From NCBI RefSeq assembly GCF_029625215.1, contig NZ_CP121197.1:4216001-4280000 (forward strand): a stretch of DNA of 64,000 nt. The letters are read 5' to 3'. Every line of letters begins with the position of its first letter. Position 1 is the stretch's first letter. This DNA comes from Aurantibacillus circumpalustris (lineage in GTDB: Bacteria > Bacteroidota > Bacteroidia > B-17B0 > Aurantibacillaceae). This document shows positions 1 through 64,000 of this stretch, piece by piece. The notes under the pieces were generated by a model. The model saw only the letters and a list, made by a program, of their open reading frames with translations, was not told where the DNA came from and did not search any database. The translations under genes were made by a program, and so were the position numbers.

Positions 1-632
1 AGTTGTACTTACATCAGGAAGGATATGTGGTTGAGTCGGCGAATGATTATGTAAAAGCTCTGGAAAAAATATCCATTTACGAATACGATTGCATTTTGGT
101 AGATATAACCTTGCCCAAGGGTAGCGGACTTGACATTGTTCGGGAATTAAAAAAAGAGAACTCTAAAGCCGGAGTCATTATTATATCAGCAAAGAACTCA
201 TCAGATGACAAAGTAAGTGGTCTGGATTTGGGTGCAGATGACTACCTCGTTAAGCCCTTTAGTTTAGCTGAACTGAATTCTCGTATCAAGGCTTTGAATC
301 GAAGAAAAAGTTTTGACGGCAACAAAACGATTGAAATAAATGAAATAAAAATTATTCCTGACGAAAGGCATGTAAGTGTAAACGGAGAAACAGTAAACCT
401 TACCTCAAAAGAATACGCTCTTTTACTTTTTTTTATTAGTAATAAAAACCGTGTACTTTCTAAAAACAGTATTGCCGAACACTTGTGGGGCGACGATTCT
501 GATCAAATGGATAGTCACGATTTTATCTACGTCCATCTGCGTAATCTTCGGAAAAAATTAACCGAAAAAGGCTGTACAGATTATGTACAAACTATTTATG
601 GGATTGGTTATAATTTTAAGGTGAATTTATGA
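1..632 (+). CDS. OmpR/PhoB-family response regulator, 5' end cut by window
   Basis: DNA-binding response regulator of a two-component system. The reading frame is open to the window edge and lacks the first receiver strand with its acidic pair, so the true start lies upstream. Seen: the receiver phospho-acceptor Asp in the stretch DCILVDITLPKGSG, the switch Lys in DDYLVKPFS, then a C-terminal winged helix (roughly residues 107-209 of the visible part) ending in the typical VQTIYGIGYNF hairpin. The histidine kinase starting at 842 is the expected partner. The two genes are normally adjacent or overlapping in this family; here 209 bp carrying a repeat cluster separates them. The signal sensed is not evident. 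Confidence 0.93.
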   Translation, partial: LYLHQEGYVVESANDYVKALEKISIYEYDCILVDITLPKGSGLDIVRELKKENSKAGVIIISAKNSSDDKVSGLDLGADDYLVKPFSLAELNSRIKALNRRKSFDGNKTIEINEIKIIPDERHVSVNGETVNLTSKEYALLLFFISNKNRVLSKNSIAEHLWGDDSDQMDSHDFIYVHLRNLRKKLTEKGCTDYVQTIYGIGYNFKVNL

Positions 633-644
633 ATACCCGTTATG

Positions 645-806
645 CAGAGTAATTTTGACGCAGAGAAACAGAGACACTGAGGCACAGAGGGAACGGTCAA
701 AACCCAGTGAATATTTAACACAGAGAAACAGAGAGACAGAGTTACACGGAGAAATTTCAAAAACTCGGTGCCTCCGTGCCTTACTCCCTCTGAGTTATAA
801 AAAAAC
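645..806. repeat. Intergenic 'cagagaaacagag' repeat cluster
   Basis: Two direct units of the type gcagagaaacagagacac (660-691 and 718-752) are followed by an inverted unit rich in ctcggtgcctccgtg (764-794). Such CAGAG/CTCTG intergenic repeats occur in many bacterial genomes. An open frame runs through it but is low-complexity and not a gene. It separates a response regulator from its kinase. Confidence 0.75.
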
Positions 807-841
807 GCAGTATGATAACGGAATAAAAAACGATAATCACC

Positions 842-2098
842 ATGAAGTTAATCAGTAAAACTCTTTTATTCTATTTGCTTATAAGTATGCCTTTGCTGGT
901 TATAGCCGGACTTCTTTCTTACCATTTAATTTCACAAGAAATAAAAGATGGAGTAGATGAAGCTTTGTTGAGGGAAAAACATCATCTGGAATCAGCAATC
1001 ATTAAAAGTAATGAGCCCTTGAACATTAATCTGAATGAACTCACCACAATTACAACTGCTCCAGGAAATCTAGAAGGTCATACTTTTTCTAATAAACTAA
1101 TTTACGATTCCCTAGAACAAGAAAACATAGATTATAGAATTATTAGCAGTTACTTTAAGAAAGAAAATAAAAATTATAAGCTTGAGATCCACCGTCCTAC
1201 TATGGAAGAAGAAGAATTGTTGGAAGGTTTGGTTTCGTCTTTTATACTCATTGTTTCATTTTTGGTACTCGCTTTTTTTGCACTAAGTTGGCTGTTATCA
1301 AAAACCTTGTGGAAACCGTTTTATTTGACTGTAGAAAAATTAAATGCCTACGACATAAAAAACCATTCTTTCACAAACTTTGAAAAATCTGGTACAAAAG
1401 AATTTAATTCCCTAAATGAAAGTCTGAACAAAATGACCGAAAAAATACACTCAGATTTTTTGCAACAAAAAGAATTTACAGAAAACGCATCGCACGAAAT
1501 GCAAACACCCTTAGCGGTAATAAAAGCGAACATTGGTTTGCTAATTCAATCGCCTAATTTAACAGAGCAAGAAATGGGTCAGTTGGCAGCCATTGACGAT
1601 ACAACGAAAAAACTTGCTTCGCTAAATAAAGCCTTATTGCTTCTTGCCAAAATAGAAAATAACCAGTTTAAAGAAGCGGAAATAATTGACATTGAAAAAA
1701 CAATAAGAAAAATAAAAGAAAACTTTGAAGATTTATTAGACACAAAAGAGATCAAACTAAATACTCAGATTACGAGTCCACTTTCAGTAAAAATGAACTC
1801 TGCATTGGCAGACATCTTGTTTACTAATTTATTACAAAATGCCATTCGTCATAATTTTAAAGGAGGAGAAATTAAAATTGAACTATCCACTCAAAGCATT
1901 ACAATTTCAAATACAGGAGAAAATTTAAAAGTAAAACCGGACGATTTATTTACACGCTTTAAAAAGAATGAGGCTTCGAACGAATCGATGGGACTGGGCT
2001 TAGCGATTGTGCAAAGTATTTGTGTTTTGTATGGAATTGAAATACAGTATGATTTTAAAAGCCGCTTTCACAGCTTCGCACTCAACTTTAAAAACTAA
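842..2098 (+). CDS. Sensor histidine kinase (HisKA-HATPase)
   Basis: Membrane sensor kinase, 418 aa, probable partner of the OmpR-type regulator just upstream. An N-terminal membrane segment (about residues 8-27) and a second one (about 130-153) enclose a small extracytoplasmic domain of about 100 residues. A linker leads to the HisKA helix with phospho-acceptor H218 in the ASHEMQTPL motif. The HATPase domain follows, with an N box (LLQNAIRHN) and a G2-type box (MGLGLAIVQS) close to the C-terminus. The stop lies 10 bp from the convergent CBS gene. The RstB/QseC-like layout is common; the ligand is unknown. Confidence 0.92.
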   Translation: MKLISKTLLFYLLISMPLLVIAGLLSYHLISQEIKDGVDEALLREKHHLESAIIKSNEPLNINLNELTTITTAPGNLEGHTFSNKLIYDSLEQENIDYRIISSYFKKENKNYKLEIHRPTMEEEELLEGLVSSFILIVSFLVLAFFALSWLLSKTLWKPFYLTVEKLNAYDIKNHSFTNFEKSGTKEFNSLNESLNKMTEKIHSDFLQQKEFTENASHEMQTPLAVIKANIGLLIQSPNLTEQEMGQLAAIDDTTKKLASLNKALLLLAKIENNQFKEAEIIDIEKTIRKIKENFEDLLDTKEIKLNTQITSPLSVKMNSALADILFTNLLQNAIRHNFKGGEIKIELSTQSITISNTGENLKVKPDDLFTRFKKNEASNESMGLGLAIVQSICVLYGIEIQYDFKSRFHSFALNFKN

Positions 2099-2108
2099 TT
2101 TGAGCAGT

Positions 2109-2552
2109 TTACATCGAAAGTCCGAGACCTCTTACTTTTAATCGATCAGCATCTCTGCCTAACTCTTGTTTTAACAGAACAATTCTTCTCGCTAGCGTAA
2201 TAAAACTAACAACCCCTTTCAGGTGATTTTTTTCATCTACAACAGTAAGATGCGATGTGTGGCTATTACGCATCATTCTCAGAGCAGTAGCTTCATCATC
2301 GTATGCAGTTATAATATTAGATTCCGATCTCATAACATCTCCAACGCAAAGTTTATCATCGAAAAACTTATCGGTATTAATCCTACTTTGAACATCTTCG
2401 AAATTAACGGTTCCAATTACGTTTTCGTTTTCATCTACTACCGGTAAAAAAGACACTTTCGATTGCGACATGCGATCGGCGGTAATCTGCAGTTTATCTT
2501 GTTTAGCGCAGTACGAGGGAAAGTTTTGCATAATTTCTTTTATTGCTTTCAT
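2109..2552 (-). CDS. Two-CBS-domain protein
   Basis: Small cytoplasmic protein of 147 aa made almost entirely of a CBS pair. The first CBS motif is about residues 10-65 (VSFLPVVDENENVIGTVNFEDV) and the second about 72-130 (HLTVVDEKNHLKGVVSF). CBS pairs bind adenosine nucleotides and usually act as energy-sensing regulatory modules; no catalytic domain is attached here, so the target is unknown. The C-terminal tail is basic. It is convergent with the kinase gene, and its short upstream region (2553-2600) shows no clear -7 box. Stand-alone CBS proteins are often stress-induced, which fits the BON gene next door, but that is inference. Confidence 0.9.
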   Translation of the reverse strand: MKAIKEIMQNFPSYCAKQDKLQITADRMSQSKVSFLPVVDENENVIGTVNFEDVQSRINTDKFFDDKLCVGDVMRSESNIITAYDDEATALRMMRNSHTSHLTVVDEKNHLKGVVSFITLARRIVLLKQELGRDADRLKVRGLGLSM

Positions 2553-2869
2553 AGTTCTTAGTTCTAAAATTACTTACTGCAAGTTACAGTATAAAAAGTA
2601 TTCTAATATTAAGAGTAGCTTAAATTATTCGGATCTCATTTTATCATTTGAATCTGTTTTCCTTAAACAAAAGCCTGTTTCCAATATTTTGTTGTTTATT
2701 ACTTAACTATAAATTAACAATGTCTCATGTATTAGGCCAGCATGTATTAAACAACTGAAGAAATAATTCTTGTCTCTTAAATTTAAAATTCAGTTAATAT
2801 CGGGGTAATCTTCCTGTCTTAATCTTGTAAAAGAAAATACAGAACTTTTATTCTATAAAACTCATTGCC

Positions 2870-3367
2870 ATGAAAACAATCAACGAAACACAAAAAGACA
2901 GTCTAACAGAAAATGCCTGGATGGAACTAATTGACGCTATAAAACCACGCGACATCTCAATAAGTGTGAACCATGGCTTAGTAACTCTGTACGGAACAGT
3001 AACCAATTATTCCAAAAAACTTCTTACCGAACAAATTGTAGCCGGCGTTAAGGGCGTGAAATCTATTGTAAATCGCTTAGAGGTGAGACTTAACACAAGA
3101 GATATGAAAAATGACGAAGAACTTAAAGGTGATATTCTTGATGCCTTTATTAAAACGATAAATGAACCGGAAGAAACTTTTATCCTAAAAATTGAAAATG
3201 AATGGTTAATGCTTGTTGGAGATGTTAAAAATAATTTAGGTAATAAAGTGGCTGTTAAAGGAAAACTTTGTAAACTTGAGGAAATTAATAAAAATGAGAA
3301 ACGGGCTAAACATCACCCAGCTGTTATTACCACAGAAGAAATGGCTTACTGGGAAATTTTCGCTTAA
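2870..3367 (+). CDS. BON domain protein
   Basis: 165-aa protein with one clear BON domain at about residues 28-75 (ISVNHGLVTLYGTVTN, then a helix and GVKGVKSIVNRLEV), the fold of OsmY-like proteins, where it is thought to bind phospholipids or help the envelope survive osmotic shock. No signal peptide is visible, so it is probably cytoplasmic, as in other soluble BON proteins of this phylum. A second, weaker BON-like segment may span 85-130. The ATG at 2870 is the only sensible start. No copy of the composite stress element found further right is present upstream. Confidence 0.85.
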   Translation: MKTINETQKDSLTENAWMELIDAIKPRDISISVNHGLVTLYGTVTNYSKKLLTEQIVAGVKGVKSIVNRLEVRLNTRDMKNDEELKGDILDAFIKTINEPEETFILKIENEWLMLVGDVKNNLGNKVAVKGKLCKLEEINKNEKRAKHHPAVITTEEMAYWEIFA

Positions 3368-3408
3368 TAAGAAAAAGAATAGCCCTAAGATAAAGCCAGA
3401 TGCATTCT

Positions 3409-3471
3409 GCCACTAATTACACTAATTTTCACTAACAAAATTTATTTGTGTTAATTCGTGAAATTCGTGGC
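3409..3471. repeat. Imperfect inverted repeat (gtgaaattcgtggc type)
   Basis: Left arm 3409-3435 and right arm 3446-3471 are near-perfect reverse complements built from gccacTAATTnCACTAATT-type words, around a spacer of about 10 nt. The same words reappear as a fragment at about 41941-41957 (aattcgtggccagaat). It is a short dispersed intergenic palindrome with no coding content. Confidence 0.7.
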
Positions 3472-3527
3472 TCAAATCATCTATGACAAACCAAAAGTAG
3501 AACTTTGATTTTTTGATTAAATTTAAT

Positions 3528-3647
3528 ATGACACAAAACGCAAAACGTGCTTTAAAGCAAAATAAACTTATCCTCATTGTTTCATTTTCAATGATGGCTT
3601 TTGCTATGATTTTGCCCGTTTTTATTGAGTTAAACGCGAATTCCTGA
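3528..3647 (+). CDS. Possible 39-aa single-pass membrane peptide
   Basis: ATG-initiated frame with a polar, basic N-terminus (MTQNAKRALKQNK), one hydrophobic segment of about 18 residues, and a short tail. The charge pattern is that of a small inner-membrane protein with N-in topology. No family recognised. It sits alone between the palindromic repeat and the cassette-like region, and has no convincing ribosome-binding or promoter signal, so it could be a chance frame. Confidence 0.3.
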   Translation: MTQNAKRALKQNKLILIVSFSMMAFAMILPVFIELNANS

Positions 3648-3737
3648 TTCACTAAAATCATAATTATAATTTCGCCATGCGCTGTAATTTGCTGTGCAGT
3701 TACCCCTCATTAAAATAAATTTATATCTTTGATTAGT

Positions 3738-3808
3738 CGGTTACAAACGCTTATGAGCATTTGTAACCGTTTGTTTACACACCAGGCGAGTAGTTAGCGG
3801 TAAAGCCT
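3738..3808. repeat. Hairpin and left boundary of cassette-like region
   Basis: A perfect 10-bp inverted repeat, CGGTTACAAA (3738-3747) with TTTGTAACCG (3760-3769), is followed by a CAGGC/GCCTG pair (3784-3810 region) whose loop carries GTTAGCGGT (3795-3803). That nonamer is the exact reverse complement of ACCGCTAAC at 4576-4584, just beyond the two genes to the right, the arrangement expected of the two ends of one gene cassette. Confidence 0.55.
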
Positions 3809-3870
3809 GACCACAAGCCTTCCAGACATACAGACTTGCAAAATTCATCCATTTTCATTAAATTAGAGTT

Positions 3871-4401
3871 GTGAAAAAACGAAAAAATTCAGGCTTAGAC
3901 TTCATCGTTGACAAATTGACGAATTCAATTGAAAACGTTATAACAGGGGACAGTTTCCCGACTTCAATAGTTCTACTTTCAAAAGATGAATTGAAACTTT
4001 TGACTAAAAAAACAGGTTGGGTTTTTGATTGGAAATCGGAATTCAAATTTCCCGAGCGCGACGTTTATAAACTGACAATTGTAAATAATCAAAACATTAT
4101 CCAAGGACTTTTGAGTCTACAGATTAAGAATGACCATGTTTATATTCATTTAATTGAAAGTGCACCTTTTAACAAGGGACAAGTTAAAATTTATTCTGGG
4201 GTTCCAGCCAACTTAGTAGCTTTCGCCTGCCAGTTATCCTTTCAACGTGGACATGAAGGTAATGTATCATTCATTTCAAAGTCACAAATAGTAAAACACT
4301 ATGAAGAAAGTTTAGGAGCGGTTCATTTCGGTGGACGACTTATGATTATTGAAAAAGAATCTGCGCTTAAATTAATTGACAAATATTTTAAAAACTTCTA
4401 A
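3871..4401 (+). CDS. GNAT-fold acetyltransferase-like protein
   Basis: 176-aa protein with a GNAT-like C-terminal half. A pair of long strands (about 66-110, LTIVNNQNIIQGLLSLQI and VYIHLIESAP) is followed by a helix, the HEGNVSFIS strand, and a closing YEESLGAVHFGGRLMIIE segment that matches the last GNAT strands. The pyrophosphate-binding loop is poorly conserved (about 118-125), so activity is uncertain. GTG start at 3871. Two bases separate it from the tiny downstream gene, so the two are co-transcribed. The pair lies between complementary boxes (3795-3803 and 4576-4584). It could be the toxin of a GNAT-type toxin-antitoxin pair or a free-standing enzyme; no substrate can be named. Confidence 0.6.
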   Translation: MKKRKNSGLDFIVDKLTNSIENVITGDSFPTSIVLLSKDELKLLTKKTGWVFDWKSEFKFPERDVYKLTIVNNQNIIQGLLSLQIKNDHVYIHLIESAPFNKGQVKIYSGVPANLVAFACQLSFQRGHEGNVSFISKSQIVKHYEESLGAVHFGGRLMIIEKESALKLIDKYFKNF

Positions 4402-4402
4402 C

Positions 4403-4561
4403 ATGAAAAAAACAAAAGAACTTGACGTTGACTTTATAGGTGGACAAGGTCCGCTGACAAAAGAAGAGGAGAAAACAATCTCAGATTTCATAAAATCGCG
4501 TAGAGCAAAAAGACATTCGTCTTCAAAAAAAGTTTCTACGCGTAAAAAGGCTGTAGCTTAG
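4403..4561 (+). CDS. 52-aa basic protein paired with GNAT-like gene
   Basis: Starts 2 bp after the GNAT-like stop codon. The N-terminal half holds a distinctive VDFIGGQGPLTKEEE motif followed by a short helix; the C-terminal half is Lys/Arg/Ser-rich and looks disordered. I recall similar short GGQGxLTKEEE proteins beside GNAT genes in other Bacteroidota, but this is memory, not a search. The likely role is a partner or antitoxin of the GNAT-like protein. A longer in-frame start at 4376 would overlap the upstream gene and is less likely. Confidence 0.6.
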   Translation: MKKTKELDVDFIGGQGPLTKEEEKTISDFIKSRRAKRHSSSKKVSTRKKAVA

Positions 4562-4573
4562 AAACGAAGGCAC

Positions 4574-4766
4574 ATACCGCTAACACGGGTTTGGCGCCAG
4601 CGGACATTTGTATATGCATTTGCAAAATATTTTGCCTGCTTCGCAGACTGTTTTTCGTTTTTGCAAATGCTCAAAATATTTTAACTTCACACTGGACATC
4701 GGAACTTTTTAGCATCGTCGAAATCGTTTTTTCGCCGGCGCAAAGCCCGAATCCATTATGCGTAAC
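4574..4766. repeat. attC-like nested inverted repeat after GNAT pair
   Basis: The outer arms are ACCGCTAAC plus CGGGTTTGGCGCC (4576-4598) and CGCCGGCGCAAAGCCCG (4733-4749), complementary with mismatches. Inside is a perfect 12-bp repeat GCATTTGCAAAA (4616-4627) with TTTTGCAAATGC (4659-4670), which itself encloses a CTGC/GCAG hairpin. The right end carries TTATGCG (4755-4761), complementary to CGCATAA at 6086-6092 after the next gene. The layout resembles an integron attC site, but the boxes deviate from RYYYAAC/GTTRRRY. Confidence 0.55.
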
Positions 4767-4801
4767 CAAGCCGACAGACGAACATTTAGATACATTTTAA
4801 T

Positions 4802-6055
4802 ATGACCAAGCTGATTACTATCCTTTTTTTCACGTTGACCTTTTTGGCTCACAGTCAGACAGACACTATTTTTAAAAAGGACGGAGATTTGATTTTTTGT
4901 ACTATAACCTATGTTAACAACAATAATATCTTTTATAATACAAAAAGATCTGAAGGAAATTATATTTCACATGATGATGTAAAATACTATTCCAAAAATG
5001 GGAAAAGGGCTATTCGATCTTTGTCAGAGGTAAAACGCAATTCTCTAAAAATTAAAGACAGTCTTAACATTAAAGACAGCGCAATAATATTTCTTATCAG
5101 TCCAGCTAATTTCAATCAATCAACGTTCAAGATAAAAATGAATCGGCGCGACATATATGAGTTAAAAGGAGGAGAAATTATTAAATGCGTTTTCTTTAAT
5201 GAGGGTGAATTAAAAATTATGTCTACTGAGACAAAGGATGGTGAACAAGTTAGTTATCAAATAATCAACTTAGACTTAGAGTTTCCCAAAACACATTATA
5301 TCTTTTGCTCTTCTGCACCAGGCGAGACAAAATTGATTGATGAACAAATTGGGGAAGATCTTATCTCCAATAAGCCGTTGACAATCATCGAGGAAGATTT
5401 GCTCAATCCAATTATCCGATCAGCTTTATTTTCAACACCGAAAACAGGAACAGGTTTTCTCTTGACAGAAACCGGCTTAGTTGTAACAAACTACCACGTC
5501 ATAGAGAAAGCTAAAAAAATCGAATTGAGTGGTATTAATGGTAGCTTTGACAAGTCTTACACCGCAAAGGTTGTCGTAGAAGACAAAAAGAATGACCTTG
5601 CTATTTTACAAATTGAAAATAAGGATGCTAAATATGATCCAACACCTTATTCCATCAGAAGTAAAAATGCGGAGACTGGTGAAGATATTTTTGTGCTCGG
5701 TTATCCAATGATAAGATCAATGGGTGAAGAAATAAAATTAACCACCGGTGTGATTAGCGCGAAAACAGGGTATAAGGGTGATGTAACGACATATCAAGTA
5801 TCAGCTCCAGTGCAGGGTGGTAATAGTGGAGGCCCTTTATTTGATAAGCAAGGGAATGTTGTCGGGATAATCAACGCAAAGATTTTGGGCGCAGAAGGAG
5901 TAACTTATGCAATTAAGACAACCTATTTAAATTCACTGATCGATTTACTTCCAAATAAACCAGTCTTGAATGAATTCAGTAAGCTTGACAAATTGACTTT
6001 AGAAGAACAAGTGAAGTTGATTTCTAGGTTTGTATATATCATTAAAATAAACTAA
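4802..6055 (+). CDS. Secreted HtrA-like (S1C) serine protease without PDZ domain
   Basis: 417 aa with a signal peptide (about 1-19, ending AHSQ). An N-terminal half of unknown, mostly beta structure (about 20-210) precedes a trypsin-like domain (about 215-385). The catalytic triad is readable: H232 in VVTNYHVIE, D265 in KNDLAIL, and S342 in GGNSGGPLFD, with the substrate-pocket segment TYAIKTTYL. HtrA/Deg proteases normally carry one or two C-terminal PDZ domains; this one has none. It is flanked by the attC-like structures at 4574-4766 and 6086-6215, so it may be a captured cassette gene. Probably periplasmic; substrate unknown. Confidence 0.85.
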   Translation: MTKLITILFFTLTFLAHSQTDTIFKKDGDLIFCTITYVNNNNIFYNTKRSEGNYISHDDVKYYSKNGKRAIRSLSEVKRNSLKIKDSLNIKDSAIIFLISPANFNQSTFKIKMNRRDIYELKGGEIIKCVFFNEGELKIMSTETKDGEQVSYQIINLDLEFPKTHYIFCSSAPGETKLIDEQIGEDLISNKPLTIIEEDLLNPIIRSALFSTPKTGTGFLLTETGLVVTNYHVIEKAKKIELSGINGSFDKSYTAKVVVEDKKNDLAILQIENKDAKYDPTPYSIRSKNAETGEDIFVLGYPMIRSMGEEIKLTTGVISAKTGYKGDVTTYQVSAPVQGGNSGGPLFDKQGNVVGIINAKILGAEGVTYAIKTTYLNSLIDLLPNKPVLNEFSKLDKLTLEEQVKLISRFVYIIKIN

Positions 6056-6085
6056 AAACGGAACAATAATATGGAGGCTTGGCAA

Positions 6086-6215
6086 CGCATAACACGGGGC
6101 AATTGCGTCAGCGGGTGGACGAGGGAATAGACACATTGAGCAATAAATAAAGTTGGGTGCGTTTAGACAGGTGAAGCTCCGAAAGCCCGCCGGCGCAAGC
6201 CCCGAAACCGCAAAT
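6086..6215. repeat. attC-like inverted repeat after protease gene
   Basis: It begins with CGCATAAC (6086-6093). The main arms are CGGGGCAATTGCGTCAGCGGG (6095-6115, 21 nt on the + strand, read here only as arm limits) and 6186-6204, which begins CCCGCCGGCGC and ends CCCCG; they pair with a few mismatches. The overall shape and GC-rich arm sequence match the structure at 4574-4766, although the genes beside them are unrelated. The right terminal box is diverged (aaaccgcaaatag). Confidence 0.5.
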
Positions 6216-6304
6216 AGCCCAGACTTTATCAGACGGCAGACATTTTGATAAATACTAAGTAGGACAATAAAAACAAAAGATCAATTTAAACAAATATTAA
6301 AACT

Positions 6305-6763
6305 ATGGAAAAGTTACAATTCAAAGTAAGCATTAATGCCCCAGTGGCCAAGATATATGATTTTATGCTTGGTATCAATCGTAAATCAACTTATGAGCAA
6401 TGGACTTCTTTGTTTAACCCAACATCCAGCTATGAAGGAAGTTGGAACAGGGGAAATAAAATTCTATTTGTTGGAGTAGATGAAAAAGGAGAAAAGGGAG
6501 GTATGGTTTCCAGGATAGCAGAAAACATTCCTAACAAATTTGTGTCGATTCAACATTACGGTCTATTAAAAGCTGATAAGGAAATTACAGAAGGACCAGA
6601 GGTTGAAAAATGGGCAAACGGATTTGAAAACTATACCTTCAAAGAAAACAATGGGAACACAACCGTTACCGTTGATTTAGACATAGTAGAAGAATTTTTA
6701 AGTTATATGAATGAGACCTATCCCAAAGCACTAGACAAATTGAAAGAAATATGTGAAAAATAA
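6305..6763 (+). CDS. SRPBCC (START-like) domain protein
   Basis: 152-aa single-domain protein of the SRPBCC fold that binds hydrophobic ligands in a deep cavity. The N-terminal strand KLQFKVSINAPVAKIYDFML is the usual opening, with beta strands through the middle and the long C-terminal helix YPKALDKLKEICEK. No signal peptide, so cytoplasmic. The family includes AHSA1-like and polyketide-cyclase-like proteins, and no substrate can be inferred. It follows the second attC-like repeat but shows no matching right-hand box, so cassette status is unclear. Confidence 0.85.
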   Translation: MEKLQFKVSINAPVAKIYDFMLGINRKSTYEQWTSLFNPTSSYEGSWNRGNKILFVGVDEKGEKGGMVSRIAENIPNKFVSIQHYGLLKADKEITEGPEVEKWANGFENYTFKENNGNTTVTVDLDIVEEFLSYMNETYPKALDKLKEICEK

Positions 6764-6884
6764 AATGGTCTTCACTTCAATCAATTTTTAGCGTCGAAAG
6801 ATCCACCCAAGAATTTCATAAAACGTCACTGACAAACCTATTATCTAGACTTTCAAGCAAGACTTAAAAAAATTACAAAAAATA

Positions 6885-6920
6885 TTTGCGAAACCGAATA
6901 GTTGCACTTATATTTGCAAC
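6885..6920 (+). promoter_or_regulatory. Promoter and probable operator of arsR-type operon
   Basis: A -33 like TTTG (6885-6888) and a -7 box TATATTTG (6909-6916, TAnnTTTG) are spaced 20 nt apart. An inverted repeat GTTGCA (6901-6906) with TGCAAC (6915-6920) overlaps the -7 box, a natural binding site for the ArsR-type repressor encoded 31 bp downstream. Confidence 0.65.
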
Positions 6921-6950
6921 CGATTAGCTTCATAAATAAAACCTTTAAAA

Positions 6951-7271
6951 ATGAGAAGAGATGTTTTCCAAGCCATAGCCGACCCAACCAGGCGAGCAAT
7001 TATTACCCTAATCGCATTACATGCAATGACACCAAATGCCATTGCCGAACATTTTGATACGACGCGACAGTCCGTTTCTAAACATTTGCGCATTTTAACA
7101 GAGTGTGAATTGGTATCGCAAAAACAACAAGGCAGAGAAATCTACTACCAACTTGAAATAAACAAAATGAAAGAAATTGACAAATGGCTGAATCAATTCA
7201 GGAAGATTTGGGAAGCACGATTTAACCAACTCGACGAAGTATTACTAACACTAAAAAATAAGAGAAAATGA
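6951..7271 (+). CDS. ArsR/SmtB-family transcriptional regulator
   Basis: 106-aa winged-helix repressor. The start [18 protein letters not shown] is the classic ArsR helix 1-2. The recognition region is [23 protein letters not shown] (about 26-48), followed by the wing [12 protein letters not shown]. No metal-binding ELCVCD-type motif is present, as usual for the ArsR branch paired with SRPBCC proteins. It overlaps the next gene by 4 bp (ATGA), so the two are translationally coupled. It probably represses its own promoter through the inverted repeat on the -7 box. Confidence 0.92.
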
Positions 7272-8233
7272 AATCAACACTCCTATTTGACTTTACAGTC
7301 AATAAAAAAAAGAACTCCGTAAACGTAAAACGTGAATTTAACTCAGACCTTGAATTAGTTTGGGAGGCTTGGACAAATCCGGAAATACTTGACCAATGGT
7401 GGGCTCCGAAGCCTTATAAAAACAAAACAAAAACAATGGATTTTAGAGAGGGTGGAATGTGGCTCTATTCAATGATTAGTCCAAAAGACGAAATGCATTG
7501 GTGCAAAGCGGACTACAAAAAAATAGAACACCAAAAGAGCTATTCCTACATTGATAATTTTTGTGATGAAAATGGAAATGTGAGTGAAAAATTTCCTAAC
7601 TCTTTTTGGACAAATATTTTTAGCGAAAATGCAGAAACGACAATTGTAAACATTACCATTCAATACGAAAGCTTGGAAGCTCTTGAAAAAGTAATTGAAG
7701 TTGGCTTTAAAGAGGGCTTTACCATGGCTATGCAAAACCTTGACCAATACTTGGAATCAAAATTCAAACTTCGTCAACAAAATAAAATTAGCAGCAAAGC
7801 AAGGGTGTGTAGTTACTTAAATTTTGATGGCAAAACCGAAGAAGCATTTTTGTTTTATAAAAAGGTTTTTAAAACTGAATTTATCGGGAAAGGTATTCAA
7901 CGTTTTGGGGATATTCCTGCAAGTTCAGAACATCCGCCAATTGCAGAAGAAATTAAAAAAATGATACTGCACGTTGAGTTGCCAATAACAGGAAATCACA
8001 TTTTAATGGGAACTGATGCGCCTAAAGAAATGGGATTTACCTTAACGAAAGGAAATAACATGCACCTATGCATTGAACCTGAAACAAGAGAAGAAGCAGA
8101 CCGACTGTTTAACGAACTGTCTGTGGATGGAAACGTGACTATGCCTATGGCAGATATGTTTTTTGGAGCGTACTTCGGAGAGTTTTCTGATAAATACGGA
8201 ATTAATTGGATGATAAATTTTCAAAACAAGTAG
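7268..8233 (+). CDS. AHSA1-type SRPBCC fused to PhnB-like VOC domain
   Basis: 321 aa with two domains. Residues about 15-165 are an AHSA1/SRPBCC domain ([24 protein letters not shown] is the family signature). Residues about 180-318 are a PhnB-like VOC (glyoxalase-fold) domain ([21 protein letters not shown] to [22 protein letters not shown]). The two modules usually occur as separate genes beside ArsR regulators; here they are one chain. VOC metal ligands cannot be assigned with confidence. Expression should follow the coupled ArsR gene. The function may be small-molecule binding or detoxification; this is inference. Confidence 0.9.
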
Positions 8234-8267
8234 TACAACTAGTCAATAAAAATTAACAGGCCTATCA

Positions 8268-8322
8268 CGAGCGTTTGAAAGCTAAAGACTAATTTATTCT
8301 TATGAGTTTTTGAACGCTCGTT
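8268..8322. repeat. Inverted repeat at end of nuclease gene
   Basis: CGAGCGTT (8268-8275) pairs with AACGCTCG (8313-8320). The right arm lies in the last codons of the minus-strand nuclease gene. It could act as a weak transcript-end hairpin between the two convergent genes, but no long T-run follows on either strand. Confidence 0.35.
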
Positions 8323-11195
8323 GAATTTTCGTTTCTAATTTTTACATAATAAAATCCGTCTTTCATCTCCGGCAAATTCAATTGGATTTCATTAGCTCCT
8401 TTAGTAATACCATTCACTTGCGTTAAAATGTTTCTGCCTATTTGATCCACAACTTCAATGGTTACGGATCCATCAAGCGTCGAAGAAATCTCAACGGTTA
8501 CATTTTTTTGAGAAGACGGATTTGGTTTAATCTTTACAAACGTTTGAGAAAGATTATTTGAAGTTAGTCCTGTAATGTTTGGAACTGGCAGTGCAAGTCC
8601 AATAATCACCGGATCATGATCTGAAGATCTGAAAGGATCAACATCATACATGTAAGCCGGATTAAATTCCTGATTGTAATCTTTAACAATTGGCTCATCA
8701 GCGTTAATATGCCATTTGGCCGCGCCACTCACCTGCCCTAACATAGAAGAAGAAACGAGCGCGTGATCTAATGATCCCGACTGTCCGCCAAATACGTAAG
8801 AGTAAACATTTGTGAGCAATGTACTCATACCACCATTCAACAACAAATCAATAGGATCTTCTTGTTCGTAAGAATTTAAATCACCAATAACTAAAACATC
8901 ACTGTCATTTGCTAAGGTCTTCACTTTATTGACAAAAAGAAGCAACGCCGCCGCTTGATCTTTGCGAGAATTATTGAAACAACCTTGTCCATCATTTTGA
9001 TCAGTATTAACACCAGAAGCACCTGTACAGCCTTTCGATTTAAAATGATTGACAATCACCGAAAACTTTTCTTGCGTTGCATTATGTACAAATGTTTGCG
9101 CTAATGGCGGGCGATTATTAACACTGCTATCGTTGGCAATTGCTAATCCAGCTAGTGTGAGCTTTGAAGGTTTGTAAATCATCGCTACTTTAATTTCATC
9201 GGTACCGGTTCCACCATTTATGATTGTTGGATCTTGAACAAAGGTATATGTGGGTGCTCCTATCGATGCATTTAAACCATTTACTAAATCTTGAATTGCA
9301 GATTGCGCTCCGTTTCCATCATTTTCCATTTCCATTAAACCAAGAGCATCTGCGTTAATTTGTTTGATAGCTTCTATAATTTTAACCCGCTGACGGGTGA
9401 ATTCAATTGGCGTATCAGCACCTCGGCTTGTTGGAAAACCACCACCAGCGCCATCTCCATTAAAATAATTCAACACATTAAAACTAGCGAGCTTTACATT
9501 ACTTGCCCCCACTGAAGGCACTGCAGGACGTGGCGCGTATATGAAATTTGGCGTGGTAACAGGTTGTATTCTGTATATACTAAAATCATAATCCATTATC
9601 CCATCCAAATTAGAAAGCGTGCTGCCACAACGAAGAGTGTTGTTCACAGCATCCACGTAAGGTACTATTGGAGGATTCTGTACAGAACTTTTATCGTCCA
9701 ATAAAATTCGGCTGCGATCATTTAAATCTTGTTGTGCAAGAACAGCGGCCACATTGCTATTTCCATTAAAGGTTGTGCCAATTGCTGGTTGATCGTTTGG
9801 GTCTACAAAATTTGTTGGATTAAATAATCTTCCGTTTGCTGATAAGGAAACTTCGCCATATCTCGCAAGCGTAAATACTTCTGTAACAGTTAAGGATTGT
9901 GTGAATTGCACACGCATACCTTCCCATTTTTCTGGTTCTGTTAAAGTTGCAAAAGGTAAGGTAACTGTAGTCGGAGCTATAGTATTACCAGTACTTTGAA
10001 CGGTTAAAGAAGTTAATGATTTTATGCGCGTTTTATTAAAATACTCTTCAACGGTTCCACTTAAAGTAACAAGATCGCCAACATTTACTGGAAAAGATGT
10101 ATTGTAAATAAAAATACCTTCTGACGTTAATGGGTTGCTATCTCCAACTGGATCTTGGATAAAAAATCCTCCTAGTTCATTCGTGCCTTGAAAATCCGCA
10201 GTAACAATTCCTTGCGTGGCCACAACTTGTCCCGTGTAAGAACTTGCAGGACCTGCGCCTTGTATTTGAGAAATCGGTGTTAAGCCTAGTGCGGTTCCAA
10301 ACAAATTTAATGTCGCTGAAAATGGACTACTGCTATGTGTTGCGATAGCACTGCTTGTTCCAACACTCACAGGTGTGTAGATCACATAAACAATTACTGG
10401 ATTCGGACTGAATGATGTTGCTGGAATAGACAAGGAACTTAGAAAAGGTCCTGAGGAACTTAAGGAAATTTGAAAATACTGTGGCGCTATTATACTCACT
10501 GGTGAAGTAAGACTAATTCCAGTTAGTGTGTATGTCAGAACTTGTGATGTTACGTTCGCGGTGGTTGTAAAATTAAGCGTGCTTGGTGATAAGGTGAGTC
10601 CAACTCCTGGCGCGCTGCATGAAACGCTATGAGAGCCTAAACCATTAAATGTATTTAAAGGAAATCCATCCCACTCTATTGAGGGATAAAAAGGGTTTGA
10701 TGTTGTAATATCCCCTTGACAAATAGAAGCTTTCCGTCGCAAGGTTCTATCTAAGGTAGATGTATCGCCAGATCCCCATTGTGTGCCAGGATCATAACCC
10801 ACTTCGCCGATAACATCCAATATTGAGCCTGTGGCTCCACCTTTACGAAGCACCACAGCATCATCTCCATTAAAATTAATCACACTTGTGCTGACATTCG
10901 GTGTAAACGAAAGCACAGCAGAAGGATGCGCAAGCACAAACACACTGCCCGAAGGAATAGTTCCGGTAAGAGCCAGAGAAGTGCTACTTGTACTTCCATT
11001 AAAATAAACTTCTAATACATATTGACCAGTAGCAAGATTAATTGATGCGCCGGTACCGTTGTATAGTTCTATCGCCTTATTAAAACTAGAACCTTCCACA
11101 TATTCAGAAATAAACAGATCGGTTGGTTGCGCGTAAACCGAAAGTTTTAACAAGGTAAAGATAGTCAGATATAAAAAGCATTTATATTTTTTCAT
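8289..11195 (-). CDS. T9SS-exported ExeM/NucH-like extracellular nuclease
   Basis: 968 aa. A signal peptide (about 1-22, ending VYAQ) precedes a lamin-tail-like domain (about 24-150, DLFISEYVEGSSFNKAIELYNG). An Ig-like stretch (about 200-310) and an OB-like domain (about 310-420, VVATQGIVTADFQG) follow. The endonuclease/exonuclease/phosphatase domain (about 565-870) shows ASFNVLNYF, the Glu of LMEMENDG, VIGDLNSYE, and a terminal SSDHDPVIIG with the catalytic Asp-His. Residues about 890-968 are a type A T9SS sorting domain (IKPNPSSQKNVTVEI, then GFYYVKI). It resembles secreted biofilm or extracellular-DNA nucleases. It is a single-gene unit. Confidence 0.92.
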   Translation of the reverse strand: MKKYKCFLYLTIFTLLKLSVYAQPTDLFISEYVEGSSFNKAIELYNGTGASINLATGQYVLEVYFNGSTSSTSLALTGTIPSGSVFVLAHPSAVLSFTPNVSTSVINFNGDDAVVLRKGGATGSILDVIGEVGYDPGTQWGSGDTSTLDRTLRRKASICQGDITTSNPFYPSIEWDGFPLNTFNGLGSHSVSCSAPGVGLTLSPSTLNFTTTANVTSQVLTYTLTGISLTSPVSIIAPQYFQISLSSSGPFLSSLSIPATSFSPNPVIVYVIYTPVSVGTSSAIATHSSSPFSATLNLFGTALGLTPISQIQGAGPASSYTGQVVATQGIVTADFQGTNELGGFFIQDPVGDSNPLTSEGIFIYNTSFPVNVGDLVTLSGTVEEYFNKTRIKSLTSLTVQSTGNTIAPTTVTLPFATLTEPEKWEGMRVQFTQSLTVTEVFTLARYGEVSLSANGRLFNPTNFVDPNDQPAIGTTFNGNSNVAAVLAQQDLNDRSRILLDDKSSVQNPPIVPYVDAVNNTLRCGSTLSNLDGIMDYDFSIYRIQPVTTPNFIYAPRPAVPSVGASNVKLASFNVLNYFNGDGAGGGFPTSRGADTPIEFTRQRVKIIEAIKQINADALGLMEMENDGNGAQSAIQDLVNGLNASIGAPTYTFVQDPTIINGGTGTDEIKVAMIYKPSKLTLAGLAIANDSSVNNRPPLAQTFVHNATQEKFSVIVNHFKSKGCTGASGVNTDQNDGQGCFNNSRKDQAAALLLFVNKVKTLANDSDVLVIGDLNSYEQEDPIDLLLNGGMSTLLTNVYSYVFGGQSGSLDHALVSSSMLGQVSGAAKWHINADEPIVKDYNQEFNPAYMYDVDPFRSSDHDPVIIGLALPVPNITGLTSNNLSQTFVKIKPNPSSQKNVTVEISSTLDGSVTIEVVDQIGRNILTQVNGITKGANEIQLNLPEMKDGFYYVKIRNENSTSVQKLIRIN

Positions 11196-11469
11196 TGTTT
11201 AAATTTTTATTGCGCTAAACTACTCTAAGATAGCTATTGTAGCATTACGTTCCACTTAAATTATTGTTATAGTATTTAAACTTTAAATTAATCTGGTAAG
11301 AGATTGGTAACACTAACTGTTATTATATTTTAAGTAAAGGTAAGCTCGTTTTTGAAACAATTTAGTATTTCCATATTCTGCAACACTTCAGAGGATAAAT
11401 TACCTAGTTTTCCGTATATTTACTTAGGTAACTCGTTGGCTATTATAATTCCTCACTTTACTTAAACAA

Positions 11470-12060
11470 ATGAAAAAAAACATTTCCATAATTTCTTTAT
11501 TAGCAATCACGTCGATTTTGTTTACATCGGCTGCCCTTGAAAAATCAAGTTCAGGAGCTCCTGCTTCGCATACTGGCGCACCGGGCGAAAAAACCTGCGC
11601 CGCTTCAGGTTGCCACGATGATAATGCTGTAAATGCAGGAAGTGCAAAATTAACTATCGAAGTCGGAAATAAAGAAACTTCTTTTGTCCCCGGTAAAACA
11701 TATTCAGTAAAAATTAAAATTTCTGACAAAGATGTTTCGCGTTTTGGTTTTCAATTGGTGGTTCTTGATCCGGCAAGTTTAAGCAATTGCGGTACTCTAC
11801 TAATTCGTGATTCTCTTAGAACAAAATTGGTGAGCAATGCTTACGCGATGCAAGACAGAAAATACGCTACCTACTCTTTTAATGGAACGGACGCGACTTC
11901 TGATGGCATGTCTGAATGGGTCGTTAACTGGACAGCTCCTGAAGGAAAAATCTCAAATGCTGATTTTTATGTTTCTGCAGTTTCTGCGAATGATAACATG
12001 AACGACAAAGGAGATCATGTGTATACAAAAAAATTAAATTTAAATGCCAAAAAAAATTAA
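11470..12060 (+). CDS. Exported CX4CH protein, choice-of-anchor V type
   Basis: 196 aa. A signal peptide (about 1-22) precedes HTGAPGEKTCAASGCHDD, which contains a CX4CH motif compatible with covalent haem or a disulfide/metal site. A reeler-like beta domain follows (about 55-190, YSVKIKISDKDVSRFGFQLVVLD to WVVNWTAPEG). It matches what I know as choice-of-anchor V proteins, often carrying CxnCH near the N-terminus. It has no sorting domain, unlike its paralogue that starts 1 bp after its stop. The pair form an operon. Function unknown; electron transfer or surface anchoring are possibilities. Confidence 0.8.
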   Translation: MKKNISIISLLAITSILFTSAALEKSSSGAPASHTGAPGEKTCAASGCHDDNAVNAGSAKLTIEVGNKETSFVPGKTYSVKIKISDKDVSRFGFQLVVLDPASLSNCGTLLIRDSLRTKLVSNAYAMQDRKYATYSFNGTDATSDGMSEWVVNWTAPEGKISNADFYVSAVSANDNMNDKGDHVYTKKLNLNAKKN

Positions 12061-12061
12061 G

Positions 12062-12946
12062 ATGAAAAACAGACCAAACATTCTTGCTTTCATCTTAATA
12101 ACAGGCACATTGGTACTTGCAAGTTATACAATCAAAAAAACTGCCGGCTCACATCCTGGAAGTACCGGTGCACCCGGAGACGCAACCTGCGCACAAAGTG
12201 GTTGTCATAGTGATGCACAAGTAGTGCAAGATACACTGGGAATTAATACACTTATTTTTTCTGCACCTGATTCTTCTTACGTGCCTGGACAAACTTATAC
12301 ACTCACACTTAAAGTAAACAGTCCGCAAACCACGAAGTTCGGATTCGAACTTGGCGCACTCAAAAATGTAAATAATACAAACGCGGGAATATTTAATTTA
12401 CTTGAACCTGTTCGCACACAAACAATAAGTCATACTATTAATAACGATCTTAGATATTCTTTCACACACGAGGCCTCTGGAACTGCAAGTTTGTCAGCTG
12501 GCTACACCGAATGGAAAATGCAATGGACGGCACCAAGCACGAATCAAGGTAACATAACGTTTTACTACGCTACCAATTGCACCAATAACGACGGACTTGA
12601 AAGCGGCGACAAAATATATTTATCTTCATTTGTCATTAAACCAGTAAACACCAATACAAATAACACAACCTTTATTGAAGACGTTCAACTAGAAAACAAA
12701 GTGAAGGTCTTTTTTGACCGCGATACGAAAGAAATTACATTGGACTATTTACTAAACAATTCTTCTACTACAAAAATAATTGTGTACGATTGTTTAGGTG
12801 CAACCATTTATGAAGGCGCGTCTTCTGTGAGTGTTGGTGATCAGCACGAGGAAATTGCGCTTCAAACTAATTATGCTAAAGGCGCCTACCTTGTAAAACT
12901 GGCTGTCAATAATAAAATAATCAGTAAAAAAATACTGGTTGAGTAA
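12062..12946 (+). CDS. CX4CH choice-of-anchor V protein with T9SS sorting domain
   Basis: Paralogue of the upstream gene, with GSTGAPGDATCAQSGCHSD (again CX4CH) and the same beta domain (about 60-205, FGFELGALKNV to WKMQWTAPS). It also has a type A T9SS sorting domain at the C-terminus (about 215-294, GAYLVKLAVNNKIISKKIL). I prefer the ATG at 12062, one base after the upstream stop, because it gives a clean signal peptide (MKNRPNILAFILITGTLVLA). An ATG at 12044 would overlap the upstream gene and adds a basic hexapeptide. The product is expected to be exported and surface-attached. Confidence 0.82.
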   Translation: MKNRPNILAFILITGTLVLASYTIKKTAGSHPGSTGAPGDATCAQSGCHSDAQVVQDTLGINTLIFSAPDSSYVPGQTYTLTLKVNSPQTTKFGFELGALKNVNNTNAGIFNLLEPVRTQTISHTINNDLRYSFTHEASGTASLSAGYTEWKMQWTAPSTNQGNITFYYATNCTNNDGLESGDKIYLSSFVIKPVNTNTNNTTFIEDVQLENKVKVFFDRDTKEITLDYLLNNSSTTKIIVYDCLGATIYEGASSVSVGDQHEEIALQTNYAKGAYLVKLAVNNKIISKKILVE

Positions 12947-12967
12947 TAGCTATTAAAATTACGGTCC

Positions 12968-13087
12968 TTAAATATGAAGGCCTTCTATTGCAGACCAGGT
13001 TCCAATTATTGCTGCTATAGATGCAATAGCCGCCAGTAATTGAACTACTTCCTGTTTGAATTCAGTCCTTTCAATTTCGTTTATCAT
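12968..13087 (-). CDS. 39-aa single-pass membrane peptide with own promoter
   Basis: ATG frame encoding an acidic/basic N-terminus (MINEIERTEFKQEV), one hydrophobic helix rich in Ala and Ile (about 15-33), and a short tail. It has a Bacteroidota -7 box TATATTTG on the minus strand at 13116-13123, leaving a leader of about 22 nt. This promoter makes it more credible than most frames of this size. No family recognised. It is convergent with the CX4CH operon. Confidence 0.5.
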   Translation of the reverse strand: MINEIERTEFKQEVVQLLAAIASIAAIIGTWSAIEGLHI

Positions 13088-13115
13088 GACAAAAGGTTTT
13101 AAGAATTTTGAACAC

Positions 13116-13123
13116 CAAATATA
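13116..13123 (-). promoter_or_regulatory. -7 box of 39-aa membrane peptide gene
   Basis: TATATTTG on the minus strand fits TAnnTTTG exactly. The -33 region is weak. Confidence 0.5.
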
Positions 13124-13373
13124 TTCATTGGAAAGATGAATAAATCGTATTTAACAGTGTTAGATTGCAAGCTTAACTTTAAATTTACAACTGACCGTTA
13201 ATTCTTAGGGGTATGTTAACTAAATCTATTAAACTATAGAAACAAAGTTCTGTTTAATCGATAAATCCAAAACATACTGCTACAATGATCACTGAACCGT
13301 CAATCGCAAAGTGAAATAACCTATTTATTCTATTTGGACTTGAATGAAGCTGGGAGTTATTAGAAAAACGCTA

Positions 13374-14711
13374 CTACTTTTTAATAATATTGATACCATC
13401 CCAGGTAATCCCATCGTCATTATGCACCTGCGTTTTCATGTCTTTATTCGGATCATACCTCTTAGCAAGTGGTATTGGCGCACTGTTTTCGATCTTCATT
13501 TTATTTACGGTGTACACTGCTTCAATTACAAAATCAGAATGTTCATTCGGTGAAAACCAGTGTTTATTCGTCATATTAAGATTCACATTGTACTGTAAGT
13601 TTTTAGGAAACCATTTTGATTTAACCTGCTGAAACTCCACCACGCTTGTAAAAATTGGGTTTTCGATACCAATACCATACAAAAATAAAACAGGACGAAT
13701 AATCACTGGGATCACAATGCTACCCGATCTTACCACTTTTACAATGGCATAGCTGGCCACATCTATATAAATACTGCCTTCCTGTCGCATGTGATCTACT
13801 TTGCCTTTACTCTTAAAATCAATCACCATTAACTCACTATTGTTGTATGTGGATGATTTGGCAAACGTATACTTATACTCTTTAAATTCATTGGTATCTA
13901 AAAAACCATCAGGATGTTTGGTAATGTCACCTTGTCTTAAAATCTCGTTAGGTCCGCCAAACGAAGAAGCTAAGTCAATAGCCACACCATTTGGTTCCTG
14001 TGCTTTTACAGGTTCTGTTTTCCCTTTCTTTTTATTTTTTGCTTCTTGTTTGGCAACACGTTTTTTTTCTTTTGCTTCAGCTTCCTCTCGTTCTTTTTTC
14101 ATAAATGCAAGTTCATGTATATCCTTTTCCTCCCTAAATAACAAAAGCTGATTTTGATTTTTTACTGTATCCAGATAATTTGGGTAATAGGTTTTAAAAA
14201 CACCTTCGTTGCACTTGATAAAGTTTTTGTTCTCTAACACTTTTTCACGGTAATAGGCTTCTGACTGAAAAGGCATATTGGCGTAATTATTTTTAATGCG
14301 CAGAATTGCAAGCTTTAAATAAAACTCAGGAGGCTGCGGCTTTATTACCACTTCTTTCAAATCAACAGAACTTTGTTGCAAACGTATATTTAAGGTAGCA
14401 TGAACATTTTTAAGGGCGACAGCTTGCGGCTTGTAACCAAAATTGCTGAACATTAACGAATCGTTCATCATCTCTTCAGACACATATAGGTCGAAACGAC
14501 CAACTTCATTCGTAACAATGCCTATCAATTGTTTTTTTAACGACACGGTTGCAAACGATAAAGGGTCGTTTGTTGTTGCGTCAACTACACTGCCTGACAC
14601 AAGAATTTTATTTTGTGCTTCTACAGAAAATTGTACTGCAACTACTAACAGTAAAAGAAGACTAGGTTTTTTTATAGCTACTCTTTTTAAATGTGTAAAT
14701 AATGCTGTCAT
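13374..14711 (-). CDS. Exported protein with carboxypeptidase-regulatory-like domain
   Basis: 445 aa. The signal peptide is about 1-33 (ending SVEAQ). A CarboxypepD_reg-like beta sandwich (about 36-115, VSGSVVDATTNDPLSFATVSLK, IGIVTNEVGRFDLYV) matches the N-terminal module of TonB-dependent receptors and of DUF5686-type proteins. No TonB plug or barrel follows; the remaining 330 residues are mixed, with a Lys/Glu-rich charged stretch (about 205-240) that is probably helical or disordered. Likely periplasmic or outer-membrane attached. It is 180 bp downstream of the kinase operon, on the same strand, and may be separately transcribed. Confidence 0.75.
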   Translation of the reverse strand: MTALFTHLKRVAIKKPSLLLLLVVAVQFSVEAQNKILVSGSVVDATTNDPLSFATVSLKKQLIGIVTNEVGRFDLYVSEEMMNDSLMFSNFGYKPQAVALKNVHATLNIRLQQSSVDLKEVVIKPQPPEFYLKLAILRIKNNYANMPFQSEAYYREKVLENKNFIKCNEGVFKTYYPNYLDTVKNQNQLLLFREEKDIHELAFMKKEREEAEAKEKKRVAKQEAKNKKKGKTEPVKAQEPNGVAIDLASSFGGPNEILRQGDITKHPDGFLDTNEFKEYKYTFAKSSTYNNSELMVIDFKSKGKVDHMRQEGSIYIDVASYAIVKVVRSGSIVIPVIIRPVLFLYGIGIENPIFTSVVEFQQVKSKWFPKNLQYNVNLNMTNKHWFSPNEHSDFVIEAVYTVNKMKIENSAPIPLAKRYDPNKDMKTQVHNDDGITWDGINIIKK

Positions 14712-14891
14712 AAATGGGTTATTTTCGTTGTAAGACGCACAACGTTTTAAAAAGTTACGTATTTACTCTTAAAATTAGCATTATTTCAATACTAAAATGA
14801 CAAATTACCATTTCTCATTTTAAAATTTTGTCACAAAACAAAACTAAAAAAGTAAGGCGGAGTTTTGAAGTGCTCTTTAACTGTATGAATT

Positions 14892-17800
14892 CTATTTTCC
14901 AATGTGTAAAAGATCCTCAAATTTCAAAAAAGTACTGTAAGTATCCTTAATGGCAAAAGAACTTGAATAATTACGTAATTGCAAAGCGTAAGCATTTAGT
15001 GTTTCAGAATTCTTATCCTTTAGAAAATCTGAAAGCCGTTCTGAAAAATCTTTAATGTCGTCGATACTCATGATTGGCTTAATATGATGCCATTCATCAA
15101 TGAATAATTCCTTTAATTGAAATTTTATTTGATCTTCCGTTAAAAATTCTTGTGTTTGTTCTTTCCCAGGTTCAATCTCAGATACATCCTCCGAAGTTTT
15201 GAGGTAGCGCGATAAAACATGTAAAAGTTTAGTTCTGCTGATTGGTTTCGATAAAACTTCATTGAAAAGAATTTGACCCTCATTCTGTTGTTTTATTACA
15301 GAAGATGCCGTTAAAGCAAGAACGGGTAACTCACTGAATTCATCCATTGATTTGATAATTTTGGTAGCTTCATAACCGTCCATCACAGGCATCATCAAAT
15401 CGATAAGCACAAGGTTGGGTTTTATCTTTTCCAATATTTCAATCGCTTCAACACCATTGCTAGCGCTTATCACCCGAACCTGAGTTTCTTCTAAAAAACC
15501 TTTTATAACATCCCTATTAAGTTCAATGTCTTCAACTAATAAAATGGTTTTTCCCTTAAAATTATAGATCACATTTTTCGCTTTTGTTTCAACTTCATCT
15601 TCATTTTCAACGATTGCAATATCAATGTCATTTAAAAAAACTGAAAAAAGGCTTCCTTCGCCAATAGAACTTTCAAGTTGAATTCGTCCGCCCAACATGT
15701 CTACCAAACGTTTGGTAATTGCTAGTCCTAAACCCGTTCCCCCATATTTCCTGTTACTCTGTCCGTCTTGTTGTTTAAATGCATCAAAAATCAATTTTTG
15801 CTGACTCATTGGAATACCAATACCTGTGTCTTTTATTCCAAAAACCACATTCACTTTAGATGAACTTGGATCAGACTTAAAAATATTAACACTTAGTGAA
15901 ACTGTACCGTGGTCGGTAAATTTAAAGGCATTTCCCAACAAATTAAACAAGATTTGTCGAATCCGTGTTTCATCAATAAGTAAATGTGTTGGAATAGTTT
16001 CGTTGAGAAAAACAATTTCAAACCCAAGGTTTTTTTCTTCAGCACTTTGAGAAAAAACTTGCTTAAATTCTTCCAAAAGTAGCTTGAGATTAATTGGTGA
16101 ATTTTGAATGATCATTTGACCGGCTTCGATTTTGCTCAGGTCAAGAATATCATTAATAAGTGATAAAAGATTTTTACCCCCGTTTAAAATTCCATCAATG
16201 TATTTTTTTGATTTAGTATCCGTGTTATTGATCTTAAGTAATTCAGAAAAACCAAGTACTGAATTAAGTGGAGTACGTATTTCATGGCTGATGTTAGCTA
16301 GAAATTCGCTTTTTGCTTTATTAGCATTTTCGGCTTCTTCTTTTGCTAGAAGGAGTTTCTCCTGAACTTCTTTCATTTTGACGATGGCATCGGAAATAAT
16401 TTTCTTTTGACTCTCTGCAATTTGAAGGTTATTCGCCATCACAATTTTATTATAATAAATCGAAAACATTTCTGACAAGGTATTCAGTAATTCTCTTTCC
16501 TCATCCAAAAAGGGATTGGTCTTATTCACATAAGGTGCCGGTTGATACAAAACTTCAATGCTTCCACTTTTACCATCTATCAAATTAAAATTCGCCCTCT
16601 GCTTAATAGTTGAAACTTTAAAGTTTGTGTCGAAGAATTCCTGCTCATCAAATACAATTCTTGCTGAACATATTTCAGGAAATTGCCATCCCTTCGGAAT
16701 CAGGTTTGCTATATTTGTCAAAACAGAAGGAATGGTTTGGGTATCGTCTTGTAGTATCTGCGAAACCAAATAAATAGTTCTAAGTTCTTTAACCCGCTCT
16801 TTTAATTGATAACTGGTATTCTCTTTTTCTTTACTTACCCGAATACTATTAATACCTAATGAAAGATTATTAGCAAGTCTTTCTAATAAAATCTTTGCGT
16901 TTTCATCAAATGCATCAGAATTTGACGAATAGATACATAAGCAGCCTATTATATTCTCATCAAATCTTATTGGTAACGCTATGGAAGAATGAAAGCCGAA
17001 TTCCCTTGCCTTATCTTTCCAAGGAGTAAAGCTTCCTGAATCTGAAAGGTTGTTTGTGATGATTGTTTTATGATGAAGAAGGCATTCAACCGTTGGACCC
17101 TTACTTAATTTTTCGTCGCTTAAAGAAATGTTAATGTCTTTTAAATATTCAGTCTCGCCATAGCTGTATATAGGGATAACAGTTTGATTTTGATTGATCT
17201 CATTTGGCTTTTCACAAATCCATACAAGCTTATGTCCACCGGTTTCCACAATCACTTTACATAGTTCTTCAATTAAACGCCTCTCTTCTTTGGTGCGCAG
17301 AATAATGTCATTTACATGATTCAGCATCTCTAACTCGAGGTTAGACTTTTTTAATTTTTGATCGGCGTTAATTCTAAGCGTAAGGTCTTGTATAATAAGA
17401 TAAATGAATTTCTCATCATCAATTTGAACGGTATTTAAACCAGCTTCGATAATCATCTGCTCGCCTTTCTTATTACGAACACCTATCTGGTTAGTTTTTT
17501 TCTTCGACTGACTAATCGTTTTTTGCAGGTCATCTTGAATTAAAAACTCAATGGATATGCCCTTTAATTCATTAAAACTATAACCAAACAAATGCTCTGT
17601 TTCGGTATTTATACCCTGAATTGTAAGTTGTTGATCTAAAATAAGAATAGGATTTGGAGCCGATTCAATTATTTTCCTAAACTTTTCTTCACTTTTTATT
17701 AATGCAAGCTCAGCTTCTTTTTGTGCGTTAGTATTTTTTGCCACAATAGAAACTCCAAGCAATATTCCTGCCGAGGTATAGGCAGGTGCTAATCTTGTAC

Positions 17801-18458
17801 TCAGCCACATGGTACCATTTATGGTTTTGGTGCAAAAATCCGTGACAGTTTCTTTGCCCTCTAAAGCCGCGGTAAAAGATTCGTAGAATAGATCAACGTG
17901 ATCCTGAAACAAAAAATCCCTAAAATCAGAATTAATAGTTATTTCTTTGCCATTAAATGCCTCTAATCTTAGTTTTGCTGTGTTATTTAGAAATAATACT
18001 TTGTAATTTGAATCTATTAGAACTATGCTCTCACTTGTATTGTTGATGATGGCATTTAATTTACCAAAGGTTTCTTTTAAAGAATTTTCAATTTCTTTTT
18101 CCTGATTAATATTTGATGCATTTAATACTACACCCAATAGTTCATTTTCCTTAGTTCTTACAGGATCGATTTTATACCGCAACCAAATGGAACTTACATC
18201 ACTTTTAAATTCGCGATCGATTCGAGTCGATTCACCATTAAGAGCCTTAATATAAAATTTCATAAAGATCTCGCGATCACTGGGCACAACAAATTTGAGA
18301 TAATCGTCTCCGTTTTGAATGACTTCCTTAAAATGTTTCAAGAGATTAACTTTCGCTGCCTCATTAAAATAAAGCACCTCGTAATTCTTTCCTAACAACA
18401 CAATATGGTCGGTGGAGGTGTCGGAAATCGCCTTTATTTTATTTTCAAGAGATGACAT
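14892..18458 (-). CDS. Soluble hybrid histidine kinase: PAS x3, GAF, HK, receiver, degenerate HPt
   Basis: 1188 aa, no membrane segment. PAS domains at about 5-115, 125-240 and 250-370 are followed by a GAF domain (about 385-540). The kinase core has H725 in SHEIRTPLN, and the HATPase has NLLGNAFKF and GTGLGL. A receiver (about 975-1090) has phospho-acceptor D1020 in LIDLMMPVMDG. The last 75 residues resemble an HPt four-helix bundle, but the His position reads Leu (LNAYALQLRNYSSSF), so it cannot pass phosphate on. It is the third gene of a minus-strand operon with the TPR kinase and the receiver-HPt protein; 62 bp separate it from the gene upstream. Confidence 0.93.
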   Translation of the reverse strand: MSSLENKIKAISDTSTDHIVLLGKNYEVLYFNEAAKVNLLKHFKEVIQNGDDYLKFVVPSDREIFMKFYIKALNGESTRIDREFKSDVSSIWLRYKIDPVRTKENELLGVVLNASNINQEKEIENSLKETFGKLNAIINNTSESIVLIDSNYKVLFLNNTAKLRLEAFNGKEITINSDFRDFLFQDHVDLFYESFTAALEGKETVTDFCTKTINGTMWLSTRLAPAYTSAGILLGVSIVAKNTNAQKEAELALIKSEEKFRKIIESAPNPILILDQQLTIQGINTETEHLFGYSFNELKGISIEFLIQDDLQKTISQSKKKTNQIGVRNKKGEQMIIEAGLNTVQIDDEKFIYLIIQDLTLRINADQKLKKSNLELEMLNHVNDIILRTKEERRLIEELCKVIVETGGHKLVWICEKPNEINQNQTVIPIYSYGETEYLKDINISLSDEKLSKGPTVECLLHHKTIITNNLSDSGSFTPWKDKAREFGFHSSIALPIRFDENIIGCLCIYSSNSDAFDENAKILLERLANNLSLGINSIRVSKEKENTSYQLKERVKELRTIYLVSQILQDDTQTIPSVLTNIANLIPKGWQFPEICSARIVFDEQEFFDTNFKVSTIKQRANFNLIDGKSGSIEVLYQPAPYVNKTNPFLDEERELLNTLSEMFSIYYNKIVMANNLQIAESQKKIISDAIVKMKEVQEKLLLAKEEAENANKAKSEFLANISHEIRTPLNSVLGFSELLKINNTDTKSKKYIDGILNGGKNLLSLINDILDLSKIEAGQMIIQNSPINLKLLLEEFKQVFSQSAEEKNLGFEIVFLNETIPTHLLIDETRIRQILFNLLGNAFKFTDHGTVSLSVNIFKSDPSSSKVNVVFGIKDTGIGIPMSQQKLIFDAFKQQDGQSNRKYGGTGLGLAITKRLVDMLGGRIQLESSIGEGSLFSVFLNDIDIAIVENEDEVETKAKNVIYNFKGKTILLVEDIELNRDVIKGFLEETQVRVISASNGVEAIEILEKIKPNLVLIDLMMPVMDGYEATKIIKSMDEFSELPVLALTASSVIKQQNEGQILFNEVLSKPISRTKLLHVLSRYLKTSEDVSEIEPGKEQTQEFLTEDQIKFQLKELFIDEWHHIKPIMSIDDIKDFSERLSDFLKDKNSETLNAYALQLRNYSSSFAIKDTYSTFLKFEDLLHIGK

Positions 18459-18520
18459 GTTTTAAAATGTTATTCCAAATTCGTCTTTGTGGATCTTACG
18501 CTTTTGCACGAATTGACTAG

Positions 18521-21500
18521 TTAATTATATTGGTCTGCATTAAGAAAAGTTTCAAATTTTTGAAAGATAACATAAGTTTCAGTAACCTGAAAAGATAGTG
18601 CTGCTTCATTAAGTTTTGTTGCATACTCAAGAAGTTCGTTGGATTCATTTTTCCGAGAAAACGCTAACAATTTTCCTGAGAAATCTGTTATCTCGTCTAT
18701 GCTCATTAACTCCCTAATATCTTCCCAATCCTTTTTAAATTGTTTTCTTAATTCTGTGAGCTCCGTTCTTTGTAAATTAAAACGAACTTCTTTTTTTAAA
18801 TTACCGTCCTTAATCGGAGAAGAATTGAGATACTTTGCTAAGGCCAAAATGAGATTATTTTTTGAAATTGGTTTTGCCAGAGAATCATCTAATTGAGCTG
18901 CTTTTTCTTCTTCCTTACTGATCATTGATGCAGAGAGCGCAATGATAGGCACGTGATCAAATTTTTTATCCTGTCGAATTTTCTTGGTTGTTTCATAGCC
19001 GTCCATTATCGGCATCATCAAATCCATTAAAATTAGATCTGGTGTATTACTTTTTATTTTTTCAAGCACTTCTAATCCATTTTCGGCAATTATAATATTT
19101 ACATTAGAATATTGCAAAAAACCGGTGATAACCTGCCTGTTCAACTCCAGATCTTCTGCTAATAGAATTGTTTTTCCATTAAATTCTATATTAGTATCTA
19201 TCGTAGGAGAGTTTGAAATTTGATTTTCATCAGCAACAGCTATATTGTGGAGCTTTACAATAAAGGTACTTCCCTTTTCAGGAACACTTAAGAGTAATAG
19301 CTCGCCATTAAGCATATCTACCAATCGCTTGGTAATGGAAAGCCCCAAGCCTGTACCGCCATATTTACGTGTGCTTTGCCCATCCTGTTGCCTGAAAGCC
19401 TCGAATATAAGTGATTGTTGATCTTCTGGAATTCCAATGCCAGTGTCTTTCACCACGAACGTAATGTCATAGCTATTACCGTGCCGCGAATTTGTAAAAT
19501 CAATTGAAAGTGAAACGTCTCCTCTATCGGTAAACTTAAAAGCGTTACCCAAAAGATTGAATAGGATTTGTCGGATTCGCGTTTCATCCAACATTATGAA
19601 TTTCGGGATTCGTAAACCTGTAAGATCAGTATTGAAACTAATTCCCTTTTCTATTGCTGTATGAGCAAAGATCTGTTTTAACTCCTCAACTAATTGAACC
19701 AGGTTGAGCGGTGAGTACTCGATCTTTAATTGACCCGCTTCTATTTTTGACAAATCTAGAATATCATTGATGAGTGCCAATAGATTTTTTCCACTGCTTA
19801 ATATTCCGTTTACATAATTCTTTGTTCTATCATTGTTTTCAAAAGCGCTTAGAAGTTCTGAAAATCCGAGTACCGAATTTAATGGGGTGCGTATTTCGTG
19901 ACTCATGTTGGCTAAGAGTTCACTTTTGGCTTTGTTTGCTTTTTCAGCTTCTTCTTTTGCGATAACCAAACTCTTTTGCGTTTCTTTCATTTGATTTATC
20001 GTTTTTACAATCACATTTTTTTGCATTTCCGCAATTTGTAAACGGCTATTAGCTAATTCTCTTTGTTTATCTACCTCAACTTTTTGCGCTTCAATAATTG
20101 CTTTTTGTCTTCTAGTTACTATGAAACGATTTACCATGAATAACGAAAAGATAGTAATGAGTGTAATAGATAAATAGAAAGCTGAATTTTTTACTTTATT
20201 GGCGTCCACCTCTGCAAGAAATATTCTTTCGCTTTCCAATACTTTCAAGCTATCTTGAATTGCCTTGCGTTGATAGGTATACTGAAAATCTCTTTGAGAT
20301 ATGATCTTTCTATTTTGCTCATTGTTATCGCTATCACTCAGGCTCTTAAATAAAGCTAGCATTTCAAACGCTTTCTTATAATTTTTCTTTTTCTCATAGA
20401 TATTACTTAGCACCTTACTGAAAGATTGAATGTTTTTCGGGTAAACAAGCTCTTGAGATATGTTTAGTCCGTAATTTGCGTACTTAAGTGCTTCATTCAA
20501 ATTATTGGCGTTTAAATATAAGTTGGATAAATTAATTAATGAAGATATAACTCCCTGTTTATAATTAAGATCTTCGCTAATATGTAAACTCTTTAAATAG
20601 CGACTATTGGCTTCTTCAAAATTTCTTTTAGACTGATATACTTCACCAATGCGATTTAATAAAATTGCTACGAATCGTTTATTTCCTAATTTTTCGACAA
20701 TCTTAAAACTTTTATTCAAATATTCAAGAGCAAGACTATCTTGCTTCATCTTTTTATACGTACATCCAATTAAAGACAAGCTAGATGAAATGCTTTCGTT
20801 GTTCTTTACTTCGTAGCCCAACGACAAACTTCTCTTAAAATGAGTGAGCGCTTTTTCATAATCTTTTTGATCTAAATACAAAGATCCAATATTTTCAAGT
20901 GAGCCAGAAATAGCGCTTTTATCACCAAGTTCTTCCCGTAATTTTAAACTCAAAAAATGATGCTCCAAAGCTTTACCAACTTTTCCTTGCCAAATATTAA
21001 TAAGAGCAATATTATTATGTGAAGTAGCAGCGCTTTTTTTTTCATTAATTCTCTCACTGATTTTCAAACTTTTAAAATTGTAGAATAACGCCGAATCAGG
21101 CTGGCCATTCAGATAATAAAGACATGCAAGGTTATTAAGCGTCATAGACAATCTTTTCAGATCGTTGGCTGAAGAACTAATAGCAATGCTTTTTAAAAAA
21201 TACTCCTTTGCTTTTTCAAAATCACCGTTATTTTCCTCATTATAATAGGCAAGGTCGTTAAAAGCAGAGGCCAAATAATTCAAATAAAAATGCCTCAAAT
21301 AGGAAGTAGTATCGTATAATTTATAATTTTTAGAACTGATTATTATAATTTGATTGACATATTTTGGGATTTCAGAAACATGACAAAGATCACTGAGTCT
21401 GGAATAAATTTTTATCCTTGTGGTATCATGACTTGCTTGTTTAAGAACAAGCTTTAATGAGTCTTGTTCAGTTTGGCAAAGTAGGTTCGTTCCAAAGAAT

Positions 21501-21553
21501 AAAAAAAAAACCAAAAGTATTCTTATCTTTTTTATGATTGTCGTTTTTAACAT
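18521..21553 (-). CDS. TPR-containing hybrid histidine kinase with receiver
   Basis: 1010 aa. A signal peptide or N-terminal anchor (MLKTTIIKKIRILLVFFLFF) precedes about ten tetratricopeptide repeats (roughly 60-430). A membrane segment lies at about 465-485, then a coiled coil. The kinase core has H552 in SHEIRTPLN, and the receiver has D844 in LMDLMMPIMDG. The C-terminus is HPt-like with Thr replacing His (LLEYATKLNEAALSF). I chose the ATG at 21553 because it gives a normal export signal; the frame extends upstream to 21664, but that stretch encodes an untypical leader. The periplasmic TPR-kinase layout is common in Bacteroidota. Confidence 0.9.
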   Translation of the reverse strand: MLKTTIIKKIRILLVFFLFFGTNLLCQTEQDSLKLVLKQASHDTTRIKIYSRLSDLCHVSEIPKYVNQIIIISSKNYKLYDTTSYLRHFYLNYLASAFNDLAYYNEENNGDFEKAKEYFLKSIAISSSANDLKRLSMTLNNLACLYYLNGQPDSALFYNFKSLKISERINEKKSAATSHNNIALINIWQGKVGKALEHHFLSLKLREELGDKSAISGSLENIGSLYLDQKDYEKALTHFKRSLSLGYEVKNNESISSSLSLIGCTYKKMKQDSLALEYLNKSFKIVEKLGNKRFVAILLNRIGEVYQSKRNFEEANSRYLKSLHISEDLNYKQGVISSLINLSNLYLNANNLNEALKYANYGLNISQELVYPKNIQSFSKVLSNIYEKKKNYKKAFEMLALFKSLSDSDNNEQNRKIISQRDFQYTYQRKAIQDSLKVLESERIFLAEVDANKVKNSAFYLSITLITIFSLFMVNRFIVTRRQKAIIEAQKVEVDKQRELANSRLQIAEMQKNVIVKTINQMKETQKSLVIAKEEAEKANKAKSELLANMSHEIRTPLNSVLGFSELLSAFENNDRTKNYVNGILSSGKNLLALINDILDLSKIEAGQLKIEYSPLNLVQLVEELKQIFAHTAIEKGISFNTDLTGLRIPKFIMLDETRIRQILFNLLGNAFKFTDRGDVSLSIDFTNSRHGNSYDITFVVKDTGIGIPEDQQSLIFEAFRQQDGQSTRKYGGTGLGLSITKRLVDMLNGELLLLSVPEKGSTFIVKLHNIAVADENQISNSPTIDTNIEFNGKTILLAEDLELNRQVITGFLQYSNVNIIIAENGLEVLEKIKSNTPDLILMDLMMPIMDGYETTKKIRQDKKFDHVPIIALSASMISKEEEKAAQLDDSLAKPISKNNLILALAKYLNSSPIKDGNLKKEVRFNLQRTELTELRKQFKKDWEDIRELMSIDEITDFSGKLLAFSRKNESNELLEYATKLNEAALSFQVTETYVIFQKFETFLNADQYN

Positions 21554-21678
21554 ACAAATACCATTGGCAACCCTAAATTTAAGTAAGAATGAATACTTAA
21601 CAAAGGAAAACCAAGTTTTTAGACGCCATATTAGGGAATCCCTTGGTTGTTCAAAACAAAGCATGGCGTATACAACGA

Positions 21679-22839
21679 TTAATTTCTATCTAAGAGATTA
21701 GTATTCTCGACCTTATAACTTGAGTAAAATTTATGCAGGTGACCTAATTCTTCTTTAATTTCTGGAAGTATCGAGTTTTTTAAGGAGTTATTTGATTCGT
21801 ACCTGAATTTTATAAGCAGTTCGACCAAATGCTCAGCATCAAAAAATTTCCCCAGAGCAATTAAGTCATGATAAGCAGCATGAAGTTTATCAAAGTTTGC
21901 GGAAGTAATAGCAACTTCCGTTGCTACGATTGCTATGTCAATATAGTGATTGAAGTCTGCTAAAGACGAGACGATCTTATTCTTATTATCTTTAAAAATG
22001 TTGTAAAGCATTTGAGGATGATATGTCTTATCCTCCTTTATAGAGTAATCGTTGGTTTTTTTAGAAAAAATAACCTCTTTAACAGACTTCACAAATTCAA
22101 ATGTTGGAATTGGCTTTTTAAAAATTTTATGGTACTTAAACGTTCCGTAACGCTCTGTTAAAGTTTCAACTGAATGGCCGCTAAGAATAATGAAGGATGT
22201 TGATCCTGCCAATCCATCTTGATGCTGGTTTAACAACTCAATACCATTGCCGTCACTTAATTGAACATCACTAATTACAAGGTCAAATGAGGTTTCTCTT
22301 AATTTGCTTTTAGCGTCATGAATAGTATTTGAAAACGAAAATTCGGCTTCTAAGTCTGATAAGGCTTCACGTATATACATTTGCGTGAGCGAATCATCTT
22401 CAATCACCAAAATTCGAGGAACTTTCTTTACCAGCGGATTAAGTTTACAAACTTCTAAAATATCTTTCAACAAAAGATCTGTTGAACCAATTGAAGTAAA
22501 GTAAGTTAATTTTGTTAAAGCCGAATTACTGGTATATTCTGGAAAAAACCCATTGGGATCAACAACGAATAATTGACTATTAAGATGAGTGAGATTTAAA
22601 AGACATTTCTTAAAACTCTCACTTACTTTTTCATTTAAAAAAATCAAAATATTGTATGGATTCTTTTTAACCGCAATCTCAATTCCCTGACAAGCATCCA
22701 AAGCAACTAACACATGGCATTCTTGTTGGTGAAAAAAGGTTGCTATCCCAGCAAGTTCCTTATCGTTACTATTAATAATAAGTATATCGAGTTTGGAGCT
22801 CGCTTTTTGTAATTGATTATTGCTAGAGGTTCTATTCAC
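21679..22839 (-). CDS. Receiver-receiver-HPt signalling protein
   Basis: 386 aa, first gene of the kinase operon. Residues about 15-130 are a degenerate receiver. Residues about 140-260 are a complete receiver with D191 in LVISDVQLSDGNG and the switch Lys in KIFKKPIP. The C-terminal 100 residues form a helical HPt-like domain with a retained His, H324, in AAYHDLIALGKFFDA. No DNA-binding or enzymatic output domain. The two downstream hybrid kinases have lost the His from their own HPt-like tails, so this protein may supply the phosphotransfer step. That link is inference. Confidence 0.85.
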   Translation of the reverse strand: MNRTSSNNQLQKASSKLDILIINSNDKELAGIATFFHQQECHVLVALDACQGIEIAVKKNPYNILIFLNEKVSESFKKCLLNLTHLNSQLFVVDPNGFFPEYTSNSALTKLTYFTSIGSTDLLLKDILEVCKLNPLVKKVPRILVIEDDSLTQMYIREALSDLEAEFSFSNTIHDAKSKLRETSFDLVISDVQLSDGNGIELLNQHQDGLAGSTSFIILSGHSVETLTERYGTFKYHKIFKKPIPTFEFVKSVKEVIFSKKTNDYSIKEDKTYHPQMLYNIFKDNKNKIVSSLADFNHYIDIAIVATEVAITSANFDKLHAAYHDLIALGKFFDAEHLVELLIKFRYESNNSLKNSILPEIKEELGHLHKFYSSYKVENTNLLDRN

Positions 22840-22878
22840 AACTGCTTCTTTTTATCTTTTAGTTCAAAATTCTCAATC

Positions 22879-22886
22879 CAAAGGTA
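22879..22886 (-). promoter_or_regulatory. -7 box of kinase operon
   Basis: TACCTTTG on the minus strand (TAnnTTTG) lies about 40 bp upstream of the receiver-HPt start and probably drives the three-gene operon. Confidence 0.5.
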
Positions 22887-23304
22887 GGTATTTTAACAAG
22901 TAATGCATTTAGACCAACATAAAAACAGTCACCAAAATAAAACATATAGGGTAAATCCTATCAAAACACAAGGGTAGTACGCGAAGCTTTGTGTTGATGT
23001 AGCATTGAAAATATAGTTTACAACATGAGTGCTGCCATGAAATAGTTTCACAGAGCAAAAACAAGGTATTATTTATTTAATAGATTAAAGAAATTGAGCT
23101 TAACTCTTAAATGTAGGTTTATATTGATTCAAATAGCTTATTTTCAAACACTTCCATCTTAAAATAATTTAGATAAAATTGAGAATTAAAGACTATACTC
23201 GCGTTGCGGAATTATCTAGTCTAAAAGCCCCAAGAGTCCAATACAACTAGTAAGATCTTTAAATATTTGCTTTGTCCGCCTTTTTTCTAAATTTGTCAAT
23301 AACG
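22887..23304. other. Divergent intergenic region without gene
   Basis: About 420 bp between the kinase operon and the NarL-type regulator. It holds a small hairpin (AACACAA with TTGTGTT, about 22964-22997) but no convincing open frame or RNA gene. It presumably carries both promoters; only the leftward -7 box is clear. Confidence 0.4.
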
Positions 23305-23931
23305 ATGATAAAAATATTAATAATTGAAGACCACAGTCTCATTAGAGACGCATGGAAAGAAATATTATCAAGAATAGATACTTTTCAGGTAGTTGGAGAG
23401 TCTGACGATATTGAAGATGCTTATAAAAAAACAGTCCAATTAAAACCGGATATTATTTTGACGGATATTAATTTAGGAAAACAAAACGGGGTAGACTTAA
23501 TAAAAAAAATTGTAGAAACCGTTGCCAAACCGAAAATTATAGTTGTGTCGATGAATGATGAGTATAATTTTATCAAAAAAATGTTTCGTCTTGGTATAAA
23601 AGGCTATGTCACCAAATTTTCTCCTCAGACAGATCTTATTGATGGCATTAGAAGGGTTTATAATGGAGAAAATTATTTGTGTTCAGTTATTACAAAATTA
23701 CTTTTAGAAATTTCAGATCAATCCAAAGAAGAAACTAATAATCTCTCTTTAAGAGAATTGGATGTCTTGAAGCTTATTTCTCAGGGTAATAGCAACAAAG
23801 AGATTGCGGACAAGTTAAACCTCGGGGTAAAAACGGTTGAAGCTCATAAAACTCGGCTCTATAAAAAACTTGGAGTTAAATCTATAGCTGAATTGATCAC
23901 TTATGGCAAATCAAAAGGCTATGACCTATAA
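23305..23931 (+). CDS. NarL/FixJ-family response regulator
   Basis: 208 aa. The receiver (1-120) has the acidic pair E8-D9, phospho-acceptor D54 in IILTDINLGKQNG, and K104 in YVTKFS. A LuxR-type helix-turn-helix (about 143-208) shows LSLRELDVLKLISQGNSNKEIADKLNLGVKTVEAHK. The ATG at 23305 places the first receiver strand exactly at the N-terminus; a TTG 33 bp upstream would add a non-homologous leader. It is divergent from the hybrid kinase operon and is a plausible output for it. A strong hairpin terminator follows at 23998-24028. Confidence 0.93.
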   Translation: MIKILIIEDHSLIRDAWKEILSRIDTFQVVGESDDIEDAYKKTVQLKPDIILTDINLGKQNGVDLIKKIVETVAKPKIIVVSMNDEYNFIKKMFRLGIKGYVTKFSPQTDLIDGIRRVYNGENYLCSVITKLLLEISDQSKEETNNLSLRELDVLKLISQGNSNKEIADKLNLGVKTVEAHKTRLYKKLGVKSIAELITYGKSKGYDL

Positions 23932-23997
23932 TTAAAATATTGGACACTTAACATCTAAGCCAATACATTTATTTCTGTTAGAAAAAAATCATTAAAA

Positions 23998-24028
23998 AAA
24001 AAGAACTTCTGAATGAGAAGTTCTTTTT
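23998..24028. terminator. Bidirectional hairpin terminator
   Basis: AAAAAGAACTTCT and AGAAGTTCTTTTT form a perfect stem around GAATG, with A- and T-runs on both sides. It serves the NarL-type gene and possibly the convergent chemoreceptor operon. Confidence 0.85.
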
Positions 24029-24126
24029 AAGATTTCGAAATCAACAGGCAAATCCCTTTAAAGTTTTAATTTCCAGGAACAGCCCGTTGAATTTCTTTGC
24101 ACAAAATTTATGAAAACAACCAAGTT

Positions 24127-26499
24127 TTAAAACTTTTCATATTCTACATCGTTATCGCTCAAATCTAATTTAACGTTACTAGACTTACCATTACCCAAGT
24201 GCATTCCTATACGATCGAATTTTGCAGAGCTTGTTTTCTGGCTCACTGCCAATTGTTTTGTTAGAGAAGTTGTATGTAGAACTTTTTTATCATGAGTACG
24301 TTTTGCAGCATGATTATGATCCAATTTAAAAAAAGTAACTGTTTCTTTTAATTGTTCTGCCTGCGCATTCAGTTCTTCAGCTCCCGCTGCCACCTCTTCA
24401 GAAGCCGCTGCGTTTTCCTGTACAACCTGATTTAATTGTTGAATCGCGTTGTTCACCTGCTCTGCGCCTGAATTCTGTTCAATACTTGAACTCACAATCT
24501 CCTGAACTAATTCAGCAGTTTTTTGAATATTAGGGACTACATTCTTAAGAAGTTCACCTGAATTAACAGCAATATCGACACTTTTGCGAGATACCTCATC
24601 AATTTCTGAAGCTGCTAATTGACTTCTTTCTGCCAACTTACGAACCTCGGCTGCCACAACAGCAAATCCTTTGCCGTGCTCACCTGCTCTTGCTGCTTCA
24701 ACAGCTGCATTTAATGCTAATAAATTTGTTTGTCTTGCTATTTCTCCAATAATGGATATTTTACTGGCAATCGTTTTCATTGAATGAACCGTAGTATCAA
24801 CAGCTTGATTACTCTCATTAATTTCTTTAGCAGACTTAACCGATATTTTTTCTGTTTCTTTCGAATTACTTGTATTCTGCTGAATGTTAGCAACCATCTC
24901 TTCCATTGACGATGAAATTTCTTCCACTGAACTTGCTTGCTCAGTGGCACCTTCAGACATTTGTTGAGAAGACGCAGACATCTGTGTACTCGCAGATAAA
25001 ATATTTTCTGCGCCAGAAGTGATTGTACTAATAATTTCTCTTAGTTTTTCAACCATGCTTTTCATACTGCCAAGTGCATCTCCTACTTCATCCTTTGAAG
25101 TTGACTCGATAGAAACTGTAAGATCACCTTGTGCCACCATTTTAATTTTTTCAACAAGGGTTAAAATTGGCTTTGCGATTGAACTTGCAATCACCACAGC
25201 AAAAACAATAGAAACAAGCATAACTATTAATCCCATGGTAATAATCATATTACGCAAACTATAAATCGAGGCAAAAGCTTCGTCTTGATCTTTTTCTGCA
25301 ATAATGGCCCATTTTAAACCCATTATATTAATCGGTTCAAAGGAACTTAGTACCGCACTGTTGCGATAATCACTGATGAGTTTGTCACCTTTTGTCCCAC
25401 TTAATGCTGAGCTGGATGCTTCAGTTTTAATGGTTTGATATAGAATTGGCGAACCAGCAGCTTTAATGCGATCAAGATTTTTTTGGTCGTACCCTACACG
25501 TGCAAGTTCTTTATAATATTCTTCAGGATTTTCCTCCAAAAAACGTGAAGTACTACGCATTTTATAGTCCTCACCTAGAAGGTAGGTTTCTCCTGTAGCA
25601 CCAAGTCCGTCTTCCAACCATTTGTTGTTACCGGTCATTACATCATTGATTTGATCAATTGATAACTGAAATGCAACCACACCGATGGTTTGTCCATTTT
25701 CAATAATGGGTGCAGACATAAAAGCAGAAGGTACACCTAAAGAGGCAACATAGGGTTCAAAATCGGTTAATACACCTTTGTCCGCAGGACCATTAATTGC
25801 TGTTTTGTAACTATTAGCGAGATTGCTGTTAGATTGAGTACCATTAACTAAGTCTGACGCATAATCAATTTCTTTAGATGCTGAATAGAGTACTTGACCG
25901 TCTTTGTCGATAATAAATAAATCTGAGATGGTAAATTTAGAGGTTACATTTGCGAGTCCTGGATCATAAATTGAGTGTATATGATTGTACTCGTCAATTC
26001 CTGAAATAGCTGTATTGTTATGTGCTGATCCAGCAGCTGTTCCATTATTAAGAACATACTCATTTTGGAGCACAATGGTCTGTGGAAATTTCGGGGCAAT
26101 GGTGCGACCATCGAAATTCTCTCCTGTATTTTTCGTAATACCGGGACCAACAACGCTGGTATAATAATTCGATACTTTATCTTGCAGTGTGCGATATTCA
26201 GCACTGCTTTGATCTATTTTTAAGTTATCATAAGCAACACTTAAATCCTTAGCAGCATCAACTACCATTTTGTCTCTTGATAAGCTTAATACAAGGCTTT
26301 CCATTGATTCAAAATACTGCTCAATGGCTTTTTTCTTGGTTGCTTTTACTGAAATAAGTTGCGAGAACACACTTTGTTCTAAACTCTTTCTAGAAGAACT
26401 GTAACTTACCCAGCCTAGTATTAGCGTATTCAGCAATACCAGTATTGCCATTACAACGGCGATTTTTGTTTTGATTTTTAAATTTTTAATTAGTTTCAT
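24127..26499 (-). CDS. Methyl-accepting chemotaxis protein
   Basis: 790 aa. TM1 is at about 11-32. A large extracytoplasmic sensor (about 35-410) with Cache-like features ([23 protein letters not shown]) leads to TM2 at about 420-442. A HAMP domain (about 443-495) and the signalling domain follow, with the hairpin-tip sequence [20 protein letters not shown] and flanking [19 protein letters not shown] that contacts CheA/CheW. Third gene of an operon behind a CheW gene and an outer-membrane porin. The ligand is unknown. No cheA or cheY is in the window, so the partner array proteins are elsewhere. Confidence 0.95.
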
Positions 26500-26554
26500 G
26501 TTTTTTGTTTTTTGTTTGTGATTTTACTTTTGTTTTATTTTTGATTTATTTTAT

Positions 26555-28102
26555 TTAAAATTTTCCAATAATGGCTATACCTAAGGTTGTTTGATTCTTC
26601 GATAATTCATTGTCTCTTCCTTTATAATATACAGGCAGACTCGCAAAATCTTTTTTAAACTCAAGCTTAATAGCTATATTTTTTAATGGTTCAATTGCTA
26701 ATGTCATAGTCTGTCCCAAGTAACTGCATCCTAAATACTGCACTTTTTGGGAGTCGTCAAAAAACTCTGTTCTACTACCAATTGTCAACATTGAATTGAT
26801 TTTATACTTAAGATACAGGGCAGCTCCGCCCCAGGTGTTCTTTTTGCCGTCAAAATTATTTAAACCGTAGGCAGCGTTTAATGCAACCCTGATTTTTTTA
26901 GTAAGTCCCGTTTCATAGCTTAAATCCAACATTTGTTTAAACACCTTTATCGTATCTCCTGTTAATGAAGACGGTGCTTCATTACCGCCAATCCAATTCA
27001 AAATCAAAAATGATTTGTCGTTGGGAGTCAAACTTACTTGACTCATAAAGGTTTTTGCTTTGTTATCATCCGAAATTTTATCCCATCCAGAAACAATGCC
27101 ACCCATTAATTTAATTTTTTCGCTTAACGTTAAATCCATTTTTATTCCAGTGTGATAAAATGGTCCATTTGTGAATAAATTAGAAACACTATAATTAAAG
27201 TTGTTTGACGCCTCTATTACTTCATATCCAATTGGTGTGGCAAAATTCCCAACAGTAATCGTAGCCTTTTTAAATGGATCATAAGAAAGGTATACTTGTT
27301 TAATTATTAATGAGGTTCCATTATTGCCATAATTTGCAATCTCTCCTCCCAATCCATAAGCTAAATCAACTAAAGCTTTTAAACTCTTTGCAGAGTACTC
27401 AAATTTAGTTTGCGCCATGCTTAGCGATAGTCTATTATGATAACGGTCAAACACACGACCTGCACCATTTGAACCAATTAAACTACTATTTGCAGGTTTA
27501 TTGAGGTCGTATGAATAATACGTATCAATCAATCCACTAATTTTAATATTTTGTTCAATTTGATTCACTAAAGAATTAATTGTGGAATCACTTTTGTGAT
27601 GTTCTATTCTAAATTTTTCTAATTCTAATAAAAACCGAATGTCACTCTTGGCTTGTTCTAAATCAAAAGCCTCTTTTACAATCAAGCTAGTATCAGCACC
27701 TTTAATAGTATCATTTTTTTTCTCCGTTGATATGGCAAATCTATTTTTGTAATAAACTTCTATTGTCACTTTAGGATTATTACTTTTTTTAAGTTCATAG
27801 TAATCCTTTCCTTCTGAAAAGGCAATTAACGCAATAAGTTCTGCTTCAACATCGTCTAACAAATCGTTCTTAAGGTTTTTAGAGGGGTTGTTTATATAGG
27901 AATCAAAAACATGCTTGATCTCCTTATCAGAAATAATATTATCTTTATTTAAGTCTGCAAATAATAAACGTGTTGGAAGTGTATATAACCCCGCTTTTTC
28001 TGCAGAATTTTGAGCATTTAAAGAATAATTTATCATAAAAAAAAGTATAATAAATATGTATTTAAAAATCCTCGAAATGTTATATACAAATACTGAGTTC
28101 AC
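26555..28102 (-). CDS. Outer-membrane porin (OmpL-like barrel) with EF-hand
   Basis: 515 aa with a signal peptide (about 1-30, ending SLNA). Just after it is a complete EF-hand loop, D50 to E61 (DLNKDNIISDKE), with the usual Asp/Asn/Glu ligands at positions 1, 3, 5 and 12. A helical linker (about 130-185) precedes a beta barrel (about 190-515) with repeated amphipathic strands and a terminal Phe (GIAIIGKF), as in OmpL-like porin-2 proteins. It sits between cheW (22 bp) and the chemoreceptor gene (55 bp), an uncommon neighbour set that suggests nutrient uptake coupled to taxis. Calcium binding is inferred from the motif only. Confidence 0.82.
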   Translation of the reverse strand: MNSVFVYNISRIFKYIFIILFFMINYSLNAQNSAEKAGLYTLPTRLLFADLNKDNIISDKEIKHVFDSYINNPSKNLKNDLLDDVEAELIALIAFSEGKDYYELKKSNNPKVTIEVYYKNRFAISTEKKNDTIKGADTSLIVKEAFDLEQAKSDIRFLLELEKFRIEHHKSDSTINSLVNQIEQNIKISGLIDTYYSYDLNKPANSSLIGSNGAGRVFDRYHNRLSLSMAQTKFEYSAKSLKALVDLAYGLGGEIANYGNNGTSLIIKQVYLSYDPFKKATITVGNFATPIGYEVIEASNNFNYSVSNLFTNGPFYHTGIKMDLTLSEKIKLMGGIVSGWDKISDDNKAKTFMSQVSLTPNDKSFLILNWIGGNEAPSSLTGDTIKVFKQMLDLSYETGLTKKIRVALNAAYGLNNFDGKKNTWGGAALYLKYKINSMLTIGSRTEFFDDSQKVQYLGCSYLGQTMTLAIEPLKNIAIKLEFKKDFASLPVYYKGRDNELSKNQTTLGIAIIGKF

Positions 28103-28124
28103 CTTAAAATCTTAGTTTTTTGAA

Positions 28125-28643
28125 TTAGGCATTTACTTCTTCCTGTTCTCTTACTAAAAAATCGATTTCGTTCCTAGCAAAAATTTTATTTATATCCACC
28201 AACATCATAAACTTATCGTCTACTTTAATCATGCCATCAACAAAGTCTAAATTTTGTTTCATACCCGTTAATGGAGAGTTTTGAATTTCGCTCTCACTTA
28301 TTTCAAAAACTTCAGATACAGAATCCACAAGAATACCAACAGTGATAGGTTTATTTTCTACCTCAATGTTTACAACAACGATACAAGTGTTTACAGTATG
28401 CGCAATTGAATTCATTCCTAATTTTACACGGGTATCAATAACCGGAAGAGGCTCACCTCTCATATTAACAACACCTTTAACAAAATCAGGCATTTTTGGA
28501 ACTTCCGTTATAACTGGTACTTCTATTATTTCTAGAACGCGAAATACTGGAATGGCTAATAATTCATTGTTTAGTTCGAAAGACAAATATGACCAACTAT
28601 TCGTAACTTCTTGTTTAATGTTTTTTTGAGATTCTGTATTCAT
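28125..28643 (-). CDS. cheW: Chemotaxis coupling protein CheW
   Basis: 172 aa, a single CheW domain (about 18-155: SFELNNELLAIPVFRVLEIIEV, DFVKGVVNMRGEPLPVIDTRVKLGM, VGILVDSVSEVFEI). It bridges chemoreceptors to CheA at the cytoplasmic membrane. The ATG at 28643 is chosen because the promoter -7 box TACATTTG (28668-28675, minus strand) lies between it and the upstream alternative ATG at 28694, which would fall outside the transcript. First gene of the cheW-porin-receptor operon. Confidence 0.93.
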   Translation of the reverse strand: MNTESQKNIKQEVTNSWSYLSFELNNELLAIPVFRVLEIIEVPVITEVPKMPDFVKGVVNMRGEPLPVIDTRVKLGMNSIAHTVNTCIVVVNIEVENKPITVGILVDSVSEVFEISESEIQNSPLTGMKQNLDFVDGMIKVDDKFMMLVDINKIFARNEIDFLVREQEEVNA

Positions 28644-28667
28644 TTGTGTTTTTCTTTTAATTTTCGA

Positions 28668-28675
28668 CAAATGTA
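28668..28675 (-). promoter_or_regulatory. -7 box of cheW operon
   Basis: TACATTTG on the minus strand matches TAnnTTTG and fixes the cheW start at 28643. The -33 region is not obvious. Confidence 0.55.
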
Positions 28676-28694
28676 GTGGGTGATTATGCGCCAT

Positions 28695-29055
28695 GCTAGT
28701 AATGTTCGACCGCGTTTAAGCGACAGGGGGGTAATCCTAGTTTAAACTAAGTGAAAAACACTAGTAGCGTTTAAGTGAAAACCTTATTTCACTCATTGAA
28801 TCATTATAAATACTTCCCAGGATCTATAATTTGTGGCAAAACGAAACCTAAAAAATTACTAATTATTAGGTATCTATGCTCACATAACTCCAATAAAAAA
28901 ACTGAAACGATTTTTATCAGCTCCGGTTTTTAATTTTTGGGTAAATACTTTACTTTTTTGCAAAAAGACTAAAGGCTTTACAGGAAGCGACCAACTTCGT
29001 TATTTTTCAGAAACCTATATTCGTAAACGGCATTTATGGTCACAGTTTTTAAATA
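28695..29055. other. Gene-free stretch upstream of cheW
   Basis: About 360 bp with no credible frame. It holds small A/T-rich inverted repeats (for example CCTAA with TTAGG near 28848-28871) and a ggggggt patch near 28726. It could contain upstream control sites for the cheW operon, but no motif stands out. Confidence 0.35.
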
Positions 29056-29107
29056 AAAAAAATCTCCCTGACTTATACTGTTGTCAGTATAAATCAGGGA
29101 GATTTTT
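29056..29107. terminator. Strong bidirectional hairpin terminator
   Basis: AAAAATCTCCCTGA pairs with TCAGGGAGATTTTT, with an inner TTATACTG/CAGTATAA extension around TTGT. It ends the minus-strand OmpA gene whose stop is at 29153. Confidence 0.9.
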
Positions 29108-29152
29108 AATTGGATAAGTTTTAAAAAATCACTCCAAAGGTTTGACTCTAAC

Positions 29153-30634
29153 TTAATAGGAAGTTTTTAATTCAACCCTTCTGTTTTTTGCTTTTCCTGC
29201 ATTAGTCTTATTATCTGCTATTGGTTTTGTTTCTCCATAACCAACAGGTGTTAGGCGTTCCTCTGAAATACCTTTTGATATTAAATAATTTTTCACCGAT
29301 TCAGTTCTTTTTTGTGAAAGCGTAATGTTGTATGCATCATCGCCGTCGCTATCTGTGTGTCCTTCAATGGTAAGGTTAACCGATTGATTTCTTTTAAGAA
29401 TATCTGCCAAATCATCTAATGCTGAGTTCGAGATTAATTTTAATTTATCGCTATTGGTTTCGAAATAAATTTTTCCGGCAATTAAAGTTATTTTTTGAAC
29501 ATCTAATTTTGGAATTTCAGGACAGCCTTTATTTTCAATAGAACCTTTTGCTGTAGGGCAACGGTCTTCTTTATCAGAAATGCCATCTTTATCGGTATCA
29601 GGACAGCCTTTAAAAACTAATTCTCCAGCTAACTCCGGACAAAGATCTTCTTCATTTACAATACCATCTTTATCAGTATCAATAGCACAACCGTTACCAT
29701 CTACTTTATATCCTGTTTTCGTACCAGGACATTTATCATTGATATCTGCAATACCATCTTTATCACTATCAGGACATCCGTTCAATTCCTTTGGTCCAAA
29801 TACTGTTGGACAACGGTCATCCTTATCCGTAATACCATCCATATCTGTATCAGGACAACCTGCAAGGCTTGGAAGACCGGCAATGTCTTTACACGCATCT
29901 AAATAATCTGCAACACCATCTTTATCAGTATCAATTGGGCAACCAAATTCATCTACAGAAATCCCGGTTGGTGTATCTGAACATTTATCTTTTTTATCGG
30001 GCACACCATCTTTGTCGGTATCTTTTTGTTTTCCAAGATTAAATGTTAATGCTACAGTATGATACAGTTCCATGTCGTTATCTCCACCAGCAGTTACACC
30101 ATCAATATGATCGGCATTCGTGAAAAGAAACGACTCCTGGAGACGCAAAGAAACAACTGGTCCGAATTGAAAACTAAAACCACCACCAACTGTTGGCAAA
30201 GAAAAAACAAAGTGTTCTTTCTGAAGAGAAAAAACTGACTCGTACCAAACTAAACCAGCACCAGCCATTAAATATGGTCTCACAACAGCTGTGGGTTTTG
30301 TAAAGTGAAATCTTACCGCGATGTTTCCAGAGTTGTGGCGCGCTAAAAAATGATTTGGATTCAATGCTGTACCTACCGACGAATGGTCTGTGTATCCAAC
30401 CTCACCTCTTGAAAAAGCTAAAGATAAATCGAAGTAATTGTTTAAATATCGGGACACATTGATGCCAGCAAAGGCATAAGAAGCTTGATCTGTTTGATAA
30501 AATCCGTTACCTAAATCACCCTTATATTGAGCGAGTCCACCGTGAACCCCAAGTGTCCATTTTTTTTCTTCTGTTTGTGTAAATGCTGTGAGTGTTGTTA
30601 AACAACATGCAAGCCAAAGTATTTGTTTTTTCAT
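29153..30634 (-). CDS. OmpA-family protein with beta barrel and TSP3 repeats
   Basis: 493 aa. A signal peptide (1-19) is followed by an N-terminal outer-membrane barrel (about 22-195). Calcium-type thrombospondin-3 repeats (about 203-355, recurring DTDKDGVPD and DKDDRCP) link to a C-terminal OmpA peptidoglycan-binding domain (about 375-493, IYFETNSDKL, IEGHTDSDGDDAYN, LSQKRTESVKNYL, GYGETKP, NRRVEL). It anchors the outer membrane to peptidoglycan. It starts 33 bp after the CsbD stop and so shares the stress-type promoter at 30892-30955. Confidence 0.94.
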   Translation of the reverse strand: MKKQILWLACCLTTLTAFTQTEEKKWTLGVHGGLAQYKGDLGNGFYQTDQASYAFAGINVSRYLNNYFDLSLAFSRGEVGYTDHSSVGTALNPNHFLARHNSGNIAVRFHFTKPTAVVRPYLMAGAGLVWYESVFSLQKEHFVFSLPTVGGGFSFQFGPVVSLRLQESFLFTNADHIDGVTAGGDNDMELYHTVALTFNLGKQKDTDKDGVPDKKDKCSDTPTGISVDEFGCPIDTDKDGVADYLDACKDIAGLPSLAGCPDTDMDGITDKDDRCPTVFGPKELNGCPDSDKDGIADINDKCPGTKTGYKVDGNGCAIDTDKDGIVNEEDLCPELAGELVFKGCPDTDKDGISDKEDRCPTAKGSIENKGCPEIPKLDVQKITLIAGKIYFETNSDKLKLISNSALDDLADILKRNQSVNLTIEGHTDSDGDDAYNITLSQKRTESVKNYLISKGISEERLTPVGYGETKPIADNKTNAGKAKNRRVELKTSY

Positions 30635-30667
30635 TTTATTTATTTTAGAGTTTATGTTTTTTAATCA

Positions 30668-30856
30668 TTATAGATGCAGTATAATTTTGTTTATTTCTTC
30701 TTTTGTTCTTCCGAGTATCAACTCAAGTCTGCCAAGCATCTCGTCCTTTTTTCCGTCAACGAATAACAAATCATTATCGGTTAGTATTGCAAATTTTTGT
30801 TTGAGTTTTCCTTTTACTTCATCCCAATTTCCATGTAGTTCATCCATATTTTTCAT
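30668..30856 (-). CDS. CsbD-like stress protein (first copy)
   Basis: 62-aa CsbD-type protein: [22 protein letters not shown] is the family core, followed by a GKKDEMLGRLELILGRTKEE helix. The family is induced by general stress in many bacteria; its molecular role is unclear. It is first in an operon with the OmpA-TSP3 gene. The promoter carries the composite element (30892-30955), and the 5' leader shares ACCAATTCAC, 11 nt before the ATG, with the second CsbD gene at 54734-54922. The paralogues have the same length and a nearly identical middle. Confidence 0.92.
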   Translation of the reverse strand: MKNMDELHGNWDEVKGKLKQKFAILTDNDLLFVDGKKDEMLGRLELILGRTKEEINKIILHL

Positions 30857-30867
30857 TTTACTATTGT

Positions 30868-30877
30868 GTGAATTGGT
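30868..30877 (-). promoter_or_regulatory. Shared CsbD leader element, copy 1
   Basis: ACCAATTCAC on the minus strand, just upstream of the CsbD start; the identical word is at the same place before the second CsbD gene (54933-54942). Confidence 0.45.
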
Positions 30878-30891
30878 TTATTTCCACAAAG

Positions 30892-30955
30892 CAAAGGTGG
30901 TAAGGTCTAGTAGAGAAAGTATTACAGAGTTCGTCGAATATGTTACATGTTTCAC
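30892..30955 (-). promoter_or_regulatory. Composite stress element, copy 1 (CsbD-OmpA operon)
   Basis: Minus strand: GTGAAACATGTAA (30943-30955), 14 nt, TCTGTAA (30922-30928), 25 nt, CTTTG (30892-30896) inside the -7-like CACCTTTG. The leader to the CsbD ATG is about 30 nt. Confidence 0.8.
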
Positions 30956-31055
30956 GGATTTGTAAAACAGATCGTTTTGTGCACTTCAATTGTAAATATT
31001 AACGCGACAATATCCCTAGGAGCTCTTGATTTTAGGTTAAAAAAACGAATAACGT

Positions 31056-31093
31056 AAAACCCCCTCCGAAAATAATTCGTAAGGGGGTTTTAA
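31056..31093. terminator. Hairpin terminator
   Basis: AAAACCCCCT pairs with AGGGGGTTTT around a CGAA/TTCG inner stem. It lies just after the stop of the minus-strand DUF3494 gene (31107). Confidence 0.85.
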
Positions 31094-31106
31094 AAAAGGG
31101 GTTAAA

Positions 31107-33560
31107 TTATTTGTGCGATATAAGCTTACCAGATTGAATGATTTTATTATTTGTGCTAATAGTATATAAATAAATACCATCTGCAAGTTCGTGTGTTTCG
31201 ATAGCGTTATTTGATTTTGTAAGAATAGAATACATGACTTCTTTACCAAGCAAATTATATATCCTTAGTTCTCCCTTATTAAAAGTGCTATTGTTATCAA
31301 TGGACACGTGTAATGTACTTGAGAAAGGATTAGGATATAAATGGATTGATTTAGAACTGTAATTATCAAATGTATTTATTCCTACATCATTACATTCAAT
31401 AAGAACAGCGTCGATGGATGTTACTGCAGGTGAACAACTACCAGTTATAACCACATTATAATCAGTTCCAAGATCACTTCCTACTACTGGATTAATTAAC
31501 AGGTTAGCTGTATTAGCACCAGAAATACTTCCGCCATCAACAAGATTAACAGAACCTTTTCTCCACTGATAAGTAAGTCCAGCGCCAATAGACGTTACGC
31601 TAAACATAGCTGCACTTCCCAAACACGTGATTTGATCGATAGGTTGAGTTGTTATACTTGCAGATTCATTCACTAACAAAGAATTATTAGCTGAAATAAT
31701 AGAAGGTGTACACATACCCATTACAACCACATTATAATCTAATGCTCCATCAGCTTGTGTGATCGTATTAAAAGTAAGTGTTGGTGTATTTACTCCAGAT
31801 ATATTTCCTGCGTTTAATAAGTTAGTTGTTCCTTTTCTCCACTGGTATGTAAGTGCACCACCGGTAGCTACTACAGAAATGTTTACGAGATCATTTGTGC
31901 AAGAAATCTGATTACTCGCGTTTGAAGTAATACTCGGAGGAGCGTTTACAGTTAGTGAAACATAATTAGAGGTATCGCTTGGAGCAAAAGCTCCGCTCAC
32001 AATCACGTTATAATTTAAAGAAGAATCGCTAACTGCTACCGGATTAATAATTAACGTGGGAGATGTGGCTCCAGAAATATTTCCACCATTTATTAAATTA
32101 ACAGAACCTTTTCTCCATTGGTAAGTAAGATTACTACCAGTAGAATTCACAGTAAAACTAGCAGTTCCAGGAGCACAAAGCGTTTTATTAATAGGTTGTG
32201 TTGTAATATTTGGAGCAAACGCTGTACATCCAGCGGTAACAGTTACGTTAATGGCAGCTGTTCCTACAGAACCGTTAGTAGTTAAAGCGCGTCCGTTTAG
32301 TTCCACACCGGTTGCTAAATTAATAGCGCCATTGTTTGCTACAATTGTTCCTTTAAAATCGGTGTAATTATTTAAATTCACTGCACCATCAACTTTCCAG
32401 AACACATTTTTTGCTTGCGTACCATTCGTTAAAATAACACTGGCATAAGCACTGCTTGATAATGCGCCATTGATAGAAATTACAAAAACCGCGTTCGCAT
32501 TTCCCATTCCGTTTAAAAAAAGTGTATCAACAAAAGTTGTAGCACCATTCATTTGGTAAACGTGTGGAGTAAGTACTAATTTGTTTCCAAATTGAGGAGG
32601 ATAAAGTAAATTAATATCGTAAGGCAAGGTATTGAGGTATGTGTAAAGTGTAAGCAAATCGGCTGCACAAGTACCTGTTGAGACGTCGGCAATAGGGTGA
32701 ATAGACCCACTTACATTTAATGGATTGAAACCTGTAGTTAAGCCTACATTTGTTCCAACATCTCCACCGTTAATAAAACTAATTCCGGTATTAGTAACCG
32801 GCCCGTTTGACGAAAATATACCATAACAACCTGTCGAATTAAGAGTTGGAGACGCTGGTCCTGTTAAATAAGGACTACCACAACCAACTGGCGTAAACGC
32901 TAAAACATCTGAAAGTGTAATTCCACCACTTGTCGTCATGGCTCTACCTTCAAGCGTTGCGCCTGAGGAAAGAGATATCGCGGCATTGTTAGCGATGATC
33001 GTACCTTTCATTTTTGTTCCTGCAGCTAAACTTACCGCACCTTCAACTTTCCAAAATACATTACAGGCCTTGGCACCATTTGCTAAAATCACATTGGCAC
33101 CTGCTGCTGACGCAAAAGTACCACCAATTTTAAAAATAAATATAGCACTCGCATTATTTTGTGCGTCAAGTGTTAATGTGCCATTTAAGGTAGAAGCGGC
33201 AGAGGTTGAATACACTCCTGCGTTTAAAGTTGCGCCATTACCTAATAAAGGTGATGGAAAAAAAGCAGCAACGGTAGCATTTAATTGGTTATAGGCGCTT
33301 AATAGATCGGTAGCACAAAGCGCGCTTGCGCCATTATTATCATTCATAACACCGTTTACATTTCCAAAACCAGTACTTGAGCCATTGTTGGTTCCCACAT
33401 TGCCAGTAATTTGCGAAATACCAATTTGGGTCACCGCACCAATGGAAGTAAATACAGCAAAGCCTGCAGTAGATCCAAGTGTAGGGGCCTGTCCGAATGT
33501 AACACCGGGAAGATTCATTATACCAATGGCTGTTGCCAAATAAAGTAATTTTGTTTTCAT
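31107..33560 (-). CDS. T9SS-exported protein with two DUF3494 and three Ig-like domains
   Basis: 817 aa. The signal peptide is about 1-23 (ending TFGQ). The first DUF3494 (ice-binding family) domain is about 25-228; the second is about 235-450 and belongs to a distinct subtype with PYDINLLYPPQFGNKLVLTPH and NANAVFVISINGA. Three Ig-like repeats of about 85 residues follow (about 455-715, each with a YQWRKG core). A type A T9SS sorting domain is at about 735-817 (LYPNPFSSTLHVSI, DGIYLYTI). DUF3494 proteins bind ice or act as surface adhesins; which applies here is not known. It has its own composite stress element at 33597-33660. Confidence 0.93.
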   Translation of the reverse strand: MKTKLLYLATAIGIMNLPGVTFGQAPTLGSTAGFAVFTSIGAVTQIGISQITGNVGTNNGSSTGFGNVNGVMNDNNGASALCATDLLSAYNQLNATVAAFFPSPLLGNGATLNAGVYSTSAASTLNGTLTLDAQNNASAIFIFKIGGTFASAAGANVILANGAKACNVFWKVEGAVSLAAGTKMKGTIIANNAAISLSSGATLEGRAMTTSGGITLSDVLAFTPVGCGSPYLTGPASPTLNSTGCYGIFSSNGPVTNTGISFINGGDVGTNVGLTTGFNPLNVSGSIHPIADVSTGTCAADLLTLYTYLNTLPYDINLLYPPQFGNKLVLTPHVYQMNGATTFVDTLFLNGMGNANAVFVISINGALSSSAYASVILTNGTQAKNVFWKVDGAVNLNNYTDFKGTIVANNGAINLATGVELNGRALTTNGSVGTAAINVTVTAGCTAFAPNITTQPINKTLCAPGTASFTVNSTGSNLTYQWRKGSVNLINGGNISGATSPTLIINPVAVSDSSLNYNVIVSGAFAPSDTSNYVSLTVNAPPSITSNASNQISCTNDLVNISVVATGGALTYQWRKGTTNLLNAGNISGVNTPTLTFNTITQADGALDYNVVVMGMCTPSIISANNSLLVNESASITTQPIDQITCLGSAAMFSVTSIGAGLTYQWRKGSVNLVDGGSISGANTANLLINPVVGSDLGTDYNVVITGSCSPAVTSIDAVLIECNDVGINTFDNYSSKSIHLYPNPFSSTLHVSIDNNSTFNKGELRIYNLLGKEVMYSILTKSNNAIETHELADGIYLYTISTNNKIIQSGKLISHK

Positions 33561-33596
33561 TTTTTTATTTTTAAAGGTGAATTCGTTTTCACGCTG

Positions 33597-33660
33597 CTAA
33601 GGTCATCATGAATACATTGAGAACCATTACACAACTTTTTCATTTAGTTACATTATTCAC
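33597..33660 (-). promoter_or_regulatory. Composite stress element, copy 2 (DUF3494, two-domain)
   Basis: Minus strand: GTGAATAATGTAA (33648-33660), 14 nt, TGTGTAA (33627-33633), 25 nt, CTTAG (33597-33601, one change from CTTTG). The start codon is about 37 nt further on. Confidence 0.75.
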
Positions 33661-33683
33661 ACACTTTCTAAATCCTGCTTAAA

Positions 33684-33722
33684 AAAAAATCCCCATTCCT
33701 CTTAAAGAAGAATGGGGATTTA
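33684..33722 (-). terminator. Hairpin terminator
   Basis: AAATCCCCATTC pairs with GAATGGGGATTT, followed on the minus strand by a run of nine T. It ends the large DUF3494-Ig gene (stop at 33738). Confidence 0.9.
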
Positions 33723-33737
33723 AAATATTAAATTTGT

Positions 33738-36700
33738 TTATTGACCAATAATTTTTCCAGTTTGAATTACTTTATTGTCATACATGATTCTGTAAAAATA
33801 AGCACCTGGAGCAAGTTTACTCGTGTTTAGTTGCGTTATTTCTTTCGTCACCGTCGAGTGCATTACTTCTACACCTGAAACATCATAAATTTTCATTTCG
33901 CATGTGTTCATTAATGACTCTTTAGTTACCGAAATATTAATCTCATTAGAAAACGGATTCGGGAAAACTTTCACAGTTCCAACTGAATTTTCTTCTTTTT
34001 TTATACCAGTAGGATTCTCACAAAAACATACCCAAAGAATAGCATTGTTTGAAACTACTTGAGGTGAACAAGCTCCAGTGATTACAACGTTGTAATTAGA
34101 AGCTGTATCAGACTGGTTAACTGGGTTAATGGTAAGAATAGATGAATTAGCACCTGAGATGTTTCCACCATTCACTAAATTAACAGTTCCTCTTCTCCAT
34201 TGATAGGTTAATTCTGAACCTGTTGCCATCACAATAAAACTTACTGAACTACCGATGTAACCCATTTGATTGTTTGGTTGTAAGGTAATAACAGGAGCTG
34301 TTTTAACAGTCACTTGTAAGTTAGCTGTAGTTACACTTGGCGCGCATAAACCAGTAATTACTAAATTGTAATTTGAACCTGCGTCACTTGTATTTACAGG
34401 ATTAATAGTCAGTACAGCTGTGTTAGCTCCAGAAATATTTCCGCCATTTACTAAATTAACAGATCCTCTTCTCCATTGAAAAGTTAAACCAGAACCAGTT
34501 ACAGTAACCGGAAGACTCATTGAACTTCCTTCACATACTTTTTGAGTTCCAGGTAACATAACAACGATGGGTGAAACGTTGATCGTTAATGCAACATTTG
34601 CCGAAATTGCATCGGGTGCGCAATCACCATGAACAACTAAGTTATAATCACTCGCAACATCTGCTGTTCCTGCTGGGTTAATAGTCAAGATCGCTGAATT
34701 AGCTCCTGTAATATTGTTTCCGTTTGTGATGTTTGCTGTTCCTTTTCTCCATTGGTAACTTAAATTCGTTCCAGCTGTGGTAACAGAAAAAATAATCGTA
34801 CCTCCAGCACAAATAGTTTGTGAAACAGGTTGAGTTAAGATGGAAGGAGCGGTATTAACTACTAATCCAACGTTTGATGAGATTTGATTAGGTGAACATA
34901 ATCCCGAAACTACAACATTGTAATTCGCTGCCGCATCTGATGATAAAACTGAATTGATAGTAAGCACCGAGCTTGTAGCTCCTGAGGTGGTTCCACCATT
35001 TGTTATATTAGTACTACCTTTTCTCCATTGGTACGTTAATCCTGATCCACTTGCCGTTACAATAAAGTTAACTGGACTACCAGCACAAATAGTTTGTGTT
35101 ACTGGTTGAGCTAAAATTGACGGTGGCGTATTAACCACTAGTGAAACGTTGTTTGAAACAACAGTTGGTGAACAAACTCCTGTTATAACTACATTATAAT
35201 TAGCTAATGCATCGGCAACCGTTACTGAATTAAGAGTAAGTTGTGATGATGTTGCACCAGAAATATTACCACCGTTGCTTAAATTCACAGTTCCAATTCT
35301 CCATTGATAGGCTAAACCTGATCCGGTTACAGTAACAGGGAAATTAACCGTAGAACCAGCACACACTGTTTGTGATACTGGTTGAGTAGAAATTACAGGT
35401 GACGTATTTACTACTAATGATACATTCATTGAAATATCATTCGGTACACAAGATCCTGAAACTAAAACATTGTAATTAGTTCCTGCATCAAGCAAGGTAG
35501 CTGCACTAATATTTAAAGTTGCTGTTGTTACACCAGAAATAGTACCACCATTACTCATGTTAACAGTTCCCTTTCTCCATTGGTAAGTTATACCAGGACC
35601 AGATGCTACAACTGGAAAACTAACCGCACTCCCTGCGCAAACAGTTTGTGATACCGGTTGCGTTGTAATGCTTGGTGAACCATTTACGGTTAAAATAACA
35701 TTTGATGAAGTTTGACTAGGAGCACAAAGACCAGAAATAACTACATTATAGTTTGAAGCCCCATCTACCGCTGCTACTGGATTAATCGTTAAGATAGCCG
35801 AGGTTGCACCAGAAGTCGATCCACCATTTGCAATGTTAACTAAACCTTTTCTCCATTGATAAGTTAAACCAGAACCTGTAACGGTAACAGGAAAATTTAC
35901 ACTCGTTCCAACGCAAACTGTTTGACTTATAGGTTGTGCAGTAATAACAGGAGCTGTATTTACAACTAATGTTACACTTGATGAAGTTTGACTAGGAGAA
36001 CAAAGTCCCGTAATGACTACATTATAATTTGTTCCTGCATCAGCAACAGTTGCTGCTGTGATAGTAAGAGTTCCTGAAGTTGCACCAGAAATATTTCCAG
36101 TGTTCGTTAAATTCACAAGTCCTTTTCTCCATTGATAAGAAATGCCTGTTCCTGTAGCAACCATTGGAAAACTCATGGTAGATCCTGCACAAATAGTTTG
36201 TGAAGATGGTTGTGAAGTAATTGCCGGAGCAGTATTTACAACTAAAGATACATTGGTTGAAGTTTGACTAGGTGTACAAAGTCCTGAAACAATTACATTA
36301 TAATTTGTTGCTGCATCAGCTACTGTTGCTCCTGTAATAGTTAAGTTTGCTGAAGTAGCCCCTGAAATATTTCCAGTATTCGTTAAGTTAACAAGTCCTT
36401 TTCTCCATTGATAAGAAAGTCCTGTACCTGTTGCAACAATTGGAAAACTCACAGTAGCCCCTGCACAAACAGTTTGACTAGCTGCTTGAGCAGTGATAGC
36501 GGGAGCTGTTCCTATAATTAAAGAAGCATTGATTGAAACAACACTTGGAAGATATGTTCCGTTCACTACAACATTATAATCTGATGCAACATCCGTTGAA
36601 GTAGCAGGATTAATAGTAAGTACACTAGAAGTAGCTCCAGCAACATTTCCACCATTCACTAAATTAACTAAACCTTTTCTCCATTGGTAAGTTAAACCAG

Positions 36701-37469
36701 CACCTATAGCGTTAACCGAAAAACTCATAGAACTACCCGTACAAACTGTTTGAGTAACAGGTTGTGTAATAATAGTTGGTGAAGGATTAGAACATGTTGA
36801 AATATAAAGAGTGCTACCATTTACATCCGCAGCACCTGCTGTTGTTAGAGCTCTACCTTGAAGTACAGTACCCGCTCCTAAATTTATTAAAGCGTTGTTT
36901 GCAACAATTGTACCTTTCATAAGAGTTCCAGCACCTGTATTAAAAGCCCCTTCTATTTTCCAAAAAACATTACAGGCTAATGCCCCATTTATTAAGTTGA
37001 CTACGGCGCCTGCATTGGTTGAGAATGCACCCTGCACCTGAATAATAAAGACAGCCCCTGAATTGCTCTGTCCATCTAAGGTAAGAGTTCCATTTAATGA
37101 AGCGGCTGTTGAAATAGAATAAGCCCCAGCAGTAATAACTTGATTGTTACCTAAAATAGGTACCGGAATTAATGTAGCTGCTGTTGTATTTAATTGATTG
37201 TACAAGGTAGTTAAATCAGCTGCACAAAGTGCAGTTGCCGCATCCATTGTGTGAACTACACCGGTTACACCTGTAAAGCCTGAACAAGTTCCATTGTTGG
37301 TACCAACGTCTCCTGTAAATGTTGAAGCACTGATTACATTTAATGGTCCGTTTGTTGAAAACAGAACAAAATTTGCCGTGCTGCCTAGCGTTGGTGCTTG
37401 TCCAAAATTTAATTTCGGAAAACACAAGAGCGCCGTAAAAGTTGCTAGAAGTAAAAATTTGTTTTTCAT
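33738..37469 (-). CDS. T9SS-exported DUF3494 protein with ten Ig-like repeats
   Basis: 1243 aa. The signal peptide is about 1-24 (ending NFGQ). One DUF3494 domain (about 26-225) is followed by ten tandem Ig-like repeats of about 84-90 residues (about 230-1150). Each has the pattern QP..QTVC.G, a YQWR core and a Y-N-V/L-V segment. A type A sorting domain closes the chain (about 1165-1243, VFPNPFSNEINISV). The start is ATG 37469: the longer frame to 37517 runs through the promoter's CTTTG at 37504-37508. Repeat cores are conserved in the protein, so repeat number may vary by recombination. Likely a long surface stalk presenting the DUF3494 head. Confidence 0.93.
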   Translation of the reverse strand: MKNKFLLLATFTALLCFPKLNFGQAPTLGSTANFVLFSTNGPLNVISASTFTGDVGTNNGTCSGFTGVTGVVHTMDAATALCAADLTTLYNQLNTTAATLIPVPILGNNQVITAGAYSISTAASLNGTLTLDGQSNSGAVFIIQVQGAFSTNAGAVVNLINGALACNVFWKIEGAFNTGAGTLMKGTIVANNALINLGAGTVLQGRALTTAGAADVNGSTLYISTCSNPSPTIITQPVTQTVCTGSSMSFSVNAIGAGLTYQWRKGLVNLVNGGNVAGATSSVLTINPATSTDVASDYNVVVNGTYLPSVVSINASLIIGTAPAITAQAASQTVCAGATVSFPIVATGTGLSYQWRKGLVNLTNTGNISGATSANLTITGATVADAATNYNVIVSGLCTPSQTSTNVSLVVNTAPAITSQPSSQTICAGSTMSFPMVATGTGISYQWRKGLVNLTNTGNISGATSGTLTITAATVADAGTNYNVVITGLCSPSQTSSSVTLVVNTAPVITAQPISQTVCVGTSVNFPVTVTGSGLTYQWRKGLVNIANGGSTSGATSAILTINPVAAVDGASNYNVVISGLCAPSQTSSNVILTVNGSPSITTQPVSQTVCAGSAVSFPVVASGPGITYQWRKGTVNMSNGGTISGVTTATLNISAATLLDAGTNYNVLVSGSCVPNDISMNVSLVVNTSPVISTQPVSQTVCAGSTVNFPVTVTGSGLAYQWRIGTVNLSNGGNISGATSSQLTLNSVTVADALANYNVVITGVCSPTVVSNNVSLVVNTPPSILAQPVTQTICAGSPVNFIVTASGSGLTYQWRKGSTNITNGGTTSGATSSVLTINSVLSSDAAANYNVVVSGLCSPNQISSNVGLVVNTAPSILTQPVSQTICAGGTIIFSVTTAGTNLSYQWRKGTANITNGNNITGANSAILTINPAGTADVASDYNLVVHGDCAPDAISANVALTINVSPIVVMLPGTQKVCEGSSMSLPVTVTGSGLTFQWRRGSVNLVNGGNISGANTAVLTINPVNTSDAGSNYNLVITGLCAPSVTTANLQVTVKTAPVITLQPNNQMGYIGSSVSFIVMATGSELTYQWRRGTVNLVNGGNISGANSSILTINPVNQSDTASNYNVVITGACSPQVVSNNAILWVCFCENPTGIKKEENSVGTVKVFPNPFSNEINISVTKESLMNTCEMKIYDVSGVEVMHSTVTKEITQLNTSKLAPGAYFYRIMYDNKVIQTGKIIGQ

Positions 37470-37503
37470 TTGATTTATTTTTTTAGTGATTTTATATTTT
37501 TCA

Positions 37504-37566
37504 CAAAGTTCAATCATTAAAAAAGGGATTTGTTACGTAACAATTTAATTGACTTACACATTTCAC
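37504..37566 (-). promoter_or_regulatory. Composite stress element, copy 3 (DUF3494-Ig10)
   Basis: Minus strand: GTGAAATGTGTAA (37554-37566), 14 nt, TACGTAA (37533-37539), 24 nt, CTTTG (37504-37508). The leader is about 28 nt to the ATG at 37469. Confidence 0.75.
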
Positions 37567-37724
37567 ACTTACACTAAATAATGAGAAAATAGCCTTAATT
37601 CTGGATTATAGGACTAGTTTGCAATGAACTATCTATATTTTATTCGTTAAAATATGACAATTTCATTTAATTAATTCCAAGAAAATTTAATTAAGTAAAA
37701 TAGCTTATAGAAAGTAAAGCGTAA

Positions 37725-37754
37725 AAAAAGCTGTCTGAATTCAGACAGCTTTTT
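37725..37754. terminator. Perfect palindromic terminator
   Basis: AAAAAGCTGTCTGAA is followed directly by its reverse complement TTCAGACAGCTTTTT. It lies 24 bp after the stop of the minus-strand CheB-CheR kinase. Confidence 0.9.
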
Positions 37755-37777
37755 GTTTCATTCAAGATCATGTAATC

Positions 37778-40700
37778 TTATAAATCTTTTTTCTTATACA
37801 AATTACTGTGTACCAAAGAATCGGATTTACTTACAAGCCTTACAATTTTGCTATACAACAATTTCTCATCAACTGGTTTTGAGATATAATCAGTCACGCC
37901 TAACTTTTTGCATTTTTCATCATCCATTGAAGTAACATCTGCTGTAAGAGCAATTATCGGGATGTTTGAATGCATTTCCTTACGGATATGTTCGGTTGCT
38001 TCAAAGCCATTCATTTCGGGCATTTGCAGATCCATTAAAACAACATCGTAGACATTCTTTTTGAGCAGGTCGATAGCGAGTTTACCATTACTTACAATAT
38101 CAAATTCAAATCCAAAATCTGTTAGAATCAACTTAATTAAAAGTTGGTTTAGAGCAATATCTTCGGCAACCAAAACCTTTATTGTTTTTAGCAGAGTATC
38201 TTTTGTTAAGGTTTCTGTTTCGTTTGTTTTAAACTCCGTACTTAAACCTAGCTTTTCAAAATCGAGAACAAAGCTAAAGGAAGATCCTTCGCCGACCACG
38301 CTATTTAATGCGATTGTTCCGCCTTGTAGCTCGACCAATTGTTTTACTATAGCAAGCCCCAAGCCTGATCCGCCATATGACCTAGAAGTTTCTCTTGAAG
38401 CTTGTTCAAAGCTATTAAATACATTTTTTAACTTGTTTTCAGGAATCCCTATACCTGTGTCTGCAATTGTAAATTCAATGTTTGTGTTTTTTTCATCTTC
38501 TTTGATGAGGCGTATACTTATAATAATTTTTCCGGTATGCGTAAATTTAACCGCATTGCTCAAGAGGTTTAAAATTATTTGTCGTAAACGCAAGGGATCG
38601 CCAATTAAAATTTCGGGAATCGCGTCATCGTACTCCTTAATCAGTTCTAAGTTTTTTTCCAGAATCTTAATTTCAAACAAATGAAGTATTGCAGTAATAG
38701 AGTGTGAAAGATTAAATGGTATCTGCTCAAAAGTCATTTTTCCTGCATCTACTTTAGCAATGTCAAGAATGTCGTTTATGAGTATTATCAAAGAATCACC
38801 AGAAAGTTTAATCGCATTGATGTATTCCTTCTGAGAGTCATTAAGTTGTGTTTTTAAAACTACATTCGTAAAGCCAATAATTGCATTCATTGGCGTTCTG
38901 ATTTCATGGCTCATATTTGAAAGAAACTGTTGTTTGGCCTTTACGGCATTCTCTGCAATTTCTGTTTTATGTTCTGCATTATTTTTCGCCTGTATCAACT
39001 CACAATTAATTTTCTCGATCTTTTTCATGGCCTTTTTTTCCACTTCGAGTTTTACTTCCAGTACTTTCTTTTCCTTCTGTCTGAGATCAAAAGCCAATTT
39101 CTTTATTTGTGTAACGTCTGAAATAGTAAGAACAATGAGCTCTTCATTATTACTTTGTTGCACAATGCCATGAGCGTTAAGCAGCAAAGTCTTTTTTCCT
39201 GAAACGGGTAAATTAAGCTCAGCTTCAAAATCTTGAAAAGGTTTATTCTTTAAGATAACATTATCGAGTAGTTCACGCAGGCGTGGAATATTCCATTGGC
39301 GATTATTTAAACTAAAGAGCGATACTCCGGTACTTTTTTCTTCAGTAATTTTAAATAGTGCGCAAAATGATTTATTAGCTGACTTAACGCGCATATCCTT
39401 ATCAATAATAAGCATGGGCTCATGAATGGTAGAAAGAATTATTTCATAATAATTATAAAGTTCTTCCACTTCTAGAATTCGTGCCTGAAGCTCTTGGTTG
39501 GTAGTTATCAGCTCTTCATTTGTAGACTCTATTTCTTCCTTTGACGTTTCAAGCTCTTCATTGAGACTTTGCAATTCCTCATTGCTCGAAACAATTTCTT
39601 CGTTAGCACTTTGTAGTTCTTCATTGGCGGCCTCCTGATCATGGGTGATAGTGGCCATATCGAGACGAGAAGCTGCTATTTCCTCTTCGAGTTTTTTTAT
39701 TCTTCTGTCTCTTGCTAGTGAATTGTTTTTCGTGTCTTTAATTGAATTCTCAGACAATTGACTACTTTGTTGTCCAGTAAAAATAATAATCAACAGCTCT
39801 TCTTCACCTTCCATTATCAGTGGAGATACTTCAAGATTAACGATACGCAGGGCCACTCCTGCTTTATCACGGTTCACTTCAATGCCGGTTTTATTCACCG
39901 TTTGTTTTGTTTTAATGGCGTGGTGTATAGCATTCCGCAACTCAAACGTTATTTCCGGATGTACCATTTTTAAAACATTTAAGCTGGCTCTTCCGGTAGA
40001 ATTCTGAAGGTATAGTGCTGTCTGGCCTCGAAACTGAAGAATATCAAGATCGTGATTAATAACTATACTAGCCGGCACATAGTTTGAAAGCAGAATCAAA
40101 TCGAATGCGTTACCAAGACTTCCCAAAGCAGCAGAACCTATTTTTTGAGAACGAATAGATTGGTGCATCACCCTTACTATCGTATTTTTTTGTTGAATGC
40201 GGGGTAAAACATTTGTCGTGCTGCGTGTACTGGAATCTTTTTTACGGATATATATTTTAATTTTTTTATCGGGGGATGCAGTAAAAAGTTGTGTTGACGA
40301 ACCAATGGTTTCTGATTTACCAAGCATCAAAAAGCCCTTATCATTAAGCGCATAATGAAATGTGGAAATTGCTTTTTTCTGTGCCGTGGTATCCAGATAT
40401 ATGAGCAGGTTGCGGCAACTGATAAAATCTACGCGCGAAAAAGGAGGATCGCGTAAAATATTGTGAGGCGCAAAAATACAAACATCGCGGAGTGATTTGA
40501 TGACGCGGTATTTATCCCGCGATTTTGTAAAGAAATGCTGGAGGCGTTTTGATGAAACATTTTTAAGCTGGTGAACCGAGTATTCTCCTATGCGTGCCTG
40601 ATTAATAGCGTCTGTACTTAAATCAGAGGCAAAAATCTGGAAAGGGATCTTATTGACTTTAGTGTCTTGAATCTCAAATAATAACATAGCGAAACTGTAC

Positions 40701-41809
40701 ACTTCCTCTCCAGTGGCGCAAGCCGCTACCCAAATACGCAGCGACTCACCCTGCTTTTTACTTTTGAGAAGCTTTGGAAAAATAATATTTTTTAAACGCA
40801 CAAACGCATCCGGATCTCTAAAAAACTCAGTTACATTAATGAGTAAATCTGCATAAAGCAAATCCGTTTCATCTTTTTTTTGTTTCAGTATTTCTGAATA
40901 CTGTTTTAAATCTGTTATTTTTAGGATCAACATCCGCCTTAAAATGCGTCGTTTGATTGTATTCATTTTGTAGCGACTAAAATCAACCTGTTTGTTTTTA
41001 TCCAAGAGTTGCATAATCACTTTCAAATAAGGATCTCTATTATCTATTTCATCTTCTGGAGCAAGCTTTCCTCCCTTTCGCGTAATTAATGGATGCTTGC
41101 TCATCCAATTAAGCTTAGTTGCAATTTGTTTAGGTGATAAAACAAAATCCACAATACCCTCGGCTATGGCTGATTCTGGCATACTGCTGAATTTTGCAGT
41201 TTCATTCTGGGCAAAAATTATTCCGCCCGCTTCCTTTATTTGTTTAAGTCCTAATGTACCATCGTGGCCACTGCCCGAAAGCACAATACCGATCACATTG
41301 TCTTTATGCGTTTCAGCCAAGGAGGAGAAAAGCACGTCAATCGAGAGAATAAACGATTTGTTTTGTCGAGGGAGTAATTTTATGTGACCGTCTGTAACCT
41401 CAATTCCTTTGTTATAAGGCATTATGTATACATTGTTTGGTTCCATCTTATCCATATCTTCCACATCCTGAACTTTCATAATAGTAGTTTTGGATAAAAG
41501 AGAAGACAACATGCTTTTGTGATCTGGGCTAAGATGTTGTACATAAATGAATGCCATACCCGTATTCGGCGACAGGTTCTTTAAAAACTCAGTAATCGCT
41601 TCCAGACCACCAGCAGAGGCACCAATAGCCACTATCGTAAATGCATTTGGCTCTGCCTGACTTTTTTCTACGCTAGATGTTTTCTGTAATTGATCCTTAC
41701 GGAGCTTAGCCTCTTTTTTTGGAATAGCGGCAACTTTTGAATGGATGCTTTTGTTTAAGACAGATTTTTTCTTGCCTTTTTTTAGTGATGGTTTCATTTT
41801 CATTGACAT
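37778..41809 (-). CDS. CheB-CheR-PAS hybrid histidine kinase with receiver
   Basis: 1343 aa, cytoplasmic. A basic leader precedes a CheB methylesterase domain (about 50-240) with the catalytic Ser in GASAGG, His in VQHLSPDH and Asp in GSGHDGTLG. A CheR methyltransferase domain (about 265-520) has the SAM motif WVAACATGEEVYS. A coiled coil rich in ELQS/NEE heptads (about 690-770) leads to a PAS domain (about 780-890). The kinase has H968 in SHEIRTPMN, and a terminal receiver has D1260 in LMDLQMPEMNG. The start is set at ATG 41809 because the -7 box (41864-41871) overlaps the longer frame; ATGs at 41803 and 41797 are also possible. Such fusions occur in stress signalling; no chemotaxis genes adjoin it. 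Confidence 0.92.
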   Translation of the reverse strand: MSMKMKPSLKKGKKKSVLNKSIHSKVAAIPKKEAKLRKDQLQKTSSVEKSQAEPNAFTIVAIGASAGGLEAITEFLKNLSPNTGMAFIYVQHLSPDHKSMLSSLLSKTTIMKVQDVEDMDKMEPNNVYIMPYNKGIEVTDGHIKLLPRQNKSFILSIDVLFSSLAETHKDNVIGIVLSGSGHDGTLGLKQIKEAGGIIFAQNETAKFSSMPESAIAEGIVDFVLSPKQIATKLNWMSKHPLITRKGGKLAPEDEIDNRDPYLKVIMQLLDKNKQVDFSRYKMNTIKRRILRRMLILKITDLKQYSEILKQKKDETDLLYADLLINVTEFFRDPDAFVRLKNIIFPKLLKSKKQGESLRIWVAACATGEEVYSFAMLLFEIQDTKVNKIPFQIFASDLSTDAINQARIGEYSVHQLKNVSSKRLQHFFTKSRDKYRVIKSLRDVCIFAPHNILRDPPFSRVDFISCRNLLIYLDTTAQKKAISTFHYALNDKGFLMLGKSETIGSSTQLFTASPDKKIKIYIRKKDSSTRSTTNVLPRIQQKNTIVRVMHQSIRSQKIGSAALGSLGNAFDLILLSNYVPASIVINHDLDILQFRGQTALYLQNSTGRASLNVLKMVHPEITFELRNAIHHAIKTKQTVNKTGIEVNRDKAGVALRIVNLEVSPLIMEGEEELLIIIFTGQQSSQLSENSIKDTKNNSLARDRRIKKLEEEIAASRLDMATITHDQEAANEELQSANEEIVSSNEELQSLNEELETSKEEIESTNEELITTNQELQARILEVEELYNYYEIILSTIHEPMLIIDKDMRVKSANKSFCALFKITEEKSTGVSLFSLNNRQWNIPRLRELLDNVILKNKPFQDFEAELNLPVSGKKTLLLNAHGIVQQSNNEELIVLTISDVTQIKKLAFDLRQKEKKVLEVKLEVEKKAMKKIEKINCELIQAKNNAEHKTEIAENAVKAKQQFLSNMSHEIRTPMNAIIGFTNVVLKTQLNDSQKEYINAIKLSGDSLIILINDILDIAKVDAGKMTFEQIPFNLSHSITAILHLFEIKILEKNLELIKEYDDAIPEILIGDPLRLRQIILNLLSNAVKFTHTGKIIISIRLIKEDEKNTNIEFTIADTGIGIPENKLKNVFNSFEQASRETSRSYGGSGLGLAIVKQLVELQGGTIALNSVVGEGSSFSFVLDFEKLGLSTEFKTNETETLTKDTLLKTIKVLVAEDIALNQLLIKLILTDFGFEFDIVSNGKLAIDLLKKNVYDVVLMDLQMPEMNGFEATEHIRKEMHSNIPIIALTADVTSMDDEKCKKLGVTDYISKPVDEKLLYSKIVRLVSKSDSLVHSNLYKKKDL

Positions 41810-41863
41810 TAGTTTGTGAAAACTACACCGAACACCTTTATCATTTAAGCATTCTAATGTAAA

Positions 41864-41871
41864 CAAAGGTA
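41864..41871 (-). promoter_or_regulatory. -7 box of CheB-CheR kinase gene
   Basis: TACCTTTG on the minus strand (TAnnTTTG), about 55 bp before the preferred start. The composite stress element is absent here. Confidence 0.5.
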
Positions 41872-42020
41872 ACCTTAAATACGAGAAAGAGTCGTTTATT
41901 CAAGAACTTAATGGAAATATAATGTTGCGTTATTTACTACAATTCGTGGCCAGAATCATATCTTTTGCGAAAGGCACTATAATCAAGCGACTGGAAGGTT
42001 TTTTGATAAAATAACAAAGT

Positions 42021-42083
42021 GATAATTATACAACAAATTCCTAAGATTATGTAACACTTAAGATCTTGCAAAAATCATCTTTG
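42021..42083 (+). promoter_or_regulatory. Weak composite stress element (LEA14-like operon)
   Basis: TATGTAA (42048-42054), 24 nt, CTTTG (42079-42083) keep the geometry. The upstream box (42021-42033, GATAATTATACAA) is poorly conserved. The LEA14-like ATG is 27 nt downstream of CTTTG, the same leader length as the strong copies. Confidence 0.45.
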
Positions 42084-42109
42084 TTGGTTGGAAATTTATT
42101 CAGCTGAAA

Positions 42110-42976
42110 ATGAAAAAAATTAAGCGTATAATTAGCATTGTCTTTATCATATTAGTAATTGCATCTTGTCTGGGATATGTTTTTCGAAGTAAGTTATCAA
42201 CTCCCTTTATACCAACGGTAGAACAAACAGGTGACATACTTATCTCAGTAGAAAGAGATACCTCCTTTGTTACTGCAAGTTTTATAGTAACAAACCAGTT
42301 TTTTCTTAAAATAGAAATAGACACTCTACTATACAAAGTAGCTCTGCTCAACAAAACCTATTTGCAAAATAAAAAATCGCTTGGAATAAAACTACCCGCA
42401 TATGGAAGCGACACCGTTGATTTTTCTCTAAAAATTCCATACGTTGCTATTTTGAAAGATTTAAAAACTGAACGCAAAAAAGGTGACAGTATTGGCTATT
42501 CCGTTGACATTGATCTTGGATACTCTACAATTTTTGGCGCAGCGAAAATCCCGATTAAAAAATCGGCGAAAATAAAAATTCCACAGCCTCCTGAGTTAAA
42601 AATCGAACAAATAAAATGGAAAAAGATTCGCTTAAAATATATACAAGCAATTGCTAGAGTTAAAATAATCAATTACAGCGTTGTTAATCTCTCCGTCCAG
42701 GATATTCGTTACACGATGGACATTTCAAAACAGGGATCTTTACAAGGAACTTACAAAAAAGCTATATCTATTAGACCTTTTGGAACAACGTTTATTGATC
42801 TACCCATAGAAATTGAAATAAAAAACATTGGAAATACTTTGTTTAAAATACTTGTCGATAAAGATACTTATGATTACACGTTAGCACTAGAAGCTACACT
42901 TGAATCTACTATTCCTTTAGAAGAATCATTTCACCTCAAGCTCACAAAGAGTGGAAAAATAGAATTAAAAAAATGA
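42110..42976 (+). CDS. LEA14-like (WHy domain) protein
   Basis: 288 aa. The N-terminal hydrophobic segment (about 4-23) contains IASC, so it is either a lipoprotein signal or a membrane anchor. Two LEA14/WHy-like beta domains follow (about 45-160 and 170-285). The first shows the FIVTNQFFLKIEIDTLLYKV strand pair and the alternating pattern typical of plant LEA-2 proteins. WHy proteins are associated with desiccation and cold tolerance. It overlaps the lipoprotein gene by 4 bp (ATGA). Upstream is a weaker copy of the composite stress element, which suits the predicted role. Confidence 0.75.
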   Translation: MKKIKRIISIVFIILVIASCLGYVFRSKLSTPFIPTVEQTGDILISVERDTSFVTASFIVTNQFFLKIEIDTLLYKVALLNKTYLQNKKSLGIKLPAYGSDTVDFSLKIPYVAILKDLKTERKKGDSIGYSVDIDLGYSTIFGAAKIPIKKSAKIKIPQPPELKIEQIKWKKIRLKYIQAIARVKIINYSVVNLSVQDIRYTMDISKQGSLQGTYKKAISIRPFGTTFIDLPIEIEIKNIGNTLFKILVDKDTYDYTLALEATLESTIPLEESFHLKLTKSGKIELKK

Positions 42977-43419
42977 AAAATCAGCTACTAAAAATTCCTT
43001 TTATCCTTCTTCTCCTAAGTTCCTGTATTGTAAGGTCACCAAAATATACCACCCTCGAAAAAGTACTAGCCATTGAATTGGGAATGTCGAAAACAGCTGT
43101 AGACAATATACTTGGCATTCAGCCTTACGATTTAAAAACACGTAACGACACATGCACTACTTTTTTATATGTGTACCGTTTAACCGATCGCAGAACCTTT
43201 GCGTTTAATACCAAGCCTGTGAACGGCAAAAAAGTTATTGGTGACTACGTAAAAGTAGCCATTGCCTACTCGCTTGAAGACAAAGTGATCAGCATAGAAT
43301 CCTGCAGTCAGTGTTCGGACAACCTTGAGCGCACCAAAAAAATTGATTTTGGCAAAGTGCTGGTTTTTGTAACCGTAACCTTGCCGGTGCTACTCATCTA
43401 TTTTGGATTAAAACAATAA
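42973..43419 (+). CDS. Small lipoprotein, BamE/SmpA-like N-terminal fold
   Basis: 148 aa. Lipoprotein signal with lipobox LLSSC (Cys about residue 18). The segment KVLAIELGMSKTAVDNILGIQPYDL recalls the helix pair of the BamE/SmpA fold, followed by strands (TTFLYVYRLTDRR). A C-terminal hydrophobic stretch (about 128-145) may be a membrane helix, which is odd for an outer-membrane lipoprotein. It is translationally coupled to the LEA14-like gene. Specific function unknown. Confidence 0.7.
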   Translation: MKNQLLKIPFILLLLSSCIVRSPKYTTLEKVLAIELGMSKTAVDNILGIQPYDLKTRNDTCTTFLYVYRLTDRRTFAFNTKPVNGKKVIGDYVKVAIAYSLEDKVISIESCSQCSDNLERTKKIDFGKVLVFVTVTLPVLLIYFGLKQ

Positions 43420-43573
43420 TTATACCGATGTAACAAAATAGATTGTCCAATTTTCAATTGCACCGTCATTTTGAATAATCGGTACCTACCTCCCGATTAT
43501 TATCGAATCTGTGTCTAGATAAAAAGATACAAATAAGACGCTAGCCCTTTTAGTGAGAGGGTTCTGGTGGTCT

Positions 43574-43880
43574 GGCCTTATAAAATTTTACGAGACAAAT
43601 CTTCAGCAATTTAAAAAGAGTTCTCGAAAAGTTTGCAGTAGTCAAACACGCATTGGTTATTGAAGGCTTTTCGAGAAAGGAAACGGCATTTGCGATGAGA
43701 GCGTGGGCACTTTGCTGTCTCGGCTTAATAGCGTAAATGACGGCCGAGACATGATCAAAGGGCCCGGCAAAGCTCCGGTGGAGCTTTGAGCGAGCATTTA
43801 GGTTTAAGCTTGCTGCAGATTTTCCGCAAAATTTTATGAAGCCTTGAATTTTTGTTTCTTTTTTTCAAGAAAAAAGAAAG
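43574..43880. repeat. Dispersed structured non-coding repeat, copy 1
   Basis: About 307 bp, matched by 55172-55555. Blocks identical in both copies: 43688-43726 (39 bp) and 43742-43801 (60 bp). Internal hairpins: TTCTCGAAAAG with CTTTTCGAGAA, CTGTCTCGGC with GCCGAGACA, and AAAGCTCC with GGAGCTTT. It ends in a palindrome TTTCTTTTTT/AAAAAAGAAA that can act as a terminator. No open frame is conserved between the copies. It may be a structured RNA or a non-autonomous mobile element. Confidence 0.75.
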
Positions 43881-44050
43881 TCAAAGGTCTTGGTACTAAA
43901 GAGACTCAAGGGCTCTTCAAGTGCCTTAACTTGACGCCAATTCGATAGTTATCGGGATACATCACACCGGCCAGCGTACTGAAAGATAATTTTGATTAGA
44001 CTAAATTATTTTTCAAATTGGTATTAAGGTTGCATCCTATTTGTTTGCAT

Positions 44051-44114
44051 GTGAACTATGTAATTTATTCCTCGGATTCTGTAATACTTTTCGACACGCT
44101 TGTGCGCAACTTTG
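44051..44114 (+). promoter_or_regulatory. Composite stress element, copy 4 (hydrophilin-like gene)
   Basis: GTGAACTATGTAA (44051-44063), 14 nt, TCTGTAA (44078-44084), 25 nt, CTTTG (44110-44114). The ATG at 44143 is 28 nt downstream. Confidence 0.78.
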
Positions 44115-44142
44115 TTCTTCAATCTTTACTAAACTATAAAAC

Positions 44143-44334
44143 ATGAAAACAGAAAAAAATCAGAACAACCAGCCAAATCAGAACAAGTCAGGTAACCCTT
44201 TAAACCAAAAACCGGAAAAGGACGGAAACAAAAAGGAAATCAATCCTAAAAATCCAACTGCTAACCAAGACAAAAATGGCAGCAAGAATTCCGAAAAAAA
44301 GGAAACTGACGGAAACAAAAAAGACAAAAAGTAA
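44143..44334 (+). CDS. 63-aa Asn/Lys-rich hydrophilin-like protein
   Basis: Composed almost only of Asn, Lys, Gln, Glu, Gly, Pro, Asp, Ser and Thr (MKTEKNQNNQPNQNKSG onward), with no hydrophobic core and no cysteine. It must be intrinsically disordered. This composition is that of hydrophilins, which protect macromolecules during drying or freezing, but similar compositions also occur in unrelated small proteins. It carries a full composite stress element at the normal distance and a hairpin terminator at 44353-44388, so it is a genuine single-gene unit. Antisense frames over it are shadows. Confidence 0.7.
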   Translation: MKTEKNQNNQPNQNKSGNPLNQKPEKDGNKKEINPKNPTANQDKNGSKNSEKKETDGNKKDKK

Positions 44335-44352
44335 AATCCTTGAACCCTTTCT

Positions 44353-44388
44353 GCAAATCTCTGCTCTAGCGGGGGGTTTGCTTTTTTT
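44353..44388 (+). terminator. Hairpin terminator of hydrophilin-like gene
   Basis: GCAAA and TTTGC close an imperfect GC-rich stem (CTC with GGG) followed by seven T. Confidence 0.55.
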
Positions 44389-44391
44389 ATA

Positions 44392-44899
44392 GATAGTAAA
44401 CCAAGACCAAAAAAACGATCCATGTCGCAAACAGTGTTCAAAGACCACTCTGGCTTAAATTATTCGTTTGAAAAAACAAATGACTCAACACTATTGGAAA
44501 TAAAACTTTTTAGCTAATGCATTACCTTATCTAAAAGTGCCTTTCTAACAACCTTTATAAAAACCCTGTTTACAAAAAGACGTCACCTCACTGTACAGCA
44601 GTTCCGTATTGGCTTACAAGGCTTGTATATCTTCACACTCTTTTCCGGAGCTTTTTAATAGAGATTTACTATGAGAGTTTAATTATTGCGTAGTGCACAA
44701 AATTAATCGCATAATAATTAAACTAATATTAAAATCCTATAAATATAATTCCGCTCAAAAAATCAAGAAAGAATTAAATACATTATTTCTTTTGCTTGTT
44801 CAAGAAATGAATAATCTTAGTTTAATAAAATAAATGTAGCCTCTGAACCACTACTGCAACACGTTTCAGCTGAAACCACTTTCTATTAAGTTAAAATAC
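44392..44899. other. Gene-free stretch before DUF3494 type B gene
   Basis: About 510 bp, AT-rich, with no convincing gene. A 31-codon frame at 44422-44517 lacks support. No repeat was recognised. The composite stress element begins right after it. Confidence 0.35.
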
Positions 44900-44963
44900 G
44901 TGACTTCTGCAACTCTTTAATTTAATTCTGTAACACTAACTCATACTTCACAAGATACCTTTG
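44900..44963 (+). promoter_or_regulatory. Composite stress element, copy 5 (DUF3494 type B gene)
   Basis: GTGACTTCTGCAA (44900-44912, the most diverged first box), 14 nt, TCTGTAA (44927-44933), 25 nt, CTTTG (44959-44963) in a perfect -7 box TACCTTTG. The ATG at 45000 is 36 nt further on. Confidence 0.72.
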
Positions 44964-44999
44964 AGTATGAAAATGAATTCGATAATAAACTTGACTGAA

Positions 45000-47900
45000 A
45001 TGAAAAATAAATTACTTATTGCGCTAATAGTGGCTTTACTTTTTTTAATCCCAGCTATAAATTACGGACAAGCGCCAAACCTTGGTACTTCCGCAAATTT
45101 CGCACTCTTTACCTCTATTGGTGCAGTTACAAATGTTGGAACTTCTCATGTTACCGGCAATGTAGGATCAAACGTTGGTCCAAGCACTGGTTTTGGAAAT
45201 GTGAATGGTAACATGCTTAATAACAACGGTGCAACTGCACTGTGTGCAGCCGATCTATTGACGGCTTATAACCAACTTAATACAACTGTACCAGGATTTT
45301 TTCCCGCATCGCCTCTAGGAAATGGCGCCGTGTTAACTGCCGGCGTTTATTCGTTATCAGGAAATTCTATATTAAGCAACACACTTATATTAAATGCACA
45401 AGGAAACCCTTCTGCTGTTTTTATATTTTTAATTAGTGGTACATTTTCTTCAAACTCAAATGCAGTAATTACATTAAGTAATAGCGCTCAGGCGTGTAAT
45501 GTGTTTTGGAAAGTGGAAGGAGCCGTTGGTTTGTCTTCTGGAACAAGTTTTAAAGGAACCATCATCGCGAACAACGCAGCAATCAGCATGAGTTCAAGTG
45601 TGACATTAGAAGGTCGCGCACTTTCTACTACCGGAGCTGTTTCCGTTAATAATGTTTTAGTATACACTCCTCTGGGTTGTAACGCGGCAATATTAAATGG
45701 TCCAGCTGCACCAGCACTGGCCTCAGCGGCCTGTTATGCAATCTTCTCAGCAAACGGTGCTGTAACAAATGTTGGAGTAACAACAGTAACAGGTGATATT
45801 GGCAGCAATAATGGACTAACAACTGGTTACAATCCTTTGTTTGTTTTGGGCGCAATTCATCCTATCCCCGATCTTTCTACCGCTCAATGTTCTGTGGATT
45901 TAGGAAATGTTTATACCTATTTAAATACGCTGCCAAATGATATACTATTATTATATCCAGCTCAATTCGGAAATAACCTTGTACTTACACCACATACATA
46001 TTTAATGAATGGTGCCGTAACGCTTACAGACTCTCTTTATTTAAATGCACAAGGAAATGCGAACGCTGTATTTGTAATTCAAGTTAATGGTGCTTTTTCT
46101 ACAAGTGTTAATTCTAAAATCATCTTAATTAATGGTACACAAGCAAAAAATGTATTTTGGAAAATTGATGGAGCGCTCAGCATAAATGGCAACTCCATTT
46201 CAAAAGGAACTTTTATCGTAAATAATGCAGCCATTATTTTAGCTACAGGTGTAAATCTTAATGGCAGGATACTCACTACAACCGGGGCATTAAGCACGTT
46301 TGCATCAACGGTAAATATTCCACCGTCAGTTGGAATCTCCGGTGCCTCAACAGATCAAACTGTTTGTGCCGGAAGTTCGGTAGTTTTCTCAGTATCATCA
46401 ACCGGTGGAACTTCCTATCAATGGAGAAAAGGAACCACAAACTTACTTAATGGTGGAAATATCTCAGGAGCAACTTCTGCCACCTTAACACTAAATCCTG
46501 TAAATGTTCTAGATGCTGCAAGCGACTATAACCTTGTAATCGGAGGCGGTTGTGCCGGAGATTATACTACTACAAATATTTCATTAGTAGTTAATCCTTC
46601 TGCAACCATAACAACAAGTATTCCTAATCAAACTGTTTGTATTGGAAGTCCAGTCACATTTTCTGTTTCAGTTGCAAGTGCACTCACATACCAATGGAGA
46701 AAAGGAACCACCAACTTAATAAATGGTGGAGCTATTTCTGGAGCTACAACAGCTACATTAACCATTAATCCAGTGGCAGCTTTGGATGCTGCCAATAACT
46801 ACAATCTTATTATTACAGGCGCTTGTGGAAGTAATTACACATCAACAAATATTTCTTTAGCTGTAAACAACTCACCTTCTATTAATAATCCTATTAATGA
46901 TCAAATTATCTGTAATGGCAGCGGAGCTAGTTTTTCAGTAGCACCAAACGCTACAGGGTATACCTATCAATGGAGAAACGGAACAGTGAATTTAGTAAAT
47001 GGTGCAAATATATCCGGTGCAAATTCAGCTACCTTGGTAATTAATCCCGCTAGCATAAGCGACACTTCTTCCTACTACAACGTTATTATCAGTGGATTAT
47101 GCACGACAAACTTTACATCTGCCAATGTTTCCTTATCAATTGCTGCATCACCTACAATTGCAGCAGCCATAAGTAATCAAACTGTGTGTGCTGGAAATTC
47201 AGCTGACTTCATTGCCAATGTCTCGGGAACAGGTCTTACCTACCAATGGAGAAATGGATCAATTAACTTAATCAACGGCGGAAATATTTCGGGCGCAAAC
47301 ACGGCGACGCTTATAATTAACCCAGTTACTGTTGCAGATTCTTCTTCTTTCTACAACGTTATTATTAGCGGCCCATGTTTACCGAATTACACATCTACAA
47401 ACATTTCTTTAGTGCTTACTTCGTCTCCAGTTATTTTGGTTTCAGCCATTGATCAAACTGTTTGTGTAGGAAGTCCTGCAGGATTTTCTGTTTCCGCATC
47501 AGGATCAGGATATACCTATCAGTGGAGAAATGGAACAGTAAATTTAAACAACAGTACTAGTGTTTCAGGAGCAACTTCAGCAACTTTAAACATAAATCCT
47601 ACCATTATTAGCGATGCTTCCGCAAACTACAATCTTATCGTGAGTGGATCCTGCGCAACAAATTATACTTCTGCAAATGTTTCTTTAGTGTTAAATTCTG
47701 CACAAAATCCAATAGTTAGTTCTAATTTTTCTGTATGCGTTGGCAAACCAATAGCTTTAACAACTCAAAGTGTTTCTGGTGCAACGTACACCTGGACAGG
47801 TCCAAGTAGTTACTCAACGAATGTTCAAAATCCTACTATTATTTCTGCATTAATATCAAATGCAGGTACTTACACTTTAGAAATAACTGCTAATAATTGC

Positions 47901-48233
47901 AAGTCAGCTGCTTCTACAATAACTGTGTCAGTGCACGATTGCATTGATATTGATTTCTACATTCCAGAAGGATATTCTCCTAATGACGATGGAATAAATG
48001 ATGTTTTTGTTATCAGAGGAATAACCTATTTTCCGGATAATGCCTTCGTGATTTTTAATCGTTGGGGAGAAAAAGTATTTGAAGCGAGTCCTTACCAGAA
48101 TAACTGGAACGGTAAAGCAACAATGGGCTTGAGAATTGGTGGCGACAATTTACCAGTTGGTACTTATTTCTACATTCTTGATTTGAAAAATGGCACACCC
48201 GTATACAAGGGAACAATCTACTTAAACAGATAA
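45000..48233 (+). CDS. Two DUF3494 domains, Ig-like repeats and T9SS type B sorting domain
   Basis: 1077 aa. The signal peptide is about 1-22 (ending NYGQ). The two DUF3494 domains are at about 24-225 and 235-450, the second of the same subtype as in the 31107-33560 protein. Five YQWR-type Ig repeats (about 455-880) are followed by one more Ig-like domain (TYTWTGPSSY). A gliding-motility-associated type B C-terminal domain ends the chain (about 990-1077, YSPNDDGINDVFVI, FNRWGEKVF). ATG 45000 is chosen because in-frame starts at 44961-44967 fall on the -7 box. It is followed by PorP/SprF- and PorE-like genes, the usual helper set of type B cargo. Confidence 0.93.
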   Translation: MKNKLLIALIVALLFLIPAINYGQAPNLGTSANFALFTSIGAVTNVGTSHVTGNVGSNVGPSTGFGNVNGNMLNNNGATALCAADLLTAYNQLNTTVPGFFPASPLGNGAVLTAGVYSLSGNSILSNTLILNAQGNPSAVFIFLISGTFSSNSNAVITLSNSAQACNVFWKVEGAVGLSSGTSFKGTIIANNAAISMSSSVTLEGRALSTTGAVSVNNVLVYTPLGCNAAILNGPAAPALASAACYAIFSANGAVTNVGVTTVTGDIGSNNGLTTGYNPLFVLGAIHPIPDLSTAQCSVDLGNVYTYLNTLPNDILLLYPAQFGNNLVLTPHTYLMNGAVTLTDSLYLNAQGNANAVFVIQVNGAFSTSVNSKIILINGTQAKNVFWKIDGALSINGNSISKGTFIVNNAAIILATGVNLNGRILTTTGALSTFASTVNIPPSVGISGASTDQTVCAGSSVVFSVSSTGGTSYQWRKGTTNLLNGGNISGATSATLTLNPVNVLDAASDYNLVIGGGCAGDYTTTNISLVVNPSATITTSIPNQTVCIGSPVTFSVSVASALTYQWRKGTTNLINGGAISGATTATLTINPVAALDAANNYNLIITGACGSNYTSTNISLAVNNSPSINNPINDQIICNGSGASFSVAPNATGYTYQWRNGTVNLVNGANISGANSATLVINPASISDTSSYYNVIISGLCTTNFTSANVSLSIAASPTIAAAISNQTVCAGNSADFIANVSGTGLTYQWRNGSINLINGGNISGANTATLIINPVTVADSSSFYNVIISGPCLPNYTSTNISLVLTSSPVILVSAIDQTVCVGSPAGFSVSASGSGYTYQWRNGTVNLNNSTSVSGATSATLNINPTIISDASANYNLIVSGSCATNYTSANVSLVLNSAQNPIVSSNFSVCVGKPIALTTQSVSGATYTWTGPSSYSTNVQNPTIISALISNAGTYTLEITANNCKSAASTITVSVHDCIDIDFYIPEGYSPNDDGINDVFVIRGITYFPDNAFVIFNRWGEKVFEASPYQNNWNGKATMGLRIGGDNLPVGTYFYILDLKNGTPVYKGTIYLNR

Positions 48234-48324
48234 TCTTAAAAATAAAATTCAGATAACTACATCGAGTTAATAATAAAGAGCCGTAGAATTAGAAAAACAT
48301 AATCACAATTAATTAGTAAAAAAA

Positions 48325-49260
48325 ATGAAAACATATAAAAATAAAAAATCCAAATTAGTACTAGTTTCAGCCCTTCTCTTTGGCCTGAGTGCTTTTGGGC
48401 AACAAGATCCAATGTATACACATTATATGTATAATACATTAATGGTAAATCCAGCCTATGCTGGAAGTCGCGATGCGATAACAATAACCGGACTGCACCG
48501 ATCACAATGGGTTAGTTTTAAAGGCGCGCCAATAGTTCAGTCCCTTACCATTCACTCGCCACTAAAAAATGATCATCTTGCCCTAGGACTCTCAATTTTG
48601 AATGATAAAATTGGCCCAAGTAATAGAACATCCTTTTACGGCGATTTTGCCTATAGAATTGATCTTACAAAAAAATCAAAATTAGCTTTGGGCTTAAGTG
48701 CTGGCGTGAATATGTTTCAAGCTAACCTCAGTTCTTTAGGACTAGATGTGCCGAATGATCCATCTTTTCAAAATAACATTAACAGACGCATCACTCCTAA
48801 TTTTGGTTTTGGTGCTTATTATTCAAGAGAACGCTTTTATGCTGGAGTTTCTATTCCAAACTTAATTGAAAATAAATATTCCAGCGACGGAGCATTAAGT
48901 GGAAGCGAACGAAGACATTACTTTTTCATTGCAGGTGCTGTGTTCAACTTATCTGACAATCTTGCATTTAAACCAACCACTTTTGTAAAGGTTACATCGG
49001 CGGTTCCAATTCAGGCAGACTTTACAGCTTCTTTTATCATCATGAAAAAGTTAACACTCGGTGCAATGTACCGTACCAGTGACGCTTTTGGTGGCTTAAT
49101 CGGATTTAATTTTACACAACAGCTTTTTCTTGGCTATTCATATGATTGGTCTTTCGGGTTAAATACCGGTAAGTACAATCAGGGAAGTCACGAAATAGTT
49201 TTAAGATTCGATTTTCTGACAGCTGCTAAAAAACAAATTCACTCACCAAGATATTTTTAA
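48325..49260 (+). CDS. PorP/SprF-family outer-membrane protein
   Basis: 311 aa. A signal peptide (about 1-25, ending AFGQ) is followed by the hallmark QDPMYTHYMYNTLMVNPAYAGSR and then a 14-strand-type barrel with a C-terminal segment ending in Phe (SPRYF). In T9SS biology, SprF-like proteins are each needed for export of a neighbouring type B cargo; the DUF3494 protein immediately upstream has exactly such a C-terminus. It is 91 bp downstream of that gene and 20 bp upstream of the PorE-like gene, so the three probably form an operon. Confidence 0.93.
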   Translation: MKTYKNKKSKLVLVSALLFGLSAFGQQDPMYTHYMYNTLMVNPAYAGSRDAITITGLHRSQWVSFKGAPIVQSLTIHSPLKNDHLALGLSILNDKIGPSNRTSFYGDFAYRIDLTKKSKLALGLSAGVNMFQANLSSLGLDVPNDPSFQNNINRRITPNFGFGAYYSRERFYAGVSIPNLIENKYSSDGALSGSERRHYFFIAGAVFNLSDNLAFKPTTFVKVTSAVPIQADFTASFIIMKKLTLGAMYRTSDAFGGLIGFNFTQQLFLGYSYDWSFGLNTGKYNQGSHEIVLRFDFLTAAKKQIHSPRYF

Positions 49261-49280
49261 AAACCACAAAAACAAACCAA

Positions 49281-51374
49281 ATGAAAAATTTATATATACC
49301 CATTATTGCATTTATTGGGATGAGTTATACCATCTCAGCACAACAATTTGCTTTAGCGAGTAAACGATACACGAGCGAAATAGATTCAGAAAGCAAAATA
49401 TTCTTTAAAAAGATAAGTTCTACGCTTCCTGGTGAAAATGAGCCAGCTGCTAAAAAATCTAAAAACGAAATTAAAGGCGATAAGTTTTATTTTATTTATT
49501 CTTATAACGAAGCAATTGAAGCCTATTCCTCGGAAGATCAACTCACAACCGATGGGCAAAGAAAATTAGCAATAAGCTATTACAAAATGCATAAGGACAC
49601 TTCTTCGGAAACTGCCTACCTAAAATTATTTACCATGAAGGATGGCAATAATTCAGAAGATTATTTTAATTATTCGATGGTACTTAAATCAGTTAAAAAA
49701 TATGAAGAGGCTGGTAAGTGGATGGATAAATTTGTAGAACAAACACCACAAGATCTTAGAGCGATCGATTACAAAGCTAACAAAGCTTCACTTCCATTAC
49801 TATTAGAAAATAACGCCAAATACAAAATAAATAATTTAAATATTAACAGTGACGCCCAAGACTTTGGCACCAGTTATTATAAAAATAAAATCGTTTTTGC
49901 TTCAAGCAGAACTACTAAATCAATGCCAAAAACATCATACAGAAATGGGAAACCTTATTTGAACATTTATGTTGCAGATGTAGATGGTGATCAATTAAAA
50001 GATCCCGAAAACTTTAATAAGAGTTTTAACGGGAACATGAACGAAGGTCCGGCCAGTTTTAATAAGGAAGGCACGTTTATGGCTTACTCAAAAAATAATT
50101 ACACCTTAACAAAAAAAGAATTGATAGTAAATATCGAAATATATTTCTCTACCTATGATAAAGAAAAGGATAAATGGTCAGAGCCAGAGTCTTTTGTGCT
50201 TAACAACAAAGACTACTCGGTTGGACAACCTTCACTATCAGAAGACGGCAAAACGATGTATTTCACTTGCAACAAGCCAGGAGGATTTGGTGGAGCTGAT
50301 TTATATAAGGTAACACGCGATGATGCCGGAACTTGGGGAAATTCAACAAATCTCGGAAATACAATAAATACGGAGGGAAATGAAGTATTTCCATTTTACC
50401 AAGAAGAAAAAGGAATACTTTTTTTTGCATCCAACGGACACTTCGGTTTAGGTGGACTTGATATTTTTAGCTCAACTATAAAAGGATCTGTTTTTGGAAA
50501 AGCAACAAACTTAGGAGCACCGTTGAATAGTTCTTCTGATGATTTTTCAATTTTAATGGATAGTTCACTTACAAAAGGTTATTTCTCATCTAACAGAGTT
50601 GGAGGAAGCAGTGACGATGATATCTACTCTGTTAAGTTTATTCTAAACAAAAAAATCAATGGCCATGCTAAAGACAAAAATGAAAAATATTTAGCTTCTA
50701 CATTTATAACTTTATTAAACGATAAAGATTATGTTATAGATACAGTGACAACTAAGAGTGATGGTGCATTTTCATTCAACGTTGAATCAGACAAAGATTT
50801 TAAATTAACCGGCGAAAAAGAAAAATATGACGACGGAAGTAATGCATTCAGTACATATGGTTCTGAGTTAATTGTAAAATCAGATGTAACTCTTTTACTC
50901 ACGCCTAAAAAAGAAGAAATTGTTCAAGCTAAAAAAGAGGACATCGTTCCAGTTAAAAAGGAAAAAACAGTTGCTGAAAAAATAAAAGTGAATGAAGATT
51001 TAGGTAAAATCGTGGGATTTAAACCCATCTACTTTGATTTTCATGAATACAAAATCAGAGCTTCTGCAGAAACCGAATTAAATAAAATTGTTAATGTCCT
51101 GAACGAATATCCGTCAATGAGTTTGCAATTAAACGCGCATACAGATTGTAGATCCAGTAATGCCTATAATCAAAGGTTATCAAACAGACGTGCAAAATCA
51201 TCTGCAGACTATCTTAAAAGCAGAATCAAAAATCCTGAACGTATACACGCTAAGGGTTATGGCGAAACCAAACTTATAAATGCTTGCTCATGTGATATGG
51301 TTGATGCTGGAAATTGCACAGAGGAAGATCATCAAGCGAACAGACGAACCGAATTTATTATTATAAAAAAATAA
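49281..51374 (+). CDS. PorE-like protein: TPR, PD40 propeller, OmpA domain
   Basis: 697 aa. The signal peptide is about 1-20 (ending ISAQ). A TPR-like helical region (about 65-170) precedes a PD40/WD40-like beta-propeller (about 185-450, GPASFNKEGTFMAYS, GQPSLSEDGKTMYFTCNKPGG). A carboxypeptidase-regulatory-like beta sandwich (about 455-540) and a C-terminal OmpA domain follow (about 570-697, IYFDFHEYKI, LNAHTDCRSSNAYN, NRRTEF). The order matches PorE-type proteins of the T9SS, which attach the machinery to peptidoglycan. It carries an unusual Cys-rich insert (NACSCDMVDAGNC) before the last motif. Terminator at 51388-51420. Confidence 0.92.
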   Translation: MKNLYIPIIAFIGMSYTISAQQFALASKRYTSEIDSESKIFFKKISSTLPGENEPAAKKSKNEIKGDKFYFIYSYNEAIEAYSSEDQLTTDGQRKLAISYYKMHKDTSSETAYLKLFTMKDGNNSEDYFNYSMVLKSVKKYEEAGKWMDKFVEQTPQDLRAIDYKANKASLPLLLENNAKYKINNLNINSDAQDFGTSYYKNKIVFASSRTTKSMPKTSYRNGKPYLNIYVADVDGDQLKDPENFNKSFNGNMNEGPASFNKEGTFMAYSKNNYTLTKKELIVNIEIYFSTYDKEKDKWSEPESFVLNNKDYSVGQPSLSEDGKTMYFTCNKPGGFGGADLYKVTRDDAGTWGNSTNLGNTINTEGNEVFPFYQEEKGILFFASNGHFGLGGLDIFSSTIKGSVFGKATNLGAPLNSSSDDFSILMDSSLTKGYFSSNRVGGSSDDDIYSVKFILNKKINGHAKDKNEKYLASTFITLLNDKDYVIDTVTTKSDGAFSFNVESDKDFKLTGEKEKYDDGSNAFSTYGSELIVKSDVTLLLTPKKEEIVQAKKEDIVPVKKEKTVAEKIKVNEDLGKIVGFKPIYFDFHEYKIRASAETELNKIVNVLNEYPSMSLQLNAHTDCRSSNAYNQRLSNRRAKSSADYLKSRIKNPERIHAKGYGETKLINACSCDMVDAGNCTEEDHQANRRTEFIIIKK

Positions 51375-51387
51375 TATAACAACATTT

Positions 51388-51420
51388 AAAAGGGGCTTTA
51401 ATTATTTAAAGCCCCTTTTT
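51388..51420. terminator. Hairpin terminator
   Basis: AAAAGGGGCTTTAA pairs with TTAAAGCCCCTTTT around TTA. It closes the DUF3494-PorP-PorE operon. Confidence 0.9.
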
Positions 51421-51493
51421 ATATTTTACCAATCGTAGCATACTACACCATTGGCATTTAAATTACCTTTCAATTCACTACAATTCGCGAAAA

Positions 51494-51985
51494 TTACTTT
51501 GTTTTGTTAAACATATAACGGGCTATTTTCCAACCGCTATCTTCTTTTGCAAGCACAAACAGTTCTCTGTTTTCTTCAGCAACAGTTTGCCCGTTGGCAT
51601 GAATTAAAGTTGTGCCTTTAGAACTTGTTACCGCAAATGCATGGCTTCCATCTATACGTATTTCATCAATTAAAAACTCAATATTTAACTGAATAGTTTT
51701 AAATACAAACTCATAGGAGTCCTTTATTTGCGCTTGTCCTTTTGCCGATGGAGCATTGGTAGGCATAAACACGCCATCTTGAGAATAGAGCGTTAGTATT
51801 TTTGATACATCTGAAGCATTTAAAGCGTCACGGTAGGAGAACAATAATTTCTCAATGGCTGATTTTTCGGTTGTTGCGTTCATTTCTGGTTGATTTTGAT
51901 TGTTTATGAATGATTTATTTTCTTTTGAATCTCGACAACTTGCAAGCATCAATAGCAGACAAACTGGTACAATTATTTTTTTCAT
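51494..51985 (-). CDS. SgcJ/YybH-like (NTF2-fold) lipoprotein
   Basis: 163 aa. Lipobox LASC at about residues 14-17. Residues about 40-160 form an NTF2-like/DUF4440 alpha+beta barrel: LFSYRDALNASDVSKILTLYSQDGVFMPTNAPSAKGQAQI and a closing GWKIARYMFN. Family members bind small hydrophobic ligands or act as accessory subunits; no catalytic residues can be assigned. A typical -7 box, TATCTTTG, lies at 52009-52016 on the minus strand, without the composite stress element. It is separated from the Crp-type gene by about 100 bp. Confidence 0.87.
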   Translation of the reverse strand: MKKIIVPVCLLLMLASCRDSKENKSFINNQNQPEMNATTEKSAIEKLLFSYRDALNASDVSKILTLYSQDGVFMPTNAPSAKGQAQIKDSYEFVFKTIQLNIEFLIDEIRIDGSHAFAVTSSKGTTLIHANGQTVAEENRELFVLAKEDSGWKIARYMFNKTK

Positions 51986-52008
51986 ATTTATTGCATTTAA
52001 TTACAACA

Positions 52009-52016
52009 CAAAGATA
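52009..52016 (-). promoter_or_regulatory. -7 box of YybH-like gene
   Basis: TATCTTTG on the minus strand (TAnnTTTG), 24 bp before the start codon. Confidence 0.5.
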
Positions 52017-52083
52017 GATCTAACAAGGTTGTTACACCTATAAACTAGTTTAAGAAACACCCTTAAACTAGATTAAGACTAAA

Positions 52084-52665
52084 CTACTTTTTAGCAATGT
52101 TGTTGCGTATTTTGCTCAGAAATTCTGGTGTTATGCCCAGATAAGAGGCTATTTGAGTATTTGGAAGTCGATTTGAAAGTTTGGGGTAACATTCTAAAAA
52201 TGTTTGGTAACGTTCTTCCGCCGTAGAACTGATATTTTGTAATACCCTGTTTTCAAGTTCTATGAATTTGTTTTCGGTTATAACTCTAAAATTCCTGTCG
52301 AATTTTGGAAAATTAGTATAGAGATAAAGCAGGTTTGACTTTTCTATTTGTATAATTGTAGATGGTTCGATTGCTTCTATATAAAGTCGGCTTGGTTTCT
52401 CAGAATGCAAACTACCGATGTCAGAAATCCATTCGTTCTCAGCTGCAAATTGAAGATTGTGTTCTACCCCGCTTTTGTCAACCGCATACATTTTAAGTAA
52501 TCCGCTGGCAACAAAAGTATAATGCTTGCACACATCGTTTTCTTGAAGAATAAATTGTTTTCGCTTGATATTTTTTTCTATTACACGATCACTTAACTCC
52601 TTTTTTTCTATATCGTCGAGAGGTAGATAATTATTGAAATGTAGTATGAGTTGGTCTTGTGTCAT
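52084..52665 (-). CDS. Crp/Fnr-family transcriptional regulator
   Basis: 193 aa. A cyclic-nucleotide-binding-type beta roll (about 20-120, KRKQFILQENDVCKHYTFVASGLLKMY) is joined by a long dimer helix (about 120-145) to a short C-terminal helix-turn-helix (RLPNTQIASYLGITPEFLSKIR). The phosphate-binding cassette residues for cAMP are not evident, as in most Bacteroidota members of this family, and no Fnr-type cysteines are present. Targets unknown. It may control the neighbouring YybH-like gene. Confidence 0.92.
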   Translation of the reverse strand: MTQDQLILHFNNYLPLDDIEKKELSDRVIEKNIKRKQFILQENDVCKHYTFVASGLLKMYAVDKSGVEHNLQFAAENEWISDIGSLHSEKPSRLYIEAIEPSTIIQIEKSNLLYLYTNFPKFDRNFRVITENKFIELENRVLQNISSTAEERYQTFLECYPKLSNRLPNTQIASYLGITPEFLSKIRNNIAKK

Positions 52666-52890
52666 GCTGTCGTCTCAGTTTACCAGGAAATGTTTTCGCA
52701 ATATATAAAATTCGAAACAAAATGCGATCTACTGCATAATCTTTCTATGTTTAAGGTGAATATAATAAAATGTGCCGAAACGCTAGCGAAAAACTTTCTG
52801 AATTTTATCGCGATCGCATATGAGTCCCATCAAGTTGCACTGAAGTCCAACACGCGCTTAAGTCTTTTTAACTCTCGCCTACCTCGAAAC

Positions 52891-52925
52891 AAAAAGAGGC
52901 CGATCCATGCAGATCGGCCTCTTTT
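52891..52925. terminator. Strong bidirectional hairpin terminator
   Basis: AAAAGAGGCCGATC pairs with GATCGGCCTCTTTT around CATGCA. It ends the CsbD-2 operon on the minus strand. The rest of 52666-52988 shows no gene. Confidence 0.9.
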
Positions 52926-52988
52926 ATGTTTTAAAACATTAACGTACTATGGTTGTGTAATGCTATTCATTTGAAGTGTAACAGCTGT

Positions 52989-53372
52989 TTATGCGTGCAT
53001 ATTAAAATATCTTTTCACAAAAGCTTTTTTTTCGTGATCCAACATTTTATCTGTTGATTCAATGTCAATTCTTTTATCCTTAAAATGTAAATCCTCATTT
53101 AAATAATTATGAAGTTCTGCTTTTGCATTTGTTGGACCGAATAGGAGCACGTGATCATATTTCAATATCTCATCCGCAATTTTCTTGTAAAATGCTTCCT
53201 GCATTTGCTGCTCTTTATTATGCATCAAATTTTCACTTTTATGCATTGCTTCTACTTTTGTATTATTGGTAAATTTTGAAGTTATTGAAGAACTACTATT
53301 TTCGGTATCCATATCTATGAGGTCGGCTGTTGAATGATCCATCCAAATACCTAAAGTTTTTATCGCATCCAT
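52989..53372 (-). CDS. eRF1-domain-3/host-attachment-like protein
   Basis: 127 aa. It opens with TLGIWMDHSTADLID and closes with VLLFGPTNAKAELHNYL and ADxM-like STDKMLDHEKKAFVKRYF, the pattern of small bacterial proteins resembling the third domain of eRF1/Pelota. The middle (SENLMHNKEQQMQEAFYKKI) is helical. I know this family from stress clusters in Bacteroidota; it may contact ribosomes but this is unproven. It is the last gene of the CsbD-2 operon, together with a ribosome-hibernation-like gene. Confidence 0.75.
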   Translation of the reverse strand: MDAIKTLGIWMDHSTADLIDMDTENSSSSITSKFTNNTKVEAMHKSENLMHNKEQQMQEAFYKKIADEILKYDHVLLFGPTNAKAELHNYLNEDLHFKDKRIDIESTDKMLDHEKKAFVKRYFNMHA

Positions 53373-53423
53373 ATTTTGAGCTTGACTATTAAATTATTAT
53401 ATATTTTCACTCAATGTAAGAGC

Positions 53424-53567
53424 TTACTTTTTGGTTTTCTTTTTATCTGGAGCCTGTGTTAACGCTGAAGCTGCTACACTCTTAACTTCCTTTGAAGTTT
53501 TAGGATTTTTCAAGAGTTTAGAAGCTATTGCAGCTATCTTTTTAGATGTTTTTTCGTTTCTTGCCAT
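53424..53567 (-). CDS. 47-aa Lys/Ala-rich small protein
   Basis: MARNEKTSKKIAAIASKLL, then KNPKTSKEVKSVAASALTQ and a Lys-rich tail. Basic, Ala- and Ser-rich, helical, and reminiscent of histone-H1-like or small stress proteins found as short hypotheticals in other genomes. It sits 43 bp after the hibernation-factor-like stop and 51 bp before the eRF1-like gene, on the same strand, so it is part of the operon. Function unknown; DNA or RNA binding is possible from its charge. Confidence 0.7.
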   Translation of the reverse strand: MARNEKTSKKIAAIASKLLKNPKTSKEVKSVAASALTQAPDKKKTKK

Positions 53568-53610
53568 GTCTGTGCTTTTTTACTAATGAAGTGAACTCTG
53601 TTCTGCTTCG

Positions 53611-53925
53611 TTAGTGATTCGTAAGTCGTTCAAATATTGTTTTTAATGAAGCATTTAGTTTACTAATAGCGCCTGATACAGCCAGTTCAATCGTATCTGC
53701 CTGGCAAGTAACAGCCATTGGTTTCTTACCTTCAAGTCGGGCTTCTAACAGACATCGAATAGTATCTATCCCGACTTTGTGCCCATTTTCGTCGGTAACA
53801 TGAACTTCAATTCTTGTAATATGGTCACTATACCTTTTTAGACCCTCAGAAATTAAAACCGTAAAATAATCGGAGTTTCGTTCGTCTCCATTTATTGTTT
53901 TATCTGTATTGAATTGTATTTTCAT
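53611..53925 (-). CDS. HPF/RaiA-like ribosome-associated protein
   Basis: 104 aa with the beta-alpha-beta-beta-beta-alpha fold of ribosome hibernation factors. Seen: MKIQFNTDKTI, LKRYSDHITRIEVHVTDENG, RCLLEARLEGKKPMAVTCQADTIELAVSGAISKL and a short C-terminal helix. It lacks the long-HPF dimerisation tail, so it is of short or RaiA type. Such proteins dock in the decoding centre and silence ribosomes in stationary phase or cold. It is in the operon headed by CsbD-2 and is thus predicted to be stress-induced. Confidence 0.8.
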   Translation of the reverse strand: MKIQFNTDKTINGDERNSDYFTVLISEGLKRYSDHITRIEVHVTDENGHKVGIDTIRCLLEARLEGKKPMAVTCQADTIELAVSGAISKLNASLKTIFERLTNH

Positions 53926-53983
53926 AAATTGTCTTATTAAATTAAATTACCTGATTCATAGAGTATCTCTTAAAATAAATAAC

Positions 53984-54202
53984 TTAGTTTTTACCAAGCA
54001 GATGTTTCTTCTCCCGATATTCTTGGTTTTCAATTTCGCCAGATGCCAGGCTGTTCTTTAATTTATCGAGTGGAGAATCTCTTTTAAGTCTCTGTCCCGG
54101 TATATTATATGGCGTGGCAAAAATCCAAAATAGTATAATTAACCAAATAAACCACCATATTAAATGCATTCCCCAAAAATGATAACCTTCGTGCATGTAC
54201 AT
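53984..54202 (-). CDS. Small membrane protein with SHOCT motif
   Basis: 72 aa. One Trp-rich membrane helix (about 10-30, GMHLIWWFIWLIILFWIF) is followed by a SHOCT motif at the C-terminus (about 42-68, SPLDKLKNSLASGEIENQEYREKK). SHOCT segments are short oligomerisation or targeting motifs at protein ends. It is 57 bp after the stress lipoprotein and 58 bp before the hibernation-like gene, co-oriented. Confidence 0.8.
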   Translation of the reverse strand: MYMHEGYHFWGMHLIWWFIWLIILFWIFATPYNIPGQRLKRDSPLDKLKNSLASGEIENQEYREKKHLLGKN

Positions 54203-54259
54203 GTTTTTATAGTATTCGTTTTATTTTTTGCATAAAATTGTAAACAAAATTCGATTCAT

Positions 54260-54700
54260 TTATTTTACGTTGTTTACATTTAAATTCTTGAACGCTTCAC
54301 CTAATTCATCCATGTCGCGATCAAATTCTGTTTTAAAAGCTTCCCAACTCTCTTTCCCCTGAACAGTGTAGTCATCCATTCTCTTTCTTAAGTCACTGTT
54401 TTTTTGATTTAAGGCCTCAATTTTCTCGTCATAATCTGCTTTTGCTTCATCCTTTTGAAGCTTAACTCTTTCTTTAAAGTCTATGATAATTTGTTCGTTA
54501 TAGGTAATGCGATTTGCAACTTCTTCTTTATAACTCGCATAATCTTTTCTGTATTCTTCATTCGCATCTTCAAGATTCTGATTTGCTTCCGTTACTTCTT
54601 CCTGTGCATTTTCCACCTTTTCAGATGAAGAAGTGCACGCGCCAAAAAATAAACTTGTTAGAACAACTGCGCTACCAAAAATTAAATTTGTTTTTTTCAT
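54260..54700 (-). CDS. Coiled-coil stress lipoprotein (sll1863-like)
   Basis: 146 aa. Lipoprotein signal with lipobox FGAC (Cys at about residue 22), then a highly charged, almost entirely helical coiled coil (about 28-135) rich in Glu, Lys and Asn (VENAQEEVTEANQNLEDANEEY, YDEKIEALNQKNSDLRKRMDDY). It resembles sll1863-type stress response proteins. It probably sits at the outer membrane facing the periplasm. Second gene of the CsbD-2 operon, 33 bp after CsbD. Confidence 0.78.
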   Translation of the reverse strand: MKKTNLIFGSAVVLTSLFFGACTSSSEKVENAQEEVTEANQNLEDANEEYRKDYASYKEEVANRITYNEQIIIDFKERVKLQKDEAKADYDEKIEALNQKNSDLRKRMDDYTVQGKESWEAFKTEFDRDMDELGEAFKNLNVNNVK

Positions 54701-54733
54701 TTTGTTTTTTTTAAATAGTTAAATGTTTTGGAA

Positions 54734-54922
54734 CTATAAATTCATAATAATTTTCTGTAAGTCTTCTTTGGTCTTGCCCAATCTCAACTGAAGTCTACCA
54801 AGCAATTCGTCTTGTTTTCCCTCAATTAATAAAAGATCGCTATCTGTTAGAATAGCGAATTTTTGTTTCAACTTGCCTTTTATTTCATTCCAATTTCCTT
54901 TCACTCCGTTAATATTTATCAT
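54734..54922 (-). CDS. CsbD-like stress protein (second copy)
   Basis: 62 aa from the ATG at 54922: [35 protein letters not shown] is the CsbD core, closely similar to the copy at 30668-30856. The frame continues upstream to 55030, but that part overlaps the promoter, so the short start is preferred; it also gives the same length as its paralogue. First gene of a six-gene operon (CsbD, stress lipoprotein, SHOCT protein, HPF-like, 47-aa protein, eRF1-like) driven by the composite element at 54957-55020. Confidence 0.92.
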
Positions 54923-54932
54923 CTTAAAATAA

Positions 54933-54942
54933 GTGAATTGGT
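54933..54942 (-). promoter_or_regulatory. Shared CsbD leader element, copy 2
   Basis: ACCAATTCAC on the minus strand, 10 nt before the CsbD-2 ATG, matching copy 1 at 30868-30877. Confidence 0.45.
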
Positions 54943-54956
54943 ATATATTCACTTTA

Positions 54957-55020
54957 CAAAGGTGCAGAATTAGTGAGCGAAACGTTTTACACAGTTTTTT
55001 TAATATCTTACATGTTTCAC
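54957..55020 (-). promoter_or_regulatory. Composite stress element, copy 6 (CsbD-2 operon)
   Basis: Minus strand: GTGAAACATGTAA (55008-55020, identical to copy 1), 14 nt, TGTGTAA (54987-54993), 25 nt, CTTTG (54957-54961) in CACCTTTG. Confidence 0.8.
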
Positions 55021-55171
55021 GCATTATCAAAATAAATAAATTGATTTTTTTGTTTGTTTATTTCAAAGAATGACAAAATTTGGTATGATCAAACATCAGT
55101 CGGAAAAGTTGGGGAGAACAAACGGCAAAATAACACGGAGCTGTAATAAAATTGAATGGAGAAGTTTATTT

Positions 55172-55555
55172 GGCCTCATAAAATTTTGCGAGACAAATCT
55201 TTAGTAATTTAAAAGGAGTTCACGAAAAGCTCGCGGTACTCTGACACAACTTGCTTATCGAAGGCTTTTCGAGAAAGCAAACGGAATTTGCGATGAGAGC
55301 GTGGGCACTTTGCTGTCTCGGCTTTACTGCAAAAGATGAAGGCCGAGACATGATCAAAGGGCCCGGCAAAGCTCCGGTGGAGCTTTGAGCGAGCATTTAG
55401 TGTTTATGCTTGCTGAAGATTTTCCGAAGGATTTTTCGTTAAGAAAATGTTCAGCGAACATTTTTAGAAAAAGGCCAGCATTTGTTCTAGCTTATGCAGC
55501 CTTGTCCAGTTAGAAATCTATCGGGATTGGTTCTTTTTTTTTCAAGAAAAAAGAA
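55172..55555. repeat. Dispersed structured non-coding repeat, copy 2
   Basis: Second copy of the element at 43574-43880, same orientation. Identical blocks are at 55286-55324 and 55341-55400. It differs by a roughly 65-bp insertion near 55440-55500, which holds its own hairpin (AAAATGTTC with GAACATTTT). It ends again with a TTTTTTTCAAGAAAAAAGAA palindrome. No conserved frame. The flanking 55556-55787 has no visible gene. Confidence 0.75.
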
Positions 55556-55787
55556 CTGGTAATATTAGCGAGAATCTAAATCACAATGCTTCTGCAATCG
55601 AAAGTTAATAAAATCCCCTAACAATTCAGATTTATCAGTGATCAAGCATTCGCTAAGCTAACGAATACATTTCGGTACCCATACAAAACACATGAAGAAT
55701 TTTTCGGACTGTAATTTTTATTTTTTAAAAAGAAACGAGATTTAACCCAATTGAGTTTTTTGAGTAAGTACTAAGAAAGGAAAAAAA

Positions 55788-56222
55788 TTACATTTTATTC
55801 ATATACCACTTTAGCTCTTTCTCAACCTTTTTTAAACGGAAAGCATTACTAATAATGGTTTTAAGGCGCATGAAAGCGGTTTCACTTTTCACGACGTAGT
55901 CAAAAGCCTGGTGATGCATGCAATCTACAGCAACATCAATTTTATCTTGCGAAGAAAGCATGATTACTGGAATATCCGCATTAACTGCTTTTATTTTATC
56001 AAGTGTAGATATTCCATTCATGGCAGATTTTTCTATTCCATTCAAATGATAATCTAAAATAATAAGATCAGGTTTTTTTGATAAATTTTCAACACACAGT
56101 TCTCCAGTTGGAAATGTTTCAACAACAAAATCAGCGTTTTCCAGGAAGTCAATTTCCAATGATTTCAAAAACACTTTATCATCATCTACTAAAAACAATT
56201 TTACTCTTTCCGGTTTATTCAT
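55788..56222 (-). CDS. Single-domain response regulator
   Basis: 144 aa, a receiver only. Acidic pair in VDDDKVF, phospho-acceptor D57 in IILDYHLNG, switch Lys in FDYVVKSETA. No output domain, so it acts by protein contact, CheY/Spo0F-like. Its start overlaps the end of the hybrid kinase gene by 8 bp, indicating translational coupling. Third gene of the AraC-kinase-receiver operon. Confidence 0.93.
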   Translation of the reverse strand: MNKPERVKLFLVDDDKVFLKSLEIDFLENADFVVETFPTGELCVENLSKKPDLIILDYHLNGIEKSAMNGISTLDKIKAVNADIPVIMLSSQDKIDVAVDCMHHQAFDYVVKSETAFMRLKTIISNAFRLKKVEKELKWYMNKM

Positions 56223-58569
56223 GCTTACTGTTTTTTATAAGATTAAATTCTTCTATCAATTCCGCACAGGCTTGACTGCACACAAGATCAAGTTGGGCTA
56301 CAAGATCCTCAATGTTCTCTTCGAGTTTCCGCGTATTTGCATATTCGTGTACTCTTTTTGCTATATTTTCAATATCTGAACTAATTCCCATAATGGCAAA
56401 AGAAGGAATAATTTTATGAGCTGCCGATTGTAATACCTCCCAATCTTTATTTTGCAAACCAAGTTTCATGGAATTGATTAACGTAGGCGTTTGTTCTAGA
56501 TACAAAGAAATCATCTCCATCATTAATTTAGGATTTGATTTTGTTTTAAGCAATAGGTATTGCAAATCCGTGCATTTTATTTTTTTTGGCGTTTCTTTCA
56601 TTTCTTTAGCTGGAAGAGGTTTCGATTTATTTCCATTAACTAGATTAACAATTTTACTGTAAAGCAATTTATCATCAACTGGCTTAGCTAGATAATCATT
56701 CATTCCAACTATTTTACATTTTTCGAGATCAACTGTAGTTACATCGGCTGTCAATGCAATGATCGGTATATCTGAATTCATTTCATTTCGAATGTATTCC
56801 GTCGCCTCAAATCCGTTCATCTCGGGCATTTGTAGATCCATTAAAATAACGTCAAATGGTTTAATAGTTGGATCTTTACTAATATTAATTAATTTTTCAA
56901 TCGCTATTTTACCGTTAGTGGCAATGTCCCGCTCAAATCCAAATTCATCAAGTAAGGTTTTCATCAACAATTGATTTAGTGCTATGTCTTCCACAACAAG
57001 TACTTTAATGCTCTTATTCGAATCATCTATTTGAATCAAGTCTTCAGACAATAAGGCTTTTGACGTCGTTTTCTTAAAGTCTAAAATAAAACTAAAAGTA
57101 GAACCTTCGTCTTTTTTACTGACAACGGTAATTTTTCCATCTTGAGCTTCAACCAATTGTTTTACAATCGCCAAACCAAGTCCGGTTCCTCCGTACAGAC
57201 GGGATGTTCCGCTGGATGCTTGCTGAAAATTTTCGAATATCTTTTCTAGTTTATTTGGAAGAATACCTATGCCTGTATCGCTCACCGAGAATTGAATTGT
57301 TACATGCTTCTCATCTTCCTTTAATAACTTAACGCTAACAATAATTTTACCTTTGTTAGTGAATTTGACAGCATTGCTCACCAGATTAAGAATAATCTGG
57401 TGCAATCTTACAGCATCTCCTAGTAAAACGCGTGGTATCTTCGCGTCGTACTCCTTGACTAACACCAGGTTTTTTTCTAAAATTTTTGTCTCAAATAAGT
57501 GCAACATGGCTTGAATAGACAACTCCATCTTAAATGGAGTTTTTTCAAATGTCATTTTTCCGGCATCAACTTTTGCCAGATCAAGAATATCGTTAATCAA
57601 AACAATTAATGCATCACCACTTGTTTTTATAGCGGTTAAATACTCTCTCTGTTTTGTGGTGAGTTCTGTTTTTAATACCACTTTAGTAAAACCAATAATC
57701 GCATTCATTGGTGTGCGGATCTCGTGACTCATATTCGACAGAAACTGTTGTTTTGCCTTTACAGCATCTTCAGCTATTTTAGTTGCACTTTCCGCCTTAA
57801 TTTTTGCCTCCTCGGCAATTTCGGTAGCTAACTCCGCGAACACCATTGCCTCTGTTAATTCCTTCTCAATAATTTTTTGTTCAGTGATATCACGCGCTAC
57901 TACAACAGCCCCTAATACATTTCCGTCTCCATCTTTGTAAACTGAACCATTAAACAATACTTCTGTGAGTTTATGATCTTTGAGAGTAAGCGGGTAATCA
58001 ATTACGAATCCTTTTTCAAAAACCTCTTGATAACCCTTTCTTGCCTTTTCAGATTCAGTGAAATATTGAAAAAAATCAGTTCCTGTTAACTCTTTACGAG
58101 CCACTCCTATAACGTCAATCGTAGCCTGATTCATGTCCGTTATTTTTCCCTCAATACTAATCGTTACCAATGGATCTCGGCTTGCCTCAATTAAACTACG
58201 GGCATAATTGGCTATTATTAATTCAGCTGCTCGCTTTTTCTTTTCCGAATTTTGATAGGCAAGTTCTATGTTGGCAAGATTTAATTCCGCAGCCCGTTTT
58301 TCTTTCTCACCTCCTTGATAGGCTAATTCAATATTGGCTATTCCAAGTTCAGCGGCTCTTTTTTTCTTTTCTACTTCTTCAAAAAAAACCTTCTCATTCG
58401 CTACGCCAAGTTCCGCAGCGCGTTTACCTTCTTCCTTTTTTATACGAATAAGTTCTTCACGCACCTGCAATAGCTCGGCTAGTTGCTTAACATTTTCGTT
58501 CCGCAATAAAACAAGTTCCTTTTTAAGAGTTACTAAAACTTCCGCTTCTGATACACCTTCTTTATTCAT
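56215..58569 (-). CDS. Hybrid kinase with 21-residue coiled-coil repeats, PAS, receiver and HPt
   Basis: 784 aa, soluble. The N-terminus has repeated units of exactly 21 residues (three heptads), each beginning KRAAEL (about residues 30-115). A PAS domain is at about 120-235. The kinase has H282 in SHEIRTPMN, the receiver D578 in LMDLQMPEMNG, and the C-terminal HPt an intact H718 in SAAHKIIPSFAIMG. All phosphorelay residues are therefore present, unlike in the two kinases at 14.9-21.6 kb. The ATG at 58569 is preferred; the frame extends by TTG to 58653 and would overlap the AraC gene. It lies between the AraC gene and the stand-alone receiver. Confidence 0.93.
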   Translation of the reverse strand: MNKEGVSEAEVLVTLKKELVLLRNENVKQLAELLQVREELIRIKKEEGKRAAELGVANEKVFFEEVEKKKRAAELGIANIELAYQGGEKEKRAAELNLANIELAYQNSEKKKRAAELIIANYARSLIEASRDPLVTISIEGKITDMNQATIDVIGVARKELTGTDFFQYFTESEKARKGYQEVFEKGFVIDYPLTLKDHKLTEVLFNGSVYKDGDGNVLGAVVVARDITEQKIIEKELTEAMVFAELATEIAEEAKIKAESATKIAEDAVKAKQQFLSNMSHEIRTPMNAIIGFTKVVLKTELTTKQREYLTAIKTSGDALIVLINDILDLAKVDAGKMTFEKTPFKMELSIQAMLHLFETKILEKNLVLVKEYDAKIPRVLLGDAVRLHQIILNLVSNAVKFTNKGKIIVSVKLLKEDEKHVTIQFSVSDTGIGILPNKLEKIFENFQQASSGTSRLYGGTGLGLAIVKQLVEAQDGKITVVSKKDEGSTFSFILDFKKTTSKALLSEDLIQIDDSNKSIKVLVVEDIALNQLLMKTLLDEFGFERDIATNGKIAIEKLINISKDPTIKPFDVILMDLQMPEMNGFEATEYIRNEMNSDIPIIALTADVTTVDLEKCKIVGMNDYLAKPVDDKLLYSKIVNLVNGNKSKPLPAKEMKETPKKIKCTDLQYLLLKTKSNPKLMMEMISLYLEQTPTLINSMKLGLQNKDWEVLQSAAHKIIPSFAIMGISSDIENIAKRVHEYANTRKLEENIEDLVAQLDLVCSQACAELIEEFNLIKNSKHE

Positions 58570-58621
58570 AAACTGTTTATAAAATGAAATAGTTTTTTTG
58601 ATGCGTTTACATTTAGTAGAA

Positions 58622-59188
58622 TCAATCGTTTGATTCTTCAGTAAAATTCCCAATATCTTCTATCGGTTTTCTTTTCTTATCCTTTAATTGCATATAGTGC
58701 GAAGGTGAAAGTCCTGTAATCTTTTTAAATTGGTTCGACAAATGGGCCACACTGCTGTAATTCATTTTGTAGGATATTTCGGTTAAATTGAGTTCGTCGT
58801 ACAACAACAGTTCTTTTACGCGTTCAATTTTATGTTGAATGATAAACTGTTGTATGGTAATACCTTTCATTTCCGAAAAAATATTCGATAAATAAGTGTA
58901 ATCGTAGTCGAGCTTTTCACTCAAAAAATCAGAGTAATTAACTTTTAAAACTTCATCAGAGTTATGAATCATCTCAGTAATTACATTCTTAATTTTTTCA
59001 ATAAGCATGGCTTTTTTATCGTCCATTAACTCAAGACCAACTTTTTGCAAAGCCAATTTAAGCTGTAACAAAGAATCGGTAGATAAATCCTCCATTACTT
59101 CAACTTCTCCCAAATCAACTAACACAAAGTGCAAGTCTAGTTTTTTTAGCTCTTCCTTTACCGCCATTTTGCAGCGATTGCTTACCAT
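58622..59188 (-). CDS. AraC-family regulator with HMA-like N-terminal domain
   Basis: 188 aa from the only ATG. The C-terminus has two AraC helix-turn-helices (about 92-172: YLSNIFSEMKGITIQQFIIQHKIERVKELL and LTEISYKMNYSSVAHLSNQFKKITGLSP). The N-terminus (about 1-65) resembles a ferredoxin-fold HMA domain with one Cys (C6 in SNRCKMAVKEELKKL). Upstream codons in frame read LKLYIKY, which fits the missing first HMA strand, so translation may start at the CTG at 59207-59209. It heads an operon with a hybrid kinase and a receiver, with a composite stress element about 200 bp upstream. It is a candidate regulator of that regulon. Confidence 0.9.
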   Translation of the reverse strand: MVSNRCKMAVKEELKKLDLHFVLVDLGEVEVMEDLSTDSLLQLKLALQKVGLELMDDKKAMLIEKIKNVITEMIHNSDEVLKVNYSDFLSEKLDYDYTYLSNIFSEMKGITIQQFIIQHKIERVKELLLYDELNLTEISYKMNYSSVAHLSNQFKKITGLSPSHYMQLKDKKRKPIEDIGNFTEESND

Positions 59189-59398
59189 GTATTTTATATA
59201 AAGTTTCAGATTTTTGTAAATTAAGTTACTATTCTATCAAGGTACGTCTATAAAAGAGTTATTGTACTATACTTTCTTAAAAATAAACTATAATGAAAGA
59301 GTTCTTTTAGTCTAACACTGCTAACTGACCAAACTTTTCCCTATTGATTTTAAATGGATCGCAGCAAAGTGGTTCCCAAGTTTATATAATAACTTAAT

Positions 59399-59461
59399 CA
59401 AAGCTGCACATATTAAGCCAAGAAACTTTACATGTTTTTTTGGAAATGTTACATAATTCAC
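59399..59461 (-). promoter_or_regulatory. Composite stress element, copy 7 (AraC-kinase-receiver operon)
   Basis: Minus strand: GTGAATTATGTAA (59449-59461), 14 nt, CATGTAA (59428-59434), 24 nt, CTTTG (59399-59403). The predicted leader to the AraC start is about 200 nt, much longer than for other copies; no small gene is seen in it, so it may hold a leader RNA element. Confidence 0.7.
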
Positions 59462-59563
59462 TGAATTATGAGGATTATGATCCATACCTGAGAAGTACGA
59501 TTAATAATAGCTAAAGCCATTTATAACTTAATTGAGAATTACAATTTCGTTATCCAAATAAGA

Positions 59564-59950
59564 TTAATCGGAATCTCGCTTATTACGAGAAGGGTTTAAA
59601 AGATATTTTCCAACGGATGTTAGAATTTTTGTTTTATTTGATACAAGAGACGATACCCCAATTTGCAACAGTGTTCCTAGAATTTGTTTAAGGGGATTAT
59701 GAGAACCGCGAACAATTAATTTGTTAACAAGAAATCCGGAAGCGGCACCCATCGTAGTGTTTATGAGTTCGTTTTTTAGATCAGGTGTTTCAGTGAGTTG
59801 ACTAAAAGCATTCTTAATGAGATTTACTGGTTGAATACTATTATAAGAAATTAGGAGCTGTTCTTTTAATAAGGCTTTTTCTCGTGCTTGTTTAATTTCA
59901 AGCGATAAAATTTCTTGCCGTAGTTGCGAAATAGGAGTAATAGTTGTCAT
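59564..59950 (-). CDS. Conserved-type protein of unknown function (YtxH/holin operon)
   Basis: 128 aa, not assigned to a family. The N-terminus is helical and charged (LRQEILSLEIKQAREKALLKEQL). The middle has a hydrophobic, Gly-rich stretch (about 68-105, TTMGAASGFLVNKLI and ILGTLLQIGVSSLV) that could be two short membrane-associated helices. The tail is basic (NPSRNKRDSD). It overlaps the holin-like gene by 4 bp, so it is coupled to it. It ends the operon of envelope stress-type proteins. Confidence 0.7.
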   Translation of the reverse strand: MTTITPISQLRQEILSLEIKQAREKALLKEQLLISYNSIQPVNLIKNAFSQLTETPDLKNELINTTMGAASGFLVNKLIVRGSHNPLKQILGTLLQIGVSSLVSNKTKILTSVGKYLLNPSRNKRDSD

Positions 59951-60297
59951 GGCTGTGATTCTAACATTTGAGCTACAATTGAATTCATTACGCGTTTTTT
60001 TATGTATTTATTCATAAAAAAATACAGAACAAATCCCAAGAGACTATATATCCCTGCCAGGCAAATAAAACCAAAATAGAGTTTTCCTAAAAGTTCTCCT
60101 AACCACATAGAAAATGCTATAGTTACGAGTAGAGCTGCCATCGCAAAGACAGAAATTATTATTGTTTTTGACACATAAGTGGAAACTATACCCGTAGCTT
60201 TTTCAAGTGCTTTTAATTTAAAGAGCACGTAACTTGTTTTTCCATACTCCTCTATACGTTCGTATAGAGGTTCTATGAGATTAGCATCTTCCTGCAT
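59947..60297 (-). CDS. Holin-like (DUF1469-type) membrane protein
   Basis: 116 aa. Two adjacent membrane helices (about 44-68 and 74-96) follow an amphipathic N-terminal helix (about 5-40), with a basic tail (NKYIKKRVMN). The layout is that of phage-holin-family III/DUF1469 proteins, which in this context are chromosomal and not phage genes. It sits between YtxH (35 bp upstream) and the 128-aa gene (4-bp overlap). Usually co-occurs with YtxH in stress operons. Confidence 0.8.
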   Translation of the reverse strand: MQEDANLIEPLYERIEEYGKTSYVLFKLKALEKATGIVSTYVSKTIIISVFAMAALLVTIAFSMWLGELLGKLYFGFICLAGIYSLLGFVLYFFMNKYIKKRVMNSIVAQMLESQP

Positions 60298-60332
60298 AAT
60301 TCTTGAGTTTAATCAAAGTTAATGGATACCCC

Positions 60333-60620
60333 TTAAGCGATATCGCTTTTTATGGTTCTTTTTATTTCTTCGGCTTTACCTTTACCGTTTTCCAAAATTT
60401 CACTCGACTTACTTTTAAGGTCGTCAAATTTTTCATTTAAACCAGCCAACAAATCTTCGAATTTGGTTTTAATACCATCACCCATATCAGAGGTCTTTCT
60501 TGCTATATTAGCTCTTGTATCTGACCCTTTTTCAGGTGCGAACAATATTCCTAAAATTGCGCCAACTGCTACGCCTGTTAATACCCCTAATACTACTTTT
60601 CCTGTGTTCATGTTTTTCAT
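60333..60620 (-). CDS. YtxH-domain general stress protein
   Basis: 95 aa. One Gly-rich membrane helix (about 8-27, VVLGVLTGVAVGAILGILFAP) runs directly into the signature APEKGSDTRANIARKTSDMG, then an amphipathic helix to the end. YtxH proteins are anchored in the inner membrane and induced by general stress in Gram-positives; in Bacteroidota they occur in similar clusters. ATG 60620 is used; an in-frame ATG three codons later is possible. It is 26 bp after the lmo0937-like gene. Confidence 0.9.
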   Translation of the reverse strand: MKNMNTGKVVLGVLTGVAVGAILGILFAPEKGSDTRANIARKTSDMGDGIKTKFEDLLAGLNEKFDDLKSKSSEILENGKGKAEEIKRTIKSDIA

Positions 60621-60646
60621 TTTTATTTGATTTATTTTTAGTTTAA

Positions 60647-60802
60647 TTAAACAATTCTATCTCCTTTTATCAGTCTTAATATCACAGCAATTACTGCAAT
60701 AACAAGTAATACATGTATTATTCCACCAGTGTGAAATCCTAAAAAGCCAATTGCCCAGATAATAATTAGCACAACTGCTACGGTGTAAAGTAAATTTCCC
60801 AT
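60647..60802 (-). CDS. lmo0937-like 51-aa membrane protein
   Basis: Two hydrophobic segments (MGNLLYTVAVVLIIIWAIGF and HVLLVIAVIAVILRLI) are joined by a Gly-His turn (FHTGGII), ending KGDRIV. This is the pattern of the small lmo0937-type membrane family. It is short enough to be missed by gene callers. It lies between the outer-membrane protein gene (47 bp) and YtxH (26 bp), co-oriented, and belongs to the same operon. Confidence 0.85.
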   Translation of the reverse strand: MGNLLYTVAVVLIIIWAIGFLGFHTGGIIHVLLVIAVIAVILRLIKGDRIV

Positions 60803-60849
60803 AATTATTTTTTTTATTTGTTTGTTTGTTTTTAATTTTTAACGCTTAC

Positions 60850-61428
60850 TTATAAATGAACCGCTAGTCCAAAAGTGGATACACCAGTAGAAAGATCAAG
60901 AAATAACCCAAGTTTTTTAGTCATGTGAAACTCAGCACCAATATGAATGTCAGCGTAAACATTACTGTTACTGTGATTTATTTTTGTATCGCCGTAATAA
61001 CCGCTTTCCCAAACAGTGCTGCGAATAGCAACACCAGCAGAACCTGCAGCGTAAAAATCCCATCGGTTACTCGCCTTCAACAATTCGTCAAAATAGTAGG
61101 TTACCTTTACACCAACGGGTATAACGGTTTGTCTATATCTGTAATCACGATAAGCGTTTTTTGGTCCGCCCCAGTAATAATAATTTTCGTAAGTGTAAAA
61201 TGAAATAGAAGGTGCTACAGTTAAATTTTTTATGACATCGAATTCAAAATCAGCATGCAATACCGGCGTATTTTGATTAATGTAACCGTAGTAACCAATT
61301 CCTATACCAAGATTCAGTGTGTTACCAAACTTTTCTGGATAAGTTTTTTCTTCTATTGCATCTTGTGCTGCAACTTTTGTTCCAATTAGTATAATAAAAA
61401 GAACTGTTGTTATTAAATATGTTTTCAT
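60850..61428 (-). CDS. Outer-membrane beta-barrel protein
   Basis: 192 aa with a signal peptide (about 1-21, ending KVAAQ). About eight alternating amphipathic strands follow (LNLGIGIGYYGYI, LTVAPSISFYTY, PVGVKVTYYF, FYAAGSAGVAIR, VYADIHIGAEFHM, LGLFLDLSTGVSTFGLAVHL). Tyr-rich loops, with YYYWGGPKNAYRDYRYR forming a conspicuous aromatic loop. Likely a small outer-membrane barrel. Second gene of the operon led by the 61509-62162 gene. Confidence 0.8.
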   Translation of the reverse strand: MKTYLITTVLFIILIGTKVAAQDAIEEKTYPEKFGNTLNLGIGIGYYGYINQNTPVLHADFEFDVIKNLTVAPSISFYTYENYYYWGGPKNAYRDYRYRQTVIPVGVKVTYYFDELLKASNRWDFYAAGSAGVAIRSTVWESGYYGDTKINHSNSNVYADIHIGAEFHMTKKLGLFLDLSTGVSTFGLAVHL

Positions 61429-61508
61429 GTGATATTTTAGTTTTTGATTAATTCATTATTAGTTATATGGTTTGCGCAAAAATTTGCAGCTCAACATTCT
61501 TAAAATAG

Positions 61509-62162
61509 TTACTCCGAATAAAAGCGGTAGCCAATTGTTGCTTGGTACCAAACATTTTTATAACGTGGTGTCAAATCTGATCCACTACCAATATTACTTT
61601 GCACGTCCCAACCCGCTCTAACCCCTACAACAAAATGCTTCATGGTAAGATCAGCGCCTAAAACTGCACACAGGGTATTCTTCCGTCCATTTTCATTTTG
61701 AAAAGCAAGTTCCTGCGCAATGGTTGTGGTACCATTTTTAAATTCGTCTTTTTGTTTTACTAAAAACGAAAGTTGAGGTCCTGCAAGTAGCGTTAAAAAT
61801 TCACTTGGTTTAAAAGCAAAGAAAACAGGAATATCAATATAGCTCGTAGTTCTTGTTAGAATATATGGACCATCAAGGATACTTCCGGTTGCTTTAAATC
61901 CTTTTTGTGAAAAAAGTATTTCTGGTTGAATTCCGATTAACTTGCCAATTGGTATTGCAAAAAATAAACCTCCTGCAAAACCTAGTTTTGATTTCGCGAC
62001 AAATTGATCCCCTTTCGAATCGTAAACGTTCGAATAATTTACTCCTGCTTTTGCGCCAAGTGTAAAACGTGAACGGAAGTCCGTTGTGTTGTTTTTATCT
62101 TGTGCAACTGCTGAAAACAAAGCGGCAAAAGTTATAGCGGCTATTAGTGTTATCTTTTTCAT
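61509..62162 (-). CDS. PorT-like outer-membrane beta-barrel protein
   Basis: 217 aa with a signal peptide (about 1-20, ending AVAQD). The barrel has the usual opening FTLGAKAGVNYSNVYD and inner strands LGFAGGLFFAIPIGKLIGIQPEILFSQKG and YIDIPVFFAFKPSEFLTLLAGPQLSFL. It ends with a strand at the C-terminus (ATIGYRFYSE). Matches the beta-barrel domain PF13568 type common in the phylum. First gene of a six-gene operon (two barrels, lmo0937-like, YtxH, holin-like, 128-aa protein), with the composite stress element at 62198-62261. Confidence 0.88.
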   Translation of the reverse strand: MKKITLIAAITFAALFSAVAQDKNNTTDFRSRFTLGAKAGVNYSNVYDSKGDQFVAKSKLGFAGGLFFAIPIGKLIGIQPEILFSQKGFKATGSILDGPYILTRTTSYIDIPVFFAFKPSEFLTLLAGPQLSFLVKQKDEFKNGTTTIAQELAFQNENGRKNTLCAVLGADLTMKHFVVGVRAGWDVQSNIGSGSDLTPRYKNVWYQATIGYRFYSE

Positions 62163-62197
62163 AATAATTTTTATTAGTTATTTGTTTCTTTGTAGTA

Positions 62198-62261
62198 CAA
62201 AGATTCACAAACAAGCCGCCTAATCCATTACACAACTCTTGCATTAACTTACATCTTTCAC
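62198..62261 (-). promoter_or_regulatory. Composite stress element, copy 8 (barrel-YtxH operon)
   Basis: Minus strand: GTGAAAGATGTAA (62249-62261), 14 nt, TGTGTAA (62228-62234), 25 nt, CTTTG (62198-62202). The ATG at 62162 is about 35 nt downstream. Confidence 0.8.
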
Positions 62262-62368
62262 TGTTTTTATCTATGCTACTAAATGCATCACTTTACTTTT
62301 TATGATAAACCTAATAACACCTAAACGCTTAAAGCCATTAGGATCTTCAATAAACGATTTACGATCAT

Positions 62369-62406
62369 AAAAAAAGCCTCCCCGGAAAACCGAGAAGACC
62401 TTTTCA
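62369..62406 (-). terminator. Wobble-rich hairpin terminator
   Basis: On the minus strand GGTCTTCTCGG pairs (with G-U pairs) with CCGGGGAGGCT around TTTT, then a run of seven T. It follows the DUF3494 stop at 62421. Confidence 0.6.
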
Positions 62407-62420
62407 CCCACAAAGAAATT

Positions 62421-64000
62421 TTACCTAGAAACTAATTTTCCTGATTGAATAATTTCTTCGCCGAGAAATAATTTATAAAAATATATTCCTGAGCTTAGAT
62501 TAGCGGTATCAATTGTAGTTAATGCTTCTGAAATTTTTATACTCATCATTTCTTTTCCTACAACATCATAAATTTTCAATTCATGATTTGGATTTAACGA
62601 AGCATCATTAACACTTATGTTTAATGACGTATTAAATGGATTAGGATAAATTGTAACAGACGTATTTAAATCACCAAAACTTTTAATGCCTGTGGGAACG
62701 TTAACACACGTACTTGGGATAACAGCTGTTATAGCAAATGTGCTTAAAGCTCCACTGGTGGTTAAAGCTCTTCCATCAAGCATAACTCCTGTATTAATAG
62801 CTCCCAAAGCTGCGTTGTTACAAATAATAGTTCCTCTAAACACGCTGTAGTCATTAATATCCACCGCACCTTCTATTTTCCAAAACACATTTTTAGATTG
62901 TGTACCATTAATTAATTTTACTTTAGAATACGTTGATGTAGAAAACGCTCCGTTCACTTGCATAACAAAAACTGCATTCGCATTTCCCATAGCATTTAAA
63001 TACAGTGTATCAACAAATGTTGCAGCACCACCCATGCGGTAAACATGGGGAGTAAGAACCAGACCTAATCCAAACTGTGCAGGATACAAAAGTTCAATAT
63101 CGTAAGGCAATGTATTTAAATAATTGTAAGCAACTAATAAATCAGCCGCGCACTGTGCCGTGGCCACATCAGGGATTGGATGAACCGTTCCTGTAACTAA
63201 TAAAGGATTAAAACCTGTTGTAGAACCGTTGTTAGTTCCTACATCTCCTGTAATAGTGGAAACACCGCTATTATTTACTGCACCATCACTCGAAAAAATT
63301 GCATAACAAGCAGCTGTACCTAAATTCGGAGCTGCTGGACCTGTAAGTAATGGACTTCCACAACCAACCGGTGTATAAACAAGTGCTCCATCAATAGAAA
63401 CTGCACCAGTAGTAGAAAGTGCTCTTCCTTCAAGTGTGTCGCCTACATTTATATTGATTGCTGCATTATTCGCAATAATAGTTCCACGCATGGTTGAACC
63501 AGATGCCATACTTACTTGACCTTCTACTTTCCAAAAAACATTACAGGCAAGTGCACCGTTAACTAACTTCACCTTTGATGAAGCTGCAGTTGATAATGCC
63601 CCTTGTATTTGAATTACAAAAACCGCATTCGGATTCGATTGCCCATCTAATTTTAATTCTAAATTTAAACTTGCATTACCTGAAATGGAATAGATACCTG
63701 CGTTTAAAACTTGACCATTACCTAACAAAGGCGCCGGAAAAAACGTAGGCACTAATGCATTTAATTGATTGTAAGCAGCTAGTACGTCGGTAGCGCATAG
63801 AGCACTTGCTCCGTCGTTATCGTGCATTACACCGTTTACATTTCCAAATGCAGTACTTGAACCATTGTTTGTTCCTACATTTCCTGTTACCTGAGATAAT
63901 CCTGTATTACTCACTGCTCCGTTCGAAGAAAACAATACGAAATTTGCTGCGCTACCTAAATTAGGTGCTTGTGCAAATTGTATCATTGGACTTAGAAGTA
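62421..64000 (-). CDS. T9SS-exported protein with two DUF3494 domains, 5' end beyond window
   Basis: The frame is open to the window edge; the visible N-terminal residues (LLSPMIQFAQAPNLG) are the end of a signal peptide, so only a few codons are missing. The two DUF3494 domains lie at about 5-205 and 215-430 of the visible part, the second being the PYDIELLYPAQFG subtype. A type A sorting domain follows directly (about 440-521, IYPNPFNTSLNISV, GIYFYKLF). There are no Ig repeats, making it the shortest of the four DUF3494 proteins. Its promoter is outside the window. Confidence 0.92.
   Translation of the reverse strand, partial: LLSPMIQFAQAPNLGSAANFVLFSSNGAVSNTGLSQVTGNVGTNNGSSTAFGNVNGVMHDNDGASALCATDVLAAYNQLNALVPTFFPAPLLGNGQVLNAGIYSISGNASLNLELKLDGQSNPNAVFVIQIQGALSTAASSKVKLVNGALACNVFWKVEGQVSMASGSTMRGTIIANNAAININVGDTLEGRALSTTGAVSIDGALVYTPVGCGSPLLTGPAAPNLGTAACYAIFSSDGAVNNSGVSTITGDVGTNNGSTTGFNPLLVTGTVHPIPDVATAQCAADLLVAYNYLNTLPYDIELLYPAQFGLGLVLTPHVYRMGGAATFVDTLYLNAMGNANAVFVMQVNGAFSTSTYSKVKLINGTQSKNVFWKIEGAVDINDYSVFRGTIICNNAALGAINTGVMLDGRALTTSGALSTFAITAVIPSTCVNVPTGIKSFGDLNTSVTIYPNPFNTSLNISVNDASLNPNHELKIYDVVGKEMMSIKISEALTTIDTANLSSGIYFYKLFLGEEIIQSGKLVSR

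Follow-up and report, generated by a model that had tools for sequence, protein, structure and literature searches.

A probable two-cassette orphan array of an integron-like system in the Bacteroidota bacterium Aurantibacillus circumpalustris

The window, the whole 64,000-nucleotide stretch of DNA analysed here, lies on the complete 4.60 Mb chromosome of Aurantibacillus circumpalustris. We find that positions 3738 to 6215 of the window most probably hold a two-cassette orphan array of a Bacteroidota integron-like capture system, whose integrase, carrying a HARP-like domain, is encoded elsewhere in the genome; we put the probability of this reading at about 0.87. The system is integron-like but not a canonical integron, since its integrases are without the IntI domain and its boxes follow another consensus. 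The features of the array are given below in window positions; here and throughout, a slash inside a motif marks the junction.

3738..3792, + strand: attI-like left junction, a stem-loop CGGTTACAAACG..CATTTGTAACCG, then ..GCGAGTA/ ahead of cassette 1
3793..3801, + strand: left box of cassette 1, GTTAGCGGT
3871..4401, + strand: cassette 1 ORF of 176 aa, perhaps GNAT-like; it opens a conserved gene pair
4403..4561, + strand: second ORF of cassette 1, 52 aa, with a ELDVDFIGGQGPLTKEEEK.. motif, partner of the 176-aa gene
4576..4762, + strand: attC1, with right box ACCGCTAAC (4576-4584), arms 4586-4603/4733-4749 and 3' box ATTATGCG
4755..4762, + strand: left box of cassette 2, which is also the attC1 3' box; ATTATGCG, originally GTTATGCG
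4802..6055, + strand: cassette 2 ORF of 417 aa, with a trypsin-like/HtrA-type serine protease domain at residues ~214-380
6085..6215, + strand: attC2, with right box CGCATAAC (6086-6093) and arms 6095-6115/6186-6204; its 3' box lacks the GTT

The sequence-only reading had described two gene units bounded by complementary boxes and separated by long inverted repeats. The box ACCGCTAAC is indeed the exact complement of GTTAGCGGT, but the left box lies at 3793-3801 and not at 3795-3803. The second box pair is also present, with TTATGCG one base away from the position given for it (4756-4762, not 4755-4761), and the arms of both repeats lie exactly where they had been placed. The right box CGCATAAC implies that the left box of cassette 2 originally read GTTATGCG, from which we infer that its first G has mutated to A; the cut-site G of the attC1 3' box is thus now an A (ATT for GTT). 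The GTT expected behind attC2 is missing (CCCCGAAACC/GCAAATAGCC), and G/CAAATAGCC is found at 6210. Either a secondary site used for insertion (..GAGTAG/CAAATAGCC) or a short deletion may account for this. The segments 4733-4754 and 6188-6209 are direct repeats, 86% identical.

Exact 9-nt inverted pairs 400-1600 bp apart are frequent in the window by chance (808 pairs, with 5 of the form GTTR+5), so the boxes alone cannot carry the case for cassettes, and their complementarity was dropped as proof. What stands above chance in the window is the whole site. With attC-like sites at 4576 and 6085, 1.5 kb apart, and no integrase, the window matches the CALIN criterion (at least two attC sites less than 4 kb apart, without integrase), which is met for the Bacteroidota attC type, not for the canonical type. 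Neither an integrase nor a remnant of one was detected in the window by tblastn. The left junction reads ..GTA/GTTA, as in five attI-like copies elsewhere in the genome, a resemblance that is confined to the junction and the architecture. We read the window as an ageing, CALIN-like orphan array of two cassettes with damaged right ends, and the state of its boxes points to little or no activity today. No empty site can be read at this locus, which is not shared by any close relative: for the BON-domain gene upstream, a comparison with 39 relatives gave a single weak match. ArsR-type regulator genes trail both the window array (6951-7271) and an integrase-bearing array of the same chromosome (L036 reverse 15709-16002); they share 64% DNA identity, perhaps as a former cassette in common, or by coincidence.

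The 176-aa product of cassette 1 had been called GNAT-like. The weak motif SFQRGHEGNVSF is there, while Pfam, NCBIfam and PDB give no match to the ORF. The gene occurs in 65 of 395 genomes of the class, distributed over 42 genera, with up to 75% identity, and homologues of the 52-aa ORF follow it in most loci inspected. We take this spread to mean that the pair has travelled widely. In some genomes an attC remnant lies directly 3' of the pair. It is possible, and untested, that the two genes form a toxin-antitoxin pair.

A covariance model was built from 40 sites of other genomes, with no sequence of the A. circumpalustris genome included. Only two matches at E<=1 are returned in the window, attC1 (4576-4766, 31.0 bits, E 2e-4) and attC2 (6085-6215, 27.3 bits, E 1e-3). 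These scores are modest; the matches are exactly the two repeats on which the earlier proposal of integron-type cassettes without a local integrase was based, and they support it. Across the 40 aligned sites, 85.6% of the combinations in the 18-pair stem are standard pairs, compared with 52% after shuffling, and the stem covariation score reaches 0.739, against 0.181 for shuffled and at most 0.15 for slid alignments. An A.C mismatch in the stem, reading T.G on the opposite strand, is conserved in 36/40. Folding with DNA parameters revealed that the bottom strand is the more stable one in 33/40 sites for the arms and in 37/40 for the full sites, as well as in 10/10 sites of the own genome; at attC2 of the window both strands are equal in fold energy, and the strand bias is weaker there. 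The central spacers are 1 and 5 nt long, and conserved mismatches lie where extrahelical bases would be obvious, as judged without a protein-bound structure. The box has the composition GTTRNNNNY, with further conserved bases downstream, and not the RYYYAAC and GTTRRRY of canonical attC sites.

The chromosome carries about 25 attC-like sites at a dozen places. Applied to the whole genome, the covariance model gives 17 matches, several of them at new places; further attC-like sites found in this way lie at 2935894-2936648, 49875, 3827874, 2299121, 3739227, 4108938 and 2625732. The additional arm copies that the sequence-only reading had proposed to search for do exist: the arm sequence of the window sites occurs at six places, and sites of other arm families near these copies keep the frame AAC-stem...stem-C-GTT. 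The search proposed for an IntI-type recombinase yielded two tyrosine recombinases, both without the IntI-specific domain, in two complete integrons. In each, the recombinase gene is followed immediately on its 3' side by an attI-like site and then by cassettes with matching 9-nt boxes. Their genes, about 270 kb and 2.9 Mb from the window, are the following.

4,492,849-4,493,997: integrase of 383 aa (INT-A/INT-B family), a tyrosine recombinase
1,337,943-1,339,097: integrase of 389 aa (INT-A/INT-B family), a tyrosine recombinase, beside recA

We notice that recA directly adjoins the second gene (1337943-1339100; L037 6764-9101). At both genes the attI-like site runs in the same direction as the integrase and presents a stem-loop, then ..TATAAGGTA/GTTA, then the cassettes. 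Three more attI copies without an integrase head other arrays in the genome. In the arrays at 3.47-3.48 Mb, the 9-nt start box complements the end box in every cassette (for example GTTATAGGT and ACCTATAAC). In the array at 4.487-4.493 Mb, the 9-nt boxes match except at one junction, which is broken by an IS3-like insertion. The inserted element is a two-ORF insertion sequence inside a cassette (L036 reverse 13223-14391).

A 663-bp cassette is present at three loci with 0-1 differences, and its flanks switch exactly at G/TT. To its left lies an attI-like site at one locus and an attC arm at the other two, and its attC is 84% identical to attC1 of the window over 187 nt. The copies are what cassette insertion predicts and are hard to explain otherwise; the evidence for recombination is indirect only.

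Beyond this genome, matches to the covariance model at E<=1e-4 were observed in 148 of the 296 sampled species of the phylum and in 84 of 140 genera, and the integrase at E<=1e-60 in 65 of the 296 species. The integrase is found in 56 of 87 genomes of the order. At least 571 relatives of it were found in genome contigs, mostly from Bacteroidota, and the neighbourhood statistics refer to the best 80 of them. Around these 80 genes we counted 93 sites in 302 kb downstream and 6 in 642 kb upstream. For the 54 pairs of consecutive sites, all six variable box positions match in 35, and the mean of 4.89 matching positions out of 6 compares with 2.43 after shuffling, with a maximum of 3.0 in 1000 shuffles. 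A downstream site was detected at 39 of the 80 loci; at some of the others the contig ends there. Draft contigs of the relatives (L051, L056, L060, L063, L067, L068, L075) often break off within some 100-450 bp on the 3' side of the integrase, a pattern that repeated copies of attI in the genome would lead one to expect. Many relatives have an attI-like site directly 3' of the integrase, with a stem and then ..TA/GTTR or ..CAA/GTTR. These attI sites are predictions, made from their position and the conserved junction.

The catalytic residues are conserved in both integrases of A. circumpalustris. TIGR02249 aligns in two pieces, skipping about 178-238, and scores below its cut-off. Residues 185-240 of VchIntIA (2A3V) have no counterpart in INT-A or INT-B, and the insertion of IntI1 is absent from both and from all 32 relatives aligned. 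The nearest NCBIfam family is NF040815, 'site-specific tyrosine recombinase/integron integrase', for which both proteins score just below the cut-off. The structure model of a relative (pLDDT 88.6) resembles XerA and VchIntIA. A phage collection yielded matches to part of the integrase only.

The N-terminal domain was modelled separately (pLDDT 91.6). Its best solved match in Foldseek is the HARP substrate-recognition domain of SMARCAL1 (4o66, probability 0.93), which is weak at E 0.046, followed by the N-terminal region of XPB; hmmsearch against the PDB reaches 4o66 at E 0.25, again weakly. In Pfam, HARP (PF07443) is found in 3 of 25 sequences with a best E of 0.0014, and DUF5710 in 11 of 25 at 3e-5. 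The presence of the domain is not shown for every relative. HARP domains recognise DNA forks and junctions, so it is plausible, though inferred, that the N-terminal domain reads the folded attC. We infer that the integrase acts on attC-like hairpins (..NNNNNNAAC-A-stem...stem-WWMC-GTTRNNNNY..) folded from the bottom strand and recombines them with the attI-like site, and that a cut at G/TT allows circular cassettes to be inserted and excised. The distant integrases of the genome would serve the window sites in trans, if at all. The recombination chemistry and the action in trans are likewise inferences.

The same type of site accompanies clinical resistance genes. The tet(X2) gene of Myroides odoratimimus p63039 forms a complete cassette (GTTATGTGCC...GGCACATAAC, then an attC of 86.6 bits), with 10-nt complementary boxes (L185 5019-6185) and a Bacteroidota-type attC on both sides (4812-5012, 6200-6339). 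On Acinetobacter plasmids and on pHH1107, tet(X3) is immediately preceded on its 5' side by a truncated member of the integrase family ('xerD'/TnpF). We also notice tet(X3) between a truncated family integrase and a cut-off attC loop (L181 6052-8206). On plasmids of Klebsiella and Aeromonas (L184 6142-7763), blaVEB-3 has another truncated member immediately to its 5' side and sits at an attI-like junction ..ATTAGGGA/GTTAGCGGTAATTT. In class 1 integrons, blaVEB cassettes carry a Bacteroidota-type attC of 55.2 bits (L186 4931-5070; L187 5931-6070), and the covariance model gives no match on the classical neighbour cassettes of the same records. From these sequences, the Bacteroidota system appears to have packaged tet(X) and blaVEB. 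The case of blaVEB-1 was not used as proof that IntI1 moves a Bacteroidota attC; PMC8024014 describes how the cassette is lost via neighbouring attC sites.

Several other explanations of the window were considered. Stem-loops between genes, flanked by 9-nt boxes of a kind that is common by chance (808 inverted pairs), could be transcription terminators or another fixed structural RNA, and simple terminators had been named beforehand as what would refute the cassettes. We find this reading scarcely tenable. The sites share an AAC..GTT frame, cluster downstream of one integrase family, bound mobile units exactly, and show stem covariation throughout the phylum; this reading is ruled out by the cassette copies together with the linkage seen phylum-wide. 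Palindromic repeats scattered in the genome might also recall MITE-like miniature transposons or REP-type repeats between genes. However, the repeated unit is a gene with its site rather than a palindrome alone, and its flanks are box-complementary for each gene, so this very improbable reading was rejected too.

Canonical integron cassettes with IntI-type attC, left behind as a CALIN, are a further reading, which we regard as unlikely. The cassette logic, the G/TT cut point and the bottom-strand bias are the same, and the blaVEB-1 cassette with a Bacteroidota-type attC is also found in class 1 integrons. However, the integrases of this genome have no IntI domain and fall below the IntI cut-off, the boxes are GTTRNNNNY and not GTTRRRY with central spacers of 1 and 5 nt, and the covariance model finds nothing on the remaining cassettes, of classical type, in the class 1 integrons (L186/L187). 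The absent domain and the differing box consensus also support the suspicion, voiced from the sequence alone, that this is a different cassette system. We keep the reading of the window as an orphan array of the Bacteroidota system.

A broader hypothesis, to which we give somewhat less than even odds, is that of a second integron lineage with an origin separate from IntI. It would use an Xer/XerA-like recombinase with a HARP-like junction-binding domain for the folded attC in place of the IntI domain, would be widespread in Bacteroidota, and would be the source of the tet(X) and blaVEB cassettes of Gram-negative pathogens. A cassette system whose sites can be detected in half of the sampled Bacteroidota species would amount to a major channel of gene exchange that has gone unrecorded. 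It would also assign a definite function to the 'xerD' whose place beside tet(X) is unexplained, suggest an origin of the blaVEB cassettes, and make the need for the IntI domain in integron recombination directly testable.

Surveys have found integrons nearly absent from Bacteroidetes: earlier only In0 was known, and now one complete integron, in Salinibacter ruber (PMC9024848). The IntI domain is treated as defining for integron integrases (PMC9668308, PMC8138268). We found no earlier description of a Bacteroidota cassette system in the open-access literature, a search that did not cover preprints and subscription papers. Papers on the 'xerD' beside tet(X) present it as an adjacent recombinase without a known role (PMC7473080, PMC11194056); so far 'xerD'/TnpF has not been described as an integron-like integrase, nor tet(X) as a cassette belonging to it.

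With integrons of the IntI/attI/attC type, the Bacteroidota system shares an integrase gene with an attI-like site beside it, directional arrays in which most cassettes hold a single gene and the start box of a cassette complements its 3' box, and hairpin sites with a more stable bottom strand and a G/TT junction. In contrast, its integrase has an N-terminal HARP-like domain and no IntI-specific domain, its attI follows the integrase gene on the 3' side and the array runs in the direction of that gene, and its sites have a longer box (GTTRNNNNY), spacers of 1 and 5 nt and a conserved A.C stem mismatch. Like a CALIN, the window has two attC-like sites 1.5 kb apart and no integrase nearby, but the sites do not follow the canonical IntI consensus, and the integrases reside elsewhere in the chromosome. 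By sequence, the closest solved structures are those of Xer recombinases, archaeal XerA (PDB 5hxy, 4a8e), which also rank with the nearest when the folds of the core and catalytic domains are compared, whereas the Bacteroidota integrase is linked to cassette arrays and bears the extra N-terminal domain.
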